From Streptomyces sp. CG1 (lineage in GTDB: Bacteria; Actinomycetota; Actinomycetes; Streptomycetales; Streptomycetaceae), in contig NZ_CP163518.1 in assembly GCF_041080625.1 (NCBI RefSeq), positions 5,890,001 through 5,954,000 on the forward strand: DNA of 64,000 nt, given 5' to 3'. Below the pieces are notes generated by a model. It was not told the origin of the DNA and searched no databases. It worked only from the letters and a program-made list of their open reading frames with translations. The position numbers and the translations under genes were made by a program. Shown here piece by piece: positions 1 to 64,000 of the stretch (the first letter of the stretch is position 1; the number at the start of each line of letters is the position of its first letter).

Positions 1-537
1 GTCGTCGACATCTGCACCAGGGACGCCCTCAGAGAGCTGGCCACACCGGGTCTGCTCGCCGTGATGGCGCCCATCTTCGTCGGGTTCACCCTCGGCGTCG
101 GCTCGCTCGGCTCCTACCTCGCCGGCGCGATCGGCGCGGGCACGCTGATGGCGGTGTTCCTCGCCAACTCCGGTGGCGCCTGGGACAACGCCAAGAAGCT
201 GGTGGAGGACGGCCACCACGGCGGCAAGGGCAGCGAGGCCCATGCGGCCACGGTGATCGGCGACACGGTCGGTGACCCCTTCAAGGACACCGCGGGACCG
301 GCGATCAACCCGCTGCTGAAGGTCATGAACCTGGTCTCGCTGCTCATCGCGCCCGCGGTGATCAAGTTCTCCTACGGCAGCGACAAGAATCTGGGTGTAC
401 GGATCACGATCGCGCTCCTCGCGCTCGTGGTGATCGTCGTCGCCGTGTACGTCTCCAAGCGGCGCGGAATCGCCGTCGGCGACGACGAGAGCACCGAGCG
501 GGTCGCCAACTCGCCGAACACGGCGGTGGTTTCGTAG
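1..537 (+). CDS. hppA: Membrane-bound H+-translocating pyrophosphatase, C-terminal part
   Basis: The reading frame is open from base 1, so only about the last 178 residues are present. They carry the C-terminal signature of membrane pyrophosphatases: the segment GGAWDNAKK, then GDTVGDPFKDTAGPAINPL, then two hydrophobic helices ending in a short polar tail. The family couples pyrophosphate hydrolysis to proton (or sodium) pumping across the cytoplasmic membrane. The DNAKK and DTVGDPFKDT stretches belong to its pyrophosphate/Mg-binding face. The start lies outside the window. A GC-rich hairpin follows the stop. A soluble pyrophosphatase (ppa) is encoded about 43 kb away. Confidence 0.95.
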   Translation, partial: VVDICTRDALRELATPGLLAVMAPIFVGFTLGVGSLGSYLAGAIGAGTLMAVFLANSGGAWDNAKKLVEDGHHGGKGSEAHAATVIGDTVGDPFKDTAGPAINPLLKVMNLVSLLIAPAVIKFSYGSDKNLGVRITIALLALVVIVVAVYVSKRRGIAVGDDESTERVANSPNTAVVS

Positions 538-571
538 GCGTACTCCTGGGTCTGCAGGAGAAGCCCTGGTC

Positions 572-615
572 AACGGGCGGGCGGGCGGCGCGTGCTGACG
601 TGCCGCCCGCCCGTT
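572..615 (+). terminator. Hairpin after hppA
   Basis: Thirteen-base arms (572-584 and 603-615) form a GC-only stem with an 18-nt inner segment, 35 bases after the hppA stop. There is no T-run, as is usual in Streptomyces. Confidence 0.6.
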
Positions 616-650
616 CGCGTTCGCGTGCGCGGCTGCGGGTGCGCCGTGGG

Positions 651-719
651 GAGGTCTGTGGGCTTGCTGTGGCGGTGTCTGTGGGCTCGCTGTGCCGGTG
701 TCTGTGGGCTCGTCCACGG
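651..719. repeat. Three tandem 23-bp units
   Basis: Units at 651-673, 674-696 and 697-719 share the core GGTGTCTGTGGGCTCGCTGTG with a few changes. They lie between the hppA hairpin and the lipoprotein gene. No coding function is supported. Confidence 0.75.
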
Positions 720-843
720 GTGAGCCTTCTCTCTCATGGTGCAAAGGATCACAAAGAGCGCCTTAGGGGGCGTTCGGGGTGCGGGGGGTGTGCGTCCGCC
801 GTGTAGGGTCCGTGGGCCGAAAGCCATGGAAGGGACCAATCCG

Positions 844-1461
844 GTGAACAAGAAGCTCGCGGCCGCACTGTCCGGCGGTGCGGTACTGGTGGTGGCGCTG
901 ACGGGATGCACCAGCAGCGGCGGTGACAAGGGGCCCGACCCCAAGCTGGTCGCCTGGGCCAAGTCGGTGTGTGACGCGGTGCCCGCGCAGGACGCGAAGA
1001 TCAAGTCGGCGAACGCGGCGATCAGTACGACGGCCGCCGACACCGCCAAGCCCGAGACGCTCCAGAAGACGGACTCCCAGGCTTTCCAGGACATGTCCGA
1101 CGGCTACAAGGCGATCGCCGGCGCCGTGAGCAAGGCGGGCGCGCCGCCCGGTGTCGCCGACGGCGACACGCGGCTGCAGGCCGTCGTGAAGAGCTTCAAC
1201 GGCCTCTCCGTCTCGTACGCCGGCCTGAAGAAGCAGGTCGACGCGCTGAACACCAAGGACCAGGCGAAGTTCGCCTCCGGGCTGCACGACATCGCCACGC
1301 AGATGACGGACCTGGAGAAGCAGCACAAGAGCGGTACCGACGCGCTGGAGAAGCTCCAGCAGGGCGAGGTCAAGAACGCCATCGCCCAGCAGGCCAGCTG
1401 CAAGAAGGTCGCGTCGTCGGACACGCCGTCGACGTCGACGTCTTCGCCGTCGGCAGGCTGA
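844..1461 (+). CDS. Small secreted lipoprotein of unknown function
   Basis: The product is 205 residues. It starts with MNKKLAAA, a short hydrophobic core, and a lipobox LTGC near residue 20, so signal peptidase II processing and lipid anchoring outside the membrane are expected. The mature part is Ala/Lys/Gln-rich and probably helical, with a repeated pattern around ALNTKDQAKF, and ends in a Ser/Thr-rich tail. The GTG at 844 is preferred over longer in-frame starts because GGAAGGGAC sits about 8 nt upstream and the signal peptide begins there. I do not recognise a named family. It sits between hppA and a methyltransferase gene and ends in a clear hairpin, so it is probably a single-gene unit. 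Confidence 0.85.
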   Translation: MNKKLAAALSGGAVLVVALTGCTSSGGDKGPDPKLVAWAKSVCDAVPAQDAKIKSANAAISTTAADTAKPETLQKTDSQAFQDMSDGYKAIAGAVSKAGAPPGVADGDTRLQAVVKSFNGLSVSYAGLKKQVDALNTKDQAKFASGLHDIATQMTDLEKQHKSGTDALEKLQQGEVKNAIAQQASCKKVASSDTPSTSTSSPSAG

Positions 1462-1467
1462 CGCGAC

Positions 1468-1497
1468 GGCCCCCAGCCGCGTTCACGGCTGGGGGCC
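1468..1497 (+). terminator. Strong hairpin after the lipoprotein gene
   Basis: Perfect 11-bp arms (1468-1478 and 1487-1497) around an 8-nt loop start 6 bases after the stop codon. Confidence 0.8.
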
Positions 1498-1651
1498 CAC
1501 GGCCGACGGTTCGCGGTTCACGGCCGGCAGGCAAGGTACGGCGGTCTCGCTCGGGCGGGCCGGCGGCACCGGCCGGCCGGTCGTGGCCGGGGTGTGTCGG
1601 TGAGGCGCGCTGAGGCCGCGTCCGGGCCGTACCGCGGGCCACAATGGGGGC

Positions 1652-3172
1652 GTGACTGACTCCGGACTCGCATCCCTGCCCGCTTCCGACCGGCCCGACA
1701 TCGCCGCGCGCCTGCGGGACGCGCTGCTGGCCGCCTCCTTCACCGCAGACGGGCTGCTCGACCGGCTCGGCGCCCCCGCGTACGCGGCGCTGGCCCGCAG
1801 CGAGACCGTGCCCGCCCTCCGGGCGACCCGCGGCGACACGCCGCTGGAGACACTCGTACGGCTGTTCCTGCTCCAGCAACCGGTGCCGCACGCGCGCGTG
1901 GCGGCCGTTCTGCCGGTCGAGGAGGCGCTGGAGGCCGGGTGGCTCACGCGCGTGGGCGGCGGCGAGGTGGCCGCCACCGTGGACGTACGGCCCTACGGCG
2001 GCCCCGGCGGTGAGGACTGGTTCATCGTCTCCGACCTGGGCTGCGCCGTCGGCGGTGCGGGCGGCATCGGGCAGCGCGACGAGGGCGTCGTCCTGGGTGT
2101 CGGCGGTGCCTCCACGACGCTCGCCGGCATCACCGTCCGCACGCCGGTCGCGTCCGCCCTGGACCTCGGCACGGGATCCGGTATCCAGGCGCTGCACGCG
2201 GCCCAGCACGCCACGCGCGTGACGGCGACCGACCTCAACCCGCGCGCACTGCACATCACCGCGCTCACGCTCGCACTCTCCGGCGCGCCTGCCGCCGATC
2301 TGCGCGAGGGCTCGCTCTTCGAGCCCGTCCGGGACGACGAGACCTTCGATCTGATCGTGTCCAACCCGCCGTTCGTCATCTCGCCCGGAGCCCGGCTGAC
2401 GTACCGGGACGGTGGCATGGGCGGGGACGATCTGTGCCGCTCGCTCGTTCAGCAGGCAGGGGAATGGCTGAACGAGGGCGGGTTCGCGCAGTTGCTCGCC
2501 AACTGGCAGCACGTGGCAGGGGAGGACTGGCAGGACAGACTCAGGTCATGGGTGCCGCGCGGGTGCGATGCCTGGATCGTGCAGCGCGAGGTACAGGACG
2601 TCACGCAGTACGCCGAGCTGTGGCTGAGGGACGCCGGTGACCACCGCGGGGATCCGGCGGAGTACCAGGCGCGTTACGACGCCTGGCTCGACGAGTTCGA
2701 GGCGCGCAAGGTCAAGGCGGTCGGCTTCGGCTGGATCACCCTGCGCAGGACGGGGTCCGCGGATCCCGTCGTCACCGTGGAGGAGTGGCCGCATCCGGTC
2801 GAGCAGCCCCTCGGGGACACGATCCGGGGGCACTTCGAGCGGCTCGACTATCTCCGGGAGCACGATGACGCGGCGCTGCTCGCCAGCCACTTCAGGCTCG
2901 CCGCCGAGGTGGTCCAGGAGCAGGTCGGGCTGCCCGGCGCCGAGGACCCGGAGCACGTGGTGCTGCGCCAGCATCGCGGGATGCGCCGGGCCACCAAGGT
3001 GGACACGGTCGGCGCCGGGTTCGCGGGCGTCTGCGACGGCACGCTGAGCGCGGGCCGCATCCTGGACGCCATCGCCCAACTCGTGAACGAGGACCCGGTG
3101 TTGCTCCGCGACCGGACGCCCGCGCAGATCCGCCTGCTGGTGGAGCAGGGCTTCCTCGATCCGGCGAACTGA
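1652..3172 (+). CDS. Class I SAM-dependent methyltransferase (HemK/RlmG-like NPPF type)
   Basis: The product is 506 residues. An N-terminal part (about 1-160) without clear motifs precedes a Rossmann methyltransferase core: LDLGTGSGIQ (SAM motif I) near residue 170, TDLNPRAL (motif II) near 193, and SNPPF near 237. The (N/D)PPY/F motif is typical of enzymes that methylate amide or exocyclic nitrogen, such as glutamine in release factors or guanine in rRNA. The substrate is not readable from the sequence. The C-terminal 200 residues are an extension seen in actinobacterial members. The GTG start at 1652 begins the first stretch with coding character. Downstream come a hairpin (3236-3261) and short repeats. 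Confidence 0.85.
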   Translation: MTDSGLASLPASDRPDIAARLRDALLAASFTADGLLDRLGAPAYAALARSETVPALRATRGDTPLETLVRLFLLQQPVPHARVAAVLPVEEALEAGWLTRVGGGEVAATVDVRPYGGPGGEDWFIVSDLGCAVGGAGGIGQRDEGVVLGVGGASTTLAGITVRTPVASALDLGTGSGIQALHAAQHATRVTATDLNPRALHITALTLALSGAPAADLREGSLFEPVRDDETFDLIVSNPPFVISPGARLTYRDGGMGGDDLCRSLVQQAGEWLNEGGFAQLLANWQHVAGEDWQDRLRSWVPRGCDAWIVQREVQDVTQYAELWLRDAGDHRGDPAEYQARYDAWLDEFEARKVKAVGFGWITLRRTGSADPVVTVEEWPHPVEQPLGDTIRGHFERLDYLREHDDAALLASHFRLAAEVVQEQVGLPGAEDPEHVVLRQHRGMRRATKVDTVGAGFAGVCDGTLSAGRILDAIAQLVNEDPVLLRDRTPAQIRLLVEQGFLDPAN

Positions 3173-3613
3173 GCGAGCGCACGAGTCTCCGTGCCGAGTC
3201 TGCGTGCCGGGTCGGCGCACCGAGTCCGCGCGCAGGGCCGCCGGCGAATGGTCCGGCGGCCGGTCCGGCGCATGGGCCGGCGGGCGGCGGGCTACTGCGG
3301 CTGGTGCGCCTGAGGTACCCCGGGTGCCCCTGCGGTCGTAGTCGTCCCGGGATGCCCGGGTGACCGCGGCCGGATCATCGTCGTATGCCGGTGGCACGGG
3401 CCGGCGTGGGACGGCGGCCGGGGTCGTGACGCGCCGGTGCCGGGAAAACGGCCGGAAAAATACGGACCCCCGTGCCCGTGCCGACGGCGATCGCTCGCGT
3501 GTTCGGCATCACGTCGACTCTCCGTTCACCCCGATGTCGACCGCCTGTCTCCCGCGCGTGCCACTCTCCCGGCGCTGGGCAGAGCCGGACGGTACGGAAG
3601 GGGTGGGCGGGCG
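3173..3613. other. Intergenic region with short repeats and a hairpin
   Basis: Four 12-13-bp units resembling GTGCCGAGTCTGC occupy 3179-3229, just after the methyltransferase stop. A 9-bp GC hairpin follows at 3236-3244/3253-3261 and is a plausible terminator. From 3263 to 3613 I see no supported gene; the open frames there have no recognisable product and no phased codon bias. Confidence 0.6.
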
Positions 3614-3811
3614 ATGGAGAGCGTGCCGGCGATCTTCGCGGGAACGGTGTTCGCCCTGTTCGGAGGTGCCCTGCTGGCCTGGACCGGCACCCGCCTCAAG
3701 CGCCGCGAGCCGGTGGCCCAGGGTGTGAACCAGGTCGCATCTGCCGCCCTCGCGAGCGTGGCCGGGACGGTCGCGCTGACCCTCGGTCTGTACTGCCTGA
3801 CCCGCCTCTGA
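3614..3811 (+). CDS. Small two-helix membrane protein
   Basis: The product is 65 residues with two hydrophobic segments, about 5-25 and 42-62, separated by a basic and polar linker containing TRLKRREP. This predicts a hairpin membrane protein. ATG 3614 is chosen because GGAAGGGG lies about 10 nt upstream and because the first helix begins right after it. No named family is recognised. It sits alone between the methyltransferase and topA. Streptomyces genomes carry many such short membrane proteins, so function is left open. Confidence 0.65.
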   Translation: MESVPAIFAGTVFALFGGALLAWTGTRLKRREPVAQGVNQVASAALASVAGTVALTLGLYCLTRL

Positions 3812-4078
3812 CGTCGGCGGGTGTGCTGCGGCGAGAGTGCCGCGAAAGTAAGGGGAGCGTCACGCTCCGGACATGGCTCAGGTGGGTACCCGGTACTCCG
3901 GGCGGCAGGAATGGCGGTAGTCGGGTTACCGTTCGAGTGGCCGTTGTGGGCTTTTCCCGTTTGACACGGGGGCGGGATGTACCGTCACACTCCGCAGCGT
4001 CACACCTGCCAGCAGTACGCCGCGACCCCGGGACGAAGGCCTGGGGAGCCCCAGCGTCGACCGGAGAGAAGAGCGAAG

Positions 4079-6910
4079 TTGTCCCCGACCAGCGAGACCG
4101 CACAGGGCGGCCGCCGACTCGTCATCGTCGAGTCGCCTGCCAAGGCGAAGACGATCAAGGGCTACCTCGGCCCCGGCTACGTCGTCGAAGCGAGCGTCGG
4201 GCACATCCGCGACCTCCCCAACGGCGCCGCGGAGGTGCCCGAGAAGTACACCGGTGAGGTGCGCCGCCTCGGTGTGGACGTCGACCATGACTTCCAGCCG
4301 ATCTATGTGGTCAACGCCGACAAGAGGGCGCAGGTCAAGAAGCTCAAGGACCTGCTGAAGGACTCCGACGAGCTCTTCCTCGCCACCGATGAGGACCGGG
4401 AGGGCGAGGCGATCGCCTGGCACCTCCAGGAGGTCCTCAAGCCGAAGATCCCGGTCAAGCGGATGGTGTTCCACGAGATCACCAAGGACGCGATCCGTGA
4501 GGCCGTCGCCAACCCGCGCCAGCTCAACCAGAAGCTGGTCGACGCCCAGGAGACCCGCCGCATCCTCGACCGCCTCTACGGCTACGAGGTCTCGCCGGTG
4601 CTGTGGAAGAAGGTCATGCCCCGGCTGTCGGCCGGCCGCGTGCAGTCCGTCGCCACGCGACTCGTCGTGGAGCGGGAACGCGAGCGCATCGCGTTTCGTT
4701 CTGCTGAGTACTGGGACCTGACGGGCACCTTCGCGACCGGCCGCGCGGGCGATTCGTCGGACCCGTCGTCGCTGGTCGCCCGCCTGCAGACCGTCGACGG
4801 CAGGCGGATCGCGCAGGGCCGCGACTTCGACTCCCTGGGACAACTCAAGAGCGCGAACATCTTCCACCTCGACGAGGCGACCGCCCGCGCCCTCGCCGCC
4901 GCCCTGGAGAACACGCAGTTCTCCGTGCGCTCCGTCGAGTCCAAGCCGTACCGCCGCTCGCCGTACGCCCCGTTCCGTACGACGACGCTGCAGCAGGAGG
5001 CCAGCCGCAAGCTCGGCTTCGGCGCGAAGGCCACGATGCAGATCGCGCAGAAGCTGTACGAGAACGGCTACATCACGTACATGCGTACGGACTCCACGAC
5101 GCTGAGCGACACCGCGATCGCCGCGGCCCGCGCCCAGGTCACGCAGTTGTACGGCGCCGACTACCTGCCCCCGCAGCCGCGTACGTACGCCGCCAAGGTC
5201 AAGAACGCGCAGGAGGCCCACGAAGCGATCCGGCCCTCGGGTGATCGTTTCCGCACTCCCGCCGAGACCGGCCTGACCGGCGACCAGTTCAAGCTGTACG
5301 AGCTGATCTGGAAGCGGACCGTCGCCTCCCAGATGAAGGACGCCACCGGCAACAGCGTGACCGTGAAGATCGGCGGCACCGCCGCCGACGGCCGGGACGT
5401 CGAGTTCAGCGCATCCGGCAAGACGATCACCTTCCACGGCTTCCTGAAGGCCTACGTCGAGGGTGCCGACGACCCGAACGCCGAGCTGGACGACCGCGAG
5501 CGCCGGCTGCCGCAGGTCGCCGAGGGCGACGCGCTGTCCGCCGAGGAGATCACGGCCGACGGCCACGCCACCAAGCCCCCGGCCCGCTACACCGAGGCCT
5601 CGCTGGTCAAGGAGCTGGAAGAGCGCGAGATCGGCCGCCCGTCGACGTACGCGTCGATCATCGGCACGATCCTCGACCGCGGCTATGTCTTCAAGAAGGG
5701 CACGGCCCTGGTGCCGTCCTTCCTGTCCTTCGCCGTGGTGAACCTCCTGGAGAAGCACTTCGGGCGGCTCGTCGACTACGACTTCACCGCCAAGATGGAG
5801 GACGACCTCGACCGCATCGCGGCCGGTGAGGCCCAGGCCGTGCCGTGGCTGAAGCGCTTCTACTTCGGCGAGGGCACCGCCACGGGCGGCGCGGCCGACG
5901 CCGGCAACGGCGACGGGGACCACCTCGGCGGCCTCAAGGAGCTGGTGACCGACCTGGGCGCGATCGACGCGCGCGAGGTGTCGTCGTTCCCGGTGGGCAG
6001 CGACATCGTGCTCCGCGTGGGCCGCTACGGCCCGTACATCGAGCGCGGCGAGAAGGACACCGAGCAGCACCAGCGCGCCGACATCCCGGCCGACCTGGCG
6101 CCGGACGAGCTGACCGTCGAGCTGGCCGAGGAGTTGCTGGCCAAGCCGAGCGGCGACTTCGAGCTGGGCACGGACCCGGCCACCGGCCACACGATCGTCG
6201 CCAAGGACGGCCGCTACGGCCCGTACGTCACGGAGATCCTCCCCGAGGGCACCCCGAAGACCGGCAAGAACGCGGTCAAGCCGCGCACGGCCTCGCTCTT
6301 CAAGTCGATGGCGCTCGACACGGTGACGCTCGACGACGCGCTGAAGCTGATGTCGCTGCCGCGTGTCGTCGGCACCGACGCCGAGGGCCAGGAGATCACC
6401 GCGCAGAACGGCCGCTACGGCCCGTATCTGAAGAAGGGCACGGACTCGCGCTCGCTGCAGTCCGAGGACCAGCTCTTCACGATCACGCTGGAGGAGGCGC
6501 TGGCGATCTACGCCCAGCCCAAGCAGCGCGGTCGGGCCGCCGCCAAGCCGCCGCTGAAGGAGCTGGGCGAGGACCCGGTCTCCGGCAAGCCGGTCGTGGT
6601 CAAGGACGGCCGCTTCGGTCCGTACGTCACCGACGGGGAAACCAACGCGACCCTGCGCTCCGGCGACAGCGTCGAGGCGATCACCCCGGAGCGTGGCTTC
6701 GAGCTGCTCGCTGAGAAGCGCGCGAAGGCCCCCGCCAAGAAGACCGCGAAGAAGGCCGTGGCCAAGAAGACGGCCCCGGCGAAGAAGACCGCCGCCAAGA
6801 AGACGGCGGCGAAGAAGACGACCGCGGCCGCGAAGAAGACCACGGCGAAGAAGACGACCGCCAAGAAGGTGACGGCTTCCAAGGCGACGGCTTCCGGCGC
6901 GGAGGACTGA
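4079..6910 (+). CDS. topA: DNA topoisomerase I (type IA)
   Basis: The 943-residue product relaxes negatively supercoiled DNA. The TOPRIM domain is at the N terminus (LVIVESPAKAKTI near residue 12, and DEDREGEAIAWHL with the acidic DxDxxE metal site near 108). The catalytic tyrosine lies in ITYMRTDST, at Tyr334. Four repeated C-terminal elements with a GRYGPY-like core follow. The last 60 residues are a Lys/Ala-rich tail (repeats of AKKT), a hallmark of Streptomyces TopA that supports DNA binding and processivity. The TTG start at 4079 is preferred over an upstream in-frame ATG because GGAGAGAAG precedes it and it gives the expected MSPTSET start. A TTGACA hexamer at 3961 may be a -35, but no well-spaced -10 is evident. 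Confidence 0.97.
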   Translation: MSPTSETAQGGRRLVIVESPAKAKTIKGYLGPGYVVEASVGHIRDLPNGAAEVPEKYTGEVRRLGVDVDHDFQPIYVVNADKRAQVKKLKDLLKDSDELFLATDEDREGEAIAWHLQEVLKPKIPVKRMVFHEITKDAIREAVANPRQLNQKLVDAQETRRILDRLYGYEVSPVLWKKVMPRLSAGRVQSVATRLVVERERERIAFRSAEYWDLTGTFATGRAGDSSDPSSLVARLQTVDGRRIAQGRDFDSLGQLKSANIFHLDEATARALAAALENTQFSVRSVESKPYRRSPYAPFRTTTLQQEASRKLGFGAKATMQIAQKLYENGYITYMRTDSTTLSDTAIAAARAQVTQLYGADYLPPQPRTYAAKVKNAQEAHEAIRPSGDRFRTPAETGLTGDQFKLYELIWKRTVASQMKDATGNSVTVKIGGTAADGRDVEFSASGKTITFHGFLKAYVEGADDPNAELDDRERRLPQVAEGDALSAEEITADGHATKPPARYTEASLVKELEEREIGRPSTYASIIGTILDRGYVFKKGTALVPSFLSFAVVNLLEKHFGRLVDYDFTAKMEDDLDRIAAGEAQAVPWLKRFYFGEGTATGGAADAGNGDGDHLGGLKELVTDLGAIDAREVSSFPVGSDIVLRVGRYGPYIERGEKDTEQHQRADIPADLAPDELTVELAEELLAKPSGDFELGTDPATGHTIVAKDGRYGPYVTEILPEGTPKTGKNAVKPRTASLFKSMALDTVTLDDALKLMSLPRVVGTDAEGQEITAQNGRYGPYLKKGTDSRSLQSEDQLFTITLEEALAIYAQPKQRGRAAAKPPLKELGEDPVSGKPVVVKDGRFGPYVTDGETNATLRSGDSVEAITPERGFELLAEKRAKAPAKKTAKKAVAKKTAPAKKTAAKKTAAKKTTAAAKKTTAKKTTAKKVTASKATASGAED

Positions 6911-6983
6911 CCCGGAGGGCCGACCGGGGGCTGACGCAGGGGACAAACCCGGCGTCGGCCGCCTCTTCGGCTTCGCTCAGCGA

Positions 6984-7014
6984 ACGCCCCGGCATCACTT
7001 TGGTGTCGGGGCGT
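6984..7014 (+). terminator. Hairpin after topA
   Basis: ACGCCCCG pairs with CGGGGCGT and the stem extends inward with G-T wobble pairs. It separates topA from the next gene. Confidence 0.7.
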
Positions 7015-7057
7015 GCGCATGCCAGGACAGGCGACGTGTGGTGTCGGTGGCTGCCGA

Positions 7058-7063
7058 TAGGCT
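7058..7063 (+). promoter_or_regulatory. Candidate -10 (TAGGCT) for a leaderless start
   Basis: TAGGCT ends 6 nt before the ATG at 7070 and no Shine-Dalgarno sequence is present, so transcription would begin at the start codon. No convincing -35 is visible. Confidence 0.5.
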
Positions 7064-7069
7064 GAACGC

Positions 7070-10000
7070 ATGACGCGAGCCGAGCAGCCAACGGCCCCCA
7101 CCACAGCCCCGGACGAAGCCCTGGTGGCGGACTCCCGCGAGCGCGCCGTCCGCTCCCTGCTGCGCCGACCGCAGCTGCGGCGCCTGTGGAGCGCGCAGCT
7201 GGTGAGCGGTGTCGGCGACACCCTGGCACTCCTCGTCCTGGTCGTCCTCGCCCTTCAGGCGGCGATCGCCCAGGGCTCCTTCGGGGGTGGATACGGGGGC
7301 GTGGCGTTCGCAGTGGCGACGGTCTTCGCGGCGCGCATCCTCGCCGCGCTGCTGTTCGGCGCGGTCCTGCTGGGCCCGCTGACCGCCCTTACCGGCCAGG
7401 ACGGCCCGCTCGACCGCCGCTGGACCATGGTCGGCGCCGACGGCGTGCGCGCCGCCCTGCTGATCATCGCCCCGCTGTGGATCGACTGGACCCCGGACAA
7501 CGCGTTGGCCGTCCTGCTGGTCACCGCCTTCGTCACCGGTGTCGCCGAGCGCCTGTGGACGGTGTGCCGGGAGAGCGCGGCCCCGGCCCTGCTGCCCGGC
7601 CCGCCCCCGGAGGGTGCCACCGTTCGGCCGCTGCCGGACCACATGGACGCCCTGCGCCGCCTCTCGCTGCGTACGAGCTTCCTCGCCGTCCCGCTGGCCG
7701 CCGCCGCGCTGGTCGTCGCGGGCCTGCTCAACAACCTGCTGGGCGTCGGCGTGGCCTGGTTCGACCAGCACCACGCGGCCCTCGGGGCGTATGTGGCGGC
7801 CGGTCTGTTCGCCGCCTCGCTGTCGGTGCTGACCTTCCTGGAACTGCCCGACACGCGCACCCCCCGTGCGCGGTCCCCGCTGGAGGGCCTGCGCCGCCCG
7901 CGCACCGGCACCGGCGTCGACAAGGGCCGTACGGGTGCGATCCCGCTGCTCGTCCCGGCCTGCGCCGCGGTCGCCGGAGCCATCGCCGCCGCTGTTTCGG
8001 TCTGTGTGCTGCACGCCACCGACCTGGCCGGCGGCCCGGTCCTGTACGGCCTGCTGGTGCTGGGCCTGACCGGCGGTGTCGCCGTCGGCATCCGTACGGC
8101 CCCCGCTCTGCTGCCGTCGCTCTCGCGCCGTCGGCTGCTCGCCCTCGCGATCGCCCTCACCGGCATCGCCCTGCTGGCCGCCGGGCTGGTCCCGGACGTC
8201 ACCACGGTCCTGCTGATCGTCACGCTGGCCGGCATCAGCGCGGGCGTGGCCGCGAACACCGGGCACGCCCTGCTCGACCAGGAGACCGAGGACTACCGCC
8301 GGGCGCGCGTCACCGAGCACCTGCACGCGGTCGTCCGGGTTGCCATAGCGCTTGCCGCGCTGATCGCCCCGGTGGTCGCCGGGCTCATCGGCCGGCACCG
8401 GCTGGAGAACGGCCGGTTCGTCTTCGCGCACGGCGGCGCCTCCTTCACGCTGATGCTGGTCGGCGCGCTGCTGCTGCCGGTGGCGGCGCTGGTGCTCGCC
8501 AGGGTCGACGACCGCTCCGGCATCCCGCTGCGCCAGGACCTGAAGGACGCGCTGCTCGGCGGCGACGACCCGGTCGAGGCACCGGCGACGAGCGGTTTCT
8601 TCATCGCCCTGGAGGGCGGTGACGGCGCCGGAAAGTCCACGCAGGCCGAGGCTCTCGCCGAGTGGATCCGCGCCAAGGGCCACGAGGTCGTGCTCACCCG
8701 CGAGCCGGGGGCCACCCCGGTCGGCAAGCGACTGCGCTCGATCCTGCTGGACGTGTCCTCGGCAGGCCTGTCGCACCGCGCGGAGGCGCTGCTGTACGCC
8801 GCCGACCGCGCCGAGCACGTCGACACCGTCGTACGCCCCGCCCTGGAGCGCGGCGCGGTCGTGATCAGCGACCGCTACATCGATTCGTCCGTCGCCTACC
8901 AGGGCGCCGGCCGTGACCTGTCCCCGACCGAGATCGCCCGCATCAACCGCTGGGCGACCAACGGACTCGTCCCGCACCTGACCGTCCTGCTCGACGTCTC
9001 CCCGGAGACCGCCCGCGAGCGGTTCACCGAGGCGCCGGACCGGCTGGAGTCGGAGCCGGCGGAGTTCCACGCGCGCGTGCGGGCCGGTTTCCTCACGCTG
9101 GCCGCCTCCGACCCCGGCCGCTACCTGGTCGTGGACGCCGGCCAGGAGGCCGAGGCCGTCACCACGGTGATCCGGCACCGGCTCGACACCGTGCTGCCCC
9201 TGTCCGAGGCCGAGATCAAGGCTCAGGAGGAGGCGCGGAGGAAGGCCGAGGAGGAGGCTCGCCGCAAGGCCGAGGAAGAGGCCGCGCGCAAGGCCGAGGA
9301 GGAGCGCCTGGAGCGCGAGCGCCAGGAGGAGCTGGCCCGGCTGCGCGCCGAGGAGGAGGAACGCAAGCGCCGCGAGCTGGAGGAGGCGCAGCGCCGCGAG
9401 GCTGAACGGCAGGCGGAGGAGGCCCGGCAGCGGGCCGCGGAGGCCGCCCGGCGCGCGGAGGAGGAGCGGCAGCGGCTGCTCGCCGAGGAGAAGGCCCGCG
9501 CCGAGGAGGAGGCCCGCCGCAGGGCCGAGGAGGAGCGGCGCCGCAAGCAGGCCGAGGAAGAGGCCCGGCTGCGTGCCGAGGAAGAGGCCCGGCAGGCTCG
9601 GCTGCGCGCCGAGGAGGAGGCGCGGCGTCTGGAGAAGCAGCGCAAGGCCGAGGAGGCGCTGCTGCGTGCCGAGGAGGCCCGTCGGCAGGCGGCCGAGGCA
9701 GCGGCGGCGGCCGACACGGCGGCCCGCAGGCCCGGCGCGCCCCAGCCGTCCGCGCCGGGCGTCGTCCCGGAGGCGGCGACGGTTCCGACGCCGGTGGTCT
9801 CGCCGGGAACCGACGAGACGACGGTGCTGCGTCCGGTGCGTGAGGAGCGGGGCGACTCGGCGGAGGCTGCCCGGGATGCCCCGGACGCCAAGGCTTCCGA
9901 CGGTTCCCCTGCGGACTCCGAGGTGACCGCCGAGCTGCCGCAGCCTCCGGCGGCTTCCGGCGCTGCAGACGAGACGGCGGTCCTTCCGGCTGTGTCCGCA

Positions 10001-10354
10001 GGCCCCGCCGACGAGACCGCCGTGCTGCCTCCGGTGGTTCCGGGTGCGGCCGACGAGACGGCCGTACTGCCGCCCGTACGGGGTGACGCTCCGGCGGACC
10101 GGGTGCCGCCCGGCCTGTTCCGGGACGAGCGGCCGGCCGCGGGCCCCGACGGCTCCGAGGACCGGACGCGCGAAATGCCGCAGGTCGACGCCGACGGCAC
10201 GCCTCGCCGCAGGCCGCGTCCCGACTGGGCCGAGGAGACGCCGCTGGACGACCTGCCGTCGCTGGCGGACGAACTGCTGGGCTCGTACGACGAGCGGGAG
10301 CACGGCGACCAGGACGAGGAGCAGGGCCGCAGGGGCCGCGGCCGGCGAGGCTGA
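7070..10354 (+). CDS. tmk: Fusion: MFS-like membrane domain, thymidylate kinase, charged coiled coil
   Basis: The product is 1094 residues in three parts. Residues about 40-490 are a polytopic membrane domain resembling major facilitator transporters. Residues about 508-715 are a complete thymidylate kinase: P-loop GGDGAGKST, DR motif in SDRYIDSSVAYQG, and a LID-like RFTEAPDRLE, so dTMP to dTDP conversion is expected. Residues about 717-885 are almost uninterrupted Glu/Ala/Arg repeats (EEARRKAEEE type), a long single helix or coiled coil. The tail carries four DET(A/T)VL-x-PV repeats. The likely leaderless ATG is at 7070. It lies between topA and holB, and I see no separate tmk here, so this is probably the cell's dTMP kinase. 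A terminator follows. Confidence 0.92.
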   Translation: MTRAEQPTAPTTAPDEALVADSRERAVRSLLRRPQLRRLWSAQLVSGVGDTLALLVLVVLALQAAIAQGSFGGGYGGVAFAVATVFAARILAALLFGAVLLGPLTALTGQDGPLDRRWTMVGADGVRAALLIIAPLWIDWTPDNALAVLLVTAFVTGVAERLWTVCRESAAPALLPGPPPEGATVRPLPDHMDALRRLSLRTSFLAVPLAAAALVVAGLLNNLLGVGVAWFDQHHAALGAYVAAGLFAASLSVLTFLELPDTRTPRARSPLEGLRRPRTGTGVDKGRTGAIPLLVPACAAVAGAIAAAVSVCVLHATDLAGGPVLYGLLVLGLTGGVAVGIRTAPALLPSLSRRRLLALAIALTGIALLAAGLVPDVTTVLLIVTLAGISAGVAANTGHALLDQETEDYRRARVTEHLHAVVRVAIALAALIAPVVAGLIGRHRLENGRFVFAHGGASFTLMLVGALLLPVAALVLARVDDRSGIPLRQDLKDALLGGDDPVEAPATSGFFIALEGGDGAGKSTQAEALAEWIRAKGHEVVLTREPGATPVGKRLRSILLDVSSAGLSHRAEALLYAADRAEHVDTVVRPALERGAVVISDRYIDSSVAYQGAGRDLSPTEIARINRWATNGLVPHLTVLLDVSPETARERFTEAPDRLESEPAEFHARVRAGFLTLAASDPGRYLVVDAGQEAEAVTTVIRHRLDTVLPLSEAEIKAQEEARRKAEEEARRKAEEEAARKAEEERLERERQEELARLRAEEEERKRRELEEAQRREAERQAEEARQRAAEAARRAEEERQRLLAEEKARAEEEARRRAEEERRRKQAEEEARLRAEEEARQARLRAEEEARRLEKQRKAEEALLRAEEARRQAAEAAAAADTAARRPGAPQPSAPGVVPEAATVPTPVVSPGTDETTVLRPVREERGDSAEAARDAPDAKASDGSPADSEVTAELPQPPAASGAADETAVLPAVSAGPADETAVLPPVVPGAADETAVLPPVRGDAPADRVPPGLFRDERPAAGPDGSEDRTREMPQVDADGTPRRRPRPDWAEETPLDDLPSLADELLGSYDEREHGDQDEEQGRRGRGRRG

Positions 10355-10372
10355 CGGCCGGTATGGCGCACG

Positions 10373-10412
10373 GAGGGCGGCGTGGGTCGGAACACCGACC
10401 GGCGCCGCCCTC
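10373..10412 (+). terminator. Bipartite hairpin after the tmk fusion
   Basis: Outer arms GAGGGCGGCG/CGCCGCCCTC enclose inner arms GGTCGG/CCGACC, followed by GTCTTTCC. Confidence 0.8.
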
Positions 10413-10515
10413 GTCTTTCCCGCCTGCCGTCGACGTGCACGCGGACCGAGTTGTCAGTGCTCACCCGCACAATGGACGAAGGAACGCGGAATGTGACGGA
10501 AGGGCGGCGTGACCC

Positions 10516-11721
10516 ATGACCGTGTGGGACGACCTCGTCGGGCAGGAGAAGGTGAGCGCGGTGCTCGACGCCGCCGCGCGGGACGCCGACGCCCTCGTCA
10601 CGGCCGCCGCGGCCGACGAGCCGCTGCCCGAGGCGTCGAGGATGACGCACGCCTGGCTGTTCACGGGCCCGCCCGGAGCGGGCCGGAACCAGGCGGCCAG
10701 AGCCTTCGCCGCGGCCCTGCAGTGCGTGAGCCCCGACCGCGCCCTCGGCGGAACCCCCGGCTGCGGCTTCTGCGACGGCTGCCACACCGCGCTGCTCGGC
10801 ACCCACGCGGACGTCACCACCGTGGCCGCCGTGGGCTCCGAGATCCTCGTGAAGGACATGCGGGACACGGTCCGCAAGTCGTTCACCTCTCCGGCGAACG
10901 GCCGCTGGCAGATCATCCTGGTCGAGGACGCCGAGCGGCTGAACGAGAAGTCGGCCAACGCCGTCCTCAAGGCCGTCGAGGAGCCCGCCCCGCGCACGGT
11001 CTGGCTGCTGTGCGCCCCCTCCATCGAGGACGTCCTGCCGACGATCCGCTCCCGCTGCCGCCACCTGAATCTGCGCACGCCGTCCGTGGACGCGGTCGCC
11101 GACATGCTCGTACGGCGCGACGGCATCGAACCCCAGGTCGCAGCGGTCGCCGCACGCGCCACCCAGGGGCATGTCGACCGGGCCCGGCGCCTGGCCACGG
11201 ACCCGGCGGCCCGTGAGCGCCGCGCCTCCGTGCTCAAGCTGCCGCTGCGGCTGGACGAGGTCGGCGCCTGTCTGAAGGCCGCCCAGGAACTGGTCGACGC
11301 GGCCGCCGAGGACGCCAAGCAGCTCGCCGAGGAGATGGACGGCAAGGAGACCGAGGAACTGAAGGCGGCGCTGGGCGCGGTCCAGGGCGGCCGGCTGCCG
11401 CGCGGCACGGCGGGCGTGATGAAGGACCTCGAGGACATGCAGAAGCGCCGCAGAACCCGCACGCAGCGCGACAGTCTCGACATCGCCCTGGGCGACCTCA
11501 CCGCCTTCTACCGCGACGTCCTCGCCCTCCAGCTCGGCTCCCGGGTGGCGATCGCCAACGCGGACACCGAGGACGCCCTGGACCGGCTGGCGCGCGGCAG
11601 CTCCCCGGAGTCCACGCTCCGCCGCATCGAGGCGATCGCCGCGTGCCGCGAGGCCCTCGACCGCAATGTCGCTCCGCTGCTGGCGGTGGAGGCGATGACG
11701 ATGGCGCTGCGGGCGGGGTGA
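10516..11721 (+). CDS. holB: DNA polymerase III delta-prime subunit
   Basis: The 401-residue product belongs to the clamp-loader AAA+ family. It has a Walker A-like segment GPPGAGRNQ in which the usual Lys-Thr is Arg-Asn, as expected for the non-hydrolysing delta-prime subunit. A four-cysteine zinc module (C then CGFCDGC) lies near residues 70-90. VEDAERLNEKSANAVLKAVEEP is the sensor-1 region. With delta and tau/gamma it loads the beta clamp. ATG 10516 is the first start with coding character, after AGGGCGGCG. It directly follows the dTMP kinase fusion, the tmk-holB order common in bacteria, although here a strong terminator lies between the two. Confidence 0.93.
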   Translation: MTVWDDLVGQEKVSAVLDAAARDADALVTAAAADEPLPEASRMTHAWLFTGPPGAGRNQAARAFAAALQCVSPDRALGGTPGCGFCDGCHTALLGTHADVTTVAAVGSEILVKDMRDTVRKSFTSPANGRWQIILVEDAERLNEKSANAVLKAVEEPAPRTVWLLCAPSIEDVLPTIRSRCRHLNLRTPSVDAVADMLVRRDGIEPQVAAVAARATQGHVDRARRLATDPAARERRASVLKLPLRLDEVGACLKAAQELVDAAAEDAKQLAEEMDGKETEELKAALGAVQGGRLPRGTAGVMKDLEDMQKRRRTRTQRDSLDIALGDLTAFYRDVLALQLGSRVAIANADTEDALDRLARGSSPESTLRRIEAIAACREALDRNVAPLLAVEAMTMALRAG

Positions 11722-11817
11722 TCCCGGGATGAGGACGCTCGCGACCACACGTCCCTCGTATGTCCCCCGTACGAGCTCATCCCCCGCACGCATAGCGTCC
11801 GGGCCGTCGCACAGCGT

Positions 11818-11823
11818 TACGCT
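11818..11823 (+). promoter_or_regulatory. Candidate -10 (TACGCT) for a leaderless start
   Basis: TACGCT ends 6 nt before ATG 11830; there is no ribosome binding site in between. Confidence 0.5.
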
Positions 11824-11829
11824 CGCCTG

Positions 11830-13434
11830 ATGTACACCAGGCCATCCCTCCGCCGGTCCCGGCGCACCCGCTCCCGGACGACGGTCCGCGTCACGGCCAG
11901 CCTGTTCACGGCCGCTGCTCTGCTCGTGTCCGCCTGCTCCTCCGGGAGCCCGACCACGTCGTCGGGCGGTGCGGCGGACGCGGTGCTGGCCGCGCTGCCG
12001 CGTGCGACGCCGTCCGCGCTGTCGTCGTACTACACCCAGCAGCTGCACTGGCACAGCTGCGGTGTCCCCGGTTACCAGTGCGCGACCATGAAGGCCCCAC
12101 TGGACTACGCCAAGCCCGGCTCGGGCGACGTCCGGCTCGCCGTCGCCCGCAAGAAGGCCTCCGGCAAGGGCAAGCCGCTCGGTTCGCTGCTGGTCAACCC
12201 GGGCGGTCCGGGCGGCTCGGCGGTCAGCTACCTCCAGAGCTATGCGGGCGTCGGCTACCCGGCCGACGTCCGTGCCCGCTACGACATGGTCGCGGTGGAC
12301 CCGCGGGGCGTCGCCCGCAGCGAGCCCGTCGAATGTCTCGACGGCCGCCAGATGGACACGTACACACAGACGGATCTGACGCCCGACGACCAGCAGGAGC
12401 GGAACGCGCTGGTCACGGCGGACAAGAAGTTCGCGCAGAGCTGCGGTGCACACTCGGCGCGGCTGCTGCGGCACGTCTCCACCGTGGAGGCGGCACGGGA
12501 CATGGACATCCTGCGGGCGGCGCTGGGTGACCAGAAACTGAACTATGTGGGGGCGTCGTACGGCACGTTCCTGGGGGCGACGTACGCCGGGCTGTTCCCC
12601 GACCGGGTCGGCCGGGTGGTCCTGGACGGCGCGATGGACCCCACCCTGGATGCCCGGAAGATGACCCTGGACCAGACGGCCGGGTTCGAGACGGCGTTCC
12701 AGGCGTTCGCGAAGGACTGTGTACGGCACTCCGACTGCTCGCTCGGCGGCAAGGGCACGACGCCGGCGCAGGTCGGCGACCACCTCAAGGCGTTCTTCCG
12801 GAAGCTGGACCAGCACCCCGTCCCGGCGGGCGACGCGGCCGGCCGCAAGCTCGGCGAGGCACTGGCCACGACCGGGGTGATCGCGGCGATGTACGACCAG
12901 GCGGAGTGGGAGCAGCTGCGCAAGGCGCTCACCTCGGCGACGAAGCAGAACGACGGCGGGGGCCTGCTCGCGCTCTCCGACAGCTATTACGAACGGGACG
13001 CCGACGGCCACTACAGCAACCTGATGATGGCCAACGCCGCCGTGAACTGCCTGGACCTGCCGCCGGCCTTCACCGGCCCCGACCAGGTGGAGAAGGCGCT
13101 GCCCACTTTCGAGAAGGCCTCCCCGGTCTTCGGTGAGGGCCTGGCCTGGGCCGCGCTGAACTGCGCGTACTGGCCGGTGAAGGCCACGGGTGCGGCGCAT
13201 CGCATCGAGGCGAAGGGCGCGGCGCCGATCGTGGTCGTCGGCACCACCCGCGACCCGGCGACGCCCTACCGCTGGGCACAGTCGCTGGCCGGCCAGCTCT
13301 CCTCGGCGCGCCTCCTGACGTACGTCGGCGACGGCCACACCGCCTACGGCCGCGGCAGCACCTGCATCGACACGGCGATCAACACCTACCTGCTCGACGG
13401 CACCCCACCGAGCCCGAAAAAGCGCTGCTCATAG
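11830..13434 (+). CDS. Secreted lipoprotein alpha/beta hydrolase, tripeptidyl aminopeptidase type (SlpD/SlpE-like)
   Basis: The product is 534 residues. The N terminus is Arg-rich, followed by a hydrophobic stretch and a lipobox LVSAC near residue 37, so it is exported and lipid-anchored. An alpha/beta hydrolase fold follows: LLVNPGGPGGS forms the oxyanion region, and the nucleophile elbow GASYGTF places the catalytic Ser at 243. A C-terminal domain contains the Asp (TTRDPATP) and His (GDGHTAYGRGS). This is the arrangement of Streptomyces tripeptidyl aminopeptidases and mycelium-associated proteases SlpD/E, which trim peptides from the N terminus outside the cell. The start at 11830 fits a leaderless transcript. 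A terminator and tRNA-Thr follow. Confidence 0.9.
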   Translation: MYTRPSLRRSRRTRSRTTVRVTASLFTAAALLVSACSSGSPTTSSGGAADAVLAALPRATPSALSSYYTQQLHWHSCGVPGYQCATMKAPLDYAKPGSGDVRLAVARKKASGKGKPLGSLLVNPGGPGGSAVSYLQSYAGVGYPADVRARYDMVAVDPRGVARSEPVECLDGRQMDTYTQTDLTPDDQQERNALVTADKKFAQSCGAHSARLLRHVSTVEAARDMDILRAALGDQKLNYVGASYGTFLGATYAGLFPDRVGRVVLDGAMDPTLDARKMTLDQTAGFETAFQAFAKDCVRHSDCSLGGKGTTPAQVGDHLKAFFRKLDQHPVPAGDAAGRKLGEALATTGVIAAMYDQAEWEQLRKALTSATKQNDGGGLLALSDSYYERDADGHYSNLMMANAAVNCLDLPPAFTGPDQVEKALPTFEKASPVFGEGLAWAALNCAYWPVKATGAAHRIEAKGAAPIVVVGTTRDPATPYRWAQSLAGQLSSARLLTYVGDGHTAYGRGSTCIDTAINTYLLDGTPPSPKKRCS

Positions 13435-13445
13435 CCCCTGCCACC

Positions 13446-13472
13446 CGCCCCGGAGCCCTCGCCTCCGGGGCG
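13446..13472 (+). terminator. Hairpin after the peptidase gene
   Basis: Perfect 10-bp arms CGCCCCGGAG/CTCCGGGGCG with a 7-nt loop, 11 nt after the stop. Confidence 0.75.
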
Positions 13473-13542
13473 TGGTCAGAGCGCTCCCCGAAACTGTGTA
13501 GACTTACCGACGTTGCCGATCGCACCATAGTGCGGCCGGCGT

Positions 13543-13619
13543 GCCGCCTTAGCTCAGATGGCCAGAGCAACGCACTCGTAATGCGTAGGTCTCGGGTTCG
13601 AATCCCGAAGGCGGCTCCA
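13543..13619 (+). tRNA. tRNA-Thr (anticodon CGU)
   Basis: A 77-nt cloverleaf. Acceptor arms GCCGCCT and AGGCGGC pair perfectly, the discriminator is T and the CCA end is encoded (13617-13619). The D arm begins at TAGCTCAG. The anticodon stem ACGCA/TGCGT holds loop CTCGTAA with anticodon CGT at 13577-13579, which reads ACG. The T arm is CGGGTTCGAATCCCG. ACG is a frequent Thr codon in this high-GC genome. A hairpin with T residues follows immediately. Confidence 0.98.
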
Positions 13620-13624
13620 CTGGA

Positions 13625-13656
13625 AACCCCGGGTCGGACACCGTCCGCCCGGGGTT
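13625..13656 (+). terminator. Terminator of the tRNA-Thr transcript
   Basis: Arms AACCCCGGGTCGGAC (13625-13639) and GTCCGCCCGGGGTT (13643-13656), followed by CTTC, 6 nt after the tRNA. Confidence 0.8.
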
Positions 13657-13945
13657 CTTCGTCAGCTCGTGACATTCGCTTTCGCCCCTCCCTTCCGCGG
13701 TCCTCGCTCCCGCATGCCTCGCGCGTCTTCGGCTGAGCGGTTCTCGCGCCTGGCGGCCGGCTTCGTCCCATCGCTGCAGCCGTGGGAGCCCGTGAGGGAA
13801 CGTACGGACAAAAGCGGAGCAAAGGGGTCGCAAAGTGAATCGGGATCGGGTGAACCCGCGGATCTGAGGCAACATCTTGGTGAACGGCGGGCACCGCGCG
13901 GTCAGGGCGTGGTGCCGCCGTCGGCCGGATGGGGTGAGGGACGTG
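13657..13945. other. Intergenic region between tRNA-Thr and the glycosyltransferase gene
   Basis: No gene supported. It holds the probable promoter and leader of the glycosyltransferase gene. A TTG/GTG pair at 13877-13882 preceded by TGAGG would add 23 residues to that protein if used. Confidence 0.4.
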
Positions 13946-14836
13946 GTGGAGCCGAGGATCGCCGTCGCCGTGGTGACCATGGGCAACCGGCCCTCCGAGG
14001 TCGACGCCCTGCTGGAGTCCGTGGCCAAGCAGGACCTCGCCCCCGCCCGCATCGTAATCGTCGGCAACGGCTGCCGGCTGCCCGAGTTCGCCCGCCGGCT
14101 CTCCCTGCCTGGCGAGGTCACCACCATCGACGTGGAGGACAACCTCGGCTGCCCGGGCGGCCGGAACGTCGCCCTGGCCCGGCTGCGGGAGTACGGCGAC
14201 GTCGATGTTGTCGTGGAACTGGACGACGACGGGCTGCTCGTCGACGCCGATGTGCTGCGGCGCGTACGGGACCTGTACGCCGCCGACCCGTGTCTCGGCA
14301 TCGTCGGCTTCCGCATCGCCGACGAGCACGGCGAGACGCAGCAGCGGCATGTGCCCCGCGTGGGCAAGTCGGATCCGATGCGCCGCGGGTACGTCACCGG
14401 GTTCCTCGGCGGCGGGCACGCCCTGCGCATGGCGATGCTGGCCGAGACCGGGGACTGGCCCGCCGAGTTCTTCTTCGCGCACGAGGAGACCGACCTCGCC
14501 TGGCGCGCCGCTGACGCCGGCTGGAAGATTCTCTACGCCCCCGAGCTGCTGCTCCAGCACCCCAAGACCTCACCGGCCCGGCACGCCATCTACTACCGCG
14601 TCAACGCCCGCAACCGCGTCTGGCTCGTCCGGCGCCGGCTGCCGTTGCCGCTGATCCCCGTGCACCTCGGGGTGTGGACGCTGCTCACCCTCGCCCGCAC
14701 CCGTTCCGTGGCCGGGCTGAAGGCGTGGTTCGGCGGGTTCGTGGAAGGTCTGCGGGAACCGGCGGGCGGGCGTCGGCCCATGCGCTGGCGGACGGTGTGG
14801 CGGCTCACCCGACTCGGACGCCCGCCGGTGATCTGA
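13946..14836 (+). CDS. Glycosyltransferase family 2
   Basis: The product is about 296 residues with the GT-A fold of family 2. It begins with IAVAVVTMGNRPSEVDALLESV (nucleotide-binding beta strand), has NLGCPGGRNVAL, a donor-binding DDDG segment (ELDDDGLLV), and the acceptor/base region FFFAHEETDLAWRAADAG with an ED-like acidic pair. It would transfer a sugar from an NDP-sugar to an unknown acceptor, perhaps a rhamnose- or galactofuranose-type linkage. The C terminus has one hydrophobic stretch. GTG 13946 is chosen because GAGGG lies 5 nt upstream; GTG at 13934 or 13943 and TTG at 13877 are alternatives. It is flanked by terminators, so it appears monocistronic. Confidence 0.85.
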   Translation: MEPRIAVAVVTMGNRPSEVDALLESVAKQDLAPARIVIVGNGCRLPEFARRLSLPGEVTTIDVEDNLGCPGGRNVALARLREYGDVDVVVELDDDGLLVDADVLRRVRDLYAADPCLGIVGFRIADEHGETQQRHVPRVGKSDPMRRGYVTGFLGGGHALRMAMLAETGDWPAEFFFAHEETDLAWRAADAGWKILYAPELLLQHPKTSPARHAIYYRVNARNRVWLVRRRLPLPLIPVHLGVWTLLTLARTRSVAGLKAWFGGFVEGLREPAGGRRPMRWRTVWRLTRLGRPPVI

Positions 14837-14901
14837 GAGTTCGCCCCGGCGCGCACGCGGCCGGGGCCGGCGCAAGCAGGGCGCGGCGCAGAGAACGGGA
14901 C

Positions 14902-14938
14902 GGGGCCCCGGGCGTTCACCTCCGCCGACCGGGGCCCC
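14902..14938 (+). terminator. Hairpin after the glycosyltransferase gene
   Basis: Perfect 10-bp arms GGGGCCCCGG/CCGGGGCCCC with a 17-nt loop. Confidence 0.75.
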
Positions 14939-15280
14939 TTGCGTCCCCGGACCCAGCCTGCGGCGACACTCCCCCGAGTTACGCGACATACGCGCGCACC
15001 GTAGGGCCAGATCCGATGGAAATGATCACACCAGGATGCGCCAACGGATCGCTAACATGTGGCCAACGGTTCGTCGGCACGTCGCGGATCCGTTGGCCTG
15101 AACTTGCCGACGGTATCCGTAACAGGCCGCAGGACAGGCCGATCCGGGGCCGGGTCGGCTGGCACAAGGTGGCGGGAAACCGTTGTGGACAGGGTGGATT
15201 CCCGCCAGGGAACGGCGGGCGCGCGCTCGTCGTGGAGCACGGTCGGCCCCGATCGTGCGGAAAGGCAGTGGTACGGCGTG
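14939..15280. other. Upstream region of the AfsR-like gene
   Basis: No gene supported. An open frame continues upstream of 15281 to 15059, but its translation does not resemble the N terminus of AfsR/SARP proteins, which begin right at MRCELRFGLLG-like sequence. Repeated GCCAACGGATCGCTAAC / GGCCAACGGTTCG-like segments near 15038-15075 could be regulatory, but this is weak. Confidence 0.35.
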
Positions 15281-18200
15281 ATGCGGCGGTGCGAGCTGCG
15301 GTTCGGACTGCTGGGGCCGCCCGTCCTGTACGACCGGCCGCCGTTCGAGATCTCGTCCGACACTCTCGACGACGGCGTCCGTGCCATCGGCAGTCCCAAG
15401 GTGCGCGTGCTGCTCGCCGCACTGCTGCTGGAGCCGGGCCGGGTCGTGTCGGTGGAGTCACTGAAGGACGCCCTGTGGGGCGGGGCGCCGCCCGTCTCCG
15501 CGCAGGCGTCCCTGCACAACCATGTCACCCGGCTCCGCCGGCTCCTGGACGACCCCGACCGGCTGAGAGCCGTGCCGCCGGGTTACGTACTGCGTGTCGA
15601 TCACGGCGAGTTGGACGTGCATGTCTTCGACGCCCGGGTCGCCGAGGCGCGGGCCGCGCATGCCCGGCGGGACTGGTCGGGTGTCGTACGGGCCTGCACC
15701 GCCGGGCTCGCGCTCTGGCGCGGCATCCCGCTCAGCGGGCTCCCCGCCGACCTCGGCGGCTATGCCCTGGTGCAGCGCCTGGAGGAGGCCCGGCTGTTCG
15801 TGCTGGAGTGGCGCTACGACGCCGAACTCGCCCTGGGCGGCGCACGGCTGGCCGCGCTCGTCCCGGAGCTCGCGGCGCTGGTCGCCGAATATCCGCTGCG
15901 CGAGGCGTACCACCGTCAGCTCATGCTCACCCTGCACCGCACCGGCCGTCAGGCCGAGGCCCTCGCCGTGCACCGTGACCTGCGCGCCCGCCTGATCGAG
16001 GAACTCGGCATCGAACCCGGCCCGGCAGTACGCGAGGCGCATGTCGAGGTGCTGCGGGGGAGTGGCGAGGAGCAGCGGCGGGCGGCTGGCGAGCGCGCCG
16101 GGCTCCGGCGGGCCGTGGAAGGCAATGCCCGTCAACTCCCGCAGGATGCACGGCAGGTGGAGGGCACCGCCGAGGAGAAGGGCACGCCGTCGGCGCCGCA
16201 GAAGGACGCGGGGTCGGGGCCCGACGCCCGGCTGACCCCCCGACCGGCTCAACTCCCGGCGCCACCGGCCCATTTCACCGGTCGCACCGACATCCGGCGC
16301 ACGCTGCGGCACGCGCTCACCGAACCGCCCGCCCCCGCTCCGGCCATCGCCGTGATCAGCGGCATGGCGGGCGTCGGCAAGAGTGCGCTCGCCCTGCATG
16401 TCGCGCACGAGCTACGGGACCGTTTCACCGATGGTCAGCTCTACGTCAACCTGCACGGCGCCACCCCTGGCATGACCCCGCTCAGCTCGGCCCAGGCACT
16501 CGCCGCACTGCTCCGGGACCTGGGTGCCGAGCCACGCAGCATCCCTGAACACCCGGACGCGGCAGCCGCGTTGCTCCGCTCGCTGCTCGCCCCGGCCCGC
16601 ATCCTGCTGGTGCTGGACGACGCTGCGAACGCCGCCCAGGTGCGGCCCCTGCTGCCTGCCGGGCCCGGCTGCGCGGTGATCGTCACCAGCCGTTCGCCGC
16701 TCACCGCCCTCGATGGCGCCCGGCGCTTCCCGCTCGCCCCGCTGACCGGCGAGGACAGCGCGGCACTGCTGCGCGCGGTGAGCGGACGCGAGGGGCTGGG
16801 CGCCGGGCACGCGCTGGTCGAGCTGACCGGCCGGCTCCCGCTGGCGCTGCGCGTCGTCGGCGCCAGGCTCGCCGCCCGCCGTGCCCTCACCCCTGATGTG
16901 CTGGCAGGCCAACTCGCCGAGACGGGCGGGCGGCTGCGGCATCTGGAGTACGACGACCTGAGCGTCCGGCGTTCCCTGGCCGTCGCCCACGACGCGCTCG
17001 CCGCAGCCGAGCGCGAGGCGGACCGGGACGCGGCCCTCGCGCTGCGCCGCATCGGCGCGCTGGACCTGCCGACCTACGGTGCCCTGCTGATCGCCCGCCT
17101 CACCGGCACCGACGAGCGCCGCGCCGAGGCCGCCCTCGACCGCCTGGTCGATGTCGCCCTGCTGGAGGAGACGGCCTACGGCCGCTACACCCCGCACGAC
17201 CTGGTCCGCGACTTCGCCCGTGAACTGGCGGACACGGGGAGGGGTGTGGGCACGAGGAAGGACACAGGCAGGGGGGCGCTGAGTGCACTGCCGGACACTG
17301 CTGCACGCCCGGGCACACAGCCGGACTCCGGCAACCGGACCGACACCGACGAGGAACGCACACCGGCTTCCGCCTCCGCCTGTGACTCCGACCTGGCCGC
17401 GCTCCGCTGGTACGCCGCCGTGGCCGAGCGGGTGCTGGAGGCGGTGGTGGAGCCGGGGCTCGATCAGGAGGACCGGCGGCGGGCGACCTCGGCGCAGCCC
17501 GCGGAGCACGCGGTGGACGTGGCCGGGCTGACGTCCTTCGAGTCCGCCGAGGAGGCTTTCGCCTGGGGCGAGGTGGAGCTGGAGAACGTCGTCGCCCTGG
17601 TGGCACGGAACGCGGACACGTCCGACCGGCTTCGCGCCGCCCATCTCTCGGTGCTCGCACGGCTGCTCTTCCCGTACGTCCAGCGCGGCGGGCGGGTCGC
17701 CGAGATGGAGGTGCTGGGGCAGGCCGCGCTCGGGGCGGCGCGGTGGCTCGGGGACGCGGCGGCCGAGGCGTACGCGCTGGGCGACCTGGCGGGCCTGCAC
17801 TTCATGACCGGCCGGCAGAAGGACGCCCTCGCCCTCACCGACCGGTCCCTGGAGATCTGGCGGCGGCTCGGTGTCGTCTCCCGGATCCGGCGCTGTCTGA
17901 ACAACCGTGGTCTGCTGCTGGAGGGCCTCGGGCGGTTCGCGGAGTCCGGGGAGGCGCTGCGGCAGAGCCTCGCGTACTCGCGGCAGTTGAACGACCCCTA
18001 CGGAGAGGCTGTCACCCACAGCCACCTCGGCAACCTCTACGAGCACACCGACCCGCGTGCCGCCATCGAGCAGCACCGGCGCTCGCTGGCGATCGGGGAC
18101 GCGATCGGCGCGGTCATCGTGCAGCACTCGGCGCACTGCAACATCGGCTACGCCCATCTCGCCCTGGGCGAACCGGCCGCCGCGGCAGGGCACTTCGAGA

Positions 18201-18529
18201 AGAGCCTGCGCATCCTGGGCGGTCACGGCGACTGGCACGGCGAGTCCCAGACCCGGCTCGGCCTGGTCCGCGCGCTGCGGCAGCTGGGGGAGACCGAGCG
18301 GGCGGGCCACGAGTGCGCCGAGCTGCTCAGCCGGGCCGACGCCCGCGCGGATCGCTACATGGGCGGCCTCGCACGGCACCAGCACGGACTGCTGCTGCAT
18401 GCGCGCGGACAGCGGGCGGAGGCGTACGACGCCTGGCGCGCGGCACTCGCCGCCTTGGACGGCACGGACGAGCAGACGATCGCGACGGAGCTGCGGGAGC
18501 TGCTCGCGCAATGCCCCAAGGGCCCTTGA
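15281..18529 (+). CDS. AfsR/SARP-family transcriptional regulator with NB-ARC ATPase and TPR domains
   Basis: The product is 1082 residues. Residues about 1-90 are an OmpR-type winged helix (KVRVLLAALLLEPGRVVSVESL, then HVTRLRRLLDD). Residues about 100-250 are a bacterial transcriptional activation domain (LALWRGIPLSGL, EARLFVLEWRYDAELALGG, HRTGRQAEAL). After a low-complexity linker comes an NB-ARC ATPase with P-loop GMAGVGKSALA near 365-375 and LLVLDDAAN as Walker B. The C terminus has several TPR-like repeats. This is the AfsR architecture: a DNA-binding activator of secondary metabolism or development controlled by a STAND-type switch. No biosynthetic cluster is adjacent, so its target is unknown. 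Start at ATG 15281; GTG 15278 is equally possible. Its 3' end is duplicated downstream as 33-bp repeats. Confidence 0.93.
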   Translation: MRRCELRFGLLGPPVLYDRPPFEISSDTLDDGVRAIGSPKVRVLLAALLLEPGRVVSVESLKDALWGGAPPVSAQASLHNHVTRLRRLLDDPDRLRAVPPGYVLRVDHGELDVHVFDARVAEARAAHARRDWSGVVRACTAGLALWRGIPLSGLPADLGGYALVQRLEEARLFVLEWRYDAELALGGARLAALVPELAALVAEYPLREAYHRQLMLTLHRTGRQAEALAVHRDLRARLIEELGIEPGPAVREAHVEVLRGSGEEQRRAAGERAGLRRAVEGNARQLPQDARQVEGTAEEKGTPSAPQKDAGSGPDARLTPRPAQLPAPPAHFTGRTDIRRTLRHALTEPPAPAPAIAVISGMAGVGKSALALHVAHELRDRFTDGQLYVNLHGATPGMTPLSSAQALAALLRDLGAEPRSIPEHPDAAAALLRSLLAPARILLVLDDAANAAQVRPLLPAGPGCAVIVTSRSPLTALDGARRFPLAPLTGEDSAALLRAVSGREGLGAGHALVELTGRLPLALRVVGARLAARRALTPDVLAGQLAETGGRLRHLEYDDLSVRRSLAVAHDALAAAEREADRDAALALRRIGALDLPTYGALLIARLTGTDERRAEAALDRLVDVALLEETAYGRYTPHDLVRDFARELADTGRGVGTRKDTGRGALSALPDTAARPGTQPDSGNRTDTDEERTPASASACDSDLAALRWYAAVAERVLEAVVEPGLDQEDRRRATSAQPAEHAVDVAGLTSFESAEEAFAWGEVELENVVALVARNADTSDRLRAAHLSVLARLLFPYVQRGGRVAEMEVLGQAALGAARWLGDAAAEAYALGDLAGLHFMTGRQKDALALTDRSLEIWRRLGVVSRIRRCLNNRGLLLEGLGRFAESGEALRQSLAYSRQLNDPYGEAVTHSHLGNLYEHTDPRAAIEQHRRSLAIGDAIGAVIVQHSAHCNIGYAHLALGEPAAAAGHFEKSLRILGGHGDWHGESQTRLGLVRALRQLGETERAGHECAELLSRADARADRYMGGLARHQHGLLLHARGQRAEAYDAWRAALAALDGTDEQTIATELRELLAQCPKGP

Positions 18530-18626
18530 GCAGTTCTCTCGCAGTGGCCCAAGGGCCCGGGAGCCGTTCTCGCGCAGTGACCGAAGCGCCCGTGAACTGT
18601 TCTTTCGGAGGGACCGAAGTGCGCCC
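18497..18626. repeat. 33-bp repeats derived from the 3' end of the AfsR-like gene
   Basis: The last codons of the AfsR-like gene plus its stop (18497-18527, GAGCTGCTCGCGC...) are followed by three decayed copies at 18528-18560, 18561-18593 and 18594-18626, each beginning GAGC or GAAC and containing CGCAGTG.CC.AAG. The array ends 9 nt before the stop codon of the converging polymerase gene. Confidence 0.75.
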
Positions 18627-18635
18627 TGACAGCGC

Positions 18636-20336
18636 TCACTTGGCGTCGGCATAGCACTCCACCACCGCCGTCGTGAACGGGAAGCGCACCGGGGTCTCAC
18701 CGAAGGTCAGCCGTCCGGCGAGGTCGGCGGAGGCGCGGATGGCCTGGACGACCGTGTCGGCCTCCTCTGCGGGACAGTGCACGATCACCTCGTCGTGCTG
18801 GAAGAAGACCAGCTCGGCCTTGAGGCCGGCGCAGGCCCGGCGGAGCCCGGCGAGCATCAGCAACGCCCAGTCGGCGGCGCTGCCCTGGACGACGAAGTTC
18901 CGCGCGAAGCGGCCTCGCGCCCGGGAGTTGGTGGAGGCGTAACCCGGGATCCAAGCGGCCTGCCCGCCGGCCTGCGGGTCGGTGTCGTCCTCGGCGACCG
19001 GGATGCCCGCCTCCTCCGCCGTGTCCTCGCCGGACCCGGCCGCCGGCGGGCAGGTCCGGCCCAGCCAGGTGCGCACCAGGCGGCCCTCCTCGCCCGCGCG
19101 GGCGGCCTCGTCGACGTATGCGACGGCTTTCGGGAAGCGGCGGCGGAGCGCGGCCAGGTTCTTCAGGCCGTCGCCGGAGGTCTGGCCGTAGACCGCACCG
19201 AGCACGGCGAGCTTGGCCTGGTCGCGGTCGCCGGAGAAGGCGCGGTCGGAGACGGACTGATAGAGGTCGCTCTCGCGGCCGGCGACCTCCATCAGGCCGG
19301 GGTCGCGGGAGATCGCGGCGAGAACACGCGGCTCCATCTGGTCGGCGTCGGCCACCACCAGCCGCCAGCCGGGGTCGGCGACCACAGCCCGGCGGATCAC
19401 CTTCGGGATCTGCAGTCCGCCCCCGCCGTTGGTCACCCAGCGTCCGGTGACCGTGCCGCCGGCGAGGAACTCGGGGCGGAAGCGGCCGTCGCGCACCCAG
19501 TCCTGCAGCCAGGACCAGCCGTGCGCCACCCAGATGCGGTACAGCTTCTTGTACTCCAGGAGCGGTTCGACGGCCGGGTGGTCGAGGGACTGGATCTCCC
19601 AGCGGCGGGTCGAGCGCACCTTGATCCCGGCCTGGGCGAAGGCCTTGATCACATCGGCGGGCAGATCGGGGCGGACCCGGCGGCCGAAGGCGGCCGCCAC
19701 CTCGTCGGCCAGCTCGGCGAGGCGACGCGGCTCGCCTCTGCCCGCGTACCGCTCGCCCAGCAGGTCGTGGAGCAGCCGGCGGTGGACCTCGGCGCTCCAC
19801 GGCAGGCCCGCGTGGTTCATCTCGGCGGCCACCAGCATCCCGGCCGACTCGGCGGCCGTCAGCAGCCGCATCCGGTCGGGGTGGGCGGTCCGCTCGTGCC
19901 GTCGCTGCTGTTCGGCGTAGACCGCGAGGAGGTCGGTCAGGGGCAGGCGGGTGCCGGTAGCCTCGAACAGCGGGGACTGGGCGCCCGGTTCGGCCGAGCG
20001 CTGTGGCGGGTCGGGCGGTACGGGGCCGCCGCGGAGGCGGGCCAGGGCGGCGGCGGCCGAGCGTGGCTCGCCGTGCCGGCCCTCGTGGCCCAGCAGGAGT
20101 GTCTCGGCGTCCTCGATGTCGTAGCACCGCTCCACTCGCACCCCCGTGGCGAGCAGACGCGGGTAGACCTCGGGGGTGGACCGCCACACCCAGCGCGTCA
20201 CCTCCGGGCGGCTCCGCACCGCCCCGGCGAGATCGCTCTCCCGCCGCACCGGCCCGGCGGGCAGCCCGTCCGGGCCGAGGGGGGCGACATCCACGCCTCC
20301 GTCCTCGGCCGCTGCGAGCGCCCACCGGTCGGTCAT
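18636..20336 (-). CDS. Family A DNA polymerase, short form (bifunctional 3'-5' exonuclease/polymerase type)
   Basis: The 566-residue product lacks the 5' nuclease domain of PolA. The polymerase motifs are clear. Motif A is VVADADQMEPRVLAAIS, motif B is RDQAKLAVLGAVYGQTSGDG, and motif C is FFQHDEVIVHCP with the catalytic His-Asp-Glu. The N-terminal 190 residues correspond to a diverged proofreading exonuclease region in which I cannot point to all metal ligands. Such second family A enzymes coexist with full PolA in actinomycetes and are thought to act in repair. ATG 20336 is chosen; a TTG at 20366 would add ten residues. It converges with the AfsR-like gene and has its own promoter region. 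Confidence 0.88.
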   Translation of the reverse strand: MTDRWALAAAEDGGVDVAPLGPDGLPAGPVRRESDLAGAVRSRPEVTRWVWRSTPEVYPRLLATGVRVERCYDIEDAETLLLGHEGRHGEPRSAAAALARLRGGPVPPDPPQRSAEPGAQSPLFEATGTRLPLTDLLAVYAEQQRRHERTAHPDRMRLLTAAESAGMLVAAEMNHAGLPWSAEVHRRLLHDLLGERYAGRGEPRRLAELADEVAAAFGRRVRPDLPADVIKAFAQAGIKVRSTRRWEIQSLDHPAVEPLLEYKKLYRIWVAHGWSWLQDWVRDGRFRPEFLAGGTVTGRWVTNGGGGLQIPKVIRRAVVADPGWRLVVADADQMEPRVLAAISRDPGLMEVAGRESDLYQSVSDRAFSGDRDQAKLAVLGAVYGQTSGDGLKNLAALRRRFPKAVAYVDEAARAGEEGRLVRTWLGRTCPPAAGSGEDTAEEAGIPVAEDDTDPQAGGQAAWIPGYASTNSRARGRFARNFVVQGSAADWALLMLAGLRRACAGLKAELVFFQHDEVIVHCPAEEADTVVQAIRASADLAGRLTFGETPVRFPFTTAVVECYADAK

Positions 20337-20384
20337 GTCTGCGAGTGTGGCAGCCGGGTCTGACAATCGGCCTGACCTGCGATT

Positions 20385-21155
20385 TCAGTCCTCTGAGGCG
20401 GCCGGATCGGCCGCCGTCCCGCCGACCCCCGGCAGCTTCTGCTCCGTCAGCAGCGACAGCATCCTGGCGAGGTGCTTCTCGGTCCCGCTCTTGGTGATGC
20501 CGAGGTCGTTGAGCACGCCTTCGCCGTTCTCCTGCTCCAGGAGCGCGAGCAGGATGTGCTCGGTGCCGATGTAGTTGTGGCCGAGCCGGAGGGCCTCGCG
20601 GAAGGTGAGCTCCAGGGCCTTCTTGGCGTCGGGGCCGTAGGGGATGAGGTCAGGGACGTCGTCCGAGGCCGGCGGGAGGGCGGCGGTGGCGGCCTGCCGT
20701 ACGGAGTCCAGGAGGACGTCCTGTGCGGTGATCATCTTCGCCGCCAGGCCCTCCGGTTCGGCCAGCAGTCCGAGGACCAGGTGCTCGGGGCGGCCCTCGG
20801 GGTTGCGGGCCGCCACCGCCTCGTTGTGCGCGGCCATGACCACGTTCCGTGCGCGGGGGGTGTAACGGCTGAAGGCCTGGTTGGGATCGAGGTCGGTGGA
20901 CTCCTTCGGCACGAATCGCTTCTGCGCGGCCTGCCGGGTCACTCCCATACTCCGGCCGATCTCGGTCCAGGACGCGCCCGAGCGCCGCGCTTGGTCGACG
21001 AAGTGGCCGATCAGATGGTCGGCCACATCGCCGAGGTGATCGGCGGCGATCACCGCGTCCTGGAGCTGGTCGAGGGGCTCGGGGTGAACCTTCTTGATGG
21101 CCTCGATGAGGTCGTCGAGGCGTACGGATGCCGTGATGTTCGGGTTGGTCGCCAT
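20385..21155 (-). CDS. Clp N-terminal-domain protein with helix-turn-helix
   Basis: The product is 256 residues. Residues about 45-85 contain a helix-turn-helix (SGASWTEIGRSMGVTRQAAQKRF). Residues about 95-235 are a double Clp_N fold, the substrate/adaptor-binding domain of ClpA/ClpC: first repeat FSRYTPRARNVVMAAHNEA with PEHLVLGLL, second repeat KKALELTFREALRLGHNYIGTEHILLALL. There is no ATPase module, so it is not a chaperone. It looks like a DNA-binding sensor that uses a Clp_N fold, or a Clp adaptor that binds DNA. Both promoter hexamers upstream lie in matching palindromes and the ATG is at the predicted transcription start, which suggests autoregulation from a leaderless transcript. Confidence 0.88.
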   Translation of the reverse strand: MATNPNITASVRLDDLIEAIKKVHPEPLDQLQDAVIAADHLGDVADHLIGHFVDQARRSGASWTEIGRSMGVTRQAAQKRFVPKESTDLDPNQAFSRYTPRARNVVMAAHNEAVAARNPEGRPEHLVLGLLAEPEGLAAKMITAQDVLLDSVRQAATAALPPASDDVPDLIPYGPDAKKALELTFREALRLGHNYIGTEHILLALLEQENGEGVLNDLGITKSGTEKHLARMLSLLTEQKLPGVGGTAADPAASED

Positions 21156-21202
21156 GTGTCAACCGTAGGTTGCACTCCAGGGGACGTCAACCGTTGGTTG
21201 AC
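21156..21202 (-). promoter_or_regulatory. Promoter with two palindromic operators upstream of the Clp_N-HTH gene
   Basis: On the minus strand TTGACG (21190-21185) and TACGGT (21167-21162) are separated by 17 bp, and the ATG starts 6 nt after the -10. The -35 lies in a perfect palindrome, GTCAACC-N3-GGTTGAC (21186-21202). The -10 lies in a second, partly matching copy (21158-21173, GTCAACCGTAGGTTGC). The two sites start 28 bp apart. Confidence 0.75.
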
Positions 21203-21214
21203 AGTCGAGTTTGG

Positions 21215-21412
21215 GTTGAGGAACAGTTCCGACAGCCCGCGCGCTGCGGCGGTCGTGTGCACGGACATCGCGCAGGCGACCCCGACGGCTGCCGTCAGCT
21301 CGGTCAGCGGTCCGCCCCGGCTGCCCACCGCCACGATGAACATCACGTCGGGACCCGGGGTGGCGCAGAGCGCGAACGCGGCGTAGAGGGACGTGTTCAC
21401 CATGCCGGTCAT
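21215..21412 (-). pseudogene. Truncated LysE/RhtB-type exporter remnant
   Basis: Starting at ATG 21412 (or 21403) the minus strand encodes MVNTSLYAAFALCATPGPDVM followed by FIVAVGSRGG and AAVGVACAMSVHTTAAARGLS. This matches the N terminus of LysE/RhtB amino-acid exporters (TPGPD motif, then G..GG...G....G...H). Some residues seem missing between FAL and CATPGPD. Only about 60 of the usual 200 residues remain, and the frame then runs into the Clp_N promoter. It is probably a dead fragment lying between a repeat array and that promoter. Confidence 0.6.
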
Positions 21413-21433
21413 GCCTGGCGCCGCCACGCGCGC

Positions 21434-21574
21434 GTGGGGTGCAATTCCGGGGTCTGAGACGGTTCCAGATCTGGGGCGTGACTCCAGGGTCTGAGGTGTG
21501 TCTCCGGGGTCCGGGGCGCGACTCCGGGATCTGAGGTGCGGCCCCAGGGTTTGGGGCGCGACTGCCTCAGGGGT
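21434..21574. repeat. Tandem 18-20-bp array overlapping the 3' end of the ArsR gene
   Basis: Four 20-bp units are exactly phased: 21478-21497, 21498-21517, 21518-21537 and 21538-21557. Shorter units lie on the left (21441-21458 and 21459-21477). On the right, 21558-21574 includes the stop codon of the ArsR gene. The consensus in the gene direction is GCRCCYCAGACCCYGGAGTC. Confidence 0.85.
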
Positions 21575-22091
21575 GCTCCTGCTCGTACATCACCACCAGT
21601 ACGCCGTGCACCGGCTGGTCCGTGCCGTCCTCCTCCGTCCCGTCCACCAGCTCGGCCAGCGTCTCCCGCAGTCGTCGCGCCCGTTCCGGGGACAGGCGCA
21701 GGTGACGCAGGCTCAGCAGATGGTCCTCGGAGGAGCGGTCGACCTCCTGGGCGACGGCGTTCAGCAGGGCTGCCCGGTCGGCCGCGCGCGGTTCGGTGAC
21801 CCGCAGCCGCCGACCGGTCCGCCGGTAGTAGTGCTCGGTGCCGCCCCGGACTTTGCGGGTCTCCGTGATGTGCACGAGCCCCGCCGTGTGCAGCGTCTTC
21901 AGATGGTGCGCCACGCTCCCCTTGGCCACGTCGAGGCGGACCGCCAGCTGGCTGATCGTGGCGGCCTCGTGGGTCAGCGCGAACAGCAGGCGCTGGCGCA
22001 GCGGATGGGCGAGCGCGGCGAACTGCTCGGGCGTGGAGATGTCCAGCACGCCGCCGTCGACGCCATGGTCGGGTGGTTCCGGTCCGGTCAT
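21567..22091 (-). CDS. ArsR/SmtB-type winged-helix regulator
   Basis: The product is 174 residues. A winged helix covers about 18-95: FAALAHPLRQRLLFALTHEAATISQLAVRLDVAKGSVAHHLKTLHTAGLV is the helix-turn-helix, followed by a wing with RGGTEHYYRRTGR. The C-terminal 70 residues are helical and may sense a ligand or mediate dimerisation. No cysteine metal site is present. ATG 22091 starts 58 bp from the divergent S41 peptidase gene, so that gene and itself are likely targets. The 3' end is embedded in a tandem repeat array. Confidence 0.85.
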   Translation of the reverse strand: MTGPEPPDHGVDGGVLDISTPEQFAALAHPLRQRLLFALTHEAATISQLAVRLDVAKGSVAHHLKTLHTAGLVHITETRKVRGGTEHYYRRTGRRLRVTEPRAADRAALLNAVAQEVDRSSEDHLLSLRHLRLSPERARRLRETLAELVDGTEEDGTDQPVHGVLVVMYEQEHP

Positions 22092-22149
22092 GGGCTTAAG
22101 CGTCTAATTTCCTTGACTCTTTCGCAAGTCCGGTGCTGTACTCCCCGCC
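22092..22149. promoter_or_regulatory. Shared divergent promoter region, ArsR / S41 peptidase
   Basis: Toward the peptidase, TTGACT (22113-22118) is followed after 18 bp by TGTACT (22137-22142), which ends 7 nt before ATG 22150. The -10 match is imperfect. An imperfect GTC-N10-GAC dyad (22102-22117) overlaps the -35 and could be the ArsR site. Confidence 0.45.
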
Positions 22150-23085
22150 ATGACCGCTATGACCACACCCGCAGCATCACCCGCCCCTGTCGCCGACGTG
22201 CCCGCCGTCATCGAGGAGACCGCCCGACTCCTCGCCGCCAACTACGTCTTCCCGGAGCCGGCGGACCGGCTGGCCGCCCTCCTGCGCGGCCGGCTGGAGG
22301 AGGGGGCGTACGACACCGCCGATCCGGCGGAACTCGCCGCCCGCGTCACCGCCGACCTGCAGTCGGAGAACGGCGATTCGCATCTGCGCCTGAAATTTCA
22401 CGCCGAGCGCCTGCTGGAAGGCGCGGACCAGGTCGATCTCACCTCGCTCCGCGGTGAGTTCGCCGCGTCGCTGGGCGGGGTCCCGCGCGTGGAGCTTCTC
22501 CGGGGCGGGGTCGCGTCGCTCGAACTCGCCCCGATGCTCTTCCCGTTGGCCTGGGCGGCGGAGCCGCTGTCGGCCGCACTCACGCTGGTCGCGCGCGCGG
22601 GCACGCTGATCCTGGACCTCAGGGGTACGGTCGGCGGTCATCCGGACACGGTGGCGTTCGTGTGCAGTTACCTCCTGGACGAGCGGACCCACCTGAACAC
22701 CCAGTACTGGCGCGCGGGCGACCGGTACGAGCAGTCCTGGTCCCTTCCGCACGTTCCGGGCGTCCGCTTCGGGGGCGCCAAGCCGCTGTACGTCCTGACC
22801 AGCGGCCGAACCTTCTCCGGTGGTGAGGAACTCGCCTACAACCTGCAGCAGTTGGGGCGCGCGGTCATCGTGGGCGAAACCACGCGCGGCGGGGCGCATC
22901 CGCGCGAGGGCTGGGCGGTGCACCCGCACCTGGAGGCCTCGATCCCGGTCGGCCGCTCGGTCAATCCCATCTCCGGCACCAACTGGGAGGGCATCGGCGT
23001 ACGCCCAGACGCCCCCTGCCCCGCCGACGAGGCCCTCGACCACGCCCTGCGTCTGGCGAACGACGAACCGGCGCCCCGGAGCTGA
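22150..23085 (+). CDS. S41 family peptidase (tail-specific protease/IRBP-like)
   Basis: The product is 311 residues with no signal peptide. The N-terminal helical part (about 15-90) is of the type seen in IRBP-like S41 proteins (IEETARLLAANYVFPEPADRL, then GDSHLRL). The catalytic core follows: LILDLRGTVGGH, then LTSGRTFSGGEE with the candidate nucleophile Ser, then IVGETTRGGAHP. These are the three landmark segments of the family, although the base residue cannot be fixed by eye. It probably degrades or processes peptides in the cytoplasm. It is divergent from an ArsR regulator with a 58-bp spacer, which suggests inducible expression. Confidence 0.85.
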   Translation: MTAMTTPAASPAPVADVPAVIEETARLLAANYVFPEPADRLAALLRGRLEEGAYDTADPAELAARVTADLQSENGDSHLRLKFHAERLLEGADQVDLTSLRGEFAASLGGVPRVELLRGGVASLELAPMLFPLAWAAEPLSAALTLVARAGTLILDLRGTVGGHPDTVAFVCSYLLDERTHLNTQYWRAGDRYEQSWSLPHVPGVRFGGAKPLYVLTSGRTFSGGEELAYNLQQLGRAVIVGETTRGGAHPREGWAVHPHLEASIPVGRSVNPISGTNWEGIGVRPDAPCPADEALDHALRLANDEPAPRS

Positions 23086-23608
23086 CAGTTCCCGGACCTT
23101 GTGGCAGCGCCTTTACGGGCTCGCTCGCTGACGCTCCGATCGATCTTGGGATCCGGCCGTCCCGGACGCGCCTGCCGGCCGCTCCGACCGGCCTCAGTTC
23201 TGACCCTCCCGGCCGCCCGCCGAACGTTACGGCCGCCCCCGGGCATGGCTCCTCTGGGCCCGCCGACCCCTCCGGACGACCGTCAGGCAACGCCCTCCCG
23301 ACCCTCGCCACCCCGTGCCGGGTGCCGGGTGATGGGTGGCGGTTGCCCGACAGTTGCCTCTCGGCTCGCAGCCTCCCGGCTTGTGCCCTCTCGGCCCTCG
23401 CCGCCGCCTCCCCGTGCCGGACAATCGGGCGGTTGGCCGGCAGCGGCCCTCCTGGATATAGCCCTGTCATCACCCGGCCTCCCGGCTCCCGTACCCCGCC
23501 ACCATCCACGACTACCTTGGTGTTGATCACCGGCATCCCGGGCACCACACCCCGGCTGCCCGCCCGCCCTTCATCCACAGCCTGTGGACAAGGTGCGGCC
23601 CGCTGTCG
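23086..23608. other. Gene-free, C-rich intergenic region
   Basis: No gene is supported. The plus strand is strongly C-rich, and short motifs such as GCCTCCCGGCT and CCCTCTCGG recur (for example near 23370, 23390 and 23480), suggesting decayed tandem repeats. The last 30 bases carry the upstream region of the DUF2786 gene. Confidence 0.5.
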
Positions 23609-24751
23609 GTGGAGCGTGGCACGATCGACGATGTGACCAGCACTGCCAGCAATGCCAGCACTGTCGAGCAGGCCTTTCGGGCCGCTCTCTACGACGACAC
23701 CGACACCGGGCTCGACACCGGTGCCTCTCTGCTCGCCGCCGACCCCGCTGCGGACGCCGAACTCGCGCGGCGAGGCGAGGCGTTCGTCGCAACGGCCTGG
23801 CAGCGCGGCTGGCAGCCCGCCGATGTCGTACGACTGGTGCGGCGCGAGTTGGAGGACGTGCATGTGCGCCTGACCGCCGCGCTGATCCGTGCGCAGTCCG
23901 GCCGGGACCGCCCGCGCGGGCGCCGCTGGGCCGCCCAGCTGGCGGACCTGCCCGAGGGCCCCGCCCGAGAGGCCGACCGTTTCGCGCAGGCCACCACCGC
24001 GCTGGAGCTGTACCGCCTGCTGCTGCGCCTGCCCACGCTGGAGCCCCTGGAGGACGAGCTCCGCCGCGCTCCCGGCCCGGCCGCCTCCCGCATGCTCGCC
24101 CGGATCCGCGCACTGCTCGCCAAGGCCGAGGCCACCGGCTATCCGGAGGAGGCGGAGGCGCTCAGCGCCAAGGCGCAGGAGCTGATGGCGCGGCACAGTG
24201 TCGACGAGGCGCTGCTCGCCGCCGAGGCGCCCGCGCCGGACGCGCCCGGCGCTTGCCGGATCGGTGTCGAGCCGCCGTACGAGCAGGCCAAGGCGGTTCT
24301 GCTCGACGCGGTGGCCGGGGCGAACCACTGCCGCGCGGTGTGGAACGAACCGCTGGGTTTCTCCACGGTCGTCGGCTTCGAGGCGGACCTGGAGGCGGTC
24401 GAGCTGCTCTACACCTCGCTGCTGGTGCAGGCCACGCATGCGATGACCAAGGCGGAGGCCGCGCAGAGAGCCGGCGGCCGGAAGCGGACCAAGACCTTCC
24501 GGCAATCGTTCCTGGCCGCCTACGCCCACAGAGTCGGCGACCGACTCGCGGCCGCCGCCGAGACCCAGGTCACCCGGGATCTGCTGCCCGTCCTGGCCAC
24601 CAGGGAGATAGCCGTCACCGACCGCCTGGAGCGCATGTTCCCCGAGACCACCACGACCCGGCTGCGCGGGGTGAGCGACGCGGCAGGATGGACGGAGGGC
24701 GCCCGCGCGGCGGACCGGGCCCAGGTAAGAGCCCGCCCCAGGTTGGAGTGA
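23609..24751 (+). CDS. DUF2786 domain protein
   Basis: The product is 380 residues. The DUF2786 core is at about 150-190: MLARIRALLAKAEATGYPEEAEALSAKAQELMARHSVDEALL, a helical module often found next to phage-like or DNA-associated proteins. A second conserved part follows (about 215-300), with AVAGANHCRAVWN and FEADLEAVELLYTSLLVQATHAM. It ends in a basic segment (GGRKRTKTFRQSFLAAYAHRVGDRL). No catalytic motif is visible and the function is unknown. GTG 23609 is the longest start; GTG 23633 would remove eight residues. The final 19 bases, including TGA, are the first unit of an 870-bp repeat array. Confidence 0.8.
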   Translation: MERGTIDDVTSTASNASTVEQAFRAALYDDTDTGLDTGASLLAADPAADAELARRGEAFVATAWQRGWQPADVVRLVRRELEDVHVRLTAALIRAQSGRDRPRGRRWAAQLADLPEGPAREADRFAQATTALELYRLLLRLPTLEPLEDELRRAPGPAASRMLARIRALLAKAEATGYPEEAEALSAKAQELMARHSVDEALLAAEAPAPDAPGACRIGVEPPYEQAKAVLLDAVAGANHCRAVWNEPLGFSTVVGFEADLEAVELLYTSLLVQATHAMTKAEAAQRAGGRKRTKTFRQSFLAAYAHRVGDRLAAAAETQVTRDLLPVLATREIAVTDRLERMFPETTTTRLRGVSDAAGWTEGARAADRAQVRARPRLE

Positions 24752-24937
24752 GGCCTCAGCTCGGGGCGACCGCCCAAGCTTGAGCGACCGCCTCAGCCTG
24801 CGGTGATCTCAGCAACCGGGAGTGACCGCCCCGGCCCGCAGTGAGCGCGTGGGCCGAGAGCGAGCACCAAAGGCTGGAGTGAGCACCCGAGGCCGGGATG
24901 AGCCCCCAGCCTGCGGCGAGCGCCTCAGACCGAAGCG
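24733..24937. repeat. 18-19-bp array phased on the DUF2786 stop codon
   Basis: Consecutive units are 24733-24751, 24752-24769, 24770-24787, 24788-24806, 24807-24825, 24826-24844, 24845-24863, 24864-24882, 24883-24901, 24902-24919 and 24920-24937. Nearly all end in a GTGA or GCGA tetranucleotide. The first unit contains the gene's own last codons and stop. The consensus is near GCGCCYCAGCCYGGAGTGA. Confidence 0.85.
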
Positions 24938-25049
24938 GCGCCCAGTCCGAAGCGGCGCCCAGTCCGAAGCGGCGCCCAGTCCGAAGCGGCGCCCAGTCCG
25001 AAGCGGCGCCCAGTCCGAAGCGGCGCCCAGTCCGAAGCGGCGCCCAGCC
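24931..25049. repeat. Homogeneous 17-bp tandem block
   Basis: Six identical copies of CGAAGCGGCGCCCAGTC start at 24931, 24948, 24965, 24982, 24999 and 25016. A seventh copy at 25033 differs in one base. Because 17 is not a multiple of 3, every frame reads through as a 17-residue peptide repeat. This explains the spurious long frames here. Confidence 0.95.
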
Positions 25050-25604
25050 GGGAGCGAGTGCCCCAGCCCGGAGTAGTGGCGCCCAGCCCGGGGTGGCCCC
25101 CAGCCGAGAGCGAGCGCCTCAGACCGGAGAGCGGCGCCCACCCGGGAGCGAGTGGCCCAGCCCGGGGTGGCCCCCAGCCCGGAGTGGCGCCCAGCCGAGA
25201 GCGAGCGCCTCAGACCGAAGCGGCGCCCAGCCGGGAGCGAGTGGCCCAGCCCGGGGTGGCGCCCAGCCCGGGGTGGCCCCCAGCCGAGAGCGAGCGCCTC
25301 AGACCGGAGAGCGGCGCCCAGCCGAGAGCGAGCGCCCCAGCCCGGGGTGGCCCCAGCCCGGAGTGGCGCCCAGCCGAGAGCGAGTGCCTCGGACCAGAGC
25401 GGCGCCCAACCGGGAGCGAGTGCCCCAGCCCGGGGTGGCCCCCAGTCCGGAGCGGCGCCCAGCCGAGTGCGAGTCCCCAGCCTGGAGTGGCCCCGGCCCG
25501 GAGCGGCCCGGCCCTGAAGTGACTGCCCCGGGCCGCACCAAGCCGGAGTACTGCCCCAGGCCCGCCCCAAGCCCGAGTGACGTGCCGCAGGCAGCAGCGG
25601 CCGT
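25050..25604. repeat. Compound degenerate repeat region
   Basis: Mixed units related to GCCCCAGCCCGGAGTGG and GCCGAGAGCGAGCGCCTCAGACCG alternate up to about 25580. Larger blocks of about 90-130 bp recur (compare 25101-25180, 25200-25310 and 25330-25440). No gene is supported. The region lies between convergent genes. Confidence 0.8.
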
Positions 25605-26120
25605 TCAGTCGCCGACCTGCTGGAAGGCGGAGACGGACGCGTTCGGGCCGGTGCCGCCGGGCTGGGTGGCGACGGGGCCGTATGACCAGGGGAAGCTGCG
25701 GGAGGTGGTGGCGCCGGGGAGGGTGATGTTCACCGTCTTCACGTCCAGGCTGTTCTTGCCGCCCGCCTCGCCGCGCACATAGCTGATGGTGAAGGACGCC
25801 GAGTCGCCCTTGGCGAGCTTCAGCTGCTGGGCCTTCGCACCCTTGAGTGCCGGCACGTCGGTCTTGGCCTTGCCGGTGTTCAGGGAGACGCCCGCGAAGC
25901 GGTCCAGGGTGCAGGGCTTGCTCTGGTTGGTGATGCTGACGGGAATCTCACCCGTGTCACCGGCCTTCGGCGCCACGCTCGCCGACCCGATCTGCACGGA
26001 GACCCCACCGATCTCGCAGCCCGAGCTGTTCTTGTCGCCGCTCTTGCTCCCGCCGCCACCGCAGGCGGTGAGCAGCAGGGCGGCGGCGAGGGCCGTGACG
26101 GTGAGCGGAATGGCGCGCAT
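25605..26120 (-). CDS. Lipoprotein with DUF4232-like domain
   Basis: The product is 171 residues. The N terminus MRAIPL, a hydrophobic core and the lipobox LLTAC near residue 19 mark a lipid-anchored extracellular protein. A Gly/Ser/Lys linker follows, then an all-beta domain with the pattern C-x-IGGVSVQIGS, ITNQSKPCTL, GVSLNTG and SFTISYVRG, which resembles the DUF4232 family common in Streptomyces. The two cysteines of the mature domain may form a disulfide. ATG 26120 is chosen over 26126 because GGGAC is then 8 nt away. The 3' end faces the repeat region. Confidence 0.8.
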   Translation of the reverse strand: MRAIPLTVTALAAALLLTACGGGGSKSGDKNSSGCEIGGVSVQIGSASVAPKAGDTGEIPVSITNQSKPCTLDRFAGVSLNTGKAKTDVPALKGAKAQQLKLAKGDSASFTISYVRGEAGGKNSLDVKTVNITLPGATTSRSFPWSYGPVATQPGGTGPNASVSAFQQVGD

Positions 26121-26241
26121 GAGCATGTCCCATCGAGGTCGTGACGGTGCCCCTGCATCATGGCGCCTGCACCCCGTAGCTGCGTGCCCACCCCCTGTGG
26201 AATCACCGCTTCAGGTGGTCTGCCTCAAGTGGCTCACGCGG

Positions 26242-26742
26242 TCAGTGCTTCAGCTTCGTGGGCAGCGCCGACGGCAGCTTGCCGCCCTCCGCCTTGGTGT
26301 ATGTCTCCTGGCCGATCTTGCCCGACCACTTCACCGTCATGCCCTTGCCGTCCACCGACTCGACCATGCCGGTGCCCCGGTCCTTGTTGCCGTCGGGGCA
26401 GGTCAGATGGATCATCTGCATTCCCGAGTCCTTGCCCGCGACGCCCTGGCACCACGCCTTGCGCCCGGTCACGAAGAGCCCGGCCTTCTTCCCGGTGATC
26501 ACCAGCGCCACGATCTTGCCCCCGCTCGTGGCGATCCAGCTGCCCTGGAGCTTGGCCGAAGCCCCGGTCACGGCGCGCGAGCCGGAGGGAGAGGGGGCGG
26601 CGGACATGACCGTCGCACGCGGCGTCGGAGAGGAGGACGCGGTCTTGCCGCCGCCCCCGCTGCACGCGGTCAGTGCGGCGAGTGTCCCCACCAGTCCCGC
26701 GGCCACGGTCGCGGTCCGCACCCTTGCAGTCGCAGAAGTCAC
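26242..26742 (-). CDS. Small secreted lipoprotein
   Basis: The product is 166 residues. GTG 26742 is preceded by GGGAG at 7 nt, which rules out the longer upstream frame. The signal sequence ends in the lipobox LTACSGGGG. A Ser/Thr/Pro linker (about 30-60) leads to a compact beta-rich domain containing LQGSWIATSGGKIVALVITGKKAGLFV and two cysteines (KAWCQG, LTCPDG) that probably pair. Function is unknown. It lies in the same orientation as the lipoprotein gene at 25605, 121 bp upstream of it, and downstream of the Zur-type rpsN gene. Confidence 0.8.
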   Translation of the reverse strand: MTSATARVRTATVAAGLVGTLAALTACSGGGGKTASSSPTPRATVMSAAPSPSGSRAVTGASAKLQGSWIATSGGKIVALVITGKKAGLFVTGRKAWCQGVAGKDSGMQMIHLTCPDGNKDRGTGMVESVDGKGMTVKWSGKIGQETYTKAEGGKLPSALPTKLKH

Positions 26743-26811
26743 CGGAAAGCTCCCAAGGTCGTAGCGGCCGGCCGCCCTCCGCCGGACGGCCCGCAGCAAG
26801 CTACCAGCTGG

Positions 26812-27117
26812 TCACCACGAGGACCTGCGGACTCCGGGCAGGAATCCGTTGTGAGCCTGCTCGCGCAGGTTTACCCGGGACAGGCCGAAGGCGCGCAGAT
26901 AGCCGCGCGGGCGGCCGTCGATCTGGTCGCGATTGCGCACGCGCGTGGCGCTCGCGTCCCGCGGCTGCCTGCGCAACTCGCGCTGGGCGGCGAGCCGTTC
27001 GGCCGCCGGGGACGAGGGCCGCCGGATGATCTCCTTCAGCTCGGCCCGCCGGGCGGCGTACCGGGCGACGATCTCCCTGCGCTGGTCGTTCTTCGCGATC
27101 TTGCTCTTCTTGGCCAT
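26812..27117 (-). CDS. rpsN: 30S ribosomal protein S14, zinc-independent paralogue
   Basis: The 101-residue product is the long form of S14 and has no CxxC pairs, so it does not bind zinc. It includes the diagnostic [17 protein letters not shown] start, [19 protein letters not shown], and the C-terminal [22 protein letters not shown]. Such copies replace zinc-binding S14 under zinc starvation, releasing zinc for other uses. Its ATG overlaps the rpmB stop (ATGA), so the two genes are translationally coupled downstream of a Zur-type box. Confidence 0.95.
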
Positions 27118-27353
27118 CAGACCCGCACCCCCCGGGCTCGGATCCGGGCCACGGCCGCCTCGACGCCGATCGCGTCCACGGTCTTGATCCCCTTCGTGCT
27201 CAGCCGCAGCCGGACGTACCGGCTCTCGCTGGGCAGCCAGTAGCGCTTGCTCTGGATGTTCGGGTCGAAACGGCGGGAGGTGCGCCGGTGGGAGTGCGAG
27301 ATGCGGTTCCCGAAGCCCGGCCGGGCCCCGGTGAGCATGCAGTGCGCGGACAT
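27117..27353 (-). CDS. rpmB: 50S ribosomal protein L28, zinc-independent paralogue
   Basis: The product is 78 residues. It has the L28 signature [26 protein letters not shown] but lacks the CxxC zinc ribbon found in the housekeeping form (only a single Cys at position 5). It is the first gene of the leftward rpmB-rpsN operon. GAGGAG lies upstream of ATG 27353, and the Zur box is 31 bp further. Expression under zinc limitation is expected. Confidence 0.95.
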
Positions 27354-27383
27354 GGTGACGTAACTCTCCTCAGACGTAGCTCG

Positions 27384-27404
27384 TAATGGAATTCATTTTC
27401 AGTA
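27384..27404. promoter_or_regulatory. Zur box between divergent rpmB and rpmG
   Basis: TAATGGAATTCATTTTCAGTA fits the actinobacterial Zur consensus (TGAAAATNATTTTCA-like dyad, AT-rich core in GC-rich DNA). It lies between two divergent sets of zinc-independent ribosomal protein genes and 11 nt upstream of rpmG, so one site could repress both operons. Confidence 0.88.
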
Positions 27405-27414
27405 AGATAGCAGC

Positions 27415-27579
27415 ATGGCACGCAATGAACTCCGCCCGGTCATCAAGCTCCGGTCCACGGCCGGGACCGGCTACACCTACGTGACCCGCAAGAACCGCCG
27501 CAACGACCCGGACCGCATGACGCTGCGCAAGTACGACCCGGTCGTCGGCCGGCACGTCGACTTCCGAGAGGAGCGCTGA
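27415..27579 (+). CDS. rpmG: 50S ribosomal protein L33, zinc-independent paralogue
   Basis: The 54-residue product [19 protein letters not shown] continues with [23 protein letters not shown], the L33 signature. The CxxC pairs of zinc-binding L33 are replaced (no cysteine at all). It is the first gene of the rightward Zur-type operon, with rpmE 9 bp downstream. No strong Shine-Dalgarno sequence is visible and the ATG is only 11 nt from the Zur box, so the leader must be very short. Confidence 0.93.
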
Positions 27580-27588
27580 ACCACCGCC

Positions 27589-27852
27589 ATGCGCAAGGGA
27601 ATCCACCCGGAGTACGGGCCCGTCGTGTTCCGTGACCGTGCCGCGAAACACACCTTCCTCACTCGCTCGACGCTTGCGGCCGTGCCGGCCGGCAAGACCA
27701 TCGAGTGGGAGGACGGCAACACCTACCCGGTGGTGGACGTCGAGATCTCGAACGTCAGCCACCCCTTCTACACCGGCACGGCGCGCGTGCTGGACACCGC
27801 TGGGCGCGTGGAGCGCTTCGAGCGCCGGTACGGCACGCGGGGTGGGGCGTGA
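27589..27852 (+). CDS. rpmE2: 50S ribosomal protein L31 type B, zinc-independent
   Basis: The 87-residue product is [19 protein letters not shown], then [33 protein letters not shown] and VERFERRYG. This is type B L31, with none of the cysteines that bind zinc in type A. It is 9 bp after rpmG and overlaps the next gene by 4 bp (GTGA), so the operon is tightly coupled. Confidence 0.95.
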
Positions 27853-29165
27853 GCCTCGCCGTGGCCGTGGTGGGCGGGCTGCACGCCGAAGCCCGCAAGG
27901 CGGCCGTCGACCGCTTGCTCGCCGACGTACCCGGCAGCGTCGTACTCCACCACGACCTGGCGTCGGCCACCGCCGGCACGGTCGTCCGTACGGTCCGCGA
28001 CCGTGGCGGCATCCTGTCCGCGGGTGAGGCGCCCCTGGTCAACGACTGCGCGTGCTGCGCGCTGCGCGAGGACCTGGTGCCCGAACTGCGCAGGCTCGCC
28101 GACGACGGCGCGACCCGGCTCGCGATCGTCGAGCTGTGGGACTCGGTCGAGCCCAAGGCGATGGCCGAGGTGGTCGCGTCCGGCGGGCTGACCGTCACCT
28201 CAGTGATCACCGCCGTGGACCCGGCGCTGGTGCTGCCGTACCTCGGTAACGGCGACGACCTCGCCGAGGCCGGTCTCGCGGCGGCGGCCACCGACCGGCG
28301 CACGATCGCCGACACCTTCGCCCGACAGCTGGAGTACGCCCCCGTCCTCGCCCTGGCCGACTCCATGGAGGCGGACGACGAGGACCGCGAGCTGCTGGCG
28401 CAGCTCCACCCGACGGCCCGCCAGGTTCCGATCGGCCACGGTGGCCTGGCGGGCACCACACGCACGGGCGCCACACCAGCAGCGGCCGCACCCGCACCGG
28501 AACCCGGTTCCACACCGGACCACGCAGCCACGCCAGAATCCGCACCTGCACCGGACCCCGCAGCTGCACGTGCACCGGAATCCCCTGAGCCCACTCCCAC
28601 CTCCACCCCTGCCCCCGCTCCCGCGCCCGGCCCGCTGGCCCGGGCCGCCCTCGCCGGTTTCGACGCGGAGGCCGCCGCGGCGGCCCAGCACCCGGCCTGT
28701 GCCCGGCTGCCCGCCGAGGCCGACAGCCACGGCGTGTCGACCCTGGTCTGGCATCGCCGCCGGCCCTTCCACCCGGTGCGGCTGTACGCGGCGCTGGAGG
28801 ATCTGACCTGCGCCGCGGCCCGCAGCCGGGGCCGGTTCTGGCTCGCCGACAAGCCGGACACGCTGCTGCACTGGGACGCGGCCGGCGGGGCGCTGTGCGT
28901 CGAGAGCGCCGGGCCGTGGCTGGCCGCGCTGCCCGACGCGGCCTGGGAGATGGTCCCGCCGGTCCGCCGGGCCGCGGCGGCGCTGGACTGGCACCCCGAG
29001 CACGGCGACTGCTGCAACCACCTCGTGTTCACCTCGCCCGGCCTCGACCGCGACGGACTGGCGCACCTCCTGGAGTCCTGCCTGCTCACCGACGCCGAGT
29101 ACGCCGCCGGGCGCGACGCCTGGAAGCGGCTGCCGCCCGCCTTCGACACCCTGCTGGAGATCTGA
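27849..29165 (+). CDS. COG0523-like (CobW/ZNG1-type) protein with degenerate P-loop
   Basis: The product is 438 residues. COG0523 GTPases are putative metal chaperones, and members in Zur regulons deliver zinc. Here the metal motif CxCC is present ([12 protein letters not shown], Cys67, Cys69 and Cys70), as are the EL..S.EP-like segment ([15 protein letters not shown]) and the C-terminal CobW_C domain ([22 protein letters not shown]). The Walker A segment expected near residue 10 reads [12 protein letters not shown], with no GxxGxGKT, so normal GTP binding is doubtful. A 50-residue Ala/Pro/Glu-rich linker (about 200-260), encoded by short CCGCACC-type repeats, separates the halves. GTG 27849 overlaps the rpmE2 stop, and rpsR starts in the stop codon of this gene. 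Confidence 0.88.
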
Positions 29166-29398
29166 TGTCCCGCAAGAGCGACCGCAAGCCCGCCCAGAAA
29201 CGCCCCAACCCCCTGGACCAGGCCGGGATCACCTACATCGACTACAAGGACACCGACCTGCTGCGAAAGTTCATCTCCGACCGTGGCAAGATCCGCAGCC
29301 GCCGGGTCACCCGGGTCACCGCCCAGCAGCAGCGACTGCTGGCACGGGCCGTCAAGAACGCGCGCGAGATGGCGCTGCTGCCGTACTCCAGTCGCTGA
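29165..29398 (+). CDS. rpsR: 30S ribosomal protein S18, zinc-independent paralogue
   Basis: The 77-residue product has the S18 core [53 protein letters not shown] and no cysteines. It is the last gene of the Zur-type operon. Its ATG shares a base with the preceding TGA (TGATG), which indicates translational coupling. Confidence 0.95.
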
Positions 29399-29414
29399 TC
29401 ACGACAGCTGATCA

Positions 29415-29474
29415 CGACAAATAGGTAGGCGTTTCCCTATGCTTGACTGGTAGGGAAACGCCTACCTATTGTCG
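29415..29474 (+). promoter_or_regulatory. Inverted pair of ArsR-type operators overlapping a promoter
   Basis: Arms 29415-29439 and 29451-29474 are inverted repeats of about 24 bp with one bulged base and an 11-nt centre. Each arm itself contains an 18-bp partial dyad, TAGG-N10-CCTA. Inside lie TTGACT (29443-29448) and, 18 bp later, TATTGT (29467-29472), which ends 7 nt before ATG 29480. The pair of sites would block RNA polymerase and is the probable target of the ArsR protein encoded downstream. Confidence 0.78.
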
Positions 29475-29479
29475 TACCC

Positions 29480-29854
29480 ATGAACATCACTCACGCCTCC
29501 TTCGTCACCCTCCCCGTCACCGACCAGGACCGCGCCCTGCGCTTCTACCGGGACGTCCTCGGCTTCGAGGTGACCGCCGATCTCCAGATGCCGCCGGGCC
29601 GGTGGCTCCAGGTGGCGCCGAAGGGCGCGCAGACCGTCTTCACTCTTTCGGGGCCGGGCATGGGGGATTTCGAGCCCGGGTCGGCACGGGGGATCATGTT
29701 GGTGACGACCGATGTCGACGCCGACTGTGCGCGGCTCGCCGCGGCCGGGACTCCCGTACAGGGGCCGGACGACCTCCCCTGGGGGTGCATGGCCTCGTTC
29801 ACGGACCCCGACGGCAACGGTCTGATGCTGCTGACGGAGAAGGAAGGCTTCTGA
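29480..29854 (+). CDS. Glyoxalase/bleomycin-resistance (VOC) family protein
   Basis: The 124-residue product is a single vicinal-oxygen-chelate protein with two babab halves: FVTLPVTDQDRALRFYRDVLGFEV, then FTDPDGNGLMLL. VOC proteins bind a metal and act as lyases, dioxygenases or drug-binding proteins; substrate is unknown. It is the first gene of a three-gene operon with an ArsR regulator and an SRPBCC protein, a set often found together. The ATG coincides with the predicted transcription start, and no ribosome binding site is visible. Confidence 0.9.
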   Translation: MNITHASFVTLPVTDQDRALRFYRDVLGFEVTADLQMPPGRWLQVAPKGAQTVFTLSGPGMGDFEPGSARGIMLVTTDVDADCARLAAAGTPVQGPDDLPWGCMASFTDPDGNGLMLLTEKEGF

Positions 29855-29861
29855 GCGCTCC

Positions 29862-30209
29862 ATGAACGGGACGGGTACCGCCGCCGAGGACCGCGTCTTC
29901 GCCGCGCTCGCCAACGCCACCCGCCGCGAGGTGCTGCGGCTGCTGCGGGAGCGCGGACCGCAGCCCGTCCAGGCCCTGGCCGACCACTTCGACATGCGCC
30001 GCCCGAGCCTCTCGGAACACCTCAAGGTGCTCCGGGAGGCAGGCCTCGTCTCCGAGCAGCGCTCCGGGCGGCAGCGCATCTACCGCCTGCGGGCGGCCCC
30101 GCTCGCCGAGGTGCAGGACTGGCTCCACCCGTACGAGCGGTTCTGGCGCGACCAGCTGAAGGGTCTCGGCGACCTCCTCGACCGGCTGCCGGACGATGAC
30201 GAACGATGA
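29862..30209 (+). CDS. ArsR-family regulator of the glyoxalase operon
   Basis: The 115-residue product is a winged helix: FAALANATRREVLRLLRERGPQPVQALADHFDMRRPSLSEHLKVLREAGLVSEQRSGRQRIYRL. The C terminus contains YERFWRDQLKGLGDLLD. This is the SdpR-like class that controls linked SRPBCC and VOC genes and has no metal-binding cysteines. It starts 7 nt after the VOC stop and overlaps the SRPBCC gene by 4 bp (ATGA). Its likely operator is the inverted repeat at 29415-29474. Confidence 0.9.
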   Translation: MNGTGTAAEDRVFAALANATRREVLRLLRERGPQPVQALADHFDMRRPSLSEHLKVLREAGLVSEQRSGRQRIYRLRAAPLAEVQDWLHPYERFWRDQLKGLGDLLDRLPDDDER

Positions 30210-30670
30210 GCACCGAACCCGATGACGACCTGACGACCATCCGCGTCGACCAGTTCTTCCCGCACCCGCCCGCCAAGGTCTGGCGTGCCCTGACCGACCC
30301 CGAACTGCTCGTGCAGTGGCAGATGCCCGGCGCCGAGGGCTTCCGGCTGGAGGTCGGCCACCGGTACCGGATGACCTCCGTCCCGCGTCCCAACTCCCGC
30401 TTCTCCGGAGTCGTGGAGGTACGGGTCCTGGCCTACGACATCGAGCGGATGCTGTCCGTCCGCTGGGCCGACGCCGATCCAGCCAACCCGGCGGACTGGA
30501 CCATCACCTGGACCCTGGAACATGAAGGGCGCGGTACGCGTCTCTTCCTAGTGCACGAGGGGTTCGATCCGGACGACCCGGCTCAGCTGATGGCGCGGAA
30601 GATCATGGACGGGGGGTGGCGGGGGCATGTCCTGCCCGCACTGGGGCAAACGCTGGAACAGCTTCGTTAA
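30206..30670 (+). CDS. SRPBCC (AHSA1-like) domain protein
   Basis: The 154-residue product has the START/AHSA1 helix-grip pattern: DQFFPHPPAKVWRALTDPELLVQWQMPGAEGFRLEVGHRYRM, then a central beta sheet, and the C-terminal helix MDGGWRGHVLPALGQTLEQL. Proteins of this type bind hydrophobic ligands, or assist Hsp90 in eukaryotes. It is the last gene of the VOC-ArsR-SRPBCC operon. Confidence 0.9.
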   Translation: MSTEPDDDLTTIRVDQFFPHPPAKVWRALTDPELLVQWQMPGAEGFRLEVGHRYRMTSVPRPNSRFSGVVEVRVLAYDIERMLSVRWADADPANPADWTITWTLEHEGRGTRLFLVHEGFDPDDPAQLMARKIMDGGWRGHVLPALGQTLEQLR

Positions 30671-30764
30671 CGGGCCTTCGGCTTGGATGGAGAGCCGTCG
30701 GCACAGGTCGCAGGGGCCACTTCGGTAAAGCGGACGTCAAACCTGTAACCGAGGGAACACTCCC

Positions 30765-30812
30765 CGTGCACGTGCATCTGCTCATGCACATGCACGTGAA
30801 CGGGGTTATGAT
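30765..30812 (+). promoter_or_regulatory. Candidate operator and promoter of the DUF397 gene
   Basis: The element CGTGCACGTGCATCTGC plus TCATGCA (30765-30788) contains the palindrome TGCACGTGCA and is part of a larger imperfect dyad extending to 30805. A -35-like ATGCAC (30784-30789) overlaps it, followed after 17 bp by TATGAT (30807-30812). A second copy lies upstream of the HATPase gene. Confidence 0.6.
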
Positions 30813-30874
30813 CCGGGTCAGTTGACCACAGCATCTATGGCCACATCAGCCAGTGCACCACCGGGGAGCGACCT

Positions 30875-31144
30875 GTGGACCGCGACGTTGACGGCGTGTA
30901 CGGGGGGTACGACGTGTACAACGGCATGGCTGCCGCGCAGCTGAGCGGAGTGGCCTGGCAGAAGAGCAGGCACAGCAACTCGCAGGGTTCCTGCGTGGAG
31001 TTCGCGCGGCTGCCGGGCGGCGAGGTCGCCGTACGCAACTCGCGCTTCCCGGACGGCCCGGCGCTCGTCTACACGCGAGCGGAGATCGAGGCCATGCTGC
31101 TCGGCATCAAGGACGGCGAGTTCGACCACCTGATAGTGAGCTGA
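30875..31144 (+). CDS. DUF397 protein of a WhiJ-like module
   Basis: The 89-residue product contains the DUF397 signature: WQKSRHSNSQGSCVEFARLPGGEVAVRNSRFPDGPALVYTRAEIEAML. These small proteins occur in Streptomyces beside XRE-DUF5753 regulators and anti-sigma-like ATPases, and are thought to act as partners that counter the regulator. GTG 30875 has GGGGAG at a good distance. The gene converges with the HATPase gene, with a hairpin between them. Confidence 0.9.
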   Translation: MDRDVDGVYGGYDVYNGMAAAQLSGVAWQKSRHSNSQGSCVEFARLPGGEVAVRNSRFPDGPALVYTRAEIEAMLLGIKDGEFDHLIVS

Positions 31145-31154
31145 CGGACGGGTG

Positions 31155-31173
31155 GGGGCGGGTCTCCCGCCCC
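31155..31173. terminator. Bidirectional hairpin between DUF397 and HATPase genes
   Basis: Arms GGGGCGGG/CCCGCCCC with a 3-nt loop lie between the convergent stops. Confidence 0.7.
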
Positions 31174-31253
31174 GATGGCAACGATGTCGGAAGCGGGGGG
31201 AACGGGCGCTGCAACGCGCGTAGAAACCGGGCGTCCGTGGATGTTTCGCCGTG

Positions 31254-31766
31254 TCAGCCGACCGGTCGGAGCCGGAACAGCGCCCAGACGACCTTGCCCT
31301 CGAGGGTGCCCGCGAGCGGATGCCAGCCCCAGCTGTCGGCGAAGGAGTCGACCAGGAACAGCCCGCGCCCGGACTCTGCGGAGAAGTCGTCCGAGTCCCG
31401 CGGCACCGGCGTCTCGTGGCTCGGGTCGCGCACCGCGCACACCAGCCGCTCGGTCCAGCGCATCAGGTGCAGCCGTACGGACGCGGCTGCTTCGGGGCAT
31501 CCGGTGTCGGCGGGGCGTCCGGTGTCGGCCGGCACCGCATGGCGCAGGGCGTTGGTGACGAGTTCGGAGACGACCAGGCATATGTCGTCGAAGCGGTCGC
31601 CGGCGTCCCACTTGTCGAGAGTGTCGCGGGTGAAGTGCCGGGCCTCGCGCACCGCCTCGTAGCGGGCGGGCAGGGCGCAGGAGGCGGCATCGGACACGGC
31701 CGCGGGATCCAGCGGCGGAAGGCCCTGCCGTAACGGCTTGAGCATGGTCGATCCATTCGTCCCCAT
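31254..31766 (-). CDS. Anti-sigma-factor-like ATP-binding protein (HATPase_c_2)
   Basis: The 170-residue product has the GHKL ATPase N box (DDICLVVSELVTNALRHAV) and the G box (SGRGLFLVDSFADSWGWH), as in SpoIIAB/RsbW-type serine kinases. It may phosphorylate an anti-sigma antagonist or simply bind nucleotide. ATG 31766 is chosen because GGGAG is 8 nt upstream; the longer frame beginning at 31964 is noncoding leader. It is divergent from the XRE-DUF5753 gene and convergent with DUF397, giving the classical three-gene WhiJ-like arrangement. Confidence 0.9.
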   Translation of the reverse strand: MGTNGSTMLKPLRQGLPPLDPAAVSDAASCALPARYEAVREARHFTRDTLDKWDAGDRFDDICLVVSELVTNALRHAVPADTGRPADTGCPEAAASVRLHLMRWTERLVCAVRDPSHETPVPRDSDDFSAESGRGLFLVDSFADSWGWHPLAGTLEGKVVWALFRLRPVG

Positions 31767-32074
31767 GCGAGGCACTCCCGGGAAGACGCGGTCGTTGCGA
31801 TGCAGCGGTGGCGCGGCACCATGGTTTCGGATGCGCGAAGCAGATGCAAGGGCAGATGCACGTGCACGCGACCGAATTGGCCCTGCCCGTACCGCTTCTT
31901 GGCCATTTTTTCCGCCATCTTCTCGGCGATTACCGCCAGAGGTACTGACCTCTTCCCGACACACGTAGGCAGAAACGGCCCGCCTCTTTCCGTTTCCGTA
32001 ACCGGGCGAGTACTGCTCGAAGTGTTTTAGTGGCAGACTGCGGGCCCTGAAGACGGTTGGGGAGGCTGACGAAC
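31767..32074. other. Divergent intergenic region, HATPase / XRE-DUF5753
   Basis: It carries the leftward promoter with the 24-nt element at 31845-31868, a direct repeat GCAGATGCA (31840-31848 and 31852-31860), and a rather AT-rich stretch (31900-32035) that probably holds the promoter of the XRE gene. No gene is present. Confidence 0.5.
31845..31868 (-). promoter_or_regulatory. Second copy of the 24-nt element, upstream of the HATPase gene
   Basis: Read toward the HATPase gene it is CGTGCACGTGCATCTGC plus CCTTGCA, identical at 22 of 24 positions to 30765-30788 and in the same orientation relative to its gene. It lies 78 nt upstream of ATG 31766; the other copy is 86 nt upstream of its start codon. 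TTGCAT overlaps its end as a possible -35. Confidence 0.6.
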
Positions 32075-32935
32075 GTGAGCGCGGGAGAGCCCGGATCGGT
32101 GGTGCGGCGGATGCTGCTCGGTTCGCAACTCAGGCGACTGCGTGAAGCACGGGGGATCACGCGTGAGGCGGCGGGGTACTCGATCCGCGCCTCCGAGTCG
32201 AAGATCAGCCGGATGGAGCTGGGCCGGGTGAGCTTCAAGACCAGGGACGTCGAAGACCTGTTGACGCTGTACGGCATCACGGACGAGGTGGAGCGCGAGT
32301 CGCTGCTCTCCCTCGCCCGGGAGGCCAACGTGGCCGGCTGGTGGCACAGTTACACCGATGTCCTGCCCAGCTGGTTCCCCACCTATGTGGGCCTGGAGGG
32401 CGCCGCGTCCCTCATCCGGGTCTACGAGGTGCAGTTCGTGCACGGCCTGCTCCAGACCGAGGAGTACGCCCGCTCGGTGGTCCGGCGCGGCATGCAGGGC
32501 GCGAGCCCGGCCGACGTCGAGCGCCGGGTCTCGCTGCGCCTGGAACGGCAGAAGCACCTGTTCGCGGCCAGCGCCCCCGAGTTCCACTTCGTCCTCGACG
32601 AGGCCGCCCTGCGCCGCCCCTACGGCGACCGCGAGGTGATGCGCGGCCAGCTCCAGCACCTCATCGACGTCTCCCAGCGGCCCAACGTACGGCTGCAGAT
32701 CATGCCGTTCGGCTTCGGCGGGCACTCCGGTGAGAGCGGCGCCTTCACCCTCCTCAGCTTCCCCGACGCCGACCTGTCCGACGTCGTCTACGTGGAGCAG
32801 CTGACCAGCGCGCTCTATCTGGACAAGCGCGAGGACGTCTGCCAGTACGAGCAGGCGCTGAAGGAGCTGCAGCAGGACAGCCCGGGCCCCGACGAGAGCC
32901 GGGACCTGCTCCGCGGACTCCTGCAACTGTCCTGA
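32075..32935 (+). CDS. XRE-family regulator with DUF5753 (WhiJ-like)
   Basis: The 286-residue product has an N-terminal helix-turn-helix (about 15-70: LGSQLRRLREARGITREAAGYSIRASESKISRMELGRVSFK) and a DUF5753 domain (about 95-275), recognisable by WFPTYVGLEGAASLIRVYEVQFVHGLLQTEEYARSV and VRLQIMPFGFGGHSGESGAFTLLSF. Members such as WhiJ control development and antibiotic production together with DUF397 partners. GTG 32075 has GGGGAGG 9 nt upstream. It is the likely ligand of the 24-nt elements at 30765 and 31845 (inference). Short repeats start at its stop codon. Confidence 0.92.
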   Translation: MSAGEPGSVVRRMLLGSQLRRLREARGITREAAGYSIRASESKISRMELGRVSFKTRDVEDLLTLYGITDEVERESLLSLAREANVAGWWHSYTDVLPSWFPTYVGLEGAASLIRVYEVQFVHGLLQTEEYARSVVRRGMQGASPADVERRVSLRLERQKHLFAASAPEFHFVLDEAALRRPYGDREVMRGQLQHLIDVSQRPNVRLQIMPFGFGGHSGESGAFTLLSFPDADLSDVVYVEQLTSALYLDKREDVCQYEQALKELQQDSPGPDESRDLLRGLLQLS

Positions 32936-33064
32936 GCGGTCTCTTTCTTGTTGTCTCGGGATCTGTCCGGGGACCTGTCCCGGGCCGTCTCGATATCTGT
33001 CCCGAGCAGGTCCTCGGCCGGTCGTGAGTCCGTTTGGCCGGTCCTCAGTCTGTCTTGAGCGGAC
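32927..33064. repeat. Degenerate CTGTCC-type repeats starting at the XRE gene stop
   Basis: Five related segments: 32927-32941 (includes the TGA stop), 32963-32974, 32975-32989, 32997-33013 and 33050-33064, consensus CTGTCCCGAGCGGTC. A GGCCGGTC.T.AGTC direct repeat (33016-33052) is interleaved. Confidence 0.6.
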
Positions 33065-33150
33065 GCCTTCAACTCGCTTTAAACACAAGTACGATGACGT
33101 GCGATCAGGCATGGCGTAGATCTGGTGTCCGCTAGCGATTGAGGGATCAC

Positions 33151-34611
33151 ATGTCGTCCTACTTCACCGACCTGGCCCAGCAGTACATCGACGGCGAGTG
33201 GCGTCCGGGCACCGGCTCCTGGGACGTCATCGACTTCAACCCGTACGACGACGAGAAACTGGCCTCGATCACGGTCGCCACGGTCGACGAGGTGGACCAG
33301 GCCTACCGGGCCGCCGCCCGTGCCCAGAAGCAGTGGGCCGCGACCAACCCCTACGCCCGCCGCGCGGTCCTGGAGCGGGCGCTGAGGCTCATAGAGGACC
33401 GCGAGCAGGAGATAGCCGACCTGATCATCGCGGAACTGGGCGGCACGCGCGTGAAGGCCGGTTTCGAGCTGCACCTCGCCAAGGAGTTCCTGCGCGAGTC
33501 GATCCACCTGGCGCTGCGCCCCGAGGGCAGAATCCTGCCCTCCCCGGCCGACGGCAAGGAGAACCGCGTCTACCGGGTGCCGGTCGGCGTCGTGGGTGTG
33601 ATCAGCCCCTTCAACTTCCCCTTCCTGCTGTCGTTGAAGTCGGTCGCCCCGGCGCTCGCGCTCGGCAACGGAGTGGTCCTCAAGCCGCATCAGAACACCC
33701 CGATCGCCGGCGGCACCCTGATCGCCAGGATCTTCGAGGAGGCCGGACTGCCCGGCGGCCTGCTCAACGTCGTCGTCACCGACATCGCCGAGATCGGCGA
33801 CGCGTTCATCGAGCACCCCGTCCCGAAGGTCATCTCCTTCACCGGCTCCGACAAGGTCGGCCGGCACGTGGCCACCGTCTGCGCCGCGAACTTCAAGCGC
33901 TCGGTGCTCGAACTGGGCGGCAACAGCGCGCTGGTGGTCCTGGACGACGCCGACATCGACTACGCGGTGGACGCGGCGGTCTTCAGCCGGTTCGTCCACC
34001 AGGGCCAGGTCTGCATGGCCGCCAACCGGGTCCTCGTGGACGCCTCCGTCGCCGAGGAGTTCACCGAGAAGTTCGTGGCCAAGGTCCGTACCTTGAAGGT
34101 CGGTGACCCGCGCGACCCGCAGACCGTCATCGGTCCCGTGATCAACTCCCAGCAGGCGGGCGCCATTTCCGGCACCGTCGAGCAGGCGCTCGCCGAAGGC
34201 GCCACTGCCCTCGTGCAGGGCGCCACCAACGGCAACCTGGTCGAGCCCAGCGTGCTCACCGACGTCCCCGCCGACTCCGCGCTGCTCCAGCAGGAGATCT
34301 TCGGGCCGGTCGTCTTCCTCATCCCGTTCGACGGCGAGGAGCAGGCGCTCCGCATCGTCAACGACACCCCGTACGGCCTCAGCGGCGCCGTCCACACAGG
34401 CGACATCGAGCGGGGTGTCGCCTTTGCCAAGCAGATCGACACCGGCATGTTCCATGTGAACGACGGCACGGTCCACGACGAGCCGATCGTGCCGTTCGGC
34501 GGCGAGAAGCACTCCGGCCTCGGCCGCCTGAACGGCGAGACGACGCTGGAGGCCTTCACCACCATCAAGTGGATCTCCGTGCAGCACGGGCGCAGCGGCT
34601 TCCCGTTCTGA
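33151..34611 (+). CDS. NAD(P)-dependent aldehyde dehydrogenase (benzaldehyde/salicylaldehyde type)
   Basis: The 486-residue product is a full-length ALDH. Landmarks are the NAD site VGVISPFNFPF, FTGSDKVGRHVA, the general base Glu in LELGGNSALVVLDDADID, and the nucleophile Cys288 in HQGQVCMAANRV. The C-terminal FGPVVFLIPF and GMFHVNDGTVHDEPIVPFGGEKHSG resemble aromatic aldehyde dehydrogenases. It oxidises an aldehyde to the acid; the physiological substrate is not determined. ATG 33151 is favoured by GAGGGA just upstream. It is a single-gene unit ending in a hairpin. Confidence 0.93.
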   Translation: MSSYFTDLAQQYIDGEWRPGTGSWDVIDFNPYDDEKLASITVATVDEVDQAYRAAARAQKQWAATNPYARRAVLERALRLIEDREQEIADLIIAELGGTRVKAGFELHLAKEFLRESIHLALRPEGRILPSPADGKENRVYRVPVGVVGVISPFNFPFLLSLKSVAPALALGNGVVLKPHQNTPIAGGTLIARIFEEAGLPGGLLNVVVTDIAEIGDAFIEHPVPKVISFTGSDKVGRHVATVCAANFKRSVLELGGNSALVVLDDADIDYAVDAAVFSRFVHQGQVCMAANRVLVDASVAEEFTEKFVAKVRTLKVGDPRDPQTVIGPVINSQQAGAISGTVEQALAEGATALVQGATNGNLVEPSVLTDVPADSALLQQEIFGPVVFLIPFDGEEQALRIVNDTPYGLSGAVHTGDIERGVAFAKQIDTGMFHVNDGTVHDEPIVPFGGEKHSGLGRLNGETTLEAFTTIKWISVQHGRSGFPF

Positions 34612-34628
34612 CGCATTCTCGCCGAGGC

Positions 34629-34663
34629 GGGCCCTTGCGGACAGCAGCTGACCGCAAGGGTCC
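34629..34663 (+). terminator. Hairpin after the aldehyde dehydrogenase gene
   Basis: Arms GGGCCCTTGCGG/CCGCAAGGGTCC (one G-T pair) with an 11-nt loop. Confidence 0.75.
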
Positions 34664-34719
34664 GTAACGTCATCGGTGTCAGGGCGAGAGCCCCGGTGAA
34701 CCGATGAAAGGCGGCCGTC

Positions 34720-35268
34720 ATGGTCATGCACGTGCCTGCGGAGGCGAAGAGCGACGAGCGAGGAGCGCTGCTGGCGTTCATCGAGGAACAGCGCGGCGGG
34801 ATCCGCCGGGCGGTGCTCGGTCTGACCGAGGAACAGGCCCGCACCCGCCCCAGCGCCAGCGAGCTGTCGCTCGGCGGACTGCTCAAGCATGTCGCCGAGA
34901 CCGAGCAGATCTGGATCGCCCGCGCCAAGCAGGAGCCGCCGGCGGTCCGGCGCGACGAGTCGAACTGGCACGAGAGCTTCCAGCTGGTCGGCGAGGAGAC
35001 GGTCGCCTCGCAGCTGGCGTACTGGGAGCAGGTCGCCGCCGAGACCGAGAAGTTCATCCGCTCCGCGCCGAGCCTGGACGACTCCTTCCCGCTGCCGCCG
35101 GACCCGTGGTTCCCGCCGGAGGGCCGGGTCTCGCTGCGCTGGCTGTGTCTGCACCTGATCCGCGAGGCGGCCCGGCACGCCGGCCATGCGGACATCATCC
35201 GCGAGTCCCTGGACGGCAAGACCGCCTTCGAGCTGGTGGCCCAGGAACAGGGTGCCTCCTGGGGGTGA
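34720..35268 (+). CDS. DinB superfamily protein
   Basis: The 182-residue product is a four-helix bundle of the DinB/MST type. Candidate metal ligands are the His in GLLKHVAETEQIWIARA and the pair in LIREAARHAGHADIIRESL. Actinobacterial members are often thiol (mycothiol) transferases or of unknown activity. ATG 34720 is preceded by GAAAGGCGG. Its stop is 54 bp before the PadR gene, which has its own candidate promoter. Confidence 0.88.
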   Translation: MVMHVPAEAKSDERGALLAFIEEQRGGIRRAVLGLTEEQARTRPSASELSLGGLLKHVAETEQIWIARAKQEPPAVRRDESNWHESFQLVGEETVASQLAYWEQVAAETEKFIRSAPSLDDSFPLPPDPWFPPEGRVSLRWLCLHLIREAARHAGHADIIRESLDGKTAFELVAQEQGASWG

Positions 35269-35309
35269 TCGCGGGGCGGGCGGCCGTACGGCAGTAAGCC
35301 CTGCGCCAA

Positions 35310-35315
35310 TAACCT
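35310..35315 (+). promoter_or_regulatory. Candidate -10 (TAACCT) for a leaderless start
   Basis: TAACCT ends 7 nt before ATG 35323; no Shine-Dalgarno sequence is present. Confidence 0.45.
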
Positions 35316-35322
35316 GGACCGC

Positions 35323-35964
35323 ATGTCAGCGATCCGTCTTCTCGTGCTGGGCGCGGTCCGCCAGCACGGGCGGGCCCACGGTTACCAGGTGCGCAACGAC
35401 CTGGAGTACTGGGGCGCGCACGAGTGGTCCAACGCCAAGCCGGGCTCGATCTACCACGCCCTGAAACAGATGGCCAAGCAAGGGCTGCTGCACGCGCACG
35501 AGATCGCGCCGTCCACGGCGGGCGGGCCGCCGCGCACCGAGTACGAGCTGACCGAAAAGGGCACCGAGGAGTACTTCACCCTGCTGCGCGACGCGCTGGT
35601 CACCTACGACCAGCGGGGCGACATGAAGACGGCGGCCATCGGTTTCATGGTCGACCTGCCGCGAGCCGAGGCGGTGGCGCTGCTGAAGGAGCGCACGCGC
35701 CGGATCGAGACGTGGCGCTCCTCGGTCACCGAGCACTACGTGCCCGAGGAGGGGCCGGGGCAGCTCGGTCACATCGGCGAGATCATGAACATGTGGGTCC
35801 ACACGGCCGACTCCGAGGCCGAGTGGACCCGCGGCCTCGTCGACCGCATCGAGAACGGCGCCTACACCTTCGCCACCGAGGGCGAACCGTTCGTCGGCAT
35901 CCTCGCCGAGAACGAGGAGAACCCGTACGCGACGGGGGAGCGGCATCCGGGGGACGACCGCTAG
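35323..35964 (+). CDS. PadR-family transcriptional regulator
   Basis: The 213-residue product has the PadR winged helix (about 1-90: LLVLGAVRQHGRAHGYQVRNDL, then KPGSIYHALKQMAKQGLL, and PPRTEYELTEKG). A long C-terminal helical domain (about 100-200) for dimerisation and effector binding follows. It may regulate itself and neighbouring genes. The start at 35323 fits leaderless transcription. It converges with gadB across a hairpin. Confidence 0.9.
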   Translation: MSAIRLLVLGAVRQHGRAHGYQVRNDLEYWGAHEWSNAKPGSIYHALKQMAKQGLLHAHEIAPSTAGGPPRTEYELTEKGTEEYFTLLRDALVTYDQRGDMKTAAIGFMVDLPRAEAVALLKERTRRIETWRSSVTEHYVPEEGPGQLGHIGEIMNMWVHTADSEAEWTRGLVDRIENGAYTFATEGEPFVGILAENEENPYATGERHPGDDR

Positions 35965-35996
35965 ATCACGGGCGTGCGCCGCCGCATCGGGCCGCT

Positions 35997-36021
35997 GGGC
36001 CGGCACGCTTCCCGCCGGCCC
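35997..36021. terminator. Hairpin between convergent PadR and gadB genes
   Basis: Perfect 8-bp arms GGGCCGGC/GCCGGCCC with a 9-nt loop. Confidence 0.65.
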
Positions 36022-36064
36022 TGGGAAGTTCGCGCGCCCCGGCCGCCGTTGACGGAACCCGGCC

Positions 36065-37471
36065 CTAGTGATGGAAGCTGGTGGCCGCGTCCTTGTCCCG
36101 GGTCAGAGGGTGTGGCTGTCGGCGCAGTTCGGGCAGGAGGCGGGTCAGGTCGGCCAGGAACAGGTCGGCCAGGTCGCGGGAGAAGCCGTTGCGGCACACC
36201 ACCCGCAGCACGGACAGGTCCTGCCGGTTCGCCGGGAAGGTGTACGCGGGCACCAGCCAACCGCTCTCGCGCAGCCGCCGGGAGACGTCGAAGACGTCGT
36301 ACGAGGTCACGTCCGGGGTGGTGGTGAAAGCGAAGACCGGCAGTTCGTCGCCTCGGGTCAGCAGCCGGAAGTCGCCGAGCGCCGCGATCCGCTCGGCGAG
36401 CCCGGTCGCCACGTCCCGCGTCGACTGCTGCACCGCGCGGTAGCCGTCCCGCCCCAGCCGCAGGAACGTGTAGTACTGCGCGACCACCTGGGCGCCGGGG
36501 CGGGAGAAGTTGAGCGCGAAGGTCGGCATGTCACCGCCCAGGTAGTTGACCCGGAAGACCAGCTCCTCGGGCAGCGCCTCCTTGTCCCGCCACAGCGCCC
36601 AGCCGACGCCCGGGTAGACCAGGCCGTACTTGTGCCCCGAGGTGTTGATCGACGCCACGCGCGGCAGCCGGAAGTCCCACATCAGGTCCGGGTCGAGGAA
36701 GGGCGCCACCATGCCGCCGGACGCGCCGTCCACATGTACCGGGATGTCGAGCCCCGTGCGCTCCTGGAGGGCGTCCAGGGCCATGCACAGGTCGGCGATC
36801 GGCTCGTAGGAGCCGTCGAACGTCGAACCGAGGATGCCGACGACCCCGATGGTGTTCTCGTCGCACAGCTCGGCCGCGGCCTGCGGGTCCAGATGGAAAC
36901 GGTCGCCCTCCATGGGCACCTGCCGGGCCTCCACCTCCCAGAAGTTGCAGAACTTCTCCCAGCACACCTGGACGTTCACGCCCATGACCAGGTTCGGGCG
37001 GGCGCCCGGATAGCGGTCGGCGTTGCGTCTGGCCCAGCGTCGCTTGAGCGCCATCCCGGCGAGCATGCACGCCTCGCTCGACCCGGTCGTCGAACAGCCC
37101 ACCGCCGCCGACGGGTCCGGCACGTTCCACAGGTCGGCGAGCATTGCCACGCAGCGCCGCTCCAACTCGGCCGTGCGCGGGTACTCGTCCTTGTCGATCA
37201 TGTTCTTGTCCCGGCACTCCGTCATCAGCACCCCGGCCTGCGGCTCCATCCAGGTGGTGACGAACGTGGCGAGATTCAGCCGGGAGTTGCCGTCCAGCAT
37301 CAGCTCGTCGTGCACCAGCTGGTACGCCGTGGACGGGGGCAGCGGTGCGTCCGGGAGGCGGTGCGTCGGCGGGGCCTCGGTCATGCCGCCGACCGGATCG
37401 GCCTCCCCGAAGAACGGGTTGACCGACATCGTCCGCTCTTCGTGCTTCTCGGGACCTTTGTGCAGGGCCAT
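36065..37471 (-). CDS. gadB: Glutamate decarboxylase
   Basis: The 468-residue product is a group II PLP decarboxylase of normal GAD length. It has the N-terminal MEPQAGVLM region, VHVDGASGGMVAPF (the Asp that binds the PLP ring nitrogen), and the Schiff-base Lys281 in NTSGHKYGLVYPG. It converts glutamate plus a proton to GABA and CO2 in the cytoplasm, which consumes acid. ATG 37471 has GGAGG 7 nt upstream. It lies 37 bp downstream of a ClC channel/antiporter gene in the same direction, an operon that suggests acid resistance. No GadC antiporter is present in the window. Confidence 0.95.
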   Translation of the reverse strand: MALHKGPEKHEERTMSVNPFFGEADPVGGMTEAPPTHRLPDAPLPPSTAYQLVHDELMLDGNSRLNLATFVTTWMEPQAGVLMTECRDKNMIDKDEYPRTAELERRCVAMLADLWNVPDPSAAVGCSTTGSSEACMLAGMALKRRWARRNADRYPGARPNLVMGVNVQVCWEKFCNFWEVEARQVPMEGDRFHLDPQAAAELCDENTIGVVGILGSTFDGSYEPIADLCMALDALQERTGLDIPVHVDGASGGMVAPFLDPDLMWDFRLPRVASINTSGHKYGLVYPGVGWALWRDKEALPEELVFRVNYLGGDMPTFALNFSRPGAQVVAQYYTFLRLGRDGYRAVQQSTRDVATGLAERIAALGDFRLLTRGDELPVFAFTTTPDVTSYDVFDVSRRLRESGWLVPAYTFPANRQDLSVLRVVCRNGFSRDLADLFLADLTRLLPELRRQPHPLTRDKDAATSFHH

Positions 37472-37508
37472 GAACGTGCCTCCAGGGGAAGTTGTCAGCA
37501 AACCGTTG

Positions 37509-38813
37509 TCAGCGGACCGGGGTGCCGTCCTCGCGCAACTGCATCTGCGCACGCCCTGTCACCAGCAGCCAGGCCGGCAGCGACGCGATGCACAGCAGCG
37601 CGAGGACGCTCGGCGAGGCGACCAGCACGGCGGCCGTGAACAGGCTCACCCAGGCCTGCCGGGTGATCGCCAGGAGCATGCCCAGGACGCCCGTCGCCAC
37701 GCCGACCGCCGGATGGACGGCCGGAACGAGCGCGTGGGCGCACAGACCCACGGCGGTGCCGATGAAGACCGCCGGGAAGATACGGCCGCCGCGGAAACCG
37801 CAGGACGCGGCGACGAGCAGCGCGGTCAGCTTCACCACCGCCATCGCGGCGAACTGCCCCGCCGACCAGCCCTCCGGACGACGGGCCAGCTCCCCGACCT
37901 CCGACAGCCCCTTGAACAGCGTCAGACGGCCTCCCAGCGCCCCCAGGGCGCCCAGCACGACCCCGCCGGCCGGAATCATCAGCATCGGGTGCCGCAGCCG
38001 CCGGAAGGCAGCGTGGACGTACGGGAAGGCGTGCACGGCGCCCATGCCGAGCAGCGCGGCCGCCGAGGAGATCACGAGGGCTGTCAGGAGATCCTTCGCG
38101 TGCGGGTGGTGGCTCATGGGCGGCAGCCCCAGGTCGAAGGCCGGATGGGCCACCAGGGTGGTCGTCATGGCCCCGCACGCGCCGGCGGCCAGCGGCGCGA
38201 ACACGTTGTCCCACAGCCGCCCGCGCATCGGCCGCCCGGCCAGCGCCTCGGAGATGACCAGCGCCGCCGCCACCGGCGTGCCGAACAGCGCGCCGATCGT
38301 CGCCGATTCGGCCAGCACCGGCCACAGGGCGCCCGGCGTCCGGGGCAGCAGGCGCGCGCCGAGCCAGGCCGCCAGGCCCACGTTCACGGCGATGACCGGG
38401 TTCTCCGGGCCGAGGCTCGGGCCGCCGGCCAGCATCAGCCCGGTCGCCAGCACCAGGCCCGGCACCACGGCCGGCGCCATCACCGGGGAGTTCAGGCCGA
38501 AGGTGGCCGGGTCCGCCCCGGCGTGCCCGGGCGCCTTCCACACCACCAGGCCGACCGCGAGCCCCGTGGCGGTCAGCATCGCGAACATCCACAGCACCGA
38601 GTAGCGGCCCACCCCGAGCGCGTCCGGCAGCGGCCCCCACAGCACCTGCTGGAGCCGCTCCGCCGCCACGCTCACTCCGACGAAGACCAGGCTCGCCGTC
38701 ACACCGACGACCACGGCGGGCAGGATGAGCGGCAGCAGGGCCCGCGCCGGTGCCGTAGGGGCGGACGGGGGCGCCTGCGGCGCGTCGGTTTCCTGGGCCA
38801 CAGGGCTCACCAT
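37509..38813 (-). CDS. ClC-family chloride channel/antiporter
   Basis: The 434-residue product has about ten membrane helices. ClC filter segments are present in modified form: GGPSLGPENPV, where the Glu corresponds to the gating glutamate of GREGP in EcClC, and CGFRGGRIFPAVFIG, equivalent to the GxFxP motif. It should move chloride across the membrane, with or without proton exchange. It is transcribed ahead of gadB. In E. coli, ClC antiporters dissipate the charge produced by amino-acid-dependent acid resistance, so the pairing is functionally sensible. Confidence 0.9.
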   Translation of the reverse strand: MVSPVAQETDAPQAPPSAPTAPARALLPLILPAVVVGVTASLVFVGVSVAAERLQQVLWGPLPDALGVGRYSVLWMFAMLTATGLAVGLVVWKAPGHAGADPATFGLNSPVMAPAVVPGLVLATGLMLAGGPSLGPENPVIAVNVGLAAWLGARLLPRTPGALWPVLAESATIGALFGTPVAAALVISEALAGRPMRGRLWDNVFAPLAAGACGAMTTTLVAHPAFDLGLPPMSHHPHAKDLLTALVISSAAALLGMGAVHAFPYVHAAFRRLRHPMLMIPAGGVVLGALGALGGRLTLFKGLSEVGELARRPEGWSAGQFAAMAVVKLTALLVAASCGFRGGRIFPAVFIGTAVGLCAHALVPAVHPAVGVATGVLGMLLAITRQAWVSLFTAAVLVASPSVLALLCIASLPAWLLVTGRAQMQLREDGTPVR

Positions 38814-38885
38814 AAGCGTCCATAAACGGACAAAATCTACACAACATCCCGAACGTCATCCCGAACGTGATGAACGGAAACCGGC

Positions 38886-38916
38886 TTGCACCTCACGTGA
38901 CGTGAGGCCTCAGCGT
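38886..38916 (+). promoter_or_regulatory. MerR-type tipA promoter
   Basis: TTGCAC (38886-38891) and CAGCGT (38911-38916) are separated by 19 bp, the long spacer typical of MerR-activated promoters. The spacer contains the perfect dyad CCTCACG-TGA-CGTGAGG (38891-38907). This closely resembles the thiostrepton-inducible tipA promoter. Confidence 0.85.
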
Positions 38917-38958
38917 GAGGGCGTACCGACGACAAGAGCGGAGACAAGGAGCGGAAAA

Positions 38959-39723
38959 GTGAGCTACTCCGTGGGACAGGTCGCGGGGTTCGCCGGGATC
39001 ACGGTGCGCACCCTGCACCATTACGACGAGATCGGCCTGCTCGTACCCAGCGAGCGCACCCACGCCGGCCACCGGCGCTACAACGACGCCGACCTCGACC
39101 GGCTCCAGCAGATCCTGTTCTACCGGGAGCTCGGCTTCCCGCTCGAGGAGGTCGCGGTCCTGCTCGACGACCCGGATGCGGACCCACGCGCACACCTGCG
39201 CCGCCAGCACGAACTGCTGACCGCCCGGATCGAGAAGCTGCAGAAGATGGCCGCGGCCGTGGAGCACGCCATGGAGGCACGCAAGATGGGCATCAACCTC
39301 ACGCCGGAGGAGCGGTTCGAGGTCTTCGGGGACAAGGACCCCGAGCAGTACCGCGAGGAGGCGGAGCAGCGCTGGGGCGACACGGAGGCGTACGCCGAGT
39401 CACAGCGCCGCGCCGCCACGTACACCAAGGAGGACTGGAAGCGCATCCAGGCCGAGGTCGACGACTGGGGCGAGCGGTACGCCGCCCTGGTCGCCGCCGG
39501 CGAGCAGCCGGCCGGCGAGGCGGCCATGGACATGGCGGAGGAACACCGCCGGCACATCAGCAGGTACTACTTCGAGGTCCCGTACGAGATGCACCGGTGC
39601 TTCGCGGAGATGTACGTCTCCGACGAGCGCTTCAAGGCGTTCTACGACTCCATGCGCCCCGGGCTCGCGGAACACCTGCGCGACGCCATCCTCGCCAACG
39701 CCGACCGGCACACCGCGTCCTGA
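38959..39723 (+). CDS. tipA: TipA-like MerR regulator of thiopeptide response
   Basis: The 254-residue product is close to TipAL of Streptomyces lividans. The MerR helix-turn-helix and arm (YSVGQVAGFAGITVRTLHHYDEIGLLVPSERTHAGHRRY) are followed by a long coiled coil to residue 108 and the TipAS drug-binding domain. Met110 (MGINLTPEE) is the equivalent of the internal TipAS start and has its own GGAGG 8 nt upstream (39273-39277). Cys214 in YEMHRCFAEMYV matches the cysteine that bonds thiostrepton covalently. GTG 38959 is preceded by AAGGAG. The promoter upstream has the MerR layout, so autoactivation by thiopeptides is expected. Confidence 0.95.
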   Translation: MSYSVGQVAGFAGITVRTLHHYDEIGLLVPSERTHAGHRRYNDADLDRLQQILFYRELGFPLEEVAVLLDDPDADPRAHLRRQHELLTARIEKLQKMAAAVEHAMEARKMGINLTPEERFEVFGDKDPEQYREEAEQRWGDTEAYAESQRRAATYTKEDWKRIQAEVDDWGERYAALVAAGEQPAGEAAMDMAEEHRRHISRYYFEVPYEMHRCFAEMYVSDERFKAFYDSMRPGLAEHLRDAILANADRHTAS

Positions 39724-39739
39724 CGTCCTGGCCCGGGGC

Positions 39740-40105
39740 TCACTCCCGGGCCAGGACCACCGCCGTGCCGTACGCGCACACCTCGGTGCCCACATCGGCG
39801 GCCTCGGTCACGTCGAACCGGAACGCCAGCACTCCGTTGGCGCCACGCGCGCGTGCCTGCTCCACCAGGCGCTCCATGGCCTGGTTGCGGGTCTGTACGA
39901 GCGTCTTGGTGAGCCCCTTCAGCTCGCCGCCGATCATCGACTTCAGCCCGGCGCCGATCTGGCTGCCGAGGTGCCGGGAGCGCACGGTGAGTCCGAAGAC
40001 CTCGCCGATCACCTGCTCCACCCGGTATCCGGGCACGTCGTTCGTGGTCACGACCAGCACGTCCGGCTGCGGCCCCTGGCCGCCGCCGTAGTCATCGAGT
40101 CCCAT
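39740..40105 (-). CDS. YbjQ/UPF0145 family protein
   Basis: The 121-residue product has the conserved core VLVVTTNDVPGYRVEQVIGEVFGLTVRS, GELKGLTKTLVQTRNQAMERLVEQARARGANGVLAFRFD, and the terminal GTEVCAYGTAVVL. The family forms pentamers; the biochemical role is unknown, with proposed heavy-metal binding. It converges with tipA (16 bp between the stops) and is divergent from the DedA gene. Confidence 0.9.
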   Translation of the reverse strand: MGLDDYGGGQGPQPDVLVVTTNDVPGYRVEQVIGEVFGLTVRSRHLGSQIGAGLKSMIGGELKGLTKTLVQTRNQAMERLVEQARARGANGVLAFRFDVTEAADVGTEVCAYGTAVVLARE

Positions 40106-40247
40106 GAATCACAGCTTTCTCTCAGTCATCCCACAGTGCATCCTGGAGACACCGGTGGAACCTGGGGCGGTCGCATCACGTTGATAGCTTTGTGCGGCCT
40201 TCAGATGGACGCCGTAGCCGCCTTCACCCCCTCAGGAGCCCGGACCC

Positions 40248-41156
40248 GTGATGACACTCGCCCTCGGCCCGAGCTGGCTCGATCCCAACACTCTGCTCGA
40301 CAATTTCGGCATCTGGGGCCTGCTGCTCGTCGTCTTCGCCGAGTCCGGCCTGCTCATCGGGTTCTTTCTGCCCGGTGACTCGCTGCTGTTCACCTGCGGC
40401 CTGCTGATCACCTCGCACCAGCTGAAATTCCCCCTGTGGGGCGCGATAGCCCTGATCTGCCTCGCCGCGATCCTCGGCGACCAGGCGGGCTACATGTTCG
40501 GCAAGAAGGTCGGCCCGTCCTTGTTCAACCGCCCGGACTCCCGCCTGTTCAAGCAGGAGAACGTCACCAAGGCGCACGAGTTCTTCGAGAAGTACGGCCC
40601 GAAGTCCCTGGTCCTGGCCCGCTTCGTGCCGGTCGTGCGCACGTTCACGCCGATCGTCGCGGGCGTCAGCGGTATGAAGTACCGCTCGTTCCTGATCTTC
40701 AACGTCATCGGCGGCGCCCTGTGGGGCGCGGGCGTCACCCTGCTCGGCTCCTGGCTGGGCAACATCGGCTTCGTCAAGAACAACATCGAGGCGATCCTGA
40801 TCCTGATCGTCCTCGTCTCCGTGGTCCCGATCGCCATCGAGTTCCTCCGGGCCCGCAGCAAGGCGAAGAAGGCCCCGCGGCCCGAGCCGGCGAACCGGCA
40901 GCCCCAGCCCCAGCAGCAGCCGGCCACGGACGCCGCGACCACCCAGCTGCGCCGCATCGAGCCGGAGCAGCAGTACGGCCACCCGTACGAGCAGCAGCCG
41001 TACCAGCAGCCCCAGCAGCAGGAGCAGCACTGGAACCAGGGCTACGACAACAACCAGTACTACGACCAGCCCCAGTACCAGCAGTACCCGCAGCAGCAGT
41101 ACCCGCAGCAGCAGTACGACCAGAACCAGTACCCCTACGACTACCGTCGGCAGTAG
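40248..41156 (+). CDS. DedA-family membrane protein with Gln/Tyr/Pro-rich tail
   Basis: The 302-residue product has the DedA (VTT/SNARE-associated) domain in residues about 15-200: FAESGLLIGFFLPGDSLLFTCGLL, GDQAGYMFGKKVGPSLF, and the conserved ARFVPVVRTFTPIVAGVSGM. DedA proteins are involved in undecaprenyl-phosphate or phospholipid recycling across the membrane. The last 75 residues are an unusual low-complexity tail of QQPYQQ, QYPQQ and NQYPYD units. GTG 40248 is used, with GGAG about 10 nt upstream; ATG 40251 is equivalent. Confidence 0.9.
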   Translation: MMTLALGPSWLDPNTLLDNFGIWGLLLVVFAESGLLIGFFLPGDSLLFTCGLLITSHQLKFPLWGAIALICLAAILGDQAGYMFGKKVGPSLFNRPDSRLFKQENVTKAHEFFEKYGPKSLVLARFVPVVRTFTPIVAGVSGMKYRSFLIFNVIGGALWGAGVTLLGSWLGNIGFVKNNIEAILILIVLVSVVPIAIEFLRARSKAKKAPRPEPANRQPQPQQQPATDAATTQLRRIEPEQQYGHPYEQQPYQQPQQQEQHWNQGYDNNQYYDQPQYQQYPQQQYPQQQYDQNQYPYDYRRQ

Positions 41157-41183
41157 CCGGCCCCAGGGGGGCGCCCCGGGCCC

Positions 41184-42836
41184 TTAGAAACCCCGGGTCC
41201 GCTTGGCCGCCCGGCGCTTCCCGGCGGAGCCGACCCGCAGGAACAGCCGGAAGATCTCCGACCCCAGATTGACCCCGATCGCGATGGCCATCGCCAGTGA
41301 CGCCGCGTTGGCCAGCGACACCAGTCCCTTGTCCACCTCGTTCTGCGCCATGCTCAGCAGCCCGAAATACGTGGCGGAGCCGGGCAGCAGCGGCCCGATC
41401 GCCGCTGTCGTGTAGGGCAGCGCCGACGCGAACCGGTACCGCGACAGCAGCTGCCCGAACAGGCCCACCAGCCCCGCTGCCACGGCCGTGGACGCCACCG
41501 GCGAGATGTCGGCGACGTAGTGCATCGCGCCGTACACCGTCCACGCGACGCCGCCGTTGAGGGTCACCCACAGCACGGTCGACCGCTCCTGCTGGAGCAG
41601 CACCGCGAAGGTCAGCGACAGCAGCATGGAGGCCGCGATCTGGATCAGCGGCCGTTCGTTGATGATGAGCGCCGCGTCCGGGTTCAGCTTGCCGCCGACC
41701 TTCACGCCGAAGTACAGGACGACCAGCACGCCCGCGACGATGCCGACGAAGAAGTACAGCACCTCCAGCAGCCGGGCCGCGGCGGTGATGTAGAAGCCGG
41801 TCAGACCGTCCTGCACGCCCGCCACCAGGGCCCGCCCGGGCAGCAGCGCGAACAGCCCACCCGTGACGACGGCGGCCGCCTTCACATCGACGTGCGCCAG
41901 CGCGAAGGCCACCCCGATCGCCGCGGGCGGCATCGCGGCGACCGTGAACTGGTAGAACTCCGGCAGCCCGCGCCCCGCGCACAGCCAGGCCAGCCGGTCG
42001 CCGAGCATCGCGCCGACGGCCGCCGCCACGAACACGATCAGATCACCGCCGACCAGCACGGAGGCCGCACCGGCCAGCAGGCCGCCCGCCAGGGTCAGCG
42101 CCCAGCCGGGGTAGGGGTGCCGGTTGCGGCGGATCTCCGCCAGCCGCCGGTAGGCCTCCTCCAGGGAGACATGTGTCTCCGGGTCGGTCAGGTCGTCCAC
42201 CAGCCGGAACACGGCCGCGAGCCGTGTGTAGTCGGTGCCCCGCCGCCGTACCGTCCGCGACGCCGTCACCGGGTCCTCCACCAGCGACGGCTGGTGCGAG
42301 ATCGACAGCAGCGTGAAGGTGACGTTCGGCTCGCAGCGGTCCAGGCCGTAGGAGCGGCACACCGCGAACATCGCGGCCTCCACGTCCTCCGCGCCCTCAC
42401 CGCCGGCCAGCAGCAGTTCCCCGATACGCAGGGTCAGGTCGAGGACACGCGGGACGGCCGGGCCGCCCTCCTCCTCGCGCTGCACGTGCTCCGGCGCGGG
42501 CCGCTCGGCCACCGGCATGCGCAGCATCGTGCGCATCCGGTCCTGCCAGGGCGCGTCCTTGACCAGACTGACCAGCGGCACCCCGGTCGGCGGGGTGAAC
42601 GCGATCAGGGCGTCCTGGGCGCTGTAGGTGCTCGGCAGGCTGAACGCCGAGCCCCCCGGCTCGGCACTCGGCGGCTCCGTGTACAGCCCCTTCGGGACCG
42701 TGAACTCGGAGGTCGTCTCCTGCTCACCGACCGTCCTCGACACGTCGAGGCCCGCGGGGATGGCGAACTCGGACGTGATCTCCGGGTCGTACCGCGCCTC
42801 GTCCGACCGGGGCTTGCGGTCCTCCGCCTCCGTCAC
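41184..42836 (-). CDS. ThrE-like threonine/serine exporter family protein
   Basis: The 550-residue product joins the ThrE N-terminal amphipathic domain (VLDLTLRIGELLLAGGEGAEDVEAAMFAVCRSYGLDRCEPNVTFT) to about ten membrane helices, ending with the ThrE-2 type domain. ThrE in Corynebacterium exports threonine and serine. Members in Streptomyces have an extra 120-residue N-terminal extension, here with two copies of a TSEF..P.GL peptide. The GTG at 42836 is preferred to 42860 because GGGAG is 9 nt upstream. It converges with the DedA gene. Confidence 0.87.
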   Translation of the reverse strand: MTEAEDRKPRSDEARYDPEITSEFAIPAGLDVSRTVGEQETTSEFTVPKGLYTEPPSAEPGGSAFSLPSTYSAQDALIAFTPPTGVPLVSLVKDAPWQDRMRTMLRMPVAERPAPEHVQREEEGGPAVPRVLDLTLRIGELLLAGGEGAEDVEAAMFAVCRSYGLDRCEPNVTFTLLSISHQPSLVEDPVTASRTVRRRGTDYTRLAAVFRLVDDLTDPETHVSLEEAYRRLAEIRRNRHPYPGWALTLAGGLLAGAASVLVGGDLIVFVAAAVGAMLGDRLAWLCAGRGLPEFYQFTVAAMPPAAIGVAFALAHVDVKAAAVVTGGLFALLPGRALVAGVQDGLTGFYITAAARLLEVLYFFVGIVAGVLVVLYFGVKVGGKLNPDAALIINERPLIQIAASMLLSLTFAVLLQQERSTVLWVTLNGGVAWTVYGAMHYVADISPVASTAVAAGLVGLFGQLLSRYRFASALPYTTAAIGPLLPGSATYFGLLSMAQNEVDKGLVSLANAASLAMAIAIGVNLGSEIFRLFLRVGSAGKRRAAKRTRGF

Positions 42837-42920
42837 CTCGCACCGCTCCCTGAACGACACCTTCCGCTGGCCTCAGTATGCGCACGGACGTCCGGACGTG
42901 TCCGCACGCGTGCGTGGATG

Positions 42921-42952
42921 CGAAAAGGGCCACACGCGCACGCGTGAGGCCC
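42921..42952 (-). terminator. Terminator downstream of ppa with T-run
   Basis: Arms 42927-42938 and 42941-42952 (12 bp, one mismatch) are followed on the minus strand by TTTT, a textbook intrinsic terminator for the leftward ppa transcript. Confidence 0.8.
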
Positions 42953-42990
42953 GATCCGCAGAAGACGCCCGAAAAGGCGCCGTAGGGCGC

Positions 42991-43482
42991 TCAGTGGCCG
43001 CCCTGCTCCTTGAAGCGCTTGTACGACCGCTCGATCTCGACCTCGGCGTCCGTACGGCCCACCCAGTTGGCGCCCTCGACCGACTTGCCGGGCTCCAGGT
43101 CCTTGTACACCTCGAAGAAGTGCTGGATCTCCAGGCGGTCGAACTCCGACACGTGGTGGATGTCGCGCAGGTGCTCCACCCGAGGGTCGGTGGCCGGAAC
43201 GCACAGCAGCTTGTCGTCGCCGCCCGCCTCGTCCGTCATCCGGAACATGCCGATCGCACGGCACTTGATGAGGCAGCCCGGGAAGGTCGGCTCGTCCAGG
43301 ATGACCAGCGCGTCCAGCGGGTCGCCGTCCTCGCCGAGGGTGTTCTCGACGAAGCCGTAGTCGGTCGGGTAGGCGGTCGAGGTGAAGAGGCGACGGTCCA
43401 GGCGGATCCGACCGGTCTCGTGATCCACCTCGTACTTGTTGCGCGAACCCTTCGGGATCTCGATCGTGACGTCGAACTCCAC
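42991..43482 (-). CDS. ppa: Inorganic pyrophosphatase, soluble family I
   Basis: The 163-residue product contains the family I active site: [41 protein letters not shown] with the DxDPxD metal site, and [25 protein letters not shown]. It hydrolyses cytoplasmic pyrophosphate from biosynthesis. GTG 43482 (VEFDVTIE) is chosen because GGAGGAG is 6 nt upstream. It is single-gene and divergent from the PBP4 gene. Confidence 0.96.
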
Positions 43483-43561
43483 CGGTGGCTCCTCCATGAT
43501 CAGCACATAGTTCTGGTGGTTAAGTGTCCCTCACGCACGTGTGTGATCGCGAAAGGGGCTG

Positions 43562-45163
43562 GTGGTCGTGCCAGAGCTGGGGCCTTGGCGGGCCGCGGGA
43601 CCGCAGCTGGAGCGGATCGCGAACGCCGTACGACCGCGTCTGGCGCGGGCCGCAACGGCCGCGAAGCCCCGGCTTGCGCGGTGGGCACGGGCCCTTGGGC
43701 CCTGGCCCCCGCACCTGCCGCGTGCGCGGTCCGTCAGGACCTGGCACTACATCGCGGGCGCCGCCACCGCCGGCCTGGCACTCGCCGCCGGCGTGGTGAC
43801 CGTGGCCGGCCCCTGGGACGCCAACGGTCAGCGTACGGCCGAGCGGGACCGGGCGGTCGCCCTGCAGCGGTCAGGTGGCGCAGATCACGGCGGATCCGGT
43901 ACGACGGAGGGGGCACCCCGGCCCGCGCCGAGCGCCGCGCCGGTCCTGGCGGGCCTGGACGCCATGAGGAGCGCCGTCGGCACCCAGCAGGCCATCCCGG
44001 GCACCAAGGCCCTCTCCGCCGTCCTGGGGCCCCTTCTGAACGCCCCCGCACTGGGCGACACGCACACGGCCGCCGTCGTCGACGTGGCCACCGGCACGCG
44101 TGTGTACGGCGCCGACGACAACAAGGCCCTCACCCCGGCCTCCACCACCAAGATCGCCACCGCGGTCGCCGCCCTGTCCGCCCTGGGCCCCGACCACCGC
44201 CTCACCACCCGCGCCGCCCTCGAACCCGACACCGGCGAACTCGTCCTGGTCGGCGGCGGCGACCCCACTCTCACCGCACACCAGAACGCCGACGGCTGGG
44301 CGAGCCTGCGCACGCTGGCGGCGAACAGCGCGAAAGCACTCCGCAGGCACGGCATCCACAAGGTCACGCTCTCCTACGACACGACCCTGTACTCCGGCCC
44401 CGCCCTGCACCCCATCGGCGTCAACGACAACCTGGCCCCGGTCAGCGCCCTGACCGCCGACGAGGGCCGCACCGACGACTCCACCAGCGGTCCGGCGACC
44501 CGCGTGAGCGACCCGGCGAAGGACGCGGCCGGCACGTTCGCCGGCTTCCTGGAGGACGCCGGCATCACCACCACACCCCCCGGCCCCTCCAAGGCCAGCA
44601 CGCGCGCGGAGACCCTCGCCACGGTCTCCTCGCCCCCGCTGTCCGCCCTGGTCGAGCGCATGCTGACCAACAGCGACAACGACATCGCCGAGCACCTGGC
44701 CCGCCAGACGGCCCTCGCCAGCGGCGAGCCCGGCAGCTTCGACGGCGGCGCCAGGGCGATCTCCGCGCGGCTCACCAAGCTCGGCCTGCCGATGTCCGGC
44801 GCCGCCTTCCACGACGGCAGCGGCCTCGACCGCGACGACCGGCTCACCGCCGACCTGCTCACCGGCCTCCTGGTCACGGCCGGCGATCCCGACCGCCCCG
44901 GCCTGCGCCCCGTCCTCACCGGCCTGCCCGTGGCCGGGTTCACCGGCACCCTGACCGACCGCTACACCGACAGCGCGGCAGGCGTCGTACGCGCGAAGAC
45001 CGGCACCCTGACCGGGGTGAACACCCTCGCCGGCACGGTCGTGGACAGCGACGGCCGTCTGCTGGCCTTCGCCTTCATGGCCTCCGGCACGGCGAACCCC
45101 GCGGAGGCCGAGTCGGCTCTGGACAAGACGGCGACGGCACTGGCGAGCTGCGGCTGCAAGTAG
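43562..45163 (+). CDS. dacB: D-alanyl-D-alanine carboxypeptidase/endopeptidase (PBP4, peptidase S13)
   Basis: The 533-residue product has one N-terminal membrane segment (about 60-82), then a S13 penicillin-binding fold. Active-site motifs are STTK (Ser194 in TPASTTKIATAV), a SDND segment (MLTNSDNDIAEHL), and KTG (AKTGTLTGVNTLAG). It trims or cleaves peptidoglycan peptides at the cell surface. GTG 43562 follows GAAAGGGG; GTG 43568 is possible. A perfect inverted repeat begins at the stop codon. Confidence 0.92.
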   Translation: MVVPELGPWRAAGPQLERIANAVRPRLARAATAAKPRLARWARALGPWPPHLPRARSVRTWHYIAGAATAGLALAAGVVTVAGPWDANGQRTAERDRAVALQRSGGADHGGSGTTEGAPRPAPSAAPVLAGLDAMRSAVGTQQAIPGTKALSAVLGPLLNAPALGDTHTAAVVDVATGTRVYGADDNKALTPASTTKIATAVAALSALGPDHRLTTRAALEPDTGELVLVGGGDPTLTAHQNADGWASLRTLAANSAKALRRHGIHKVTLSYDTTLYSGPALHPIGVNDNLAPVSALTADEGRTDDSTSGPATRVSDPAKDAAGTFAGFLEDAGITTTPPGPSKASTRAETLATVSSPPLSALVERMLTNSDNDIAEHLARQTALASGEPGSFDGGARAISARLTKLGLPMSGAAFHDGSGLDRDDRLTADLLTGLLVTAGDPDRPGLRPVLTGLPVAGFTGTLTDRYTDSAAGVVRAKTGTLTGVNTLAGTVVDSDGRLLAFAFMASGTANPAEAESALDKTATALASCGCK

Positions 45164-45199
45164 CCACCTGTTGCCGGGTGTCCCGGCAACAGGTGGCTA
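45161..45199 (+). terminator. Perfect 18-bp hairpin including the dacB stop codon
   Basis: Arms TAGCCACCTGTTGCCGGG (45161-45178) and its exact complement (45182-45199) with a 3-nt loop. The TAG is the dacB stop. Confidence 0.85.
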
Positions 45200-45241
45200 C
45201 CGCCGACCTCACACGGCCTGCCCGAAGTGGGACCGCTCACG

Positions 45242-45247
45242 TACGGT
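45242..45247 (+). promoter_or_regulatory. Candidate -10 (TACGGT) for a leaderless start
   Basis: TACGGT ends 7 nt before ATG 45255, with no Shine-Dalgarno sequence. Confidence 0.5.
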
Positions 45248-45254
45248 TGACAGC

Positions 45255-46388
45255 ATGACTGGCTTCGGTGGCACCACATCTCCCGGGATGGTCGACTGGA
45301 ACCTCGCGGTGGCGACCGCGACGCGGCTCGTGCGACCGGGCCCCGACGTCAGCCGCGACGAGGCCCGCGCCGTCGTCGCGGAGCTGCGCCGGCACGCGAA
45401 GGCCTCGGAGGAACACGTCCGGGGCTTCACTCGTATGGGCACCGAGGAGACCCACGACACCCCCGTCCTCGTGGTCGACCGCCCCGGCTGGGTCCGCGCC
45501 AACGTCGCCGGCTTCCGCGAGATCCTCAAACCGCTCCTGGAGAAGATGCAGGAACGCCGCGCCGGCAGCCCCGGCAGTGCCGTCCTCGGCACCGTCGGGG
45601 GCAAGGTCACCGGCGTGGAACTCGGCATGCTGCTGTCGTTCCTGTCCTCCCGCGTCCTCGGCCAGTACGAGACTTTCGCCCCCGCCGGCCGCGACCTCCC
45701 CGCCGGCGAGAACGGCGGCGGCCGCCTCCTCCTCGTCGCCCCCAACATCGTCCACGTCGAGCGCGAACTCGACGTCGAGCCGCACGACTTCCGCCTGTGG
45801 GTGTGCCTCCACGAGGAGACCCACCGCACCCAGTTCACGGCCGTGCCCTGGCTGCGCGACCACCTGGAGGGCGAAATCCAGTCGTTCTTGGCGGAGACCG
45901 ACGTCGACCCGATGACCTTCCTGGAGCGCATCAGGGAAGCCGCCCAGTCCCTTGCCGGAGGCCGCCCCGAGGGCGAGGAGGACGACGGCGGCCGCTCCTT
46001 CGTGGAACTGGTGCAGACCCCGGCCCAGCGCGAGATCCTCAGCCGCCTCACCGCCGTGATGTCCCTGCTGGAGGGGCATGCCGACTACGTCATGGACGGC
46101 GTCGGCCCCAGCGTCGTACCGACCGTCTCGGAGATCCGCGAGAAGTTCCAGCAGCGTCGCGCCAAGGGCGCCTCCCGCCTCGATCTCGCCCTGCGCAAGC
46201 TGCTGGGTCTGGATGCCAAACTGAGGCAGTACCGGGACGGCGAGAGGTTCGTACGAGCCGTCGTAGAGCAGGTCGGCACCGACGGCTTCAACCGCGTGTG
46301 GACTTCGCCCAACACCCTTCCCACCAAAGCGGAGATCGCCAAACCGGCGGACTGGGTCGCGCGGGTGCACCGCAAGGCCGAGTCGTGA
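45255..46388 (+). CDS. DUF2342 zinc-dependent metalloprotease-like protein
   Basis: The 377-residue product has a zinc-protease HExxH motif in VCLHEETHRTQF near residue 187, and a downstream EGHADYVMD that supplies a likely third ligand. These features define the actinobacterial DUF2342 / zinc-dependent metalloprotease family, sometimes labelled coenzyme F420 biosynthesis-associated. Substrate is unknown. It precedes tilS-hpt-ftsH in the same direction, an order seen widely in actinobacteria. ATG 45255 lies at a predicted transcription start. Confidence 0.88.
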   Translation: MTGFGGTTSPGMVDWNLAVATATRLVRPGPDVSRDEARAVVAELRRHAKASEEHVRGFTRMGTEETHDTPVLVVDRPGWVRANVAGFREILKPLLEKMQERRAGSPGSAVLGTVGGKVTGVELGMLLSFLSSRVLGQYETFAPAGRDLPAGENGGGRLLLVAPNIVHVERELDVEPHDFRLWVCLHEETHRTQFTAVPWLRDHLEGEIQSFLAETDVDPMTFLERIREAAQSLAGGRPEGEEDDGGRSFVELVQTPAQREILSRLTAVMSLLEGHADYVMDGVGPSVVPTVSEIREKFQQRRAKGASRLDLALRKLLGLDAKLRQYRDGERFVRAVVEQVGTDGFNRVWTSPNTLPTKAEIAKPADWVARVHRKAES

Positions 46389-46580
46389 ACGGCATGGACA
46401 CGTCGTGAAAAAAATCCGGCCTGCGGCAGGCGAACGCCCCTCCAATCACCCGTCCGAGGGACCGTGGGCTATGCGTAGGCGTGCAATGCTCGGGGAACCG
46501 CCCGGTTCTGTCACCATCTACACACTCTGAGTGACCTACTCGGGCTCACCCCCCCGAAAACTTCATGAAGGGAACCGGAC

Positions 46581-47639
46581 ATGGGTCCCCATCCTGCGGT
46601 CGCGGCGATACGCGTGGCGGTCCGCCGCGTCCTCCACGACATCCTCAACGACGACCACACCCCCTCCGGCGGGCTCGGCCGGCAGGCCTGCGGCGAGCGC
46701 ACGCACCGGACAGCCGAGCGGTCCCCCTCCCCGCTCGTGCTCGTCGCGTGCTCCGGCGGCGCCGACTCCATGGCCCTCGCCTCCGCCCTCGCCTTCGAGG
46801 CGCCCCGCCTCGGCGTCCGCGCCGGGGGCGTCACCGTCGACCACGGCCTCCAGCCCGGCTCCGGCCTCCGCGCCGACGAGGTCGCGCTGCGCCTACGAGA
46901 ACTCGGCCTCGACCCGGTCGAGTCCGTCGCCGTCACCGTCGGCCGCGACGGCGGCCCCGAAGCAGCCGCCCGCGACGCCCGCTACGCCGCCCTCGACGCT
47001 CTCGCCGAACGCCACGGGGCCACGGCGATCCTCCTCGGCCACACCCGCGACGACCAGGCCGAAACCGTCCTGCTCGGCCTCGCCCGCGGCTCCGGCATCC
47101 GCTCCCTGTCCGGGATGGCCGCGGTCTCGGGGGCCGGCGGCCGTTACCGGCGGCCCTTCCTGGCGCTCGATCGGCAGACCGCCCGCAAGGCCTGCATGGC
47201 CCAGTCCCTCCCGGTCTGGGACGACCCGCACAACGCCGACCCGGCCTACACCCGCTCCCGGCTCCGGCACGAAGGCCTGCCCGCGCTGGAGAAGGCCCTC
47301 GGTAAAGGAGTCGTGGAGGCGCTCGCCCGCACCGCCCAGCTCTCCCGCGACGACGCCGACGCCCTCGACACCTGGGCCAGCCAGGCCGAGGCCTCCGTAC
47401 GCGACGCCACGGGCTTCTTGGAATGCGCCAAGCTCTACGCCCTGCCGCCCGCCGTACGCCGCCGGATCCTGCGCCGCGCGGCCATCGAGGCCGGTGCCCC
47501 GGCCGGTTCGCTGTTCGCCCGCCACATCGAGGAAGTCGACCGTCTGATCACCGGCTGGCGCGGCCAGGGAGCCATCAATCTCCCGGGCAAAGTCGTCGCC
47601 CAGCGCCAGGGTGGCAGACTGGTGATTCGGCAAGGCTGA
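46581..47639 (+). CDS. tilS: tRNA(Ile)-lysidine synthetase
   Basis: The 352-residue product contains the N-type ATP pyrophosphatase loop SGGADSMAL near residue 57, [40 protein letters not shown], and the RP(F/L)L region RRPFLALDR. It modifies C34 of tRNA-Ile(CAU) to lysidine, allowing AUA decoding. It starts at ATG 46581 and is followed 89 bp later by hpt, then ftsH, the conserved tilS-hpt-ftsH cluster. Confidence 0.95.
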
Positions 47640-47728
47640 ATCCCGGCCCCGCGGAGCGACCCTCCTGCGGCCGGCCAGGGCAGCCGGTGGCCGTGACTGC
47701 GGCCGTAAGTGCGGGACGACCGAAAGTG

Positions 47729-48289
47729 ATGCGGGTGGACGCGAACGACATGGGTGCCGACCTCCAGCAGGTGCTCATCAGCAAGGAAGAGATCGACGCG
47801 AAGCTGGCCGAGCTGGCCGCGAAGATCGACGCGGAGTACGAGGGCAAGGACCTGCTCATCGTCGGCGTCCTCAAGGGCGCCGTGATGGTCATGGCGGACC
47901 TCGCGCGGGCGCTGTCCACCCCTCTCACCATGGACTGGATGGCCGTGTCCTCCTACGGCGCGGGCACCCAGTCCTCCGGTGTCGTGCGGATCCTCAAGGA
48001 CCTCGACACCGACATCAAGGGCAAGCACGTCCTGATCGTCGAGGACATCATCGACTCCGGGCTGACCCTGTCCTGGCTGATCAACAACCTCGGCTCCCGC
48101 GAGCCCGCCTCCCTGAAGGTGTGCACGCTGCTGCGCAAGCCCGACGCGGCCAAGGTCGCCATCGACGTCGAGTGGGTCGGCTTCGACATCCCGAACGAGT
48201 TCGTCGTCGGCTACGGCCTCGATTACGCCGAGAAGTACCGCAACCTGCCGTTCGTCGGTACGCTCGCGCCTCACGTCTACGGCGGCTGA
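47729..48289 (+). CDS. hpt: Hypoxanthine-guanine phosphoribosyltransferase
   Basis: The 186-residue product has the PRPP-binding motif [17 protein letters not shown], the [10 protein letters not shown] loop, and the C-terminal [26 protein letters not shown]. It salvages hypoxanthine and guanine into IMP and GMP. The start is uncertain among GTG 47726, ATG 47729 and ATG 47750; 47729 gives the MRVD start usual in Streptomyces. A hairpin at 48318 precedes ftsH. Confidence 0.95.
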
Positions 48290-48317
48290 GCCAGTCGGCT
48301 CAAGCCTTGTAGGACGA

Positions 48318-48339
48318 ACGGGAACCCCGGCGGGTTCCG
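48318..48339 (+). terminator. Hairpin between hpt and ftsH
   Basis: ACGGGAACCC and GGGTTCCGT pair with one bulged G around a CGGC loop. It may attenuate read-through into ftsH. Confidence 0.6.
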
Positions 48340-48484
48340 TGCCGTTGAAGCATGCAGAGACGGGTTTCCCCGCCGTCGAAGCGACTTCGTGCGGCTTCGG
48401 GCATCCATGCTGGGGTACCGTCAGAAGAACTGTCTTATCAAACTCACTATGGCAGGAGGGACGGGGCGACACCGCTCCGTATGG

Positions 48485-50524
48485 ATGGACGTGAAGCGAT
48501 ACTTCCGTGGGCCGGTCATGTGGATCGTGCTGGCCGTCCTTGCCGTGGTCGTGTTGATGCAGGTCGTCGGCTCGTCCGGCGGCTACAAGACGGTGGACAC
48601 CGGCCAGGTCGTGGCGGCGATCAACGACAACAAGGTCCAGTCGGCCAAGCTGACCACCGGTGACGAGCAGAGCATCAAGGTCACGCTCAAGGACGGTTAC
48701 AAGGTCGACGGCAGCTCGAAGATCCAGGCGAGCTACATCGACCGGCAGGGCGAGACCGTCGCCGGCATTCTGCAGACCAAGTACCAGGACAAGCAGATCC
48801 CGGACGGCTACACGGTGTCGCCGTCCAAGCAGAACCCGTTCGTCGGCGTCCTGCTCTCCCTGCTGCCCTTCGTCCTGATCGTGGTCGTCTTCCTGTTCCT
48901 GATGAATCAGATGCAGGGCGGCGGCTCCCGGGTCATGAACTTCGGCAAGTCCAAGGCCAAGCTGATCACCAAGGACACCCCGAAGACGACCTTCTCCGAC
49001 GTCGCCGGCTGCGACGAGGCCGTCGAGGAGCTCCACGAGATCAAGGAGTTCCTGCAGGAGCCGGCCAAGTTCCAGGCCGTCGGCGCCAAGATCCCCAAGG
49101 GCGTGCTGCTCTACGGCCGCCCGGGTACCGGCAAGACCCTGCTCGCGCGCGCCGTCGCCGGCGAGGCGGGCGTCCCCTTCTACTCGATCTCCGGTTCCGA
49201 CTTCGTCGAGATGTTCGTCGGTGTCGGTGCCTCCCGAGTCCGTGACCTGTTCGAGCAGGCCAAGGCGAACGCCCCGGCGATCGTCTTCGTCGACGAGATC
49301 GACGCGGTCGGCCGCCACCGCGGTGCCGGCCTCGGCGGTGGTCACGACGAGCGCGAGCAGACGCTGAACCAGCTGCTCGTCGAGATGGACGGCTTCGACG
49401 TCAAGGGTGGCGTCATCCTGATCGCCGCCACGAACCGGCCCGACATCCTCGACCCGGCGCTGCTGCGCCCCGGCCGCTTCGACCGGCAGATCGCGGTCGA
49501 CCCGCCGGACCTGCAGGGCCGTCTGGAGATCCTCAAGGTTCACCAGAAGGGCAAGCCGGTCGCGCCCGACGTCGACCTGTCCGCCGTGGCCCGCCGCACC
49601 CCGGGCATGACCGGCGCCGACCTCGCGAACGTGCTGAACGAGGCCGCGCTGCTCACCGCCCGCGGCGATCAGAAGCTGATCGACAACAAGGCGCTGGACG
49701 AGGCGATCGACCGCGTGGTCGCGGGCCCGCAGAAGCGGACCCGGATCATGTCGGACAAGGAGAAGAAGATCACCGCGTACCACGAGGGCGGTCACGCCCT
49801 GGTCGCGGCGGCCTCGCCGAACTCCGACCCGGTCCACAAGATCACGATCCTGTCCCGCGGCCGCGCCCTCGGCTACACCATGGTCCTGCCGGACGAGGAC
49901 AAGTACTCGACCACGCGCAACGAGATGCTCGACCAGCTCGGCTACATGCTGGGCGGCCGCGCGGCCGAGGAGCTGGTCTTCCACGACCCGACCACCGGTG
50001 CCGCGAACGACATCGAGAAGGCCACCAACCTGGCCCGCGCGATGGTCACCCAGTACGGCATGACCGAGCGGCTCGGCGCCATCAAGTTCGGCGGCGACAA
50101 CAGCGAGCCGTTCCTCGGCCGTGAGATGGCTCACCAGCGCGACTACTCGGAAGAGGTCGCCGCGCTGGTCGACGAAGAGGTCAAGAAGCTCATCGAGAAC
50201 GCGCACAACGAGGCCTGGGAGATCCTGGTCGAGAACCGCGACGTGCTCGACCAGCTCGTCCTTCATCTGCTGGAGAAGGAGACCCTGGGCAAGGAGGAGA
50301 TCGCCGAGATCTTCGCCCCGATCGTCAAGCGCCCGCCGCGGCCCGCGTGGACCGGCTCCTCGCGCCGCACCCCGTCCACCCGTCCGCCGGTGCTCTCCCC
50401 GAAGGAGCTGGCACTGACCAACGGTGCGAACGGCGCGACGGCCGCGATCAGCACGGTCAAGGCCACCGCCACGGAGTCGGCCCCGGTGACGGACCAGACC
50501 CCGGAGGACCGCCCGGAGAGCTGA
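48485..50524 (+). CDS. ftsH: ATP-dependent zinc metalloprotease FtsH
   Basis: The 679-residue product has a helix at 9-28, an extracytoplasmic domain, a second helix near 115-140, an AAA+ module (Walker A GRPGTGKT near 212; Walker [35 protein letters not shown]) and the zinc protease site HEGGH at 433. It degrades damaged membrane proteins and short-lived regulators. The tail is Ser/Thr/Ala-rich. ATG 48485 (MDVKRYFRG) matches the usual start, although no Shine-Dalgarno sequence is close; ATG 48449 is an alternative. The second Walker A residue is Arg rather than the common Pro. Confidence 0.96.
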
Positions 50525-50551
50525 CGGCTTTTCGGCCAACCGGCCCGGAAT

Positions 50552-50594
50552 GAACGCCGCGTCCGCCAGGTTTTAGCCTGGTGGCGCGGCGTTC
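50552..50594 (+). terminator. Long hairpin after ftsH
   Basis: Arms of 18-19 bp (50552-50570 and 50577-50594) with one bulge and a TTTTAG loop. It separates ftsH and folE. Confidence 0.85.
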
Positions 50595-50657
50595 TTATGT
50601 CCGCAGGATGAACATGTGGCTGCCGTCACATGTGAAGGCTCAGGAACGAGGAACCAG

Positions 50658-51263
50658 ATGACCGACCCCGTGACGCTGGACGGCGAGGGCCACATCGGCG
50701 AGTTCGACGAGAAGCGCGCCGAGAACGCTGTACGCGAGCTGCTGATCGCGGTCGGCGAGGACCCGGACCGCGAAGGCCTGCGGGAAACCCCGGCTCGGGT
50801 GGCACGGGCCTACAGGGAGATCTTCGCGGGACTGTGGCAGAAGCCCGAGGACGTCCTGACGACGACGTTCGACCTGGGGCACGACGAGATGGTCCTGGTG
50901 AAGGACATCGAGGTGTACAGCACCTGTGAGCATCATCTGGTGCCGTTCCGGGGAGTCGCGCACGTCGGCTACATCCCGTCGACGTCCGGGAAGATCACGG
51001 GTCTGTCCAAGCTGGCCCGGCTCGTGGACGTCTTCGCGCGCCGCCCCCAGGTGCAGGAACGTCTCACGACGCAGATCGCCGACTCCCTGATGACGATCCT
51101 GGAGCCGCGAGGCGTGATCGTGGTCATCGAGTGCGAGCACATGTGTATGTCCATGCGCGGAATCCGCAAGCCGGGAGCGAAGACCATAACGTCGGCTGTC
51201 CGTGGTCAGCTGCGGAACGTGGCCACCCGGAATGAGGCGATGAGCCTCATCATGGCGCGCTGA
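50658..51263 (+). CDS. folE: GTP cyclohydrolase I
   Basis: The 201-residue product has the zinc and active-site signature [19 protein letters not shown] with the second cysteine in [16 protein letters not shown]. It converts GTP to dihydroneopterin triphosphate, the first step of folate synthesis. ATG 50658 has GAGGAA 6 nt upstream. The other folate genes lie opposite, starting 82 bp downstream of its stop. Confidence 0.97.
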
Positions 51264-51344
51264 GCCTTTGACGCCCACGCCGAAGCTCGTGCCCGCGTCG
51301 ACGCCCATGTTCACGCCGCCGAAGCCTTCGCCCGGCGCAGGCGG

Positions 51345-51833
51345 TCACGCCACCGGCTCTGCCCCCGGATGGTTCTGGTCGTCGTCCTCAGGGAGCCTGC
51401 ACACCCGTTCCAGGAACAGCGCCGCCGCTATCACGCCGATGCCGGTCAGGACCGAGAAGCCGGCGTAGAGGGCCTGGTCGCGGCGGGTCGGGATGTCGAG
51501 CAGTTCCAGCAGGAAGACGCCCGTGCCGCCGTACATGCCGGCGACGAGGGCGGCGACCAGGGCGCTGGCCTGGCCGAAGACGACCGCGCGGGCGGCCATC
51601 AGCGGGTCGACGCCCTTCGCGCCGGGTCGGCGCTCGCGCTGGGCCTTGAGGCGGGCGCGCAGGGAGAGCGCCGTCGAGAGCAGGACCACCGCGATCAGGG
51701 CGAGGACGATGGGCGCGGCCAGGGGGACGCTGGGGAGGGTCCCGATCGAGTTCCAGAGGCGGGCGCCCGCCCAGGACAGGATGCCGGCCACGACGAACAC
51801 GCCCGCCAGCACCCTGATGCGCAGCTCTCTCAC
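51345..51833 (-). CDS. DUF3180 membrane protein
   Basis: The 162-residue product has four hydrophobic helices (about 8-25, 38-58, 82-105 and 118-140) and basic loops. It matches the DUF3180 family, which in actinobacteria regularly follows folK. Function is unknown. It is the last gene of the leftward fol cluster, 71 bp after folK. Confidence 0.88.
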   Translation of the reverse strand: MRELRIRVLAGVFVVAGILSWAGARLWNSIGTLPSVPLAAPIVLALIAVVLLSTALSLRARLKAQRERRPGAKGVDPLMAARAVVFGQASALVAALVAGMYGGTGVFLLELLDIPTRRDQALYAGFSVLTGIGVIAAALFLERVCRLPEDDDQNHPGAEPVA

Positions 51834-51904
51834 GGTGTCCCTTCAGCTCCCCCGGACCGGTCCGGACTGCGGTCGTGTCGACCTTGTCGTCTTGACCTTA
51901 ACGA

Positions 51905-52516
51905 CTACTCGGGCAGTCGGAGTTCCAGGTCCGCGCGGGGTTCGACGCCCGAGCGGGTGATGGCCGACAGCAGTTCGGCCACCGGGCCGCGGCCGGGCAG
52001 CTGGGCCTGCGGGTCCACGTCGTACCAGGGCGCGAGCACGAAGGCGCGTTCATGGGCGCGCGGGTGGGGCAGGGTGAGCTGCGGGTCGTCGGAGGTGACG
52101 TTCGCGTAGGCGACGATGTCGACGTCCAGGGTGCGCGGGCCCCAGTGCTCGTCGCGGACCCGCTTGAAGGCCTCCTCGACGGCGTGCGCCCGCTCCAGCA
52201 GGGAGGCGGGAGGCAGGGTGGTCTTCAGGATCACCACCGCGTTGAAGTACGACGGCTGGCTGCCGGGCTCGACGCCCCACGGCTCCGTCTCGTACACCGG
52301 GGAGACCGCTTTGACGCGCACTCCCGGGGTGTCCTCGAGCGCGTCGACGGCTCCCTGGAGGGTCTCCAGGCGGTTGCCGAGGTTGGAGCCGATGGAGATC
52401 ACGGCCCATTTGGGGTTCTGCAGGGTCGTGTCGGCGGCGTCGACCTGCTCGACGACCGAGGCGGGCACCGGCTGGACGGTCGGGTCGCTGTGACCCTGAA
52501 GGAAAGGTCGGGTCAT
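51905..52516 (-). CDS. folK: 6-hydroxymethyl-7,8-dihydropterin pyrophosphokinase
   Basis: The 203-residue product has the HPPK core: ISIGSNLGNRLETLQGAVDAL, SPVYETEPWG, and the signature WGPRTLDVDIVAY with the paired Asp residues that bind Mg. It pyrophosphorylates the pterin before condensation with p-aminobenzoate. A 35-residue N-terminal extension is typical in Streptomyces. Its ATG overlaps the folB stop by 4 bp. Confidence 0.96.
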   Translation of the reverse strand: MTRPFLQGHSDPTVQPVPASVVEQVDAADTTLQNPKWAVISIGSNLGNRLETLQGAVDALEDTPGVRVKAVSPVYETEPWGVEPGSQPSYFNAVVILKTTLPPASLLERAHAVEEAFKRVRDEHWGPRTLDVDIVAYANVTSDDPQLTLPHPRAHERAFVLAPWYDVDPQAQLPGRGPVAELLSAITRSGVEPRADLELRLPE

Positions 52517-52872
52517 ACTCGGCTCCGGGTGATGGTGACGGTCACGTCATCGAAGGGGACGGTGATAGGCGCGTCCGGCTTGTGGACGCAGACCTCGACC
52601 TCCTGGACCCCTTCGTGCTTGAGGCAGGTCTGGGCGATCCGCTCGGCGAGAGTCTCGATGAGGTCCACCGGCTCCCCCCCGATCACGGCCGCGACCTCCT
52701 CGGCCACGATGCCGTAGTGCACGGTCTTCGCCAGGTCGTCGTCGGTCGCGGCCGGCCGGGTGTCCAGCCCCAGGACGAGGTCGACGATGAAGGTCTGGCC
52801 CTCCTCGCGTTCCTTGGGGAACACGCCGTGGTGCCCGCGGGCCTTGAGGCCGCGCAGCGCGACACGATCCAC
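52513..52872 (-). CDS. folB: Dihydroneopterin aldolase
   Basis: The 119-residue product has the FolB fold: VALRGLKARGHHGVFPKEREEGQTFIVDLVLGLD, the catalytic Lys/Glu region, and LIETLAERIAQTCL with HKPDAPI. GTG 52872 is chosen because GGAG lies 8 nt upstream; the long frame above it is noncoding. It overlaps folK (ATGA). Confidence 0.95.
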   Translation of the reverse strand: MDRVALRGLKARGHHGVFPKEREEGQTFIVDLVLGLDTRPAATDDDLAKTVHYGIVAEEVAAVIGGEPVDLIETLAERIAQTCLKHEGVQEVEVCVHKPDAPITVPFDDVTVTITRSRV

Positions 52873-53120
52873 GCGAATCACTCCTGCAATCGTCGGGAAT
52901 GACCGGCCCGTACCGCGTGCGGGCGGCACACCGGCTTCAGACGAATCTACCTGCGGGCACTGACAAAGCCGGGCTGCGGGGCGCGGGCCCGGGGCGGGAT
53001 CACGAGGGTTCATCTCGTGTTTCCCCGGGAAAACCCGGCCGTGTCATGGGCTGGTAGCGGCTCATACCCAGGGGTAGGTGATTCCAACCACTTCTCGCTC
53101 CCGGTGCGGGGCGCATTCGC

Positions 53121-53654
53121 TCAGGCGAGGGGCTCGTCGTCCGGATTCACGCCGTCGACGCCGCTCTCGCCTTCCTCGTCGTCACTCTCCGCCAGGACGG
53201 GGGAGGCGTGGTGCGACCAGAGTTTCCAGCCGGAGGGCGTGCGCCGGAACACGTTCGTGGCGACGACGAGCTGCCCGACCAGTGGTCCCAGTTCCGCGCC
53301 GTCCTTCGGGGCGGGGCCGCCGCTGAGGATGTTCTCGGTGCAGGTCACGAGCGCGGTGTCGCCGGTCACGGAGACGTGCACATCGGTGAGGAAGAACTGG
53401 ATGTAGTCGGTGTTGGCCATGATCAGGGCGTACGACCTGAGGACCTCGCCGCGGCCGGTGAGCACCGGCCAGCCCGGGTGGACGCAGGAGATCACGCCGG
53501 TGTCCGCCGGGTCGTGGTACTCCTCGTCGACGCCCAGGTCGGCTGGGGTGAGCCAGAGCGAGGACACTTCCTCGAAGTCACCGCGTTCCATCGCCTCGTA
53601 GAAGGCGGTGTTGGCGGCCTCCACCTGTTCGACGTCGGTATGAGGGGCGCTCAC
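53121..53654 (-). CDS. NTF2/SnoaL-like protein
   Basis: The 177-residue product has a single NTF2-like cone: VEAANTAFYEAMERGDFEEVSSLWL, VHPGWPVLTGRGEVLRSYALIM, then strands ending WKLWSHHASPVL and an acidic tail. Proteins of this fold are small-ligand enzymes or binding proteins; substrate is unknown. Its ATG overlaps the folP stop (ATGA), so it is translated with folP, and it sits between folP and folB. Confidence 0.85.
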   Translation of the reverse strand: MSAPHTDVEQVEAANTAFYEAMERGDFEEVSSLWLTPADLGVDEEYHDPADTGVISCVHPGWPVLTGRGEVLRSYALIMANTDYIQFFLTDVHVSVTGDTALVTCTENILSGGPAPKDGAELGPLVGQLVVATNVFRRTPSGWKLWSHHASPVLAESDDEEGESGVDGVNPDDEPLA

Positions 53655-54667
53655 CGGGGTCCTTCCGCCCTGCGCTCACCATCGGCACCAGGCGCACGCC
53701 GGGCGCCGGGCGCCTCGCGCTCGCTCGCTGCGCCCGGCGTGTGCTCGGCATCACGCGCCCCATCACGTGCCCCGCGCTCACCTGCCGTGCCCGGCGCTGA
53801 ACCCGCTGCACGCGCCTCCTCCACGGCGCGCGCGACCCGTACCGCGTCCGCGGTGGCGCGCACCTCATGCACGCGCACCGCCCAAGCACCGGAGTGCGCC
53901 GCGAGTGCGGAGACGGCGGCCGTGGCGGCGTCGCGTTCCCGGGCCGGCGGGGGCGCCCCGTCGGGCCCGGCGAGGACGCGGCCGAGGAACCGCTTGCGGG
54001 AGGCGGCCACGAGCAGGGGGTGGCCGAGGGCACGCAGACGGTCGAGGTGGGCGAGGAGGGCGAGGTCGTGCTCGGCCTCCTTGGAGAAGCCGAGGCCGGG
54101 GTCGACGACGACGCGGTCGGGGGCGATGCCGCCCGCCAGCACGGCCTCCACGCGTGCGTGCAGCTCGTCCACGACTTCGGCGACGACGTCCTTGTAGACG
54201 CCCTTGACGTTGTCGCCCTGGAGGAGGCCGCGCCAGTGCATGACGACGAACGGGGCGCCCGCGGCCGCGACCGCCGGGATCATCGCGGGGTCGGCGAGGC
54301 CGCCGCTGACGTCGTTGACGAGGGCGGCACCGGCCGCGAGGGACTGTTCGGCGACGGAGGCGCGCATGGTGTCGACGGAGACGACGACGCCTTCGGAGGC
54401 GAGGCCGCGGACGACCGGGACGACCCGGCGGAGTTCCTCGTCCTCGTCGACACGGGTGGCGCCGGGGCGGGTGGACTCGCCGCCGACGTCGACCAGGTCG
54501 GCGCCCTCGGACACGAGGTCCAGGGCGCGCTTCACGGCGGCGGTCGTGTCGAACCAGCGGCCGCCGTCGGAGAAGGAGTCGGGGGTGACGTTGACCACAC
54601 CCATGACCGCGCACCGGTCCCATGCCGGAAGGCCGGCCACCCGGCCGCGCCCGCTGTGGTTGTTCAT
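53651..54667 (-). CDS. folP: Dihydropteroate synthase
   Basis: The 338-residue product carries MGVVNVTPDSFSDGG, DVGGESTRPGA, the VVSVDTMRA segment and the C-terminal RVHEVRATADAVRVA. It joins pterin pyrophosphate and p-aminobenzoate and is the sulfonamide target. ATG 54667 follows a TACGCT -10 by 6 nt, so a leaderless transcript is likely; no Shine-Dalgarno sequence is visible. The last 55 residues are a low-complexity Ala/Gly/Arg/Glu tail beyond the usual end of the enzyme. Confidence 0.95.
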   Translation of the reverse strand: MNNHSGRGRVAGLPAWDRCAVMGVVNVTPDSFSDGGRWFDTTAAVKRALDLVSEGADLVDVGGESTRPGATRVDEDEELRRVVPVVRGLASEGVVVSVDTMRASVAEQSLAAGAALVNDVSGGLADPAMIPAVAAAGAPFVVMHWRGLLQGDNVKGVYKDVVAEVVDELHARVEAVLAGGIAPDRVVVDPGLGFSKEAEHDLALLAHLDRLRALGHPLLVAASRKRFLGRVLAGPDGAPPPARERDAATAAVSALAAHSGAWAVRVHEVRATADAVRVARAVEEARAAGSAPGTAGERGARDGARDAEHTPGAASEREAPGARRAPGADGERRAEGPR

Positions 54668-54673
54668 ACGTTC

Positions 54674-54679
54674 AGCGTA
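54674..54679 (-). promoter_or_regulatory. Candidate -10 (TACGCT) of folP
   Basis: On the minus strand TACGCT ends 6 nt before ATG 54667. Confidence 0.5.
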
Positions 54680-54811
54680 GGCCCAGCGGGGCACCGGGAA
54701 TGCACGACGGCCCGGGCGGAGACCCCGTGCTGGAGGGGGTGGGACGCCCGCCCGGGCCGGTCCTCGGTCGCACCGCTCGCTTCCATGGTGCTCAGGGTTG
54801 CGGTACGGCGC

Positions 54812-56647
54812 TCAGGCCGCGCGCACGTCCCGTTCCGCCATGTGCGTGCAGGGGCGCTCGGCGGCCGCCCTGCGACGGCGCAGGAAGCGCGGGAGCGGGA
54901 TCGCGAAGTCGACGAAACCCTCCGCCTGCATGGTGGCGAAGCCGATGCGGGGCAGGTCGGTCGTGGCCCGGTAGACCATGAACCGGGGTTCCCAGCGCGG
55001 CTGGAACTTGGCGTTGAACTTGTACAGCGACTCGATCTGGAACCAGCGCGAGAGGAACACCAGCAGCCCGCGCCAGGCACGCAGCACCGGACCGGCGCCG
55101 ATCTTCTCGCCGCGCGCGAGGGCGGAGCGGAACATCGCGAAGTTCAACGAGATCCGGGTGATGCCGAACTTCGGCGCGGCCTGGAGGGCGGCGACGATCA
55201 GCAGTTCGTTCATGCCGGGGTCGGCGCTGCGGTCGCGGCGCATCAGGTCCAGCGAGACGCCGTCCTTGCCCCAGGGCACGAAGTGCAGGACCGCCTTCAG
55301 GTCGCCGTACTCGCCGGGCTCGTCGTCCTGCTTGTGGGCGGTGGCGATCAGGCAGTCGCCGTCGACGGGATCGCCGACGCGGCCGAGGGCCATGGAGAAG
55401 CCGCGCTCGGTGTCGGTGCCGCGCCAGTCCTCCGCGGCATGCCGGATCCGCTCCAGCTCGGCCTCACCGAGGTCACGGATGCGCCGTACTCGGGTTTCGT
55501 AGCCGGCCCGCTCGATGCGCTTGACCATCTGTCGTACGTTGCGCATCGCGCGTCCGGCGAGCGAGAAATCCGCGACGTCCACCACCGCCTCGTCGCCCAG
55601 CTCCAGGGCGTCCAGGCCGGTCTCGCGGGTCCACACCTCGCCGCCCGTCTCCGAGCAGCCCACGACGGCCGGGGTCCAGGAGTGGGCCTTGGCCTCGTCC
55701 ATGAAGCGCTCGATGGCGCCCGGCCAGGCCTCGACGTCGCCGATCGGGTCGCCGCTGGCGAGCATCACGCCGGAGATGACGCGGTAGGTGACCGCGGCCT
55801 TGCCGCTGGGGGAGAAGACGACCGCCTTGTCGCGGCGCAGCGCGAAGTGGCCGAGCGAGTCGCGGCCGCCGTGCTTCTCCAGCAGGGCCCGCAGCCGGGA
55901 CTCGTCCTCCTCGGTGAGGCGGGCCGCCGGGTGCTCGGGGCGGAACGCCAGGTAGATGGTGGTGACGGCGGTGATCCAGCCGAGGGCGCCGAGCGAGAAG
56001 GCGACGGTCCAGGACGTGTTGCCCTGGTAGTCGACCGGGCCCTCGAAGCCGAACAGGCCGTAGACGACGTGGGTCAGCCGGTCGGCCAGGCTCGGGTCGC
56101 CGATCGTCCGGTGCGGGTGGACGCTGACGATGATGAGTCCGAGGACGAGAGAACCGGCACTCATGAGTACGAAGTTGGTAAGAGCGCGCCACCTGCTGCG
56201 CGGGTCCGGCAGCGCCGCGAACTGGTCACGATGGAGCAGCAGCGGCACGAGGAGCGCGACCGCGATCAGCACGCCGACGATAGAGTGCCGGTACGCGAAC
56301 TGCGCCGCCGCACCGGCCGGCAGCAGCGCGACCGCGGCCCGCCACGCCCGGCGCTTGCGCCGTTTGAGACCGTGCGCGAGCAGCAGCAACAGCACACCGG
56401 AGCTCAGTGAGAGCGCCGCGGCGAAGGGCCCGAACGAGCCCGGCAGCACCTCGGCGATAGCGTGCATACGGCTGTGACGGAAGCGCGGGAACACGCCCGC
56501 GGCAATGTCCAGGACGCCCACGAGGGCGGCCGCCCTGCCGACGAGGACGGGAACGGCCTCGGGGCGCGGGCCGCGCAGTATGCGCCGCGCCCGGCTGGAT
56601 CGGCTCGGAACCCCGCCCGACATTTCCCCATCTATCCTGACAGACAT
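54812..56647 (-). CDS. Phosphatidylglycerol lysyltransferase-like (MprF C-domain, DUF2156) membrane protein
   Basis: The product is about 611 residues. Five or six membrane helices fill the first 240 residues. The cytosolic domain (about 265-590) resembles the MprF acyltransferase part: two GNAT-like halves with VVFSPSGKAAVTYRVISGVMLASGDPIGD and RDRSADPGMNELLIVAALQAAP. MprF enzymes move lysine (or alanine) from tRNA to phosphatidylglycerol and reduce sensitivity to cationic peptides. No flippase domain of full size and no LysX-type synthetase are attached. Starts at 56707, 56647 or 56623 are possible. It is divergent from the esterase gene. Confidence 0.82.
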   Translation of the reverse strand: MSVRIDGEMSGGVPSRSSRARRILRGPRPEAVPVLVGRAAALVGVLDIAAGVFPRFRHSRMHAIAEVLPGSFGPFAAALSLSSGVLLLLLAHGLKRRKRRAWRAAVALLPAGAAAQFAYRHSIVGVLIAVALLVPLLLHRDQFAALPDPRSRWRALTNFVLMSAGSLVLGLIIVSVHPHRTIGDPSLADRLTHVVYGLFGFEGPVDYQGNTSWTVAFSLGALGWITAVTTIYLAFRPEHPAARLTEEDESRLRALLEKHGGRDSLGHFALRRDKAVVFSPSGKAAVTYRVISGVMLASGDPIGDVEAWPGAIERFMDEAKAHSWTPAVVGCSETGGEVWTRETGLDALELGDEAVVDVADFSLAGRAMRNVRQMVKRIERAGYETRVRRIRDLGEAELERIRHAAEDWRGTDTERGFSMALGRVGDPVDGDCLIATAHKQDDEPGEYGDLKAVLHFVPWGKDGVSLDLMRRDRSADPGMNELLIVAALQAAPKFGITRISLNFAMFRSALARGEKIGAGPVLRAWRGLLVFLSRWFQIESLYKFNAKFQPRWEPRFMVYRATTDLPRIGFATMQAEGFVDFAIPLPRFLRRRRAAAERPCTHMAERDVRAA

Positions 56648-56848
56648 CGCATCCCGTAGTTCTGCGAGAGACCTTGGACCCGGGCCCGAGCGGGCATCCG
56701 GCGACATTGCGCCCTCTAGGACGGTGTCTGGGGGAGAGAGGTTCACTCCTCACCGGAAAGTCGGGTCAAAGGCCAAGGAAAGCCCCGGGCAAGCCCTCGC
56801 ACGACGCGTGGGCTGTGCCGGGCGGAAAGCGCAGGCAGGTAGCAGCCC

Positions 56849-57973
56849 ATGGGTCTCACGAGCAACAAGGTGCTAGTGCTGGTGATCATCGTCGCCGCCA
56901 TTCTGTTCGCCGCGACGGTGTGGCTTTGGCCACGACTGGCACGGCAGAACTGGCGGGCCGTCGGCGGACGGATCGGGCTGATGCTCGCCACGCAACTGGC
57001 GATCTTCGCCTCCGTGGGCCTCGCCGCCAACCAGTCGTTCGGGTTCTACGCGAGCTGGTCCGACCTGTTCGGCCAGGAGAACGGCCAGGGGGTGGTCGTC
57101 GACCATATAGCCGGCGGCGGCAACAGCCCCATACAGGTGGTCTCCACGTCCCGGGTCATCGGTGTGAGCAGCGCGCTGCCGCAGGTGGCCGGGCAGGTCC
57201 AGAAGGTCGACATCATCGGCCGTGCGACCCACATCTCCACGCCGGCGTTCGTGTACCTGCCGCCGGAGTACTTCCAGCCGCAGAACCGCGCGCGCAAGTT
57301 CCCGGTGTCCGTCGTCCTCACGGGTTATCCGGGTACGGCTCAGGCGCTGGTGGACAAGCTGCACTACCCCAGTACGGCGCAGCAGCTGTCACAGCAGGGG
57401 AAGATGCAGCCGATGATCCTGGTGATGATGCGGCCGACCGTGGCGCCGCCGCGGGACACCGAGTGCGTCGACGTTCCCGGTGGCCCCCAGGCCGAGACCT
57501 TCTTCGCGAAGGACCTGCGTGACTCGGTGATGGCTCACTACCGGGTCGACAAGACCCCTGCCAGCTGGGGCATCGTCGGCGACTCGACCGGCGGCTACTG
57601 CGCTTTGAAGATCGCCATGCACCACCCGGGTTCATACGCGGCCGCCGCGGGCCTTTCGCCCTACTACAAAGCGCCGATCGACCCCACGACCGGGGACCTC
57701 TTCCACGGCAACAAGAACCTGCAGAACCGTGCCGACCTCTTCTGGACGATCAAGAATCTGACCGCGCCCGAGACGTCGCTGCTCGTCACCAGCAGCAAGG
57801 TCGGTGAGCACAATTACAAGGACACGCTCAAATTCATCAAGAGTGTGCAGGACACGAACGTGACCAGGATTTCGTCGATCATCCTTCCCAGCGGCGGACA
57901 CAACTTCAACACCTGGAAGCGGGAGATCCCCAGCACGCTCCAGTGGCTCAGCACGCGACTGGTCGCCCACTGA
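56849..57973 (+). CDS. Alpha/beta hydrolase-fold esterase, membrane-anchored
   Basis: The 374-residue product starts with two hydrophobic helices (about 8-27 and 42-62), so the catalytic domain is probably outside the cell. The fold is that of esterase D/antigen 85-like proteins: FPVSVVLTGYPGTAQALV, nucleophile Ser246 in VGDSTGGYCALKIAMHHPG, and His351 in LPSGGHNFNTWKRE. It may act on lipid, sugar ester or cell-wall substrates. ATG 56849 is chosen. Its pairing with the lipid-modifying MprF-like gene suggests a role at the envelope (inference). Confidence 0.87.
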   Translation: MGLTSNKVLVLVIIVAAILFAATVWLWPRLARQNWRAVGGRIGLMLATQLAIFASVGLAANQSFGFYASWSDLFGQENGQGVVVDHIAGGGNSPIQVVSTSRVIGVSSALPQVAGQVQKVDIIGRATHISTPAFVYLPPEYFQPQNRARKFPVSVVLTGYPGTAQALVDKLHYPSTAQQLSQQGKMQPMILVMMRPTVAPPRDTECVDVPGGPQAETFFAKDLRDSVMAHYRVDKTPASWGIVGDSTGGYCALKIAMHHPGSYAAAAGLSPYYKAPIDPTTGDLFHGNKNLQNRADLFWTIKNLTAPETSLLVTSSKVGEHNYKDTLKFIKSVQDTNVTRISSIILPSGGHNFNTWKREIPSTLQWLSTRLVAH

Positions 57974-57988
57974 ACCCCCCGGGCCTGA

Positions 57989-58030
57989 CACCCCGTAAAA
58001 CCGGTGATGTGGCCGTGTTTTTACGGGGTG
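57989..58030 (+). terminator. Hairpin after the esterase gene
   Basis: Arms CACCCCGTAAAA (57989-58000) and TTTTACGGGGTG (58019-58030) enclose an 18-nt loop. Confidence 0.75.
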
Positions 58031-58056
58031 GGGGCCCACGATTCGCCTACGCGCGG

Positions 58057-58062
58057 TAAGTT
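58057..58062 (+). promoter_or_regulatory. Candidate -10 (TAAGTT) for a leaderless start
   Basis: TAAGTT ends 7 nt before ATG 58070; no Shine-Dalgarno sequence. Confidence 0.45.
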
Positions 58063-58069
58063 TCTGGCC

Positions 58070-59536
58070 ATGCCACGTGGACGCCACCGCCATTCCCCAC
58101 CTCTGCACCGGCTGTTGCCTGCCTCGGCGATCGCCGGTGTCTCCGTTGTCTGCGCGCTGGGTCCCTGGGTGTTTTCCGAGGCCATGGTGCTGCGCGCCCT
58201 GGCCGGTGCCGCCGCCGCGACGGCGGTCGTCGGCGCGGTCGTGATGCGCCGCTGGGACACGCAGGCGGGCAAGCGGGTCGCCGAGCTCACGCGCGCGCGT
58301 GCCGGCGACGAATGGCGGTACGAGGAACGGGTCGCCGAACTGGAGACCGACCTGGAGGAGTCGCGCGAACTGCGCACGAAGCTCGAGCAGCGGCTGCGCG
58401 CCAAGCGCACGGAGCTGGCGGGCCTGCGCAACGAGCACGCGGCCCTGCTGCGCCGGTACGCCACCGCGGAGACCGAGCGCGCGACCGCCCTGGAGGGACG
58501 CCGGCTGCTGGAGATCGAGGCGGCCGTACCGTCGTCCTCGCCCGCGCTGCCGCCCGCGCGTCGCCCCGAGCCGGAGCCGGCCGGGACGGAGGGGGCCGAC
58601 GAGGCCACCGAGGCGGCCGCCGCCTCCGGTGAGGCCGGGGTCGACGCCGAGCGTGAGCCGACGGCGCAGGCGGTGTTCTCGTCCGAGGGCGCACGGCTGT
58701 ACCGGAAGGCCCTGACGGCCCTGGCGCGGTTCGACGGCAAGGCCGGCGAGACGTCGTCCGAGTCCGTGCCGGAAGCCGCGGAGGCGGCGGCTCCCGAGGG
58801 CGACGAGGCTTCCGGAACTCCGGATTCCGAGGTTGCGGCTTCCGGGGACACGGCTCCGGAGGCGGTGGCTCCCGAGGCCGACGCCGGATTCGACGGGGCC
58901 GAGGCCGATGCGGGCGTCGTCCCGGTGGGCAAGGCCGATGTCCGCGGGCCCGACGCGGGTGGGGCCGATTCCGCCGCCCGTCCGGAAGGCACTGCGGGAG
59001 TCGCGCGAGACGTCGCTGCGGAGGCCCCCGTGAAATGCACCAGAGAAGGCGCGGTCGAAGATGTGACACACGGCGCCGGCGGTCCTCGGAGCGAGACCGG
59101 CGCGCCGGCCGCGAAGGAGGACGAGGCGCAGGGGCAGCCTGTGGCGGCCGACGGGCACGCGCGCGCGGCCGCCACATCCACGGCCCCGGCCGAGTCCGCC
59201 AAGCCCGTGGGCCGGCCGCCCGCCGGGCACTTCACGGTGCCGACCGCGGTGGCCGTCGTACCGGCCGCGCCCGCGCGGCGCCCGGTGGTCGAGGGCGGTT
59301 TCGACTTCTTCGGCACCCAGAAGGGCGACCCGAAGGCCGAGCTGGACTCCGTGCAGAACGAGGATCTGGCCGACGTCGTCGGCCCGGAGGCTCTCGCCGT
59401 GCACAAGGCCGAGGCCGAGGCCGCGTTCAAGCCCGCCGGCGCGCAGGAGCACGGCGCCGGCCAGGTCATCGACCTGACCGCGCACGACGAGACCGAGCAG
59501 ATCGACGTCCAGGGGCTGCGCAGCGCGGCTTCCTGA
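58070..59536 (+). CDS. Membrane-anchored coiled-coil protein of unknown function
   Basis: The product is 488 residues. A basic start (MPRGRHRHS) and two hydrophobic segments (about 15-33 and 38-56) anchor it. A coiled coil follows (about 62-140: RVAELETDLEESRELRTKLEQRLRAKRTELAGLRNEHAALLRRY). The middle 250 residues are acidic low complexity rich in Ala, Glu, Asp and Gly. A conserved-looking C-terminal block (about 405-475) contains GGFDFFGTQKGDPKAELDSVQNEDLADVVG. I do not recognise a family. It could be a scaffold at the membrane. A bidirectional hairpin follows. Confidence 0.78.
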   Translation: MPRGRHRHSPPLHRLLPASAIAGVSVVCALGPWVFSEAMVLRALAGAAAATAVVGAVVMRRWDTQAGKRVAELTRARAGDEWRYEERVAELETDLEESRELRTKLEQRLRAKRTELAGLRNEHAALLRRYATAETERATALEGRRLLEIEAAVPSSSPALPPARRPEPEPAGTEGADEATEAAAASGEAGVDAEREPTAQAVFSSEGARLYRKALTALARFDGKAGETSSESVPEAAEAAAPEGDEASGTPDSEVAASGDTAPEAVAPEADAGFDGAEADAGVVPVGKADVRGPDAGGADSAARPEGTAGVARDVAAEAPVKCTREGAVEDVTHGAGGPRSETGAPAAKEDEAQGQPVAADGHARAAATSTAPAESAKPVGRPPAGHFTVPTAVAVVPAAPARRPVVEGGFDFFGTQKGDPKAELDSVQNEDLADVVGPEALAVHKAEAEAAFKPAGAQEHGAGQVIDLTAHDETEQIDVQGLRSAAS

Positions 59537-59555
59537 GGCTTCACCAGGCAGGCAC

Positions 59556-59589
59556 GAGGCCCGGCTTCCCGCACAGGGAGCCGGGCCTC
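59556..59589. terminator. Bidirectional hairpin
   Basis: GAGGCCCGGC/GCCGGGCCTC plus inner TCCC/GGGA between convergent stops at 59536 and 59593. Confidence 0.8.
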
Positions 59590-59592
59590 ATG

Positions 59593-61008
59593 TCATCCCG
59601 AGGTCATCCAGCGGTCGGGGCGGGCGTCCCGGCGGCCCGTACGGGATCTCTCCGCCTGGGCGTGCAGGAGCCGTGCGGCCTCCTGGGCGTCCCGCAGACG
59701 GGCCGTCACGGTCTTGTCGGCCCCGGTGTCCACATGGACGTCCGCGACCCGCCAGAGGCGCTGCCAGGGGCCCTGGCTCAGCCGCACGCTCTGCACCTTG
59801 GCGTGCGGGACCAGCGAGAGTCTGCGACGCAGCAGGCCGTGCCGGGTGGCGAACACCGTGTCGGTGACCGTGAGACGGTGCCCGCGCCACCACACCGGCA
59901 CGCACCAGCGGGCCCGCCGCGGCGGGCGGGCCAGCTCCTGCGGCACGGTCACGCCGTGCAGCACGCGCGCGACGACCGACTCGGCGATCGGGCGCGGGGC
60001 GACCGGCACCAGCACCGAGTTCGCGGACCCGGCCACGTCCAGTTCCACCCGCACCCAGCCGAGCCGCCGCCACAGCAGCGGCTCCACGAACCGCACGGTC
60101 TGCACCCGGCCGGGCGGGACCGTCTCGTGCATACGGTCGAGCAGCCCGTGGTCGATGCGCAGTCCGTCCGGTGACTCGCTCACCTTCCAGTCGAACTCGC
60201 CGGCGAACCGCCCCGCGCTGCTCGCGCCGGCCGCGCCGAACAGCGGGAGCGCGGTGGCGAGGACCGTCCACAGGTTGTGGGTGGTGAGCCACAGCACGGT
60301 CGGTACGACGAGCGCGGCGCACAGCGAGCCCCAGACGGCGCCCGTCAGCACCAGGGAGAGCGCCAGTGCCCGTGGGGGCACGCGCATGAGCTCGTGCGCC
60401 GGCGCCTCACCGACTTCACGCGCCGTCTCGGGCGCGAAACCCGCGGCGCGCGCGAGTAGCTCCGCGCGCAGGGCGCGCGCCTCCTGCTCGCCCAGGAACG
60501 CGAGTTCGTCCTTGTCATCCGTGCCCACGACGTCGATCCGCAGTTTCGCGACGCCCGCCACGCGCGCGAGGAGGGGACGCGAGACGTCCACGGCCTGGAT
60601 GCGCTCCAGCCGGATGTGCGCGGTGCGCCGGAACAACAGGCCGGTCCGGATGCGCAGTTCGGTGTCGGTGACCGCGTAGTGCGTGAACCACCAGGACAGG
60701 AAGCCGTAGAGGCCGGCCACCGGTACCAGTACCGCGAGGCCGAGCAGCAGCACGGTGGTGGTCAGCCGCGCCAGCTGCTGCTGCGCTCCGTCCGGGTCGT
60801 GCACGGCCCATCCGGCGAGTACGGCGATCGGCGCCCACGCCCGCCGGAAGGGCGTGACGGGATGCAGCCGGCGCTCGGTCAGGGCCGCGCGCCCCTCAGC
60901 GCCACTGGCGCCAGCTATGCCGTCCGTGTCGTCTGTGTCGTCCGCGCGGTCTGCGGCAGCCGTGTCGGCTGCGGCGCCCGGGGCGCCGCCGTGGTCCCGG
61001 GGTGTCAC
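59593..61008 (-). CDS. Bacterial PH-domain (YdbT-like) membrane protein
   Basis: The 471-residue product has four hydrophobic helices in two pairs and three bacterial PH-like (bPH2) segments: [57 protein letters not shown], a second with [27 protein letters not shown], and a third [33 protein letters not shown]. YdbT and YdbS proteins are of uncertain function; Bacillus homologues give resistance to an antimicrobial. GTG 61008 overlaps the stop of the shorter PH-domain gene (GTGA), so the pair is coupled. Confidence 0.88.
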
Positions 61009-61508
61009 AGGCCCGCCGATCGCGCCTCGCCCAGCTCGGTGAGCCGGTCGCGCAAACGCTCCGCCTCGGCCGGGGCCAGGCCGGGAATGGTGGCGTCGGT
61101 CGCGGCGGCCGCCGTGTGCAGCTGCACGGTCGCCAGCCCGAAGCGCCGCTCGATGGGCCCGGAGGTGACCTCCACCAGCTGCATCCGCCCGTACGGCACC
61201 ACCGTCTCCTCGCGCCACAGGACACCGCGGCTGATCAGCAGGTCGTCCGCGCGCTCGGCATACCGCCACGAGCGCCAGTTGCGCTCCAGGAGTCTCCAGC
61301 ACAAGGCCGCGAAGGCCAGTGGCAGCAGCGCGAAGCCCGCCCACACAGGGCCCACGAGCAGGCCCAGCAGCACTGCCGTGGCGACCGCGAGCAGCGCCGC
61401 CCCCACGACCACGAGCAGCCGGCGCACCCGCAACAGAGCGGGCTGCAGCCCGCGCCACACCAGTTCGGCCCCCGGTATCCCGGTCTCCTCCGGGCTCCCC
61501 GTCTCCAT
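61005..61508 (-). CDS. Bacterial PH-domain (YdbS-like) membrane protein
   Basis: The 167-residue product has two helices (about 27-65) and a single bPH2 domain: [52 protein letters not shown]. It is the usual partner of the longer YdbT-like protein, which it overlaps by 4 bp. ATG 61508 is preceded at 6 nt by a TACGCT -10, suggesting a leaderless transcript. It is divergent from nuoD2 with only 31 bp between start codons. Confidence 0.88.
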
Positions 61509-61514
61509 GGGCCC

Positions 61515-61520
61515 AGCGTA
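61515..61520 (-). promoter_or_regulatory. Candidate -10 (TACGCT) of the PH-domain operon
   Basis: On the minus strand TACGCT ends 6 nt before ATG 61508; it also lies in the leader of nuoD2. Confidence 0.5.
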
Positions 61521-61539
61521 CGTAGGGGAGACTGGGGCC

Positions 61540-62691
61540 ATGACTCCTACGACGGAGACCACGGTCGGGATCGGCGGTGCCGCGGAGAGCACCGACATGG
61601 TGCTCAACATCGGGCCCCAGCACCCGTCCACGCACGGCGTGCTGCGGCTCAGGCTCGTGCTGGACGGGGAGCGCATCGTGCACGCGGAGCCGGTGATCGG
61701 CTATATGCACCGCGGCGCCGAGAAGCTCTTCGAGGCGCGCGACTACCGGCAGATCATCGTGCTCGCCAACCGCCACGACTGGCTGTCGGCGTTCTCGAAC
61801 GAGCTGGGTGTGGTCCTCGCCGTGGAGCGGATGCTCGGCATGGAGGTGCCCGAGCGGGCGGTGTGGACGCGCACGCTGCTCGCCGAGCTGAACCGCGTGC
61901 TGAACCACCTGATGTTCCTAGGCTCCTATCCGCTGGAGCTGGGCGGCATCACCCCGGTGTTCTATGCGTTCCGTGAGCGCGAAGTGCTCCAGAACGTCAT
62001 GGAGGAGGTCTCCGGCGGCCGTATGCACTACATGTTCAACCGTGTCGGCGGCCTCAAGGAGGACCTGCCGGCCGGCTGGACCGCACGCGCGCGTGCCGCC
62101 GTGGCCGCCGTGCGCTCGCGCATGGACGTCTTCGACGACCTGGTGCTCGGCAACGAGATCTTCCGGGGGCGCACGCGCGGAGTGGGCGCGATGACGCCGG
62201 AGACCGTGCACGCCTACGGCGTGAGCGGGCCCATCGCGCGCGCCTCGGGCGTCGACTTCGACCTGCGTCGTGACGAGCCGTACCTGGCGTACGGCGATCT
62301 CCAGGACACCCTGAAGGTCGTCACCCGCAGCGAGGGCGACTGCCTCGCCCGCTTCGAGGTGCTCCTGGCGCAGACCCACAACGCGCTCGGCCTCGCCGAC
62401 GCCTGCCTGGACCGGCTCGCCGAGCTGCCGCCCGGGCCGATCAACCAGCGGCTGCCGAAGGTGCTGAAGGCCCCTGAGGGGCACACGTACGCGTGGACCG
62501 AGAACCCGCTCGGCATCAACGGCTACTACCTGGTCAGCAAGGGCGAGAAGACGCCGTACCGGCTGAAGCTGCGCTCCGCGTCGTACAACAACATCCAGGC
62601 GCTGACCGAGCTGCTGCCCGGGACGCTGGTGGCGGACATGGTGGCGATCCTGGGCTCGATGTTCTTCGTGGTCGGCGACATCGACAAATAG
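61540..62691 (+). CDS. nuoD2: Stand-alone NADH-quinone oxidoreductase subunit D
   Basis: The 383-residue product is a full-length NuoD/49-kDa subunit: [39 protein letters not shown], the NiFe-hydrogenase-like fold, and the C terminus [25 protein letters not shown] with the conserved Asp. The subunit forms the quinone site of complex I together with NuoB. No other nuo gene is near, so this is an orphan copy beside whatever nuo operon the genome has. Arg58 in MHRG corresponds to the arginine dimethylated in mammals by NDUFAF7. ATG 61540 has GGGGAG upstream. A MidA-family methyltransferase converges on it. Confidence 0.93.
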
Positions 62692-62724
62692 GGCGGCCAG
62701 GGCGACTGCGGGAAACCGGCCGGC

Positions 62725-64000
62725 TCAGGCGAGCGGGTCCGGAATTCCAACCGGCTGGACCAGCCAGCCGAAGTCGCCGAGACCGCCCGGGGCGGTGAGT
62801 TCGGCGGCTTCGCCGGCGCTCGCGAGGGCGCGCACATAGGCGGAGGGGTCCGTGGTGGCCAGCGCGAGCGGGGGGCGTGCGCCGGTGATGCTCAGGGCGC
62901 GCAGAGCAGCGCGTTGCGTGAGAAGGCGTGCGGGGGCCAGCGTGCGCGCTGTGCCGTGGGGGGTCTGCGCCGCGCCGGGGGGCGTGCACGCCGGACTCTG
63001 TGCCGCTCCCGGGGGTGTCCGTGCCTCCCTCTGCGGGGTGCGAGCCCTGCCCGACGACGGGTCGGGCGCGTCGGAGGTGATGCGCGTCGTGTTCTGCAGA
63101 TCGCGCGCCGTATCCGCGCGCCCGCGCGTCGCGTCGAGAGCCGTGCGCGCTGTGTCCCAGGGCGCGCACGAGCCCGTGCGTGACCTGGGAGCAGCCGCGC
63201 ACGCGTCCAGTGCGACGTGCGCCGTGATGTCGCACGACCCGTCCGGTACGGGCGCCGTCTCGCGCCCCTCCCTGAAGCCGGTGAGCGTCCCGAACGTGGG
63301 GCGCGTGTCGACGGTGTGCGCGTAGTCCACGGCCACCGCGAGCCCGCGCACCACCCGGTCCACCGCCGACGCCCACGCCAGGTCCCGGGGCAGCCCGATC
63401 TCCGCGCGCAGCCCCTCCTCGGCCGGCAGCGGCCACCACCGGGCGAGCCAGTCCGCCTCCGCGCCGGTCACCGGCTCTCCGAGCCGCTCGGTGCCGTCAT
63501 CGGCGACGAGGACCAGCCGGGGCACGCCCGCGGGGTCGACCTCGGCGATCTCCACGGGCACGTTGTCCAGCCACTCGTTGGCGAACAGCAGTCCTGTGAC
63601 GGCGGCCGGGGGCGTGTCCTGCCAGGTGATCCGTTCGTCCAGTTCGGCCGGGCGGCCGGCGAGTTCGACGGCGTACGCGCGCGTGCGGGCGGCCAGGTCG
63701 GCCGGCAGGGCGGCCAGGACTCCGGTGACCAGCTCGCCGCGCCCCGCACCCATGTCGACGAAGTCCAGCGCCGAGGGCCGTCCCAGCGCCTCGTCGACCC
63801 GGCACAGCAGCCGGGCCACGGCCTGCGCGAACAGCGGGGAGGCGTGCACGGACGTACGGAAGTGGCCGGCCGGACCCTCCGGGCGGCGGTAGAAGCCGCC
63901 GGGTCCGTACAGCGCTGCCTCGGTCGCCGCACGCCAGCCGCGCAGGCCGGGTCGGGCGTGGGCGTCGTGCCCGGTGCCGCCGGGCCGTTCCGCTTCCGGT
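62725..64000 (-). CDS. MidA/NDUFAF7-family SAM-dependent methyltransferase, 5' end outside window
   Basis: The frame is open to base 64000, so more than 424 residues are visible without a start codon. The N-terminal part includes [30 protein letters not shown], followed by the SAM site [16 protein letters not shown] and the family-specific [15 protein letters not shown] and AVDYAH. This is the DUF185/MidA family; the human member NDUFAF7 dimethylates Arg85 of NDUFS2 (NuoD). An insert of about 75 residues, rich in Ala/Thr/Arg/Pro with a doubled TPPGAAQ motif, is encoded at about 62940-63190 between the ITAHVALDA and [11 protein letters not shown] segments. A GTG at 63849 is not the true start. 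Confidence 0.88.

Follow-up and report, generated by a model that had tools for sequence, protein, structure and literature searches.

A window of 64,000 nucleotides from the 11.1-Mb genome of Streptomyces sp. CG1 (NZ_CP163518.1, 5.89–5.95 Mb) was analysed, with positions counted from its first letter. It holds a trio of neighbouring genes for a DUF397, a HATPase_c_2 and an XRE-DUF5753 protein, given here with their Pfam matches.

30875..31144, + strand: DUF397 (BldB-like) protein of 89 aa (PF04149, 1.4e-18), putative orthologue of SCO3424 (via the related locus L020)
31254..31766, − strand: HATPase_c_2 (AbaA-like, anti-sigma-like) protein of 170 aa (PF13581, 2.4e-13), putative orthologue of SCO3423
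32075..32935, + strand: XRE (HTH_31)-DUF5753 WhiJ-like regulator of 286 aa (PF13560, 1.9e-15; PF19054, 1.6e-60), putative orthologue of SCO3421 and proposed here as the binder of both arrays described below

By Pfam, the three genes have the composition of a WhiJ/BldB/AbaA trio, namely an XRE-type HTH combined with DUF5753, an adjoining DUF397 protein of no more than 100 aa and an adjoining AbaA-like HATPase. The third member had been called an XRE-DUF5753 regulator in the original prediction, and both its HTH_31 and its DUF5753 domain were matched. DUF5753 was matched 25 times in the genome of the window and was absent from all 14 named control genomes searched. PDB sequence searches with the XRE and DUF397 proteins returned weak, unrelated matches only.

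The DUF397 gene starts with GTG at 30875 and the HATPase gene with ATG at 31766. A longer HATPase frame starting at 31964 appears in the mechanical list of open reading frames, and the start at 31766 was preferred because the stretch between the conserved element and 31766 is unconserved (0.28 bits). The HATPase gene of the window carries a TTA codon at position 12. TTA is a rare leucine codon, which would make this gene depend on the bldA tRNA. The codon was found in 135 of 148 HATPase orthologues, mostly at codon 12, and in the aligned regions of 0 of 141 DUF397 and 0 of 149 XRE genes.

A 24-nt element had been predicted in the promoters of DUF397 and HATPase, in the same sense relative to each gene and with 22 of 24 matches. 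Both copies were located, at 30765–30788 (+, CGTGCACGTGCATCTGCTCATGCA) and 31845–31868 (−, CGTGCACGTGCATCTGCCCTTGCA), with an identity of 22/24, and 100 shuffles of the window gave no match. Their spacing was as predicted: the DUF397 GTG (30875) follows after 86 nt and the HATPase ATG (31766) after 78 nt, each in gene sense. The two copies are thus real, but what they belong to is a phased array of 12-bp repeats longer than 24 nt, extending over 30767–30802 at the first promoter and over 31843–31866 plus a partial unit at the second. The consensus of the 12-bp unit across loci is TGCNCNTGCATC, with two copies and a part of a third at the HATPase promoter and usually three at the DUF397 promoter. 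From the array start, the HATPase site reads G TGCACG TGCATC TGCCCT TGCATC TGC, with TGC at each 6 bp. The arrays and the promoter hexamers around them are listed below.

30766..30802, + strand: array in the DUF397 promoter, candidate operator, consisting of G followed by TGCACGTGCATC, TGCTCATGCACA and TGCACGTGAACG
31840..31867, − strand: array in the HATPase promoter, candidate operator, consisting of G followed by TGCACGTGCATC, TGCCCTTGCATC and a partial TGC
30784..30789, + strand: hexamer ATGCAC inside the DUF397 array, putative -35, a poor match to TTGACA
30807..30812, + strand: TATGAT, the DUF397 -10 hexamer, with an offset of 41 relative to the start of the array in 119 of the 140 rows
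31844..31849, − strand: hexamer TTGCAT inside the HATPase array (146 of 148 loci), putative -35
31821..31826, − strand: weak -10-like hexamer AACCAT within the conserved GAAACCATGG, putative promoter element

The -35 position was set at the usual 17 bp back from TATGAT, and the HATPase hexamers were placed at the same offsets by analogy. A -35-like hexamer had been predicted to overlap the end of each copy; it is present inside the array, provided that the 17 bp are counted back from the conserved TATGAT (30784–30789, and 31849–31844 at the HATPase offsets). Transcription of DUF397 is predicted to start near 30819 and that of HATPase near 31814. The DUF397 -35 position was occupied by ATGCAT in 77 and by ATGCAG in 21 of 140 rows, and the HATPase -10 position, at the same offset, by AACCAT in 112, AACGAT in 21 and AAGCAT in 10 of 148.

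The 140 DUF397-site rows include one spurious coding match (L138), which was dropped for the count of TATGAT offsets. Over the remaining 139 rows, TATGAT or a near variant lay at offset 40 in one, 41 in 121 and 42 in five, with longer offsets of 53 (four rows), 54 (three), 65 (two), 66 (one) and 77 (two). Twelve of the 139 DUF397 arrays are therefore extended by 12, 24 or 36 bp, within 1 bp, and since long arrays grow in 12-bp steps, the unit size was taken as 12 bp. A simple palindrome was also considered as the unit, as TGCACGTGCA is palindromic and site 1 is nearly dyad-symmetric, but it was set aside because the 12-bp direct repeat is the feature conserved across loci. The distance from the array to the aligned start varied across loci, from 27 to 147 nt at one promoter and from 79 to 177 nt at the other.

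Conservation was evaluated in orthologous loci of 150 Streptomyces genomes. XRE matches of some grade were found in all 150 and orthologue-grade matches in 149; G001 (79% complete) had paralog-grade matches only, and G114 was excluded because its locus lies at a contig end. The 149 loci compared come from 148 of the 150 genomes, with a second G011 copy (L140) added, and as the genomes are related, the locus counts do not represent independent events. At the HATPase promoter, the 16-mer GTGCACGTGCATCTGC was found in 148 of the 149 loci (131 exact, 17 with one mismatch); L140 alone lacks it, and no HATPase or DUF397 gene lies near that copy. HATPase protein identity among the loci goes down to 43% (L151). 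At the DUF397 promoter, the 16-mer was found with at most two mismatches in 135 of the 141 loci with DUF397 aligned, the remaining loci having three mismatches (two loci), four (three loci, among them the row of L129, which is misplaced at 1020 nt from the start) and seven (one locus). Twenty permuted 16-mers, compared with the same 141 loci at up to two mismatches, gave 1 match in 2820 at the DUF397 and 0 in 2820 at the HATPase promoter. The original prediction had named absence of the element from conserved orthologous trios as evidence against it; the element was kept at 148 of 148 HATPase promoters and at 135 of 141 DUF397 promoters.

Eight of the 149 loci were without DUF397 in the piece examined, namely three that were extended (as L220–L222) and L086, L137, L139, L140 and L149. 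In L220–L222 the DUF397 site was present, with 1, 3 and 3 mismatches to a 23-mer of the element, and in L224, the extended form of the L151 locus, the element is truly missing from the DUF397 promoter. The HATPase site carried on average 1.85 bits per position across 28 nt, falling to 1.13 in the following 12 and to 0.28 at 60–99 nt; the DUF397 site carried 1.76 bits across 23 nt and 0.32 at 60–99 nt. The palindrome TGCACGTGCA was found in 148 of 148 Streptomyces orthologue loci.

The 16-mer has two exact matches in the 11.1-Mb genome, which are the two trio sites. One further match with one mismatch and 20 with two mismatches were found, and one of the latter is the second arm of site 1. The reversed pattern gave 28 matches at up to two mismatches in the same genome, so that the exact matches are the only ones to stand out. 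The near-match in the window, at 28560–28575 (−, GTGCACGTGCAGCTGC), differs from the core by one mismatch, lies inside an open reading frame (27705–29165, +) and is probably due to chance.

Across genomes, the 23-mer at up to three mismatches matched in 150 of 150 Streptomyces genomes and its reversed control in 28. Exactly one forward and one reverse match were found in 101 genomes, a single match in 12 and three or four in 37; among the matches listed, a recurrent sequence with three mismatches breaks the core. An exact scan with the 24-mer, made independently of any protein in named public genomes, returned at least 119 stretches. Among those listed, 118 of 119 had a HATPase start on the same strand no more than 260 bp away, and the remaining one (L345) is cut by the end of the DNA; the XRE gene was found in 116 and DUF397 in 108. 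In a class-wide scan at up to two mismatches, the pattern was found in 40 of 40 Streptomyces genomes and in 7 of 354 others, against 5 of 354 for the reversed control, so that among the seven only the trio position of four is telling. These four lie at an XRE/DUF397 orthologue, with a HATPase in two, and the other three do not.

Twenty further loci outside Streptomyces were chosen by XRE similarity (59–66% identity) from 90 matching genomes, and TGCACGTGCA was found in 18 of them, compared to 4 of 960 simulated loci; the two without it are L236 and L240. Overall, 22 of 24 non-Streptomyces orthologue loci had TGCACGTGCA, in differing gene orders, and in all 22 a copy precedes an aligned HATPase, DUF397 or XRE start by no more than 400 bp: ten between divergent HATPase and XRE genes, eight before DUF397 and four before XRE alone. 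In many of these loci the array continues in 6/12-bp phase toward HATPase (for example L217, L234, L238, L241 and L243). In L229, L230, L232 and L245 the palindrome is followed by no clear array, and in L214 and L215 the array is directed away from DUF397. The palindrome stands 88–91 bp before the XRE start in L229, L230, L232 and L233, in which no HATPase was found; this suggests a possibly ancestral autoregulation by way of the element. In L219, an element-like sequence (ATGCACGTGCATCAGCTCTTGCA, about 3043–3065) lies away from the trio and is possibly an extra target or a chance match.

A scan near other DUF5753 genes had been proposed with the original prediction; TGCACGTGCA was found in 0 of 24 loci around the other DUF5753 proteins of the window's genome. 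It was likewise found in 0 of 60 loci of two WhiJ-like paralog groups (L247–L276 and L277–L306). A general promoter element of DUF397 and HATPase genes was rejected on these two counts. The two paralog groups have conserved upstream boxes of their own, ACACTTGGCAAG with CACTCTG-N7-CAGAGTG in one and AGATATGCATATATCTGTCG in the other, which are candidate operators of the regulators of those groups.

The recognition helix of the XRE protein reads SESKISR in 40 of 41 aligned orthologues (17 of the 148 Streptomyces orthologues and 24 others) and SESKMSR in L236. SESKISR was found in 0 of 25 paralog rows, of which at least five (L166, L173, L174, L177 and L182) are cut short or misaligned in the helix region. 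The second XRE copy in G011 (L140, contig C44), 71% identical and without trio or element nearby, has the helix SAVSINR and is, judged by sequence, a natural specificity variant.

The trio corresponds, through L020, to the S. coelicolor cluster SCO3421 (XRE, WhiJ-like), SCO3423 (HATPase, AbaA-like) and SCO3424 (DUF397, BldB-like), as we infer from the order of the genes, the frequency of TTA and the sigma-E promoter of sco3424. The TTA codon was present in 135 of 148 HATPase orthologues, compared to a published figure of 12 of 14 for SCO3423. A 29-nt sigma-E promoter is listed for sco3424 with the figure 164 (PMC6767563), and an exact copy of it lies at 133–161 of L020, upstream of both the DUF397 GTG and the array at distances of 164 and 56 nt. 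It was found at up to six mismatches only in L020 and L022 of the locus set compared, and at up to two mismatches in L357 among 80 named loci; it is present in the relative L020 and not in the DNA of the window itself. S. coelicolor relatives may therefore have a second, stress-driven DUF397 promoter. SCO3423 has also been reported among the sigma-E binding sites of ethanol-stressed cells (PMC10771440). No operator or target of SCO3421 was found in the available text of papers carrying the SCO3421, SCO3423 or SCO3424 locus tags.

An identity with SCO1979/SCO1978, first suggested by protein length, was dropped on the same three lines of evidence that led to SCO3421, SCO3423 and SCO3424. That XRE-DUF397 pair has been named autoregulatory (PMC12565409, citing Zhu et al. 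2020) and belongs to the same protein class as the pair of the window, but is a different paralog. In the genome of the window it would correspond, by gene order only, to L159, where the order is DUF397-XRE-HATPase and the XRE protein is 43% identical; the L159 group has conserved boxes other than the element described here.

Operators of this regulator class had been described as mostly unknown in the original prediction. One is already published, that of WhiJ9 in S. venezuelae (PMC10294661), and it was the only mapped case found in the available parts of the literature. WhiJ9 resembles the XRE protein of the window in being an XRE-type WhiJ paralogue encoded beside a DUF397 gene, with a direct-repeat site. 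It binds three direct repeats of CGNNCTCAAC (PMC10294661), a 10-letter consensus in a 34-bp oligonucleotide, for which the pitch would be at most 12 bp if the repeats do not overlap. The consensus has no match at up to one mismatch in 30766–30802 or 31840–31867. WhiJ9 controls iosA and not an AbaA-like HATPase, and its site is found 113 bp ahead of the iosA start, whereas the array in the window sits on the -35. In the literature, searched by proteins, locus tags and literal sequence outside subscription papers, neither this operator nor an array with 12-bp steps was found described, and the literal motif returned unrelated papers only. The kind of site is hence already known, while the present array is new and unusually well conserved.

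We consider the two arrays to be, very probably, the operators of the trio's own XRE-DUF5753 regulator, whatever the sign of its action. What the sequences show is the array itself, its conservation, its unit size, its position, its specificity to the XRE orthologue group and the conservation of the recognition helix. XRE molecules would bind head-to-tail along the 12-bp units over the -35 region, and the regulator would control DUF397 and HATPase together, in Streptomyces not its own gene through this element. It would activate both promoters by substituting for the -35 contact, and the DUF397 protein would bind and restrain it, along the lines suggested for BldB-type proteins and WhiJ9. The circuit would thereby have negative feedback, with the TTA-containing HATPase as its developmentally gated output. 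In S. venezuelae, five abaA (HATPase) paralogs rise upon loss of BldB, and the study that reports this offers the speculation that the abaA genes are driven by WhiJ proteins encoded next to them (PMC10294661); by analogy, the array is the site that such a model requires. A type II toxin-antitoxin role, in which XRE would neutralise a toxic DUF397 protein, has also been proposed for XRE-DUF397 pairs, and overexpression of 14 S. coelicolor DUF397 proteins gave no clear toxicity (PMC10364602). Against the proposed operator and its mode of action stand that another protein could read the site, that the HATPase -10 is weak and placed by analogy, and that the WhiJ9 site differs from the arrays of the window in consensus and in its distance from the target start.

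Activation is slightly favoured as the sign, because the -35 hexamers (ATGCAC or ATGCAT, and TTGCAT) are poor sigma-70 matches. The main rival shares operator and binder with this explanation and differs in sign only: the XRE protein would cover the -35 and so repress both genes, with relief coming from the DUF397 protein or from a signal. We hold this to be possible, if somewhat doubtful. The array does cover the -35 position at both promoters, and a site placed there suits a repressor equally well. WhiJ itself was originally modelled as a repressor relieved by SCO4542 (PMC4255298), and whiJ9 transcription rose twofold when WhiJ9 was lost, in keeping with autorepression (PMC10294661); the element outside Streptomyces, often 88–147 bp before the XRE start, is compatible with the same. 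Repression agrees less well with the poor -35 together with the weak HATPase -10, as expected of activator-dependent promoters, and with WhiJ9, which activates iosA and is required for this in a bldB mutant (PMC10294661). The 12-bp steps in array length were also considered as an argument for activation; they may reflect unit duplication as much as a need for phasing, and since duplication alone could produce them, this argument was weakened.

That a different protein binds the arrays, be it another DUF5753 paralog, a global regulator or the DUF397/BldB-type protein itself, is unlikely. The 25 DUF5753 matches in the genome provide candidates, and there is one report of S. lividans BldB shifting its own promoter (cited in PMC10294661), but neither SPR nor ChIP-seq gave any binding of BldB to DNA (PMC10294661). 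Two exact places in the window's genome, both in the trio, and usually two per genome elsewhere are ill-suited to a global regulator, which was rejected. Across genera, the element goes with the XRE orthologue group, even where no HATPase was found, and the two paralog groups compared have other upstream boxes. Lastly, a shared core-promoter sequence or chance, whether as RNA polymerase signals or as a promoter duplication, is very improbable: -35-like hexamers do lie inside the element and one ancestral promoter could have given both, but 28 positions at a mean of 1.85 bits are far above promoter hexamers, the permuted controls gave 1 and 0 of 2820, the element is absent from 24 paralogous loci, and a compositional artefact was rejected by the window shuffles, the permuted 16-mers and the simulated loci.

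WhiJ-like XRE regulators are much multiplied in Streptomyces, and a mapped operator was found in the available literature for WhiJ9 alone. Putative operators as conserved as the present arrays make this poorly understood regulator family directly testable, and the comparative method is repeatable for other paralogs, which would tell whether many trios are wired separately. Tentatively, each of the about 25 WhiJ-like regulators per genome might have a private operator over the promoters of its partners, forming insulated three-gene circuits, and the present trio might tune the antagonist per output through its count of 12-bp units, which is two at HATPase and three to six at DUF397. If true, array length would be an evolvable dial on a developmental brake.

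Upstream of the XRE gene, no copy of TGCACGTGCA lies between 31867 and the XRE start at 32075 in the window. Thirty aligned Streptomyces loci share a conserved region ahead of the XRE start, but TGCACGTGCA has no copy there beyond the HATPase array. Within it, at 32007–32039, CGAGTACTGCTCG and TTTAGTGGCAGACT are conserved in the same 30 loci and may be the XRE promoter and the site of another regulator.
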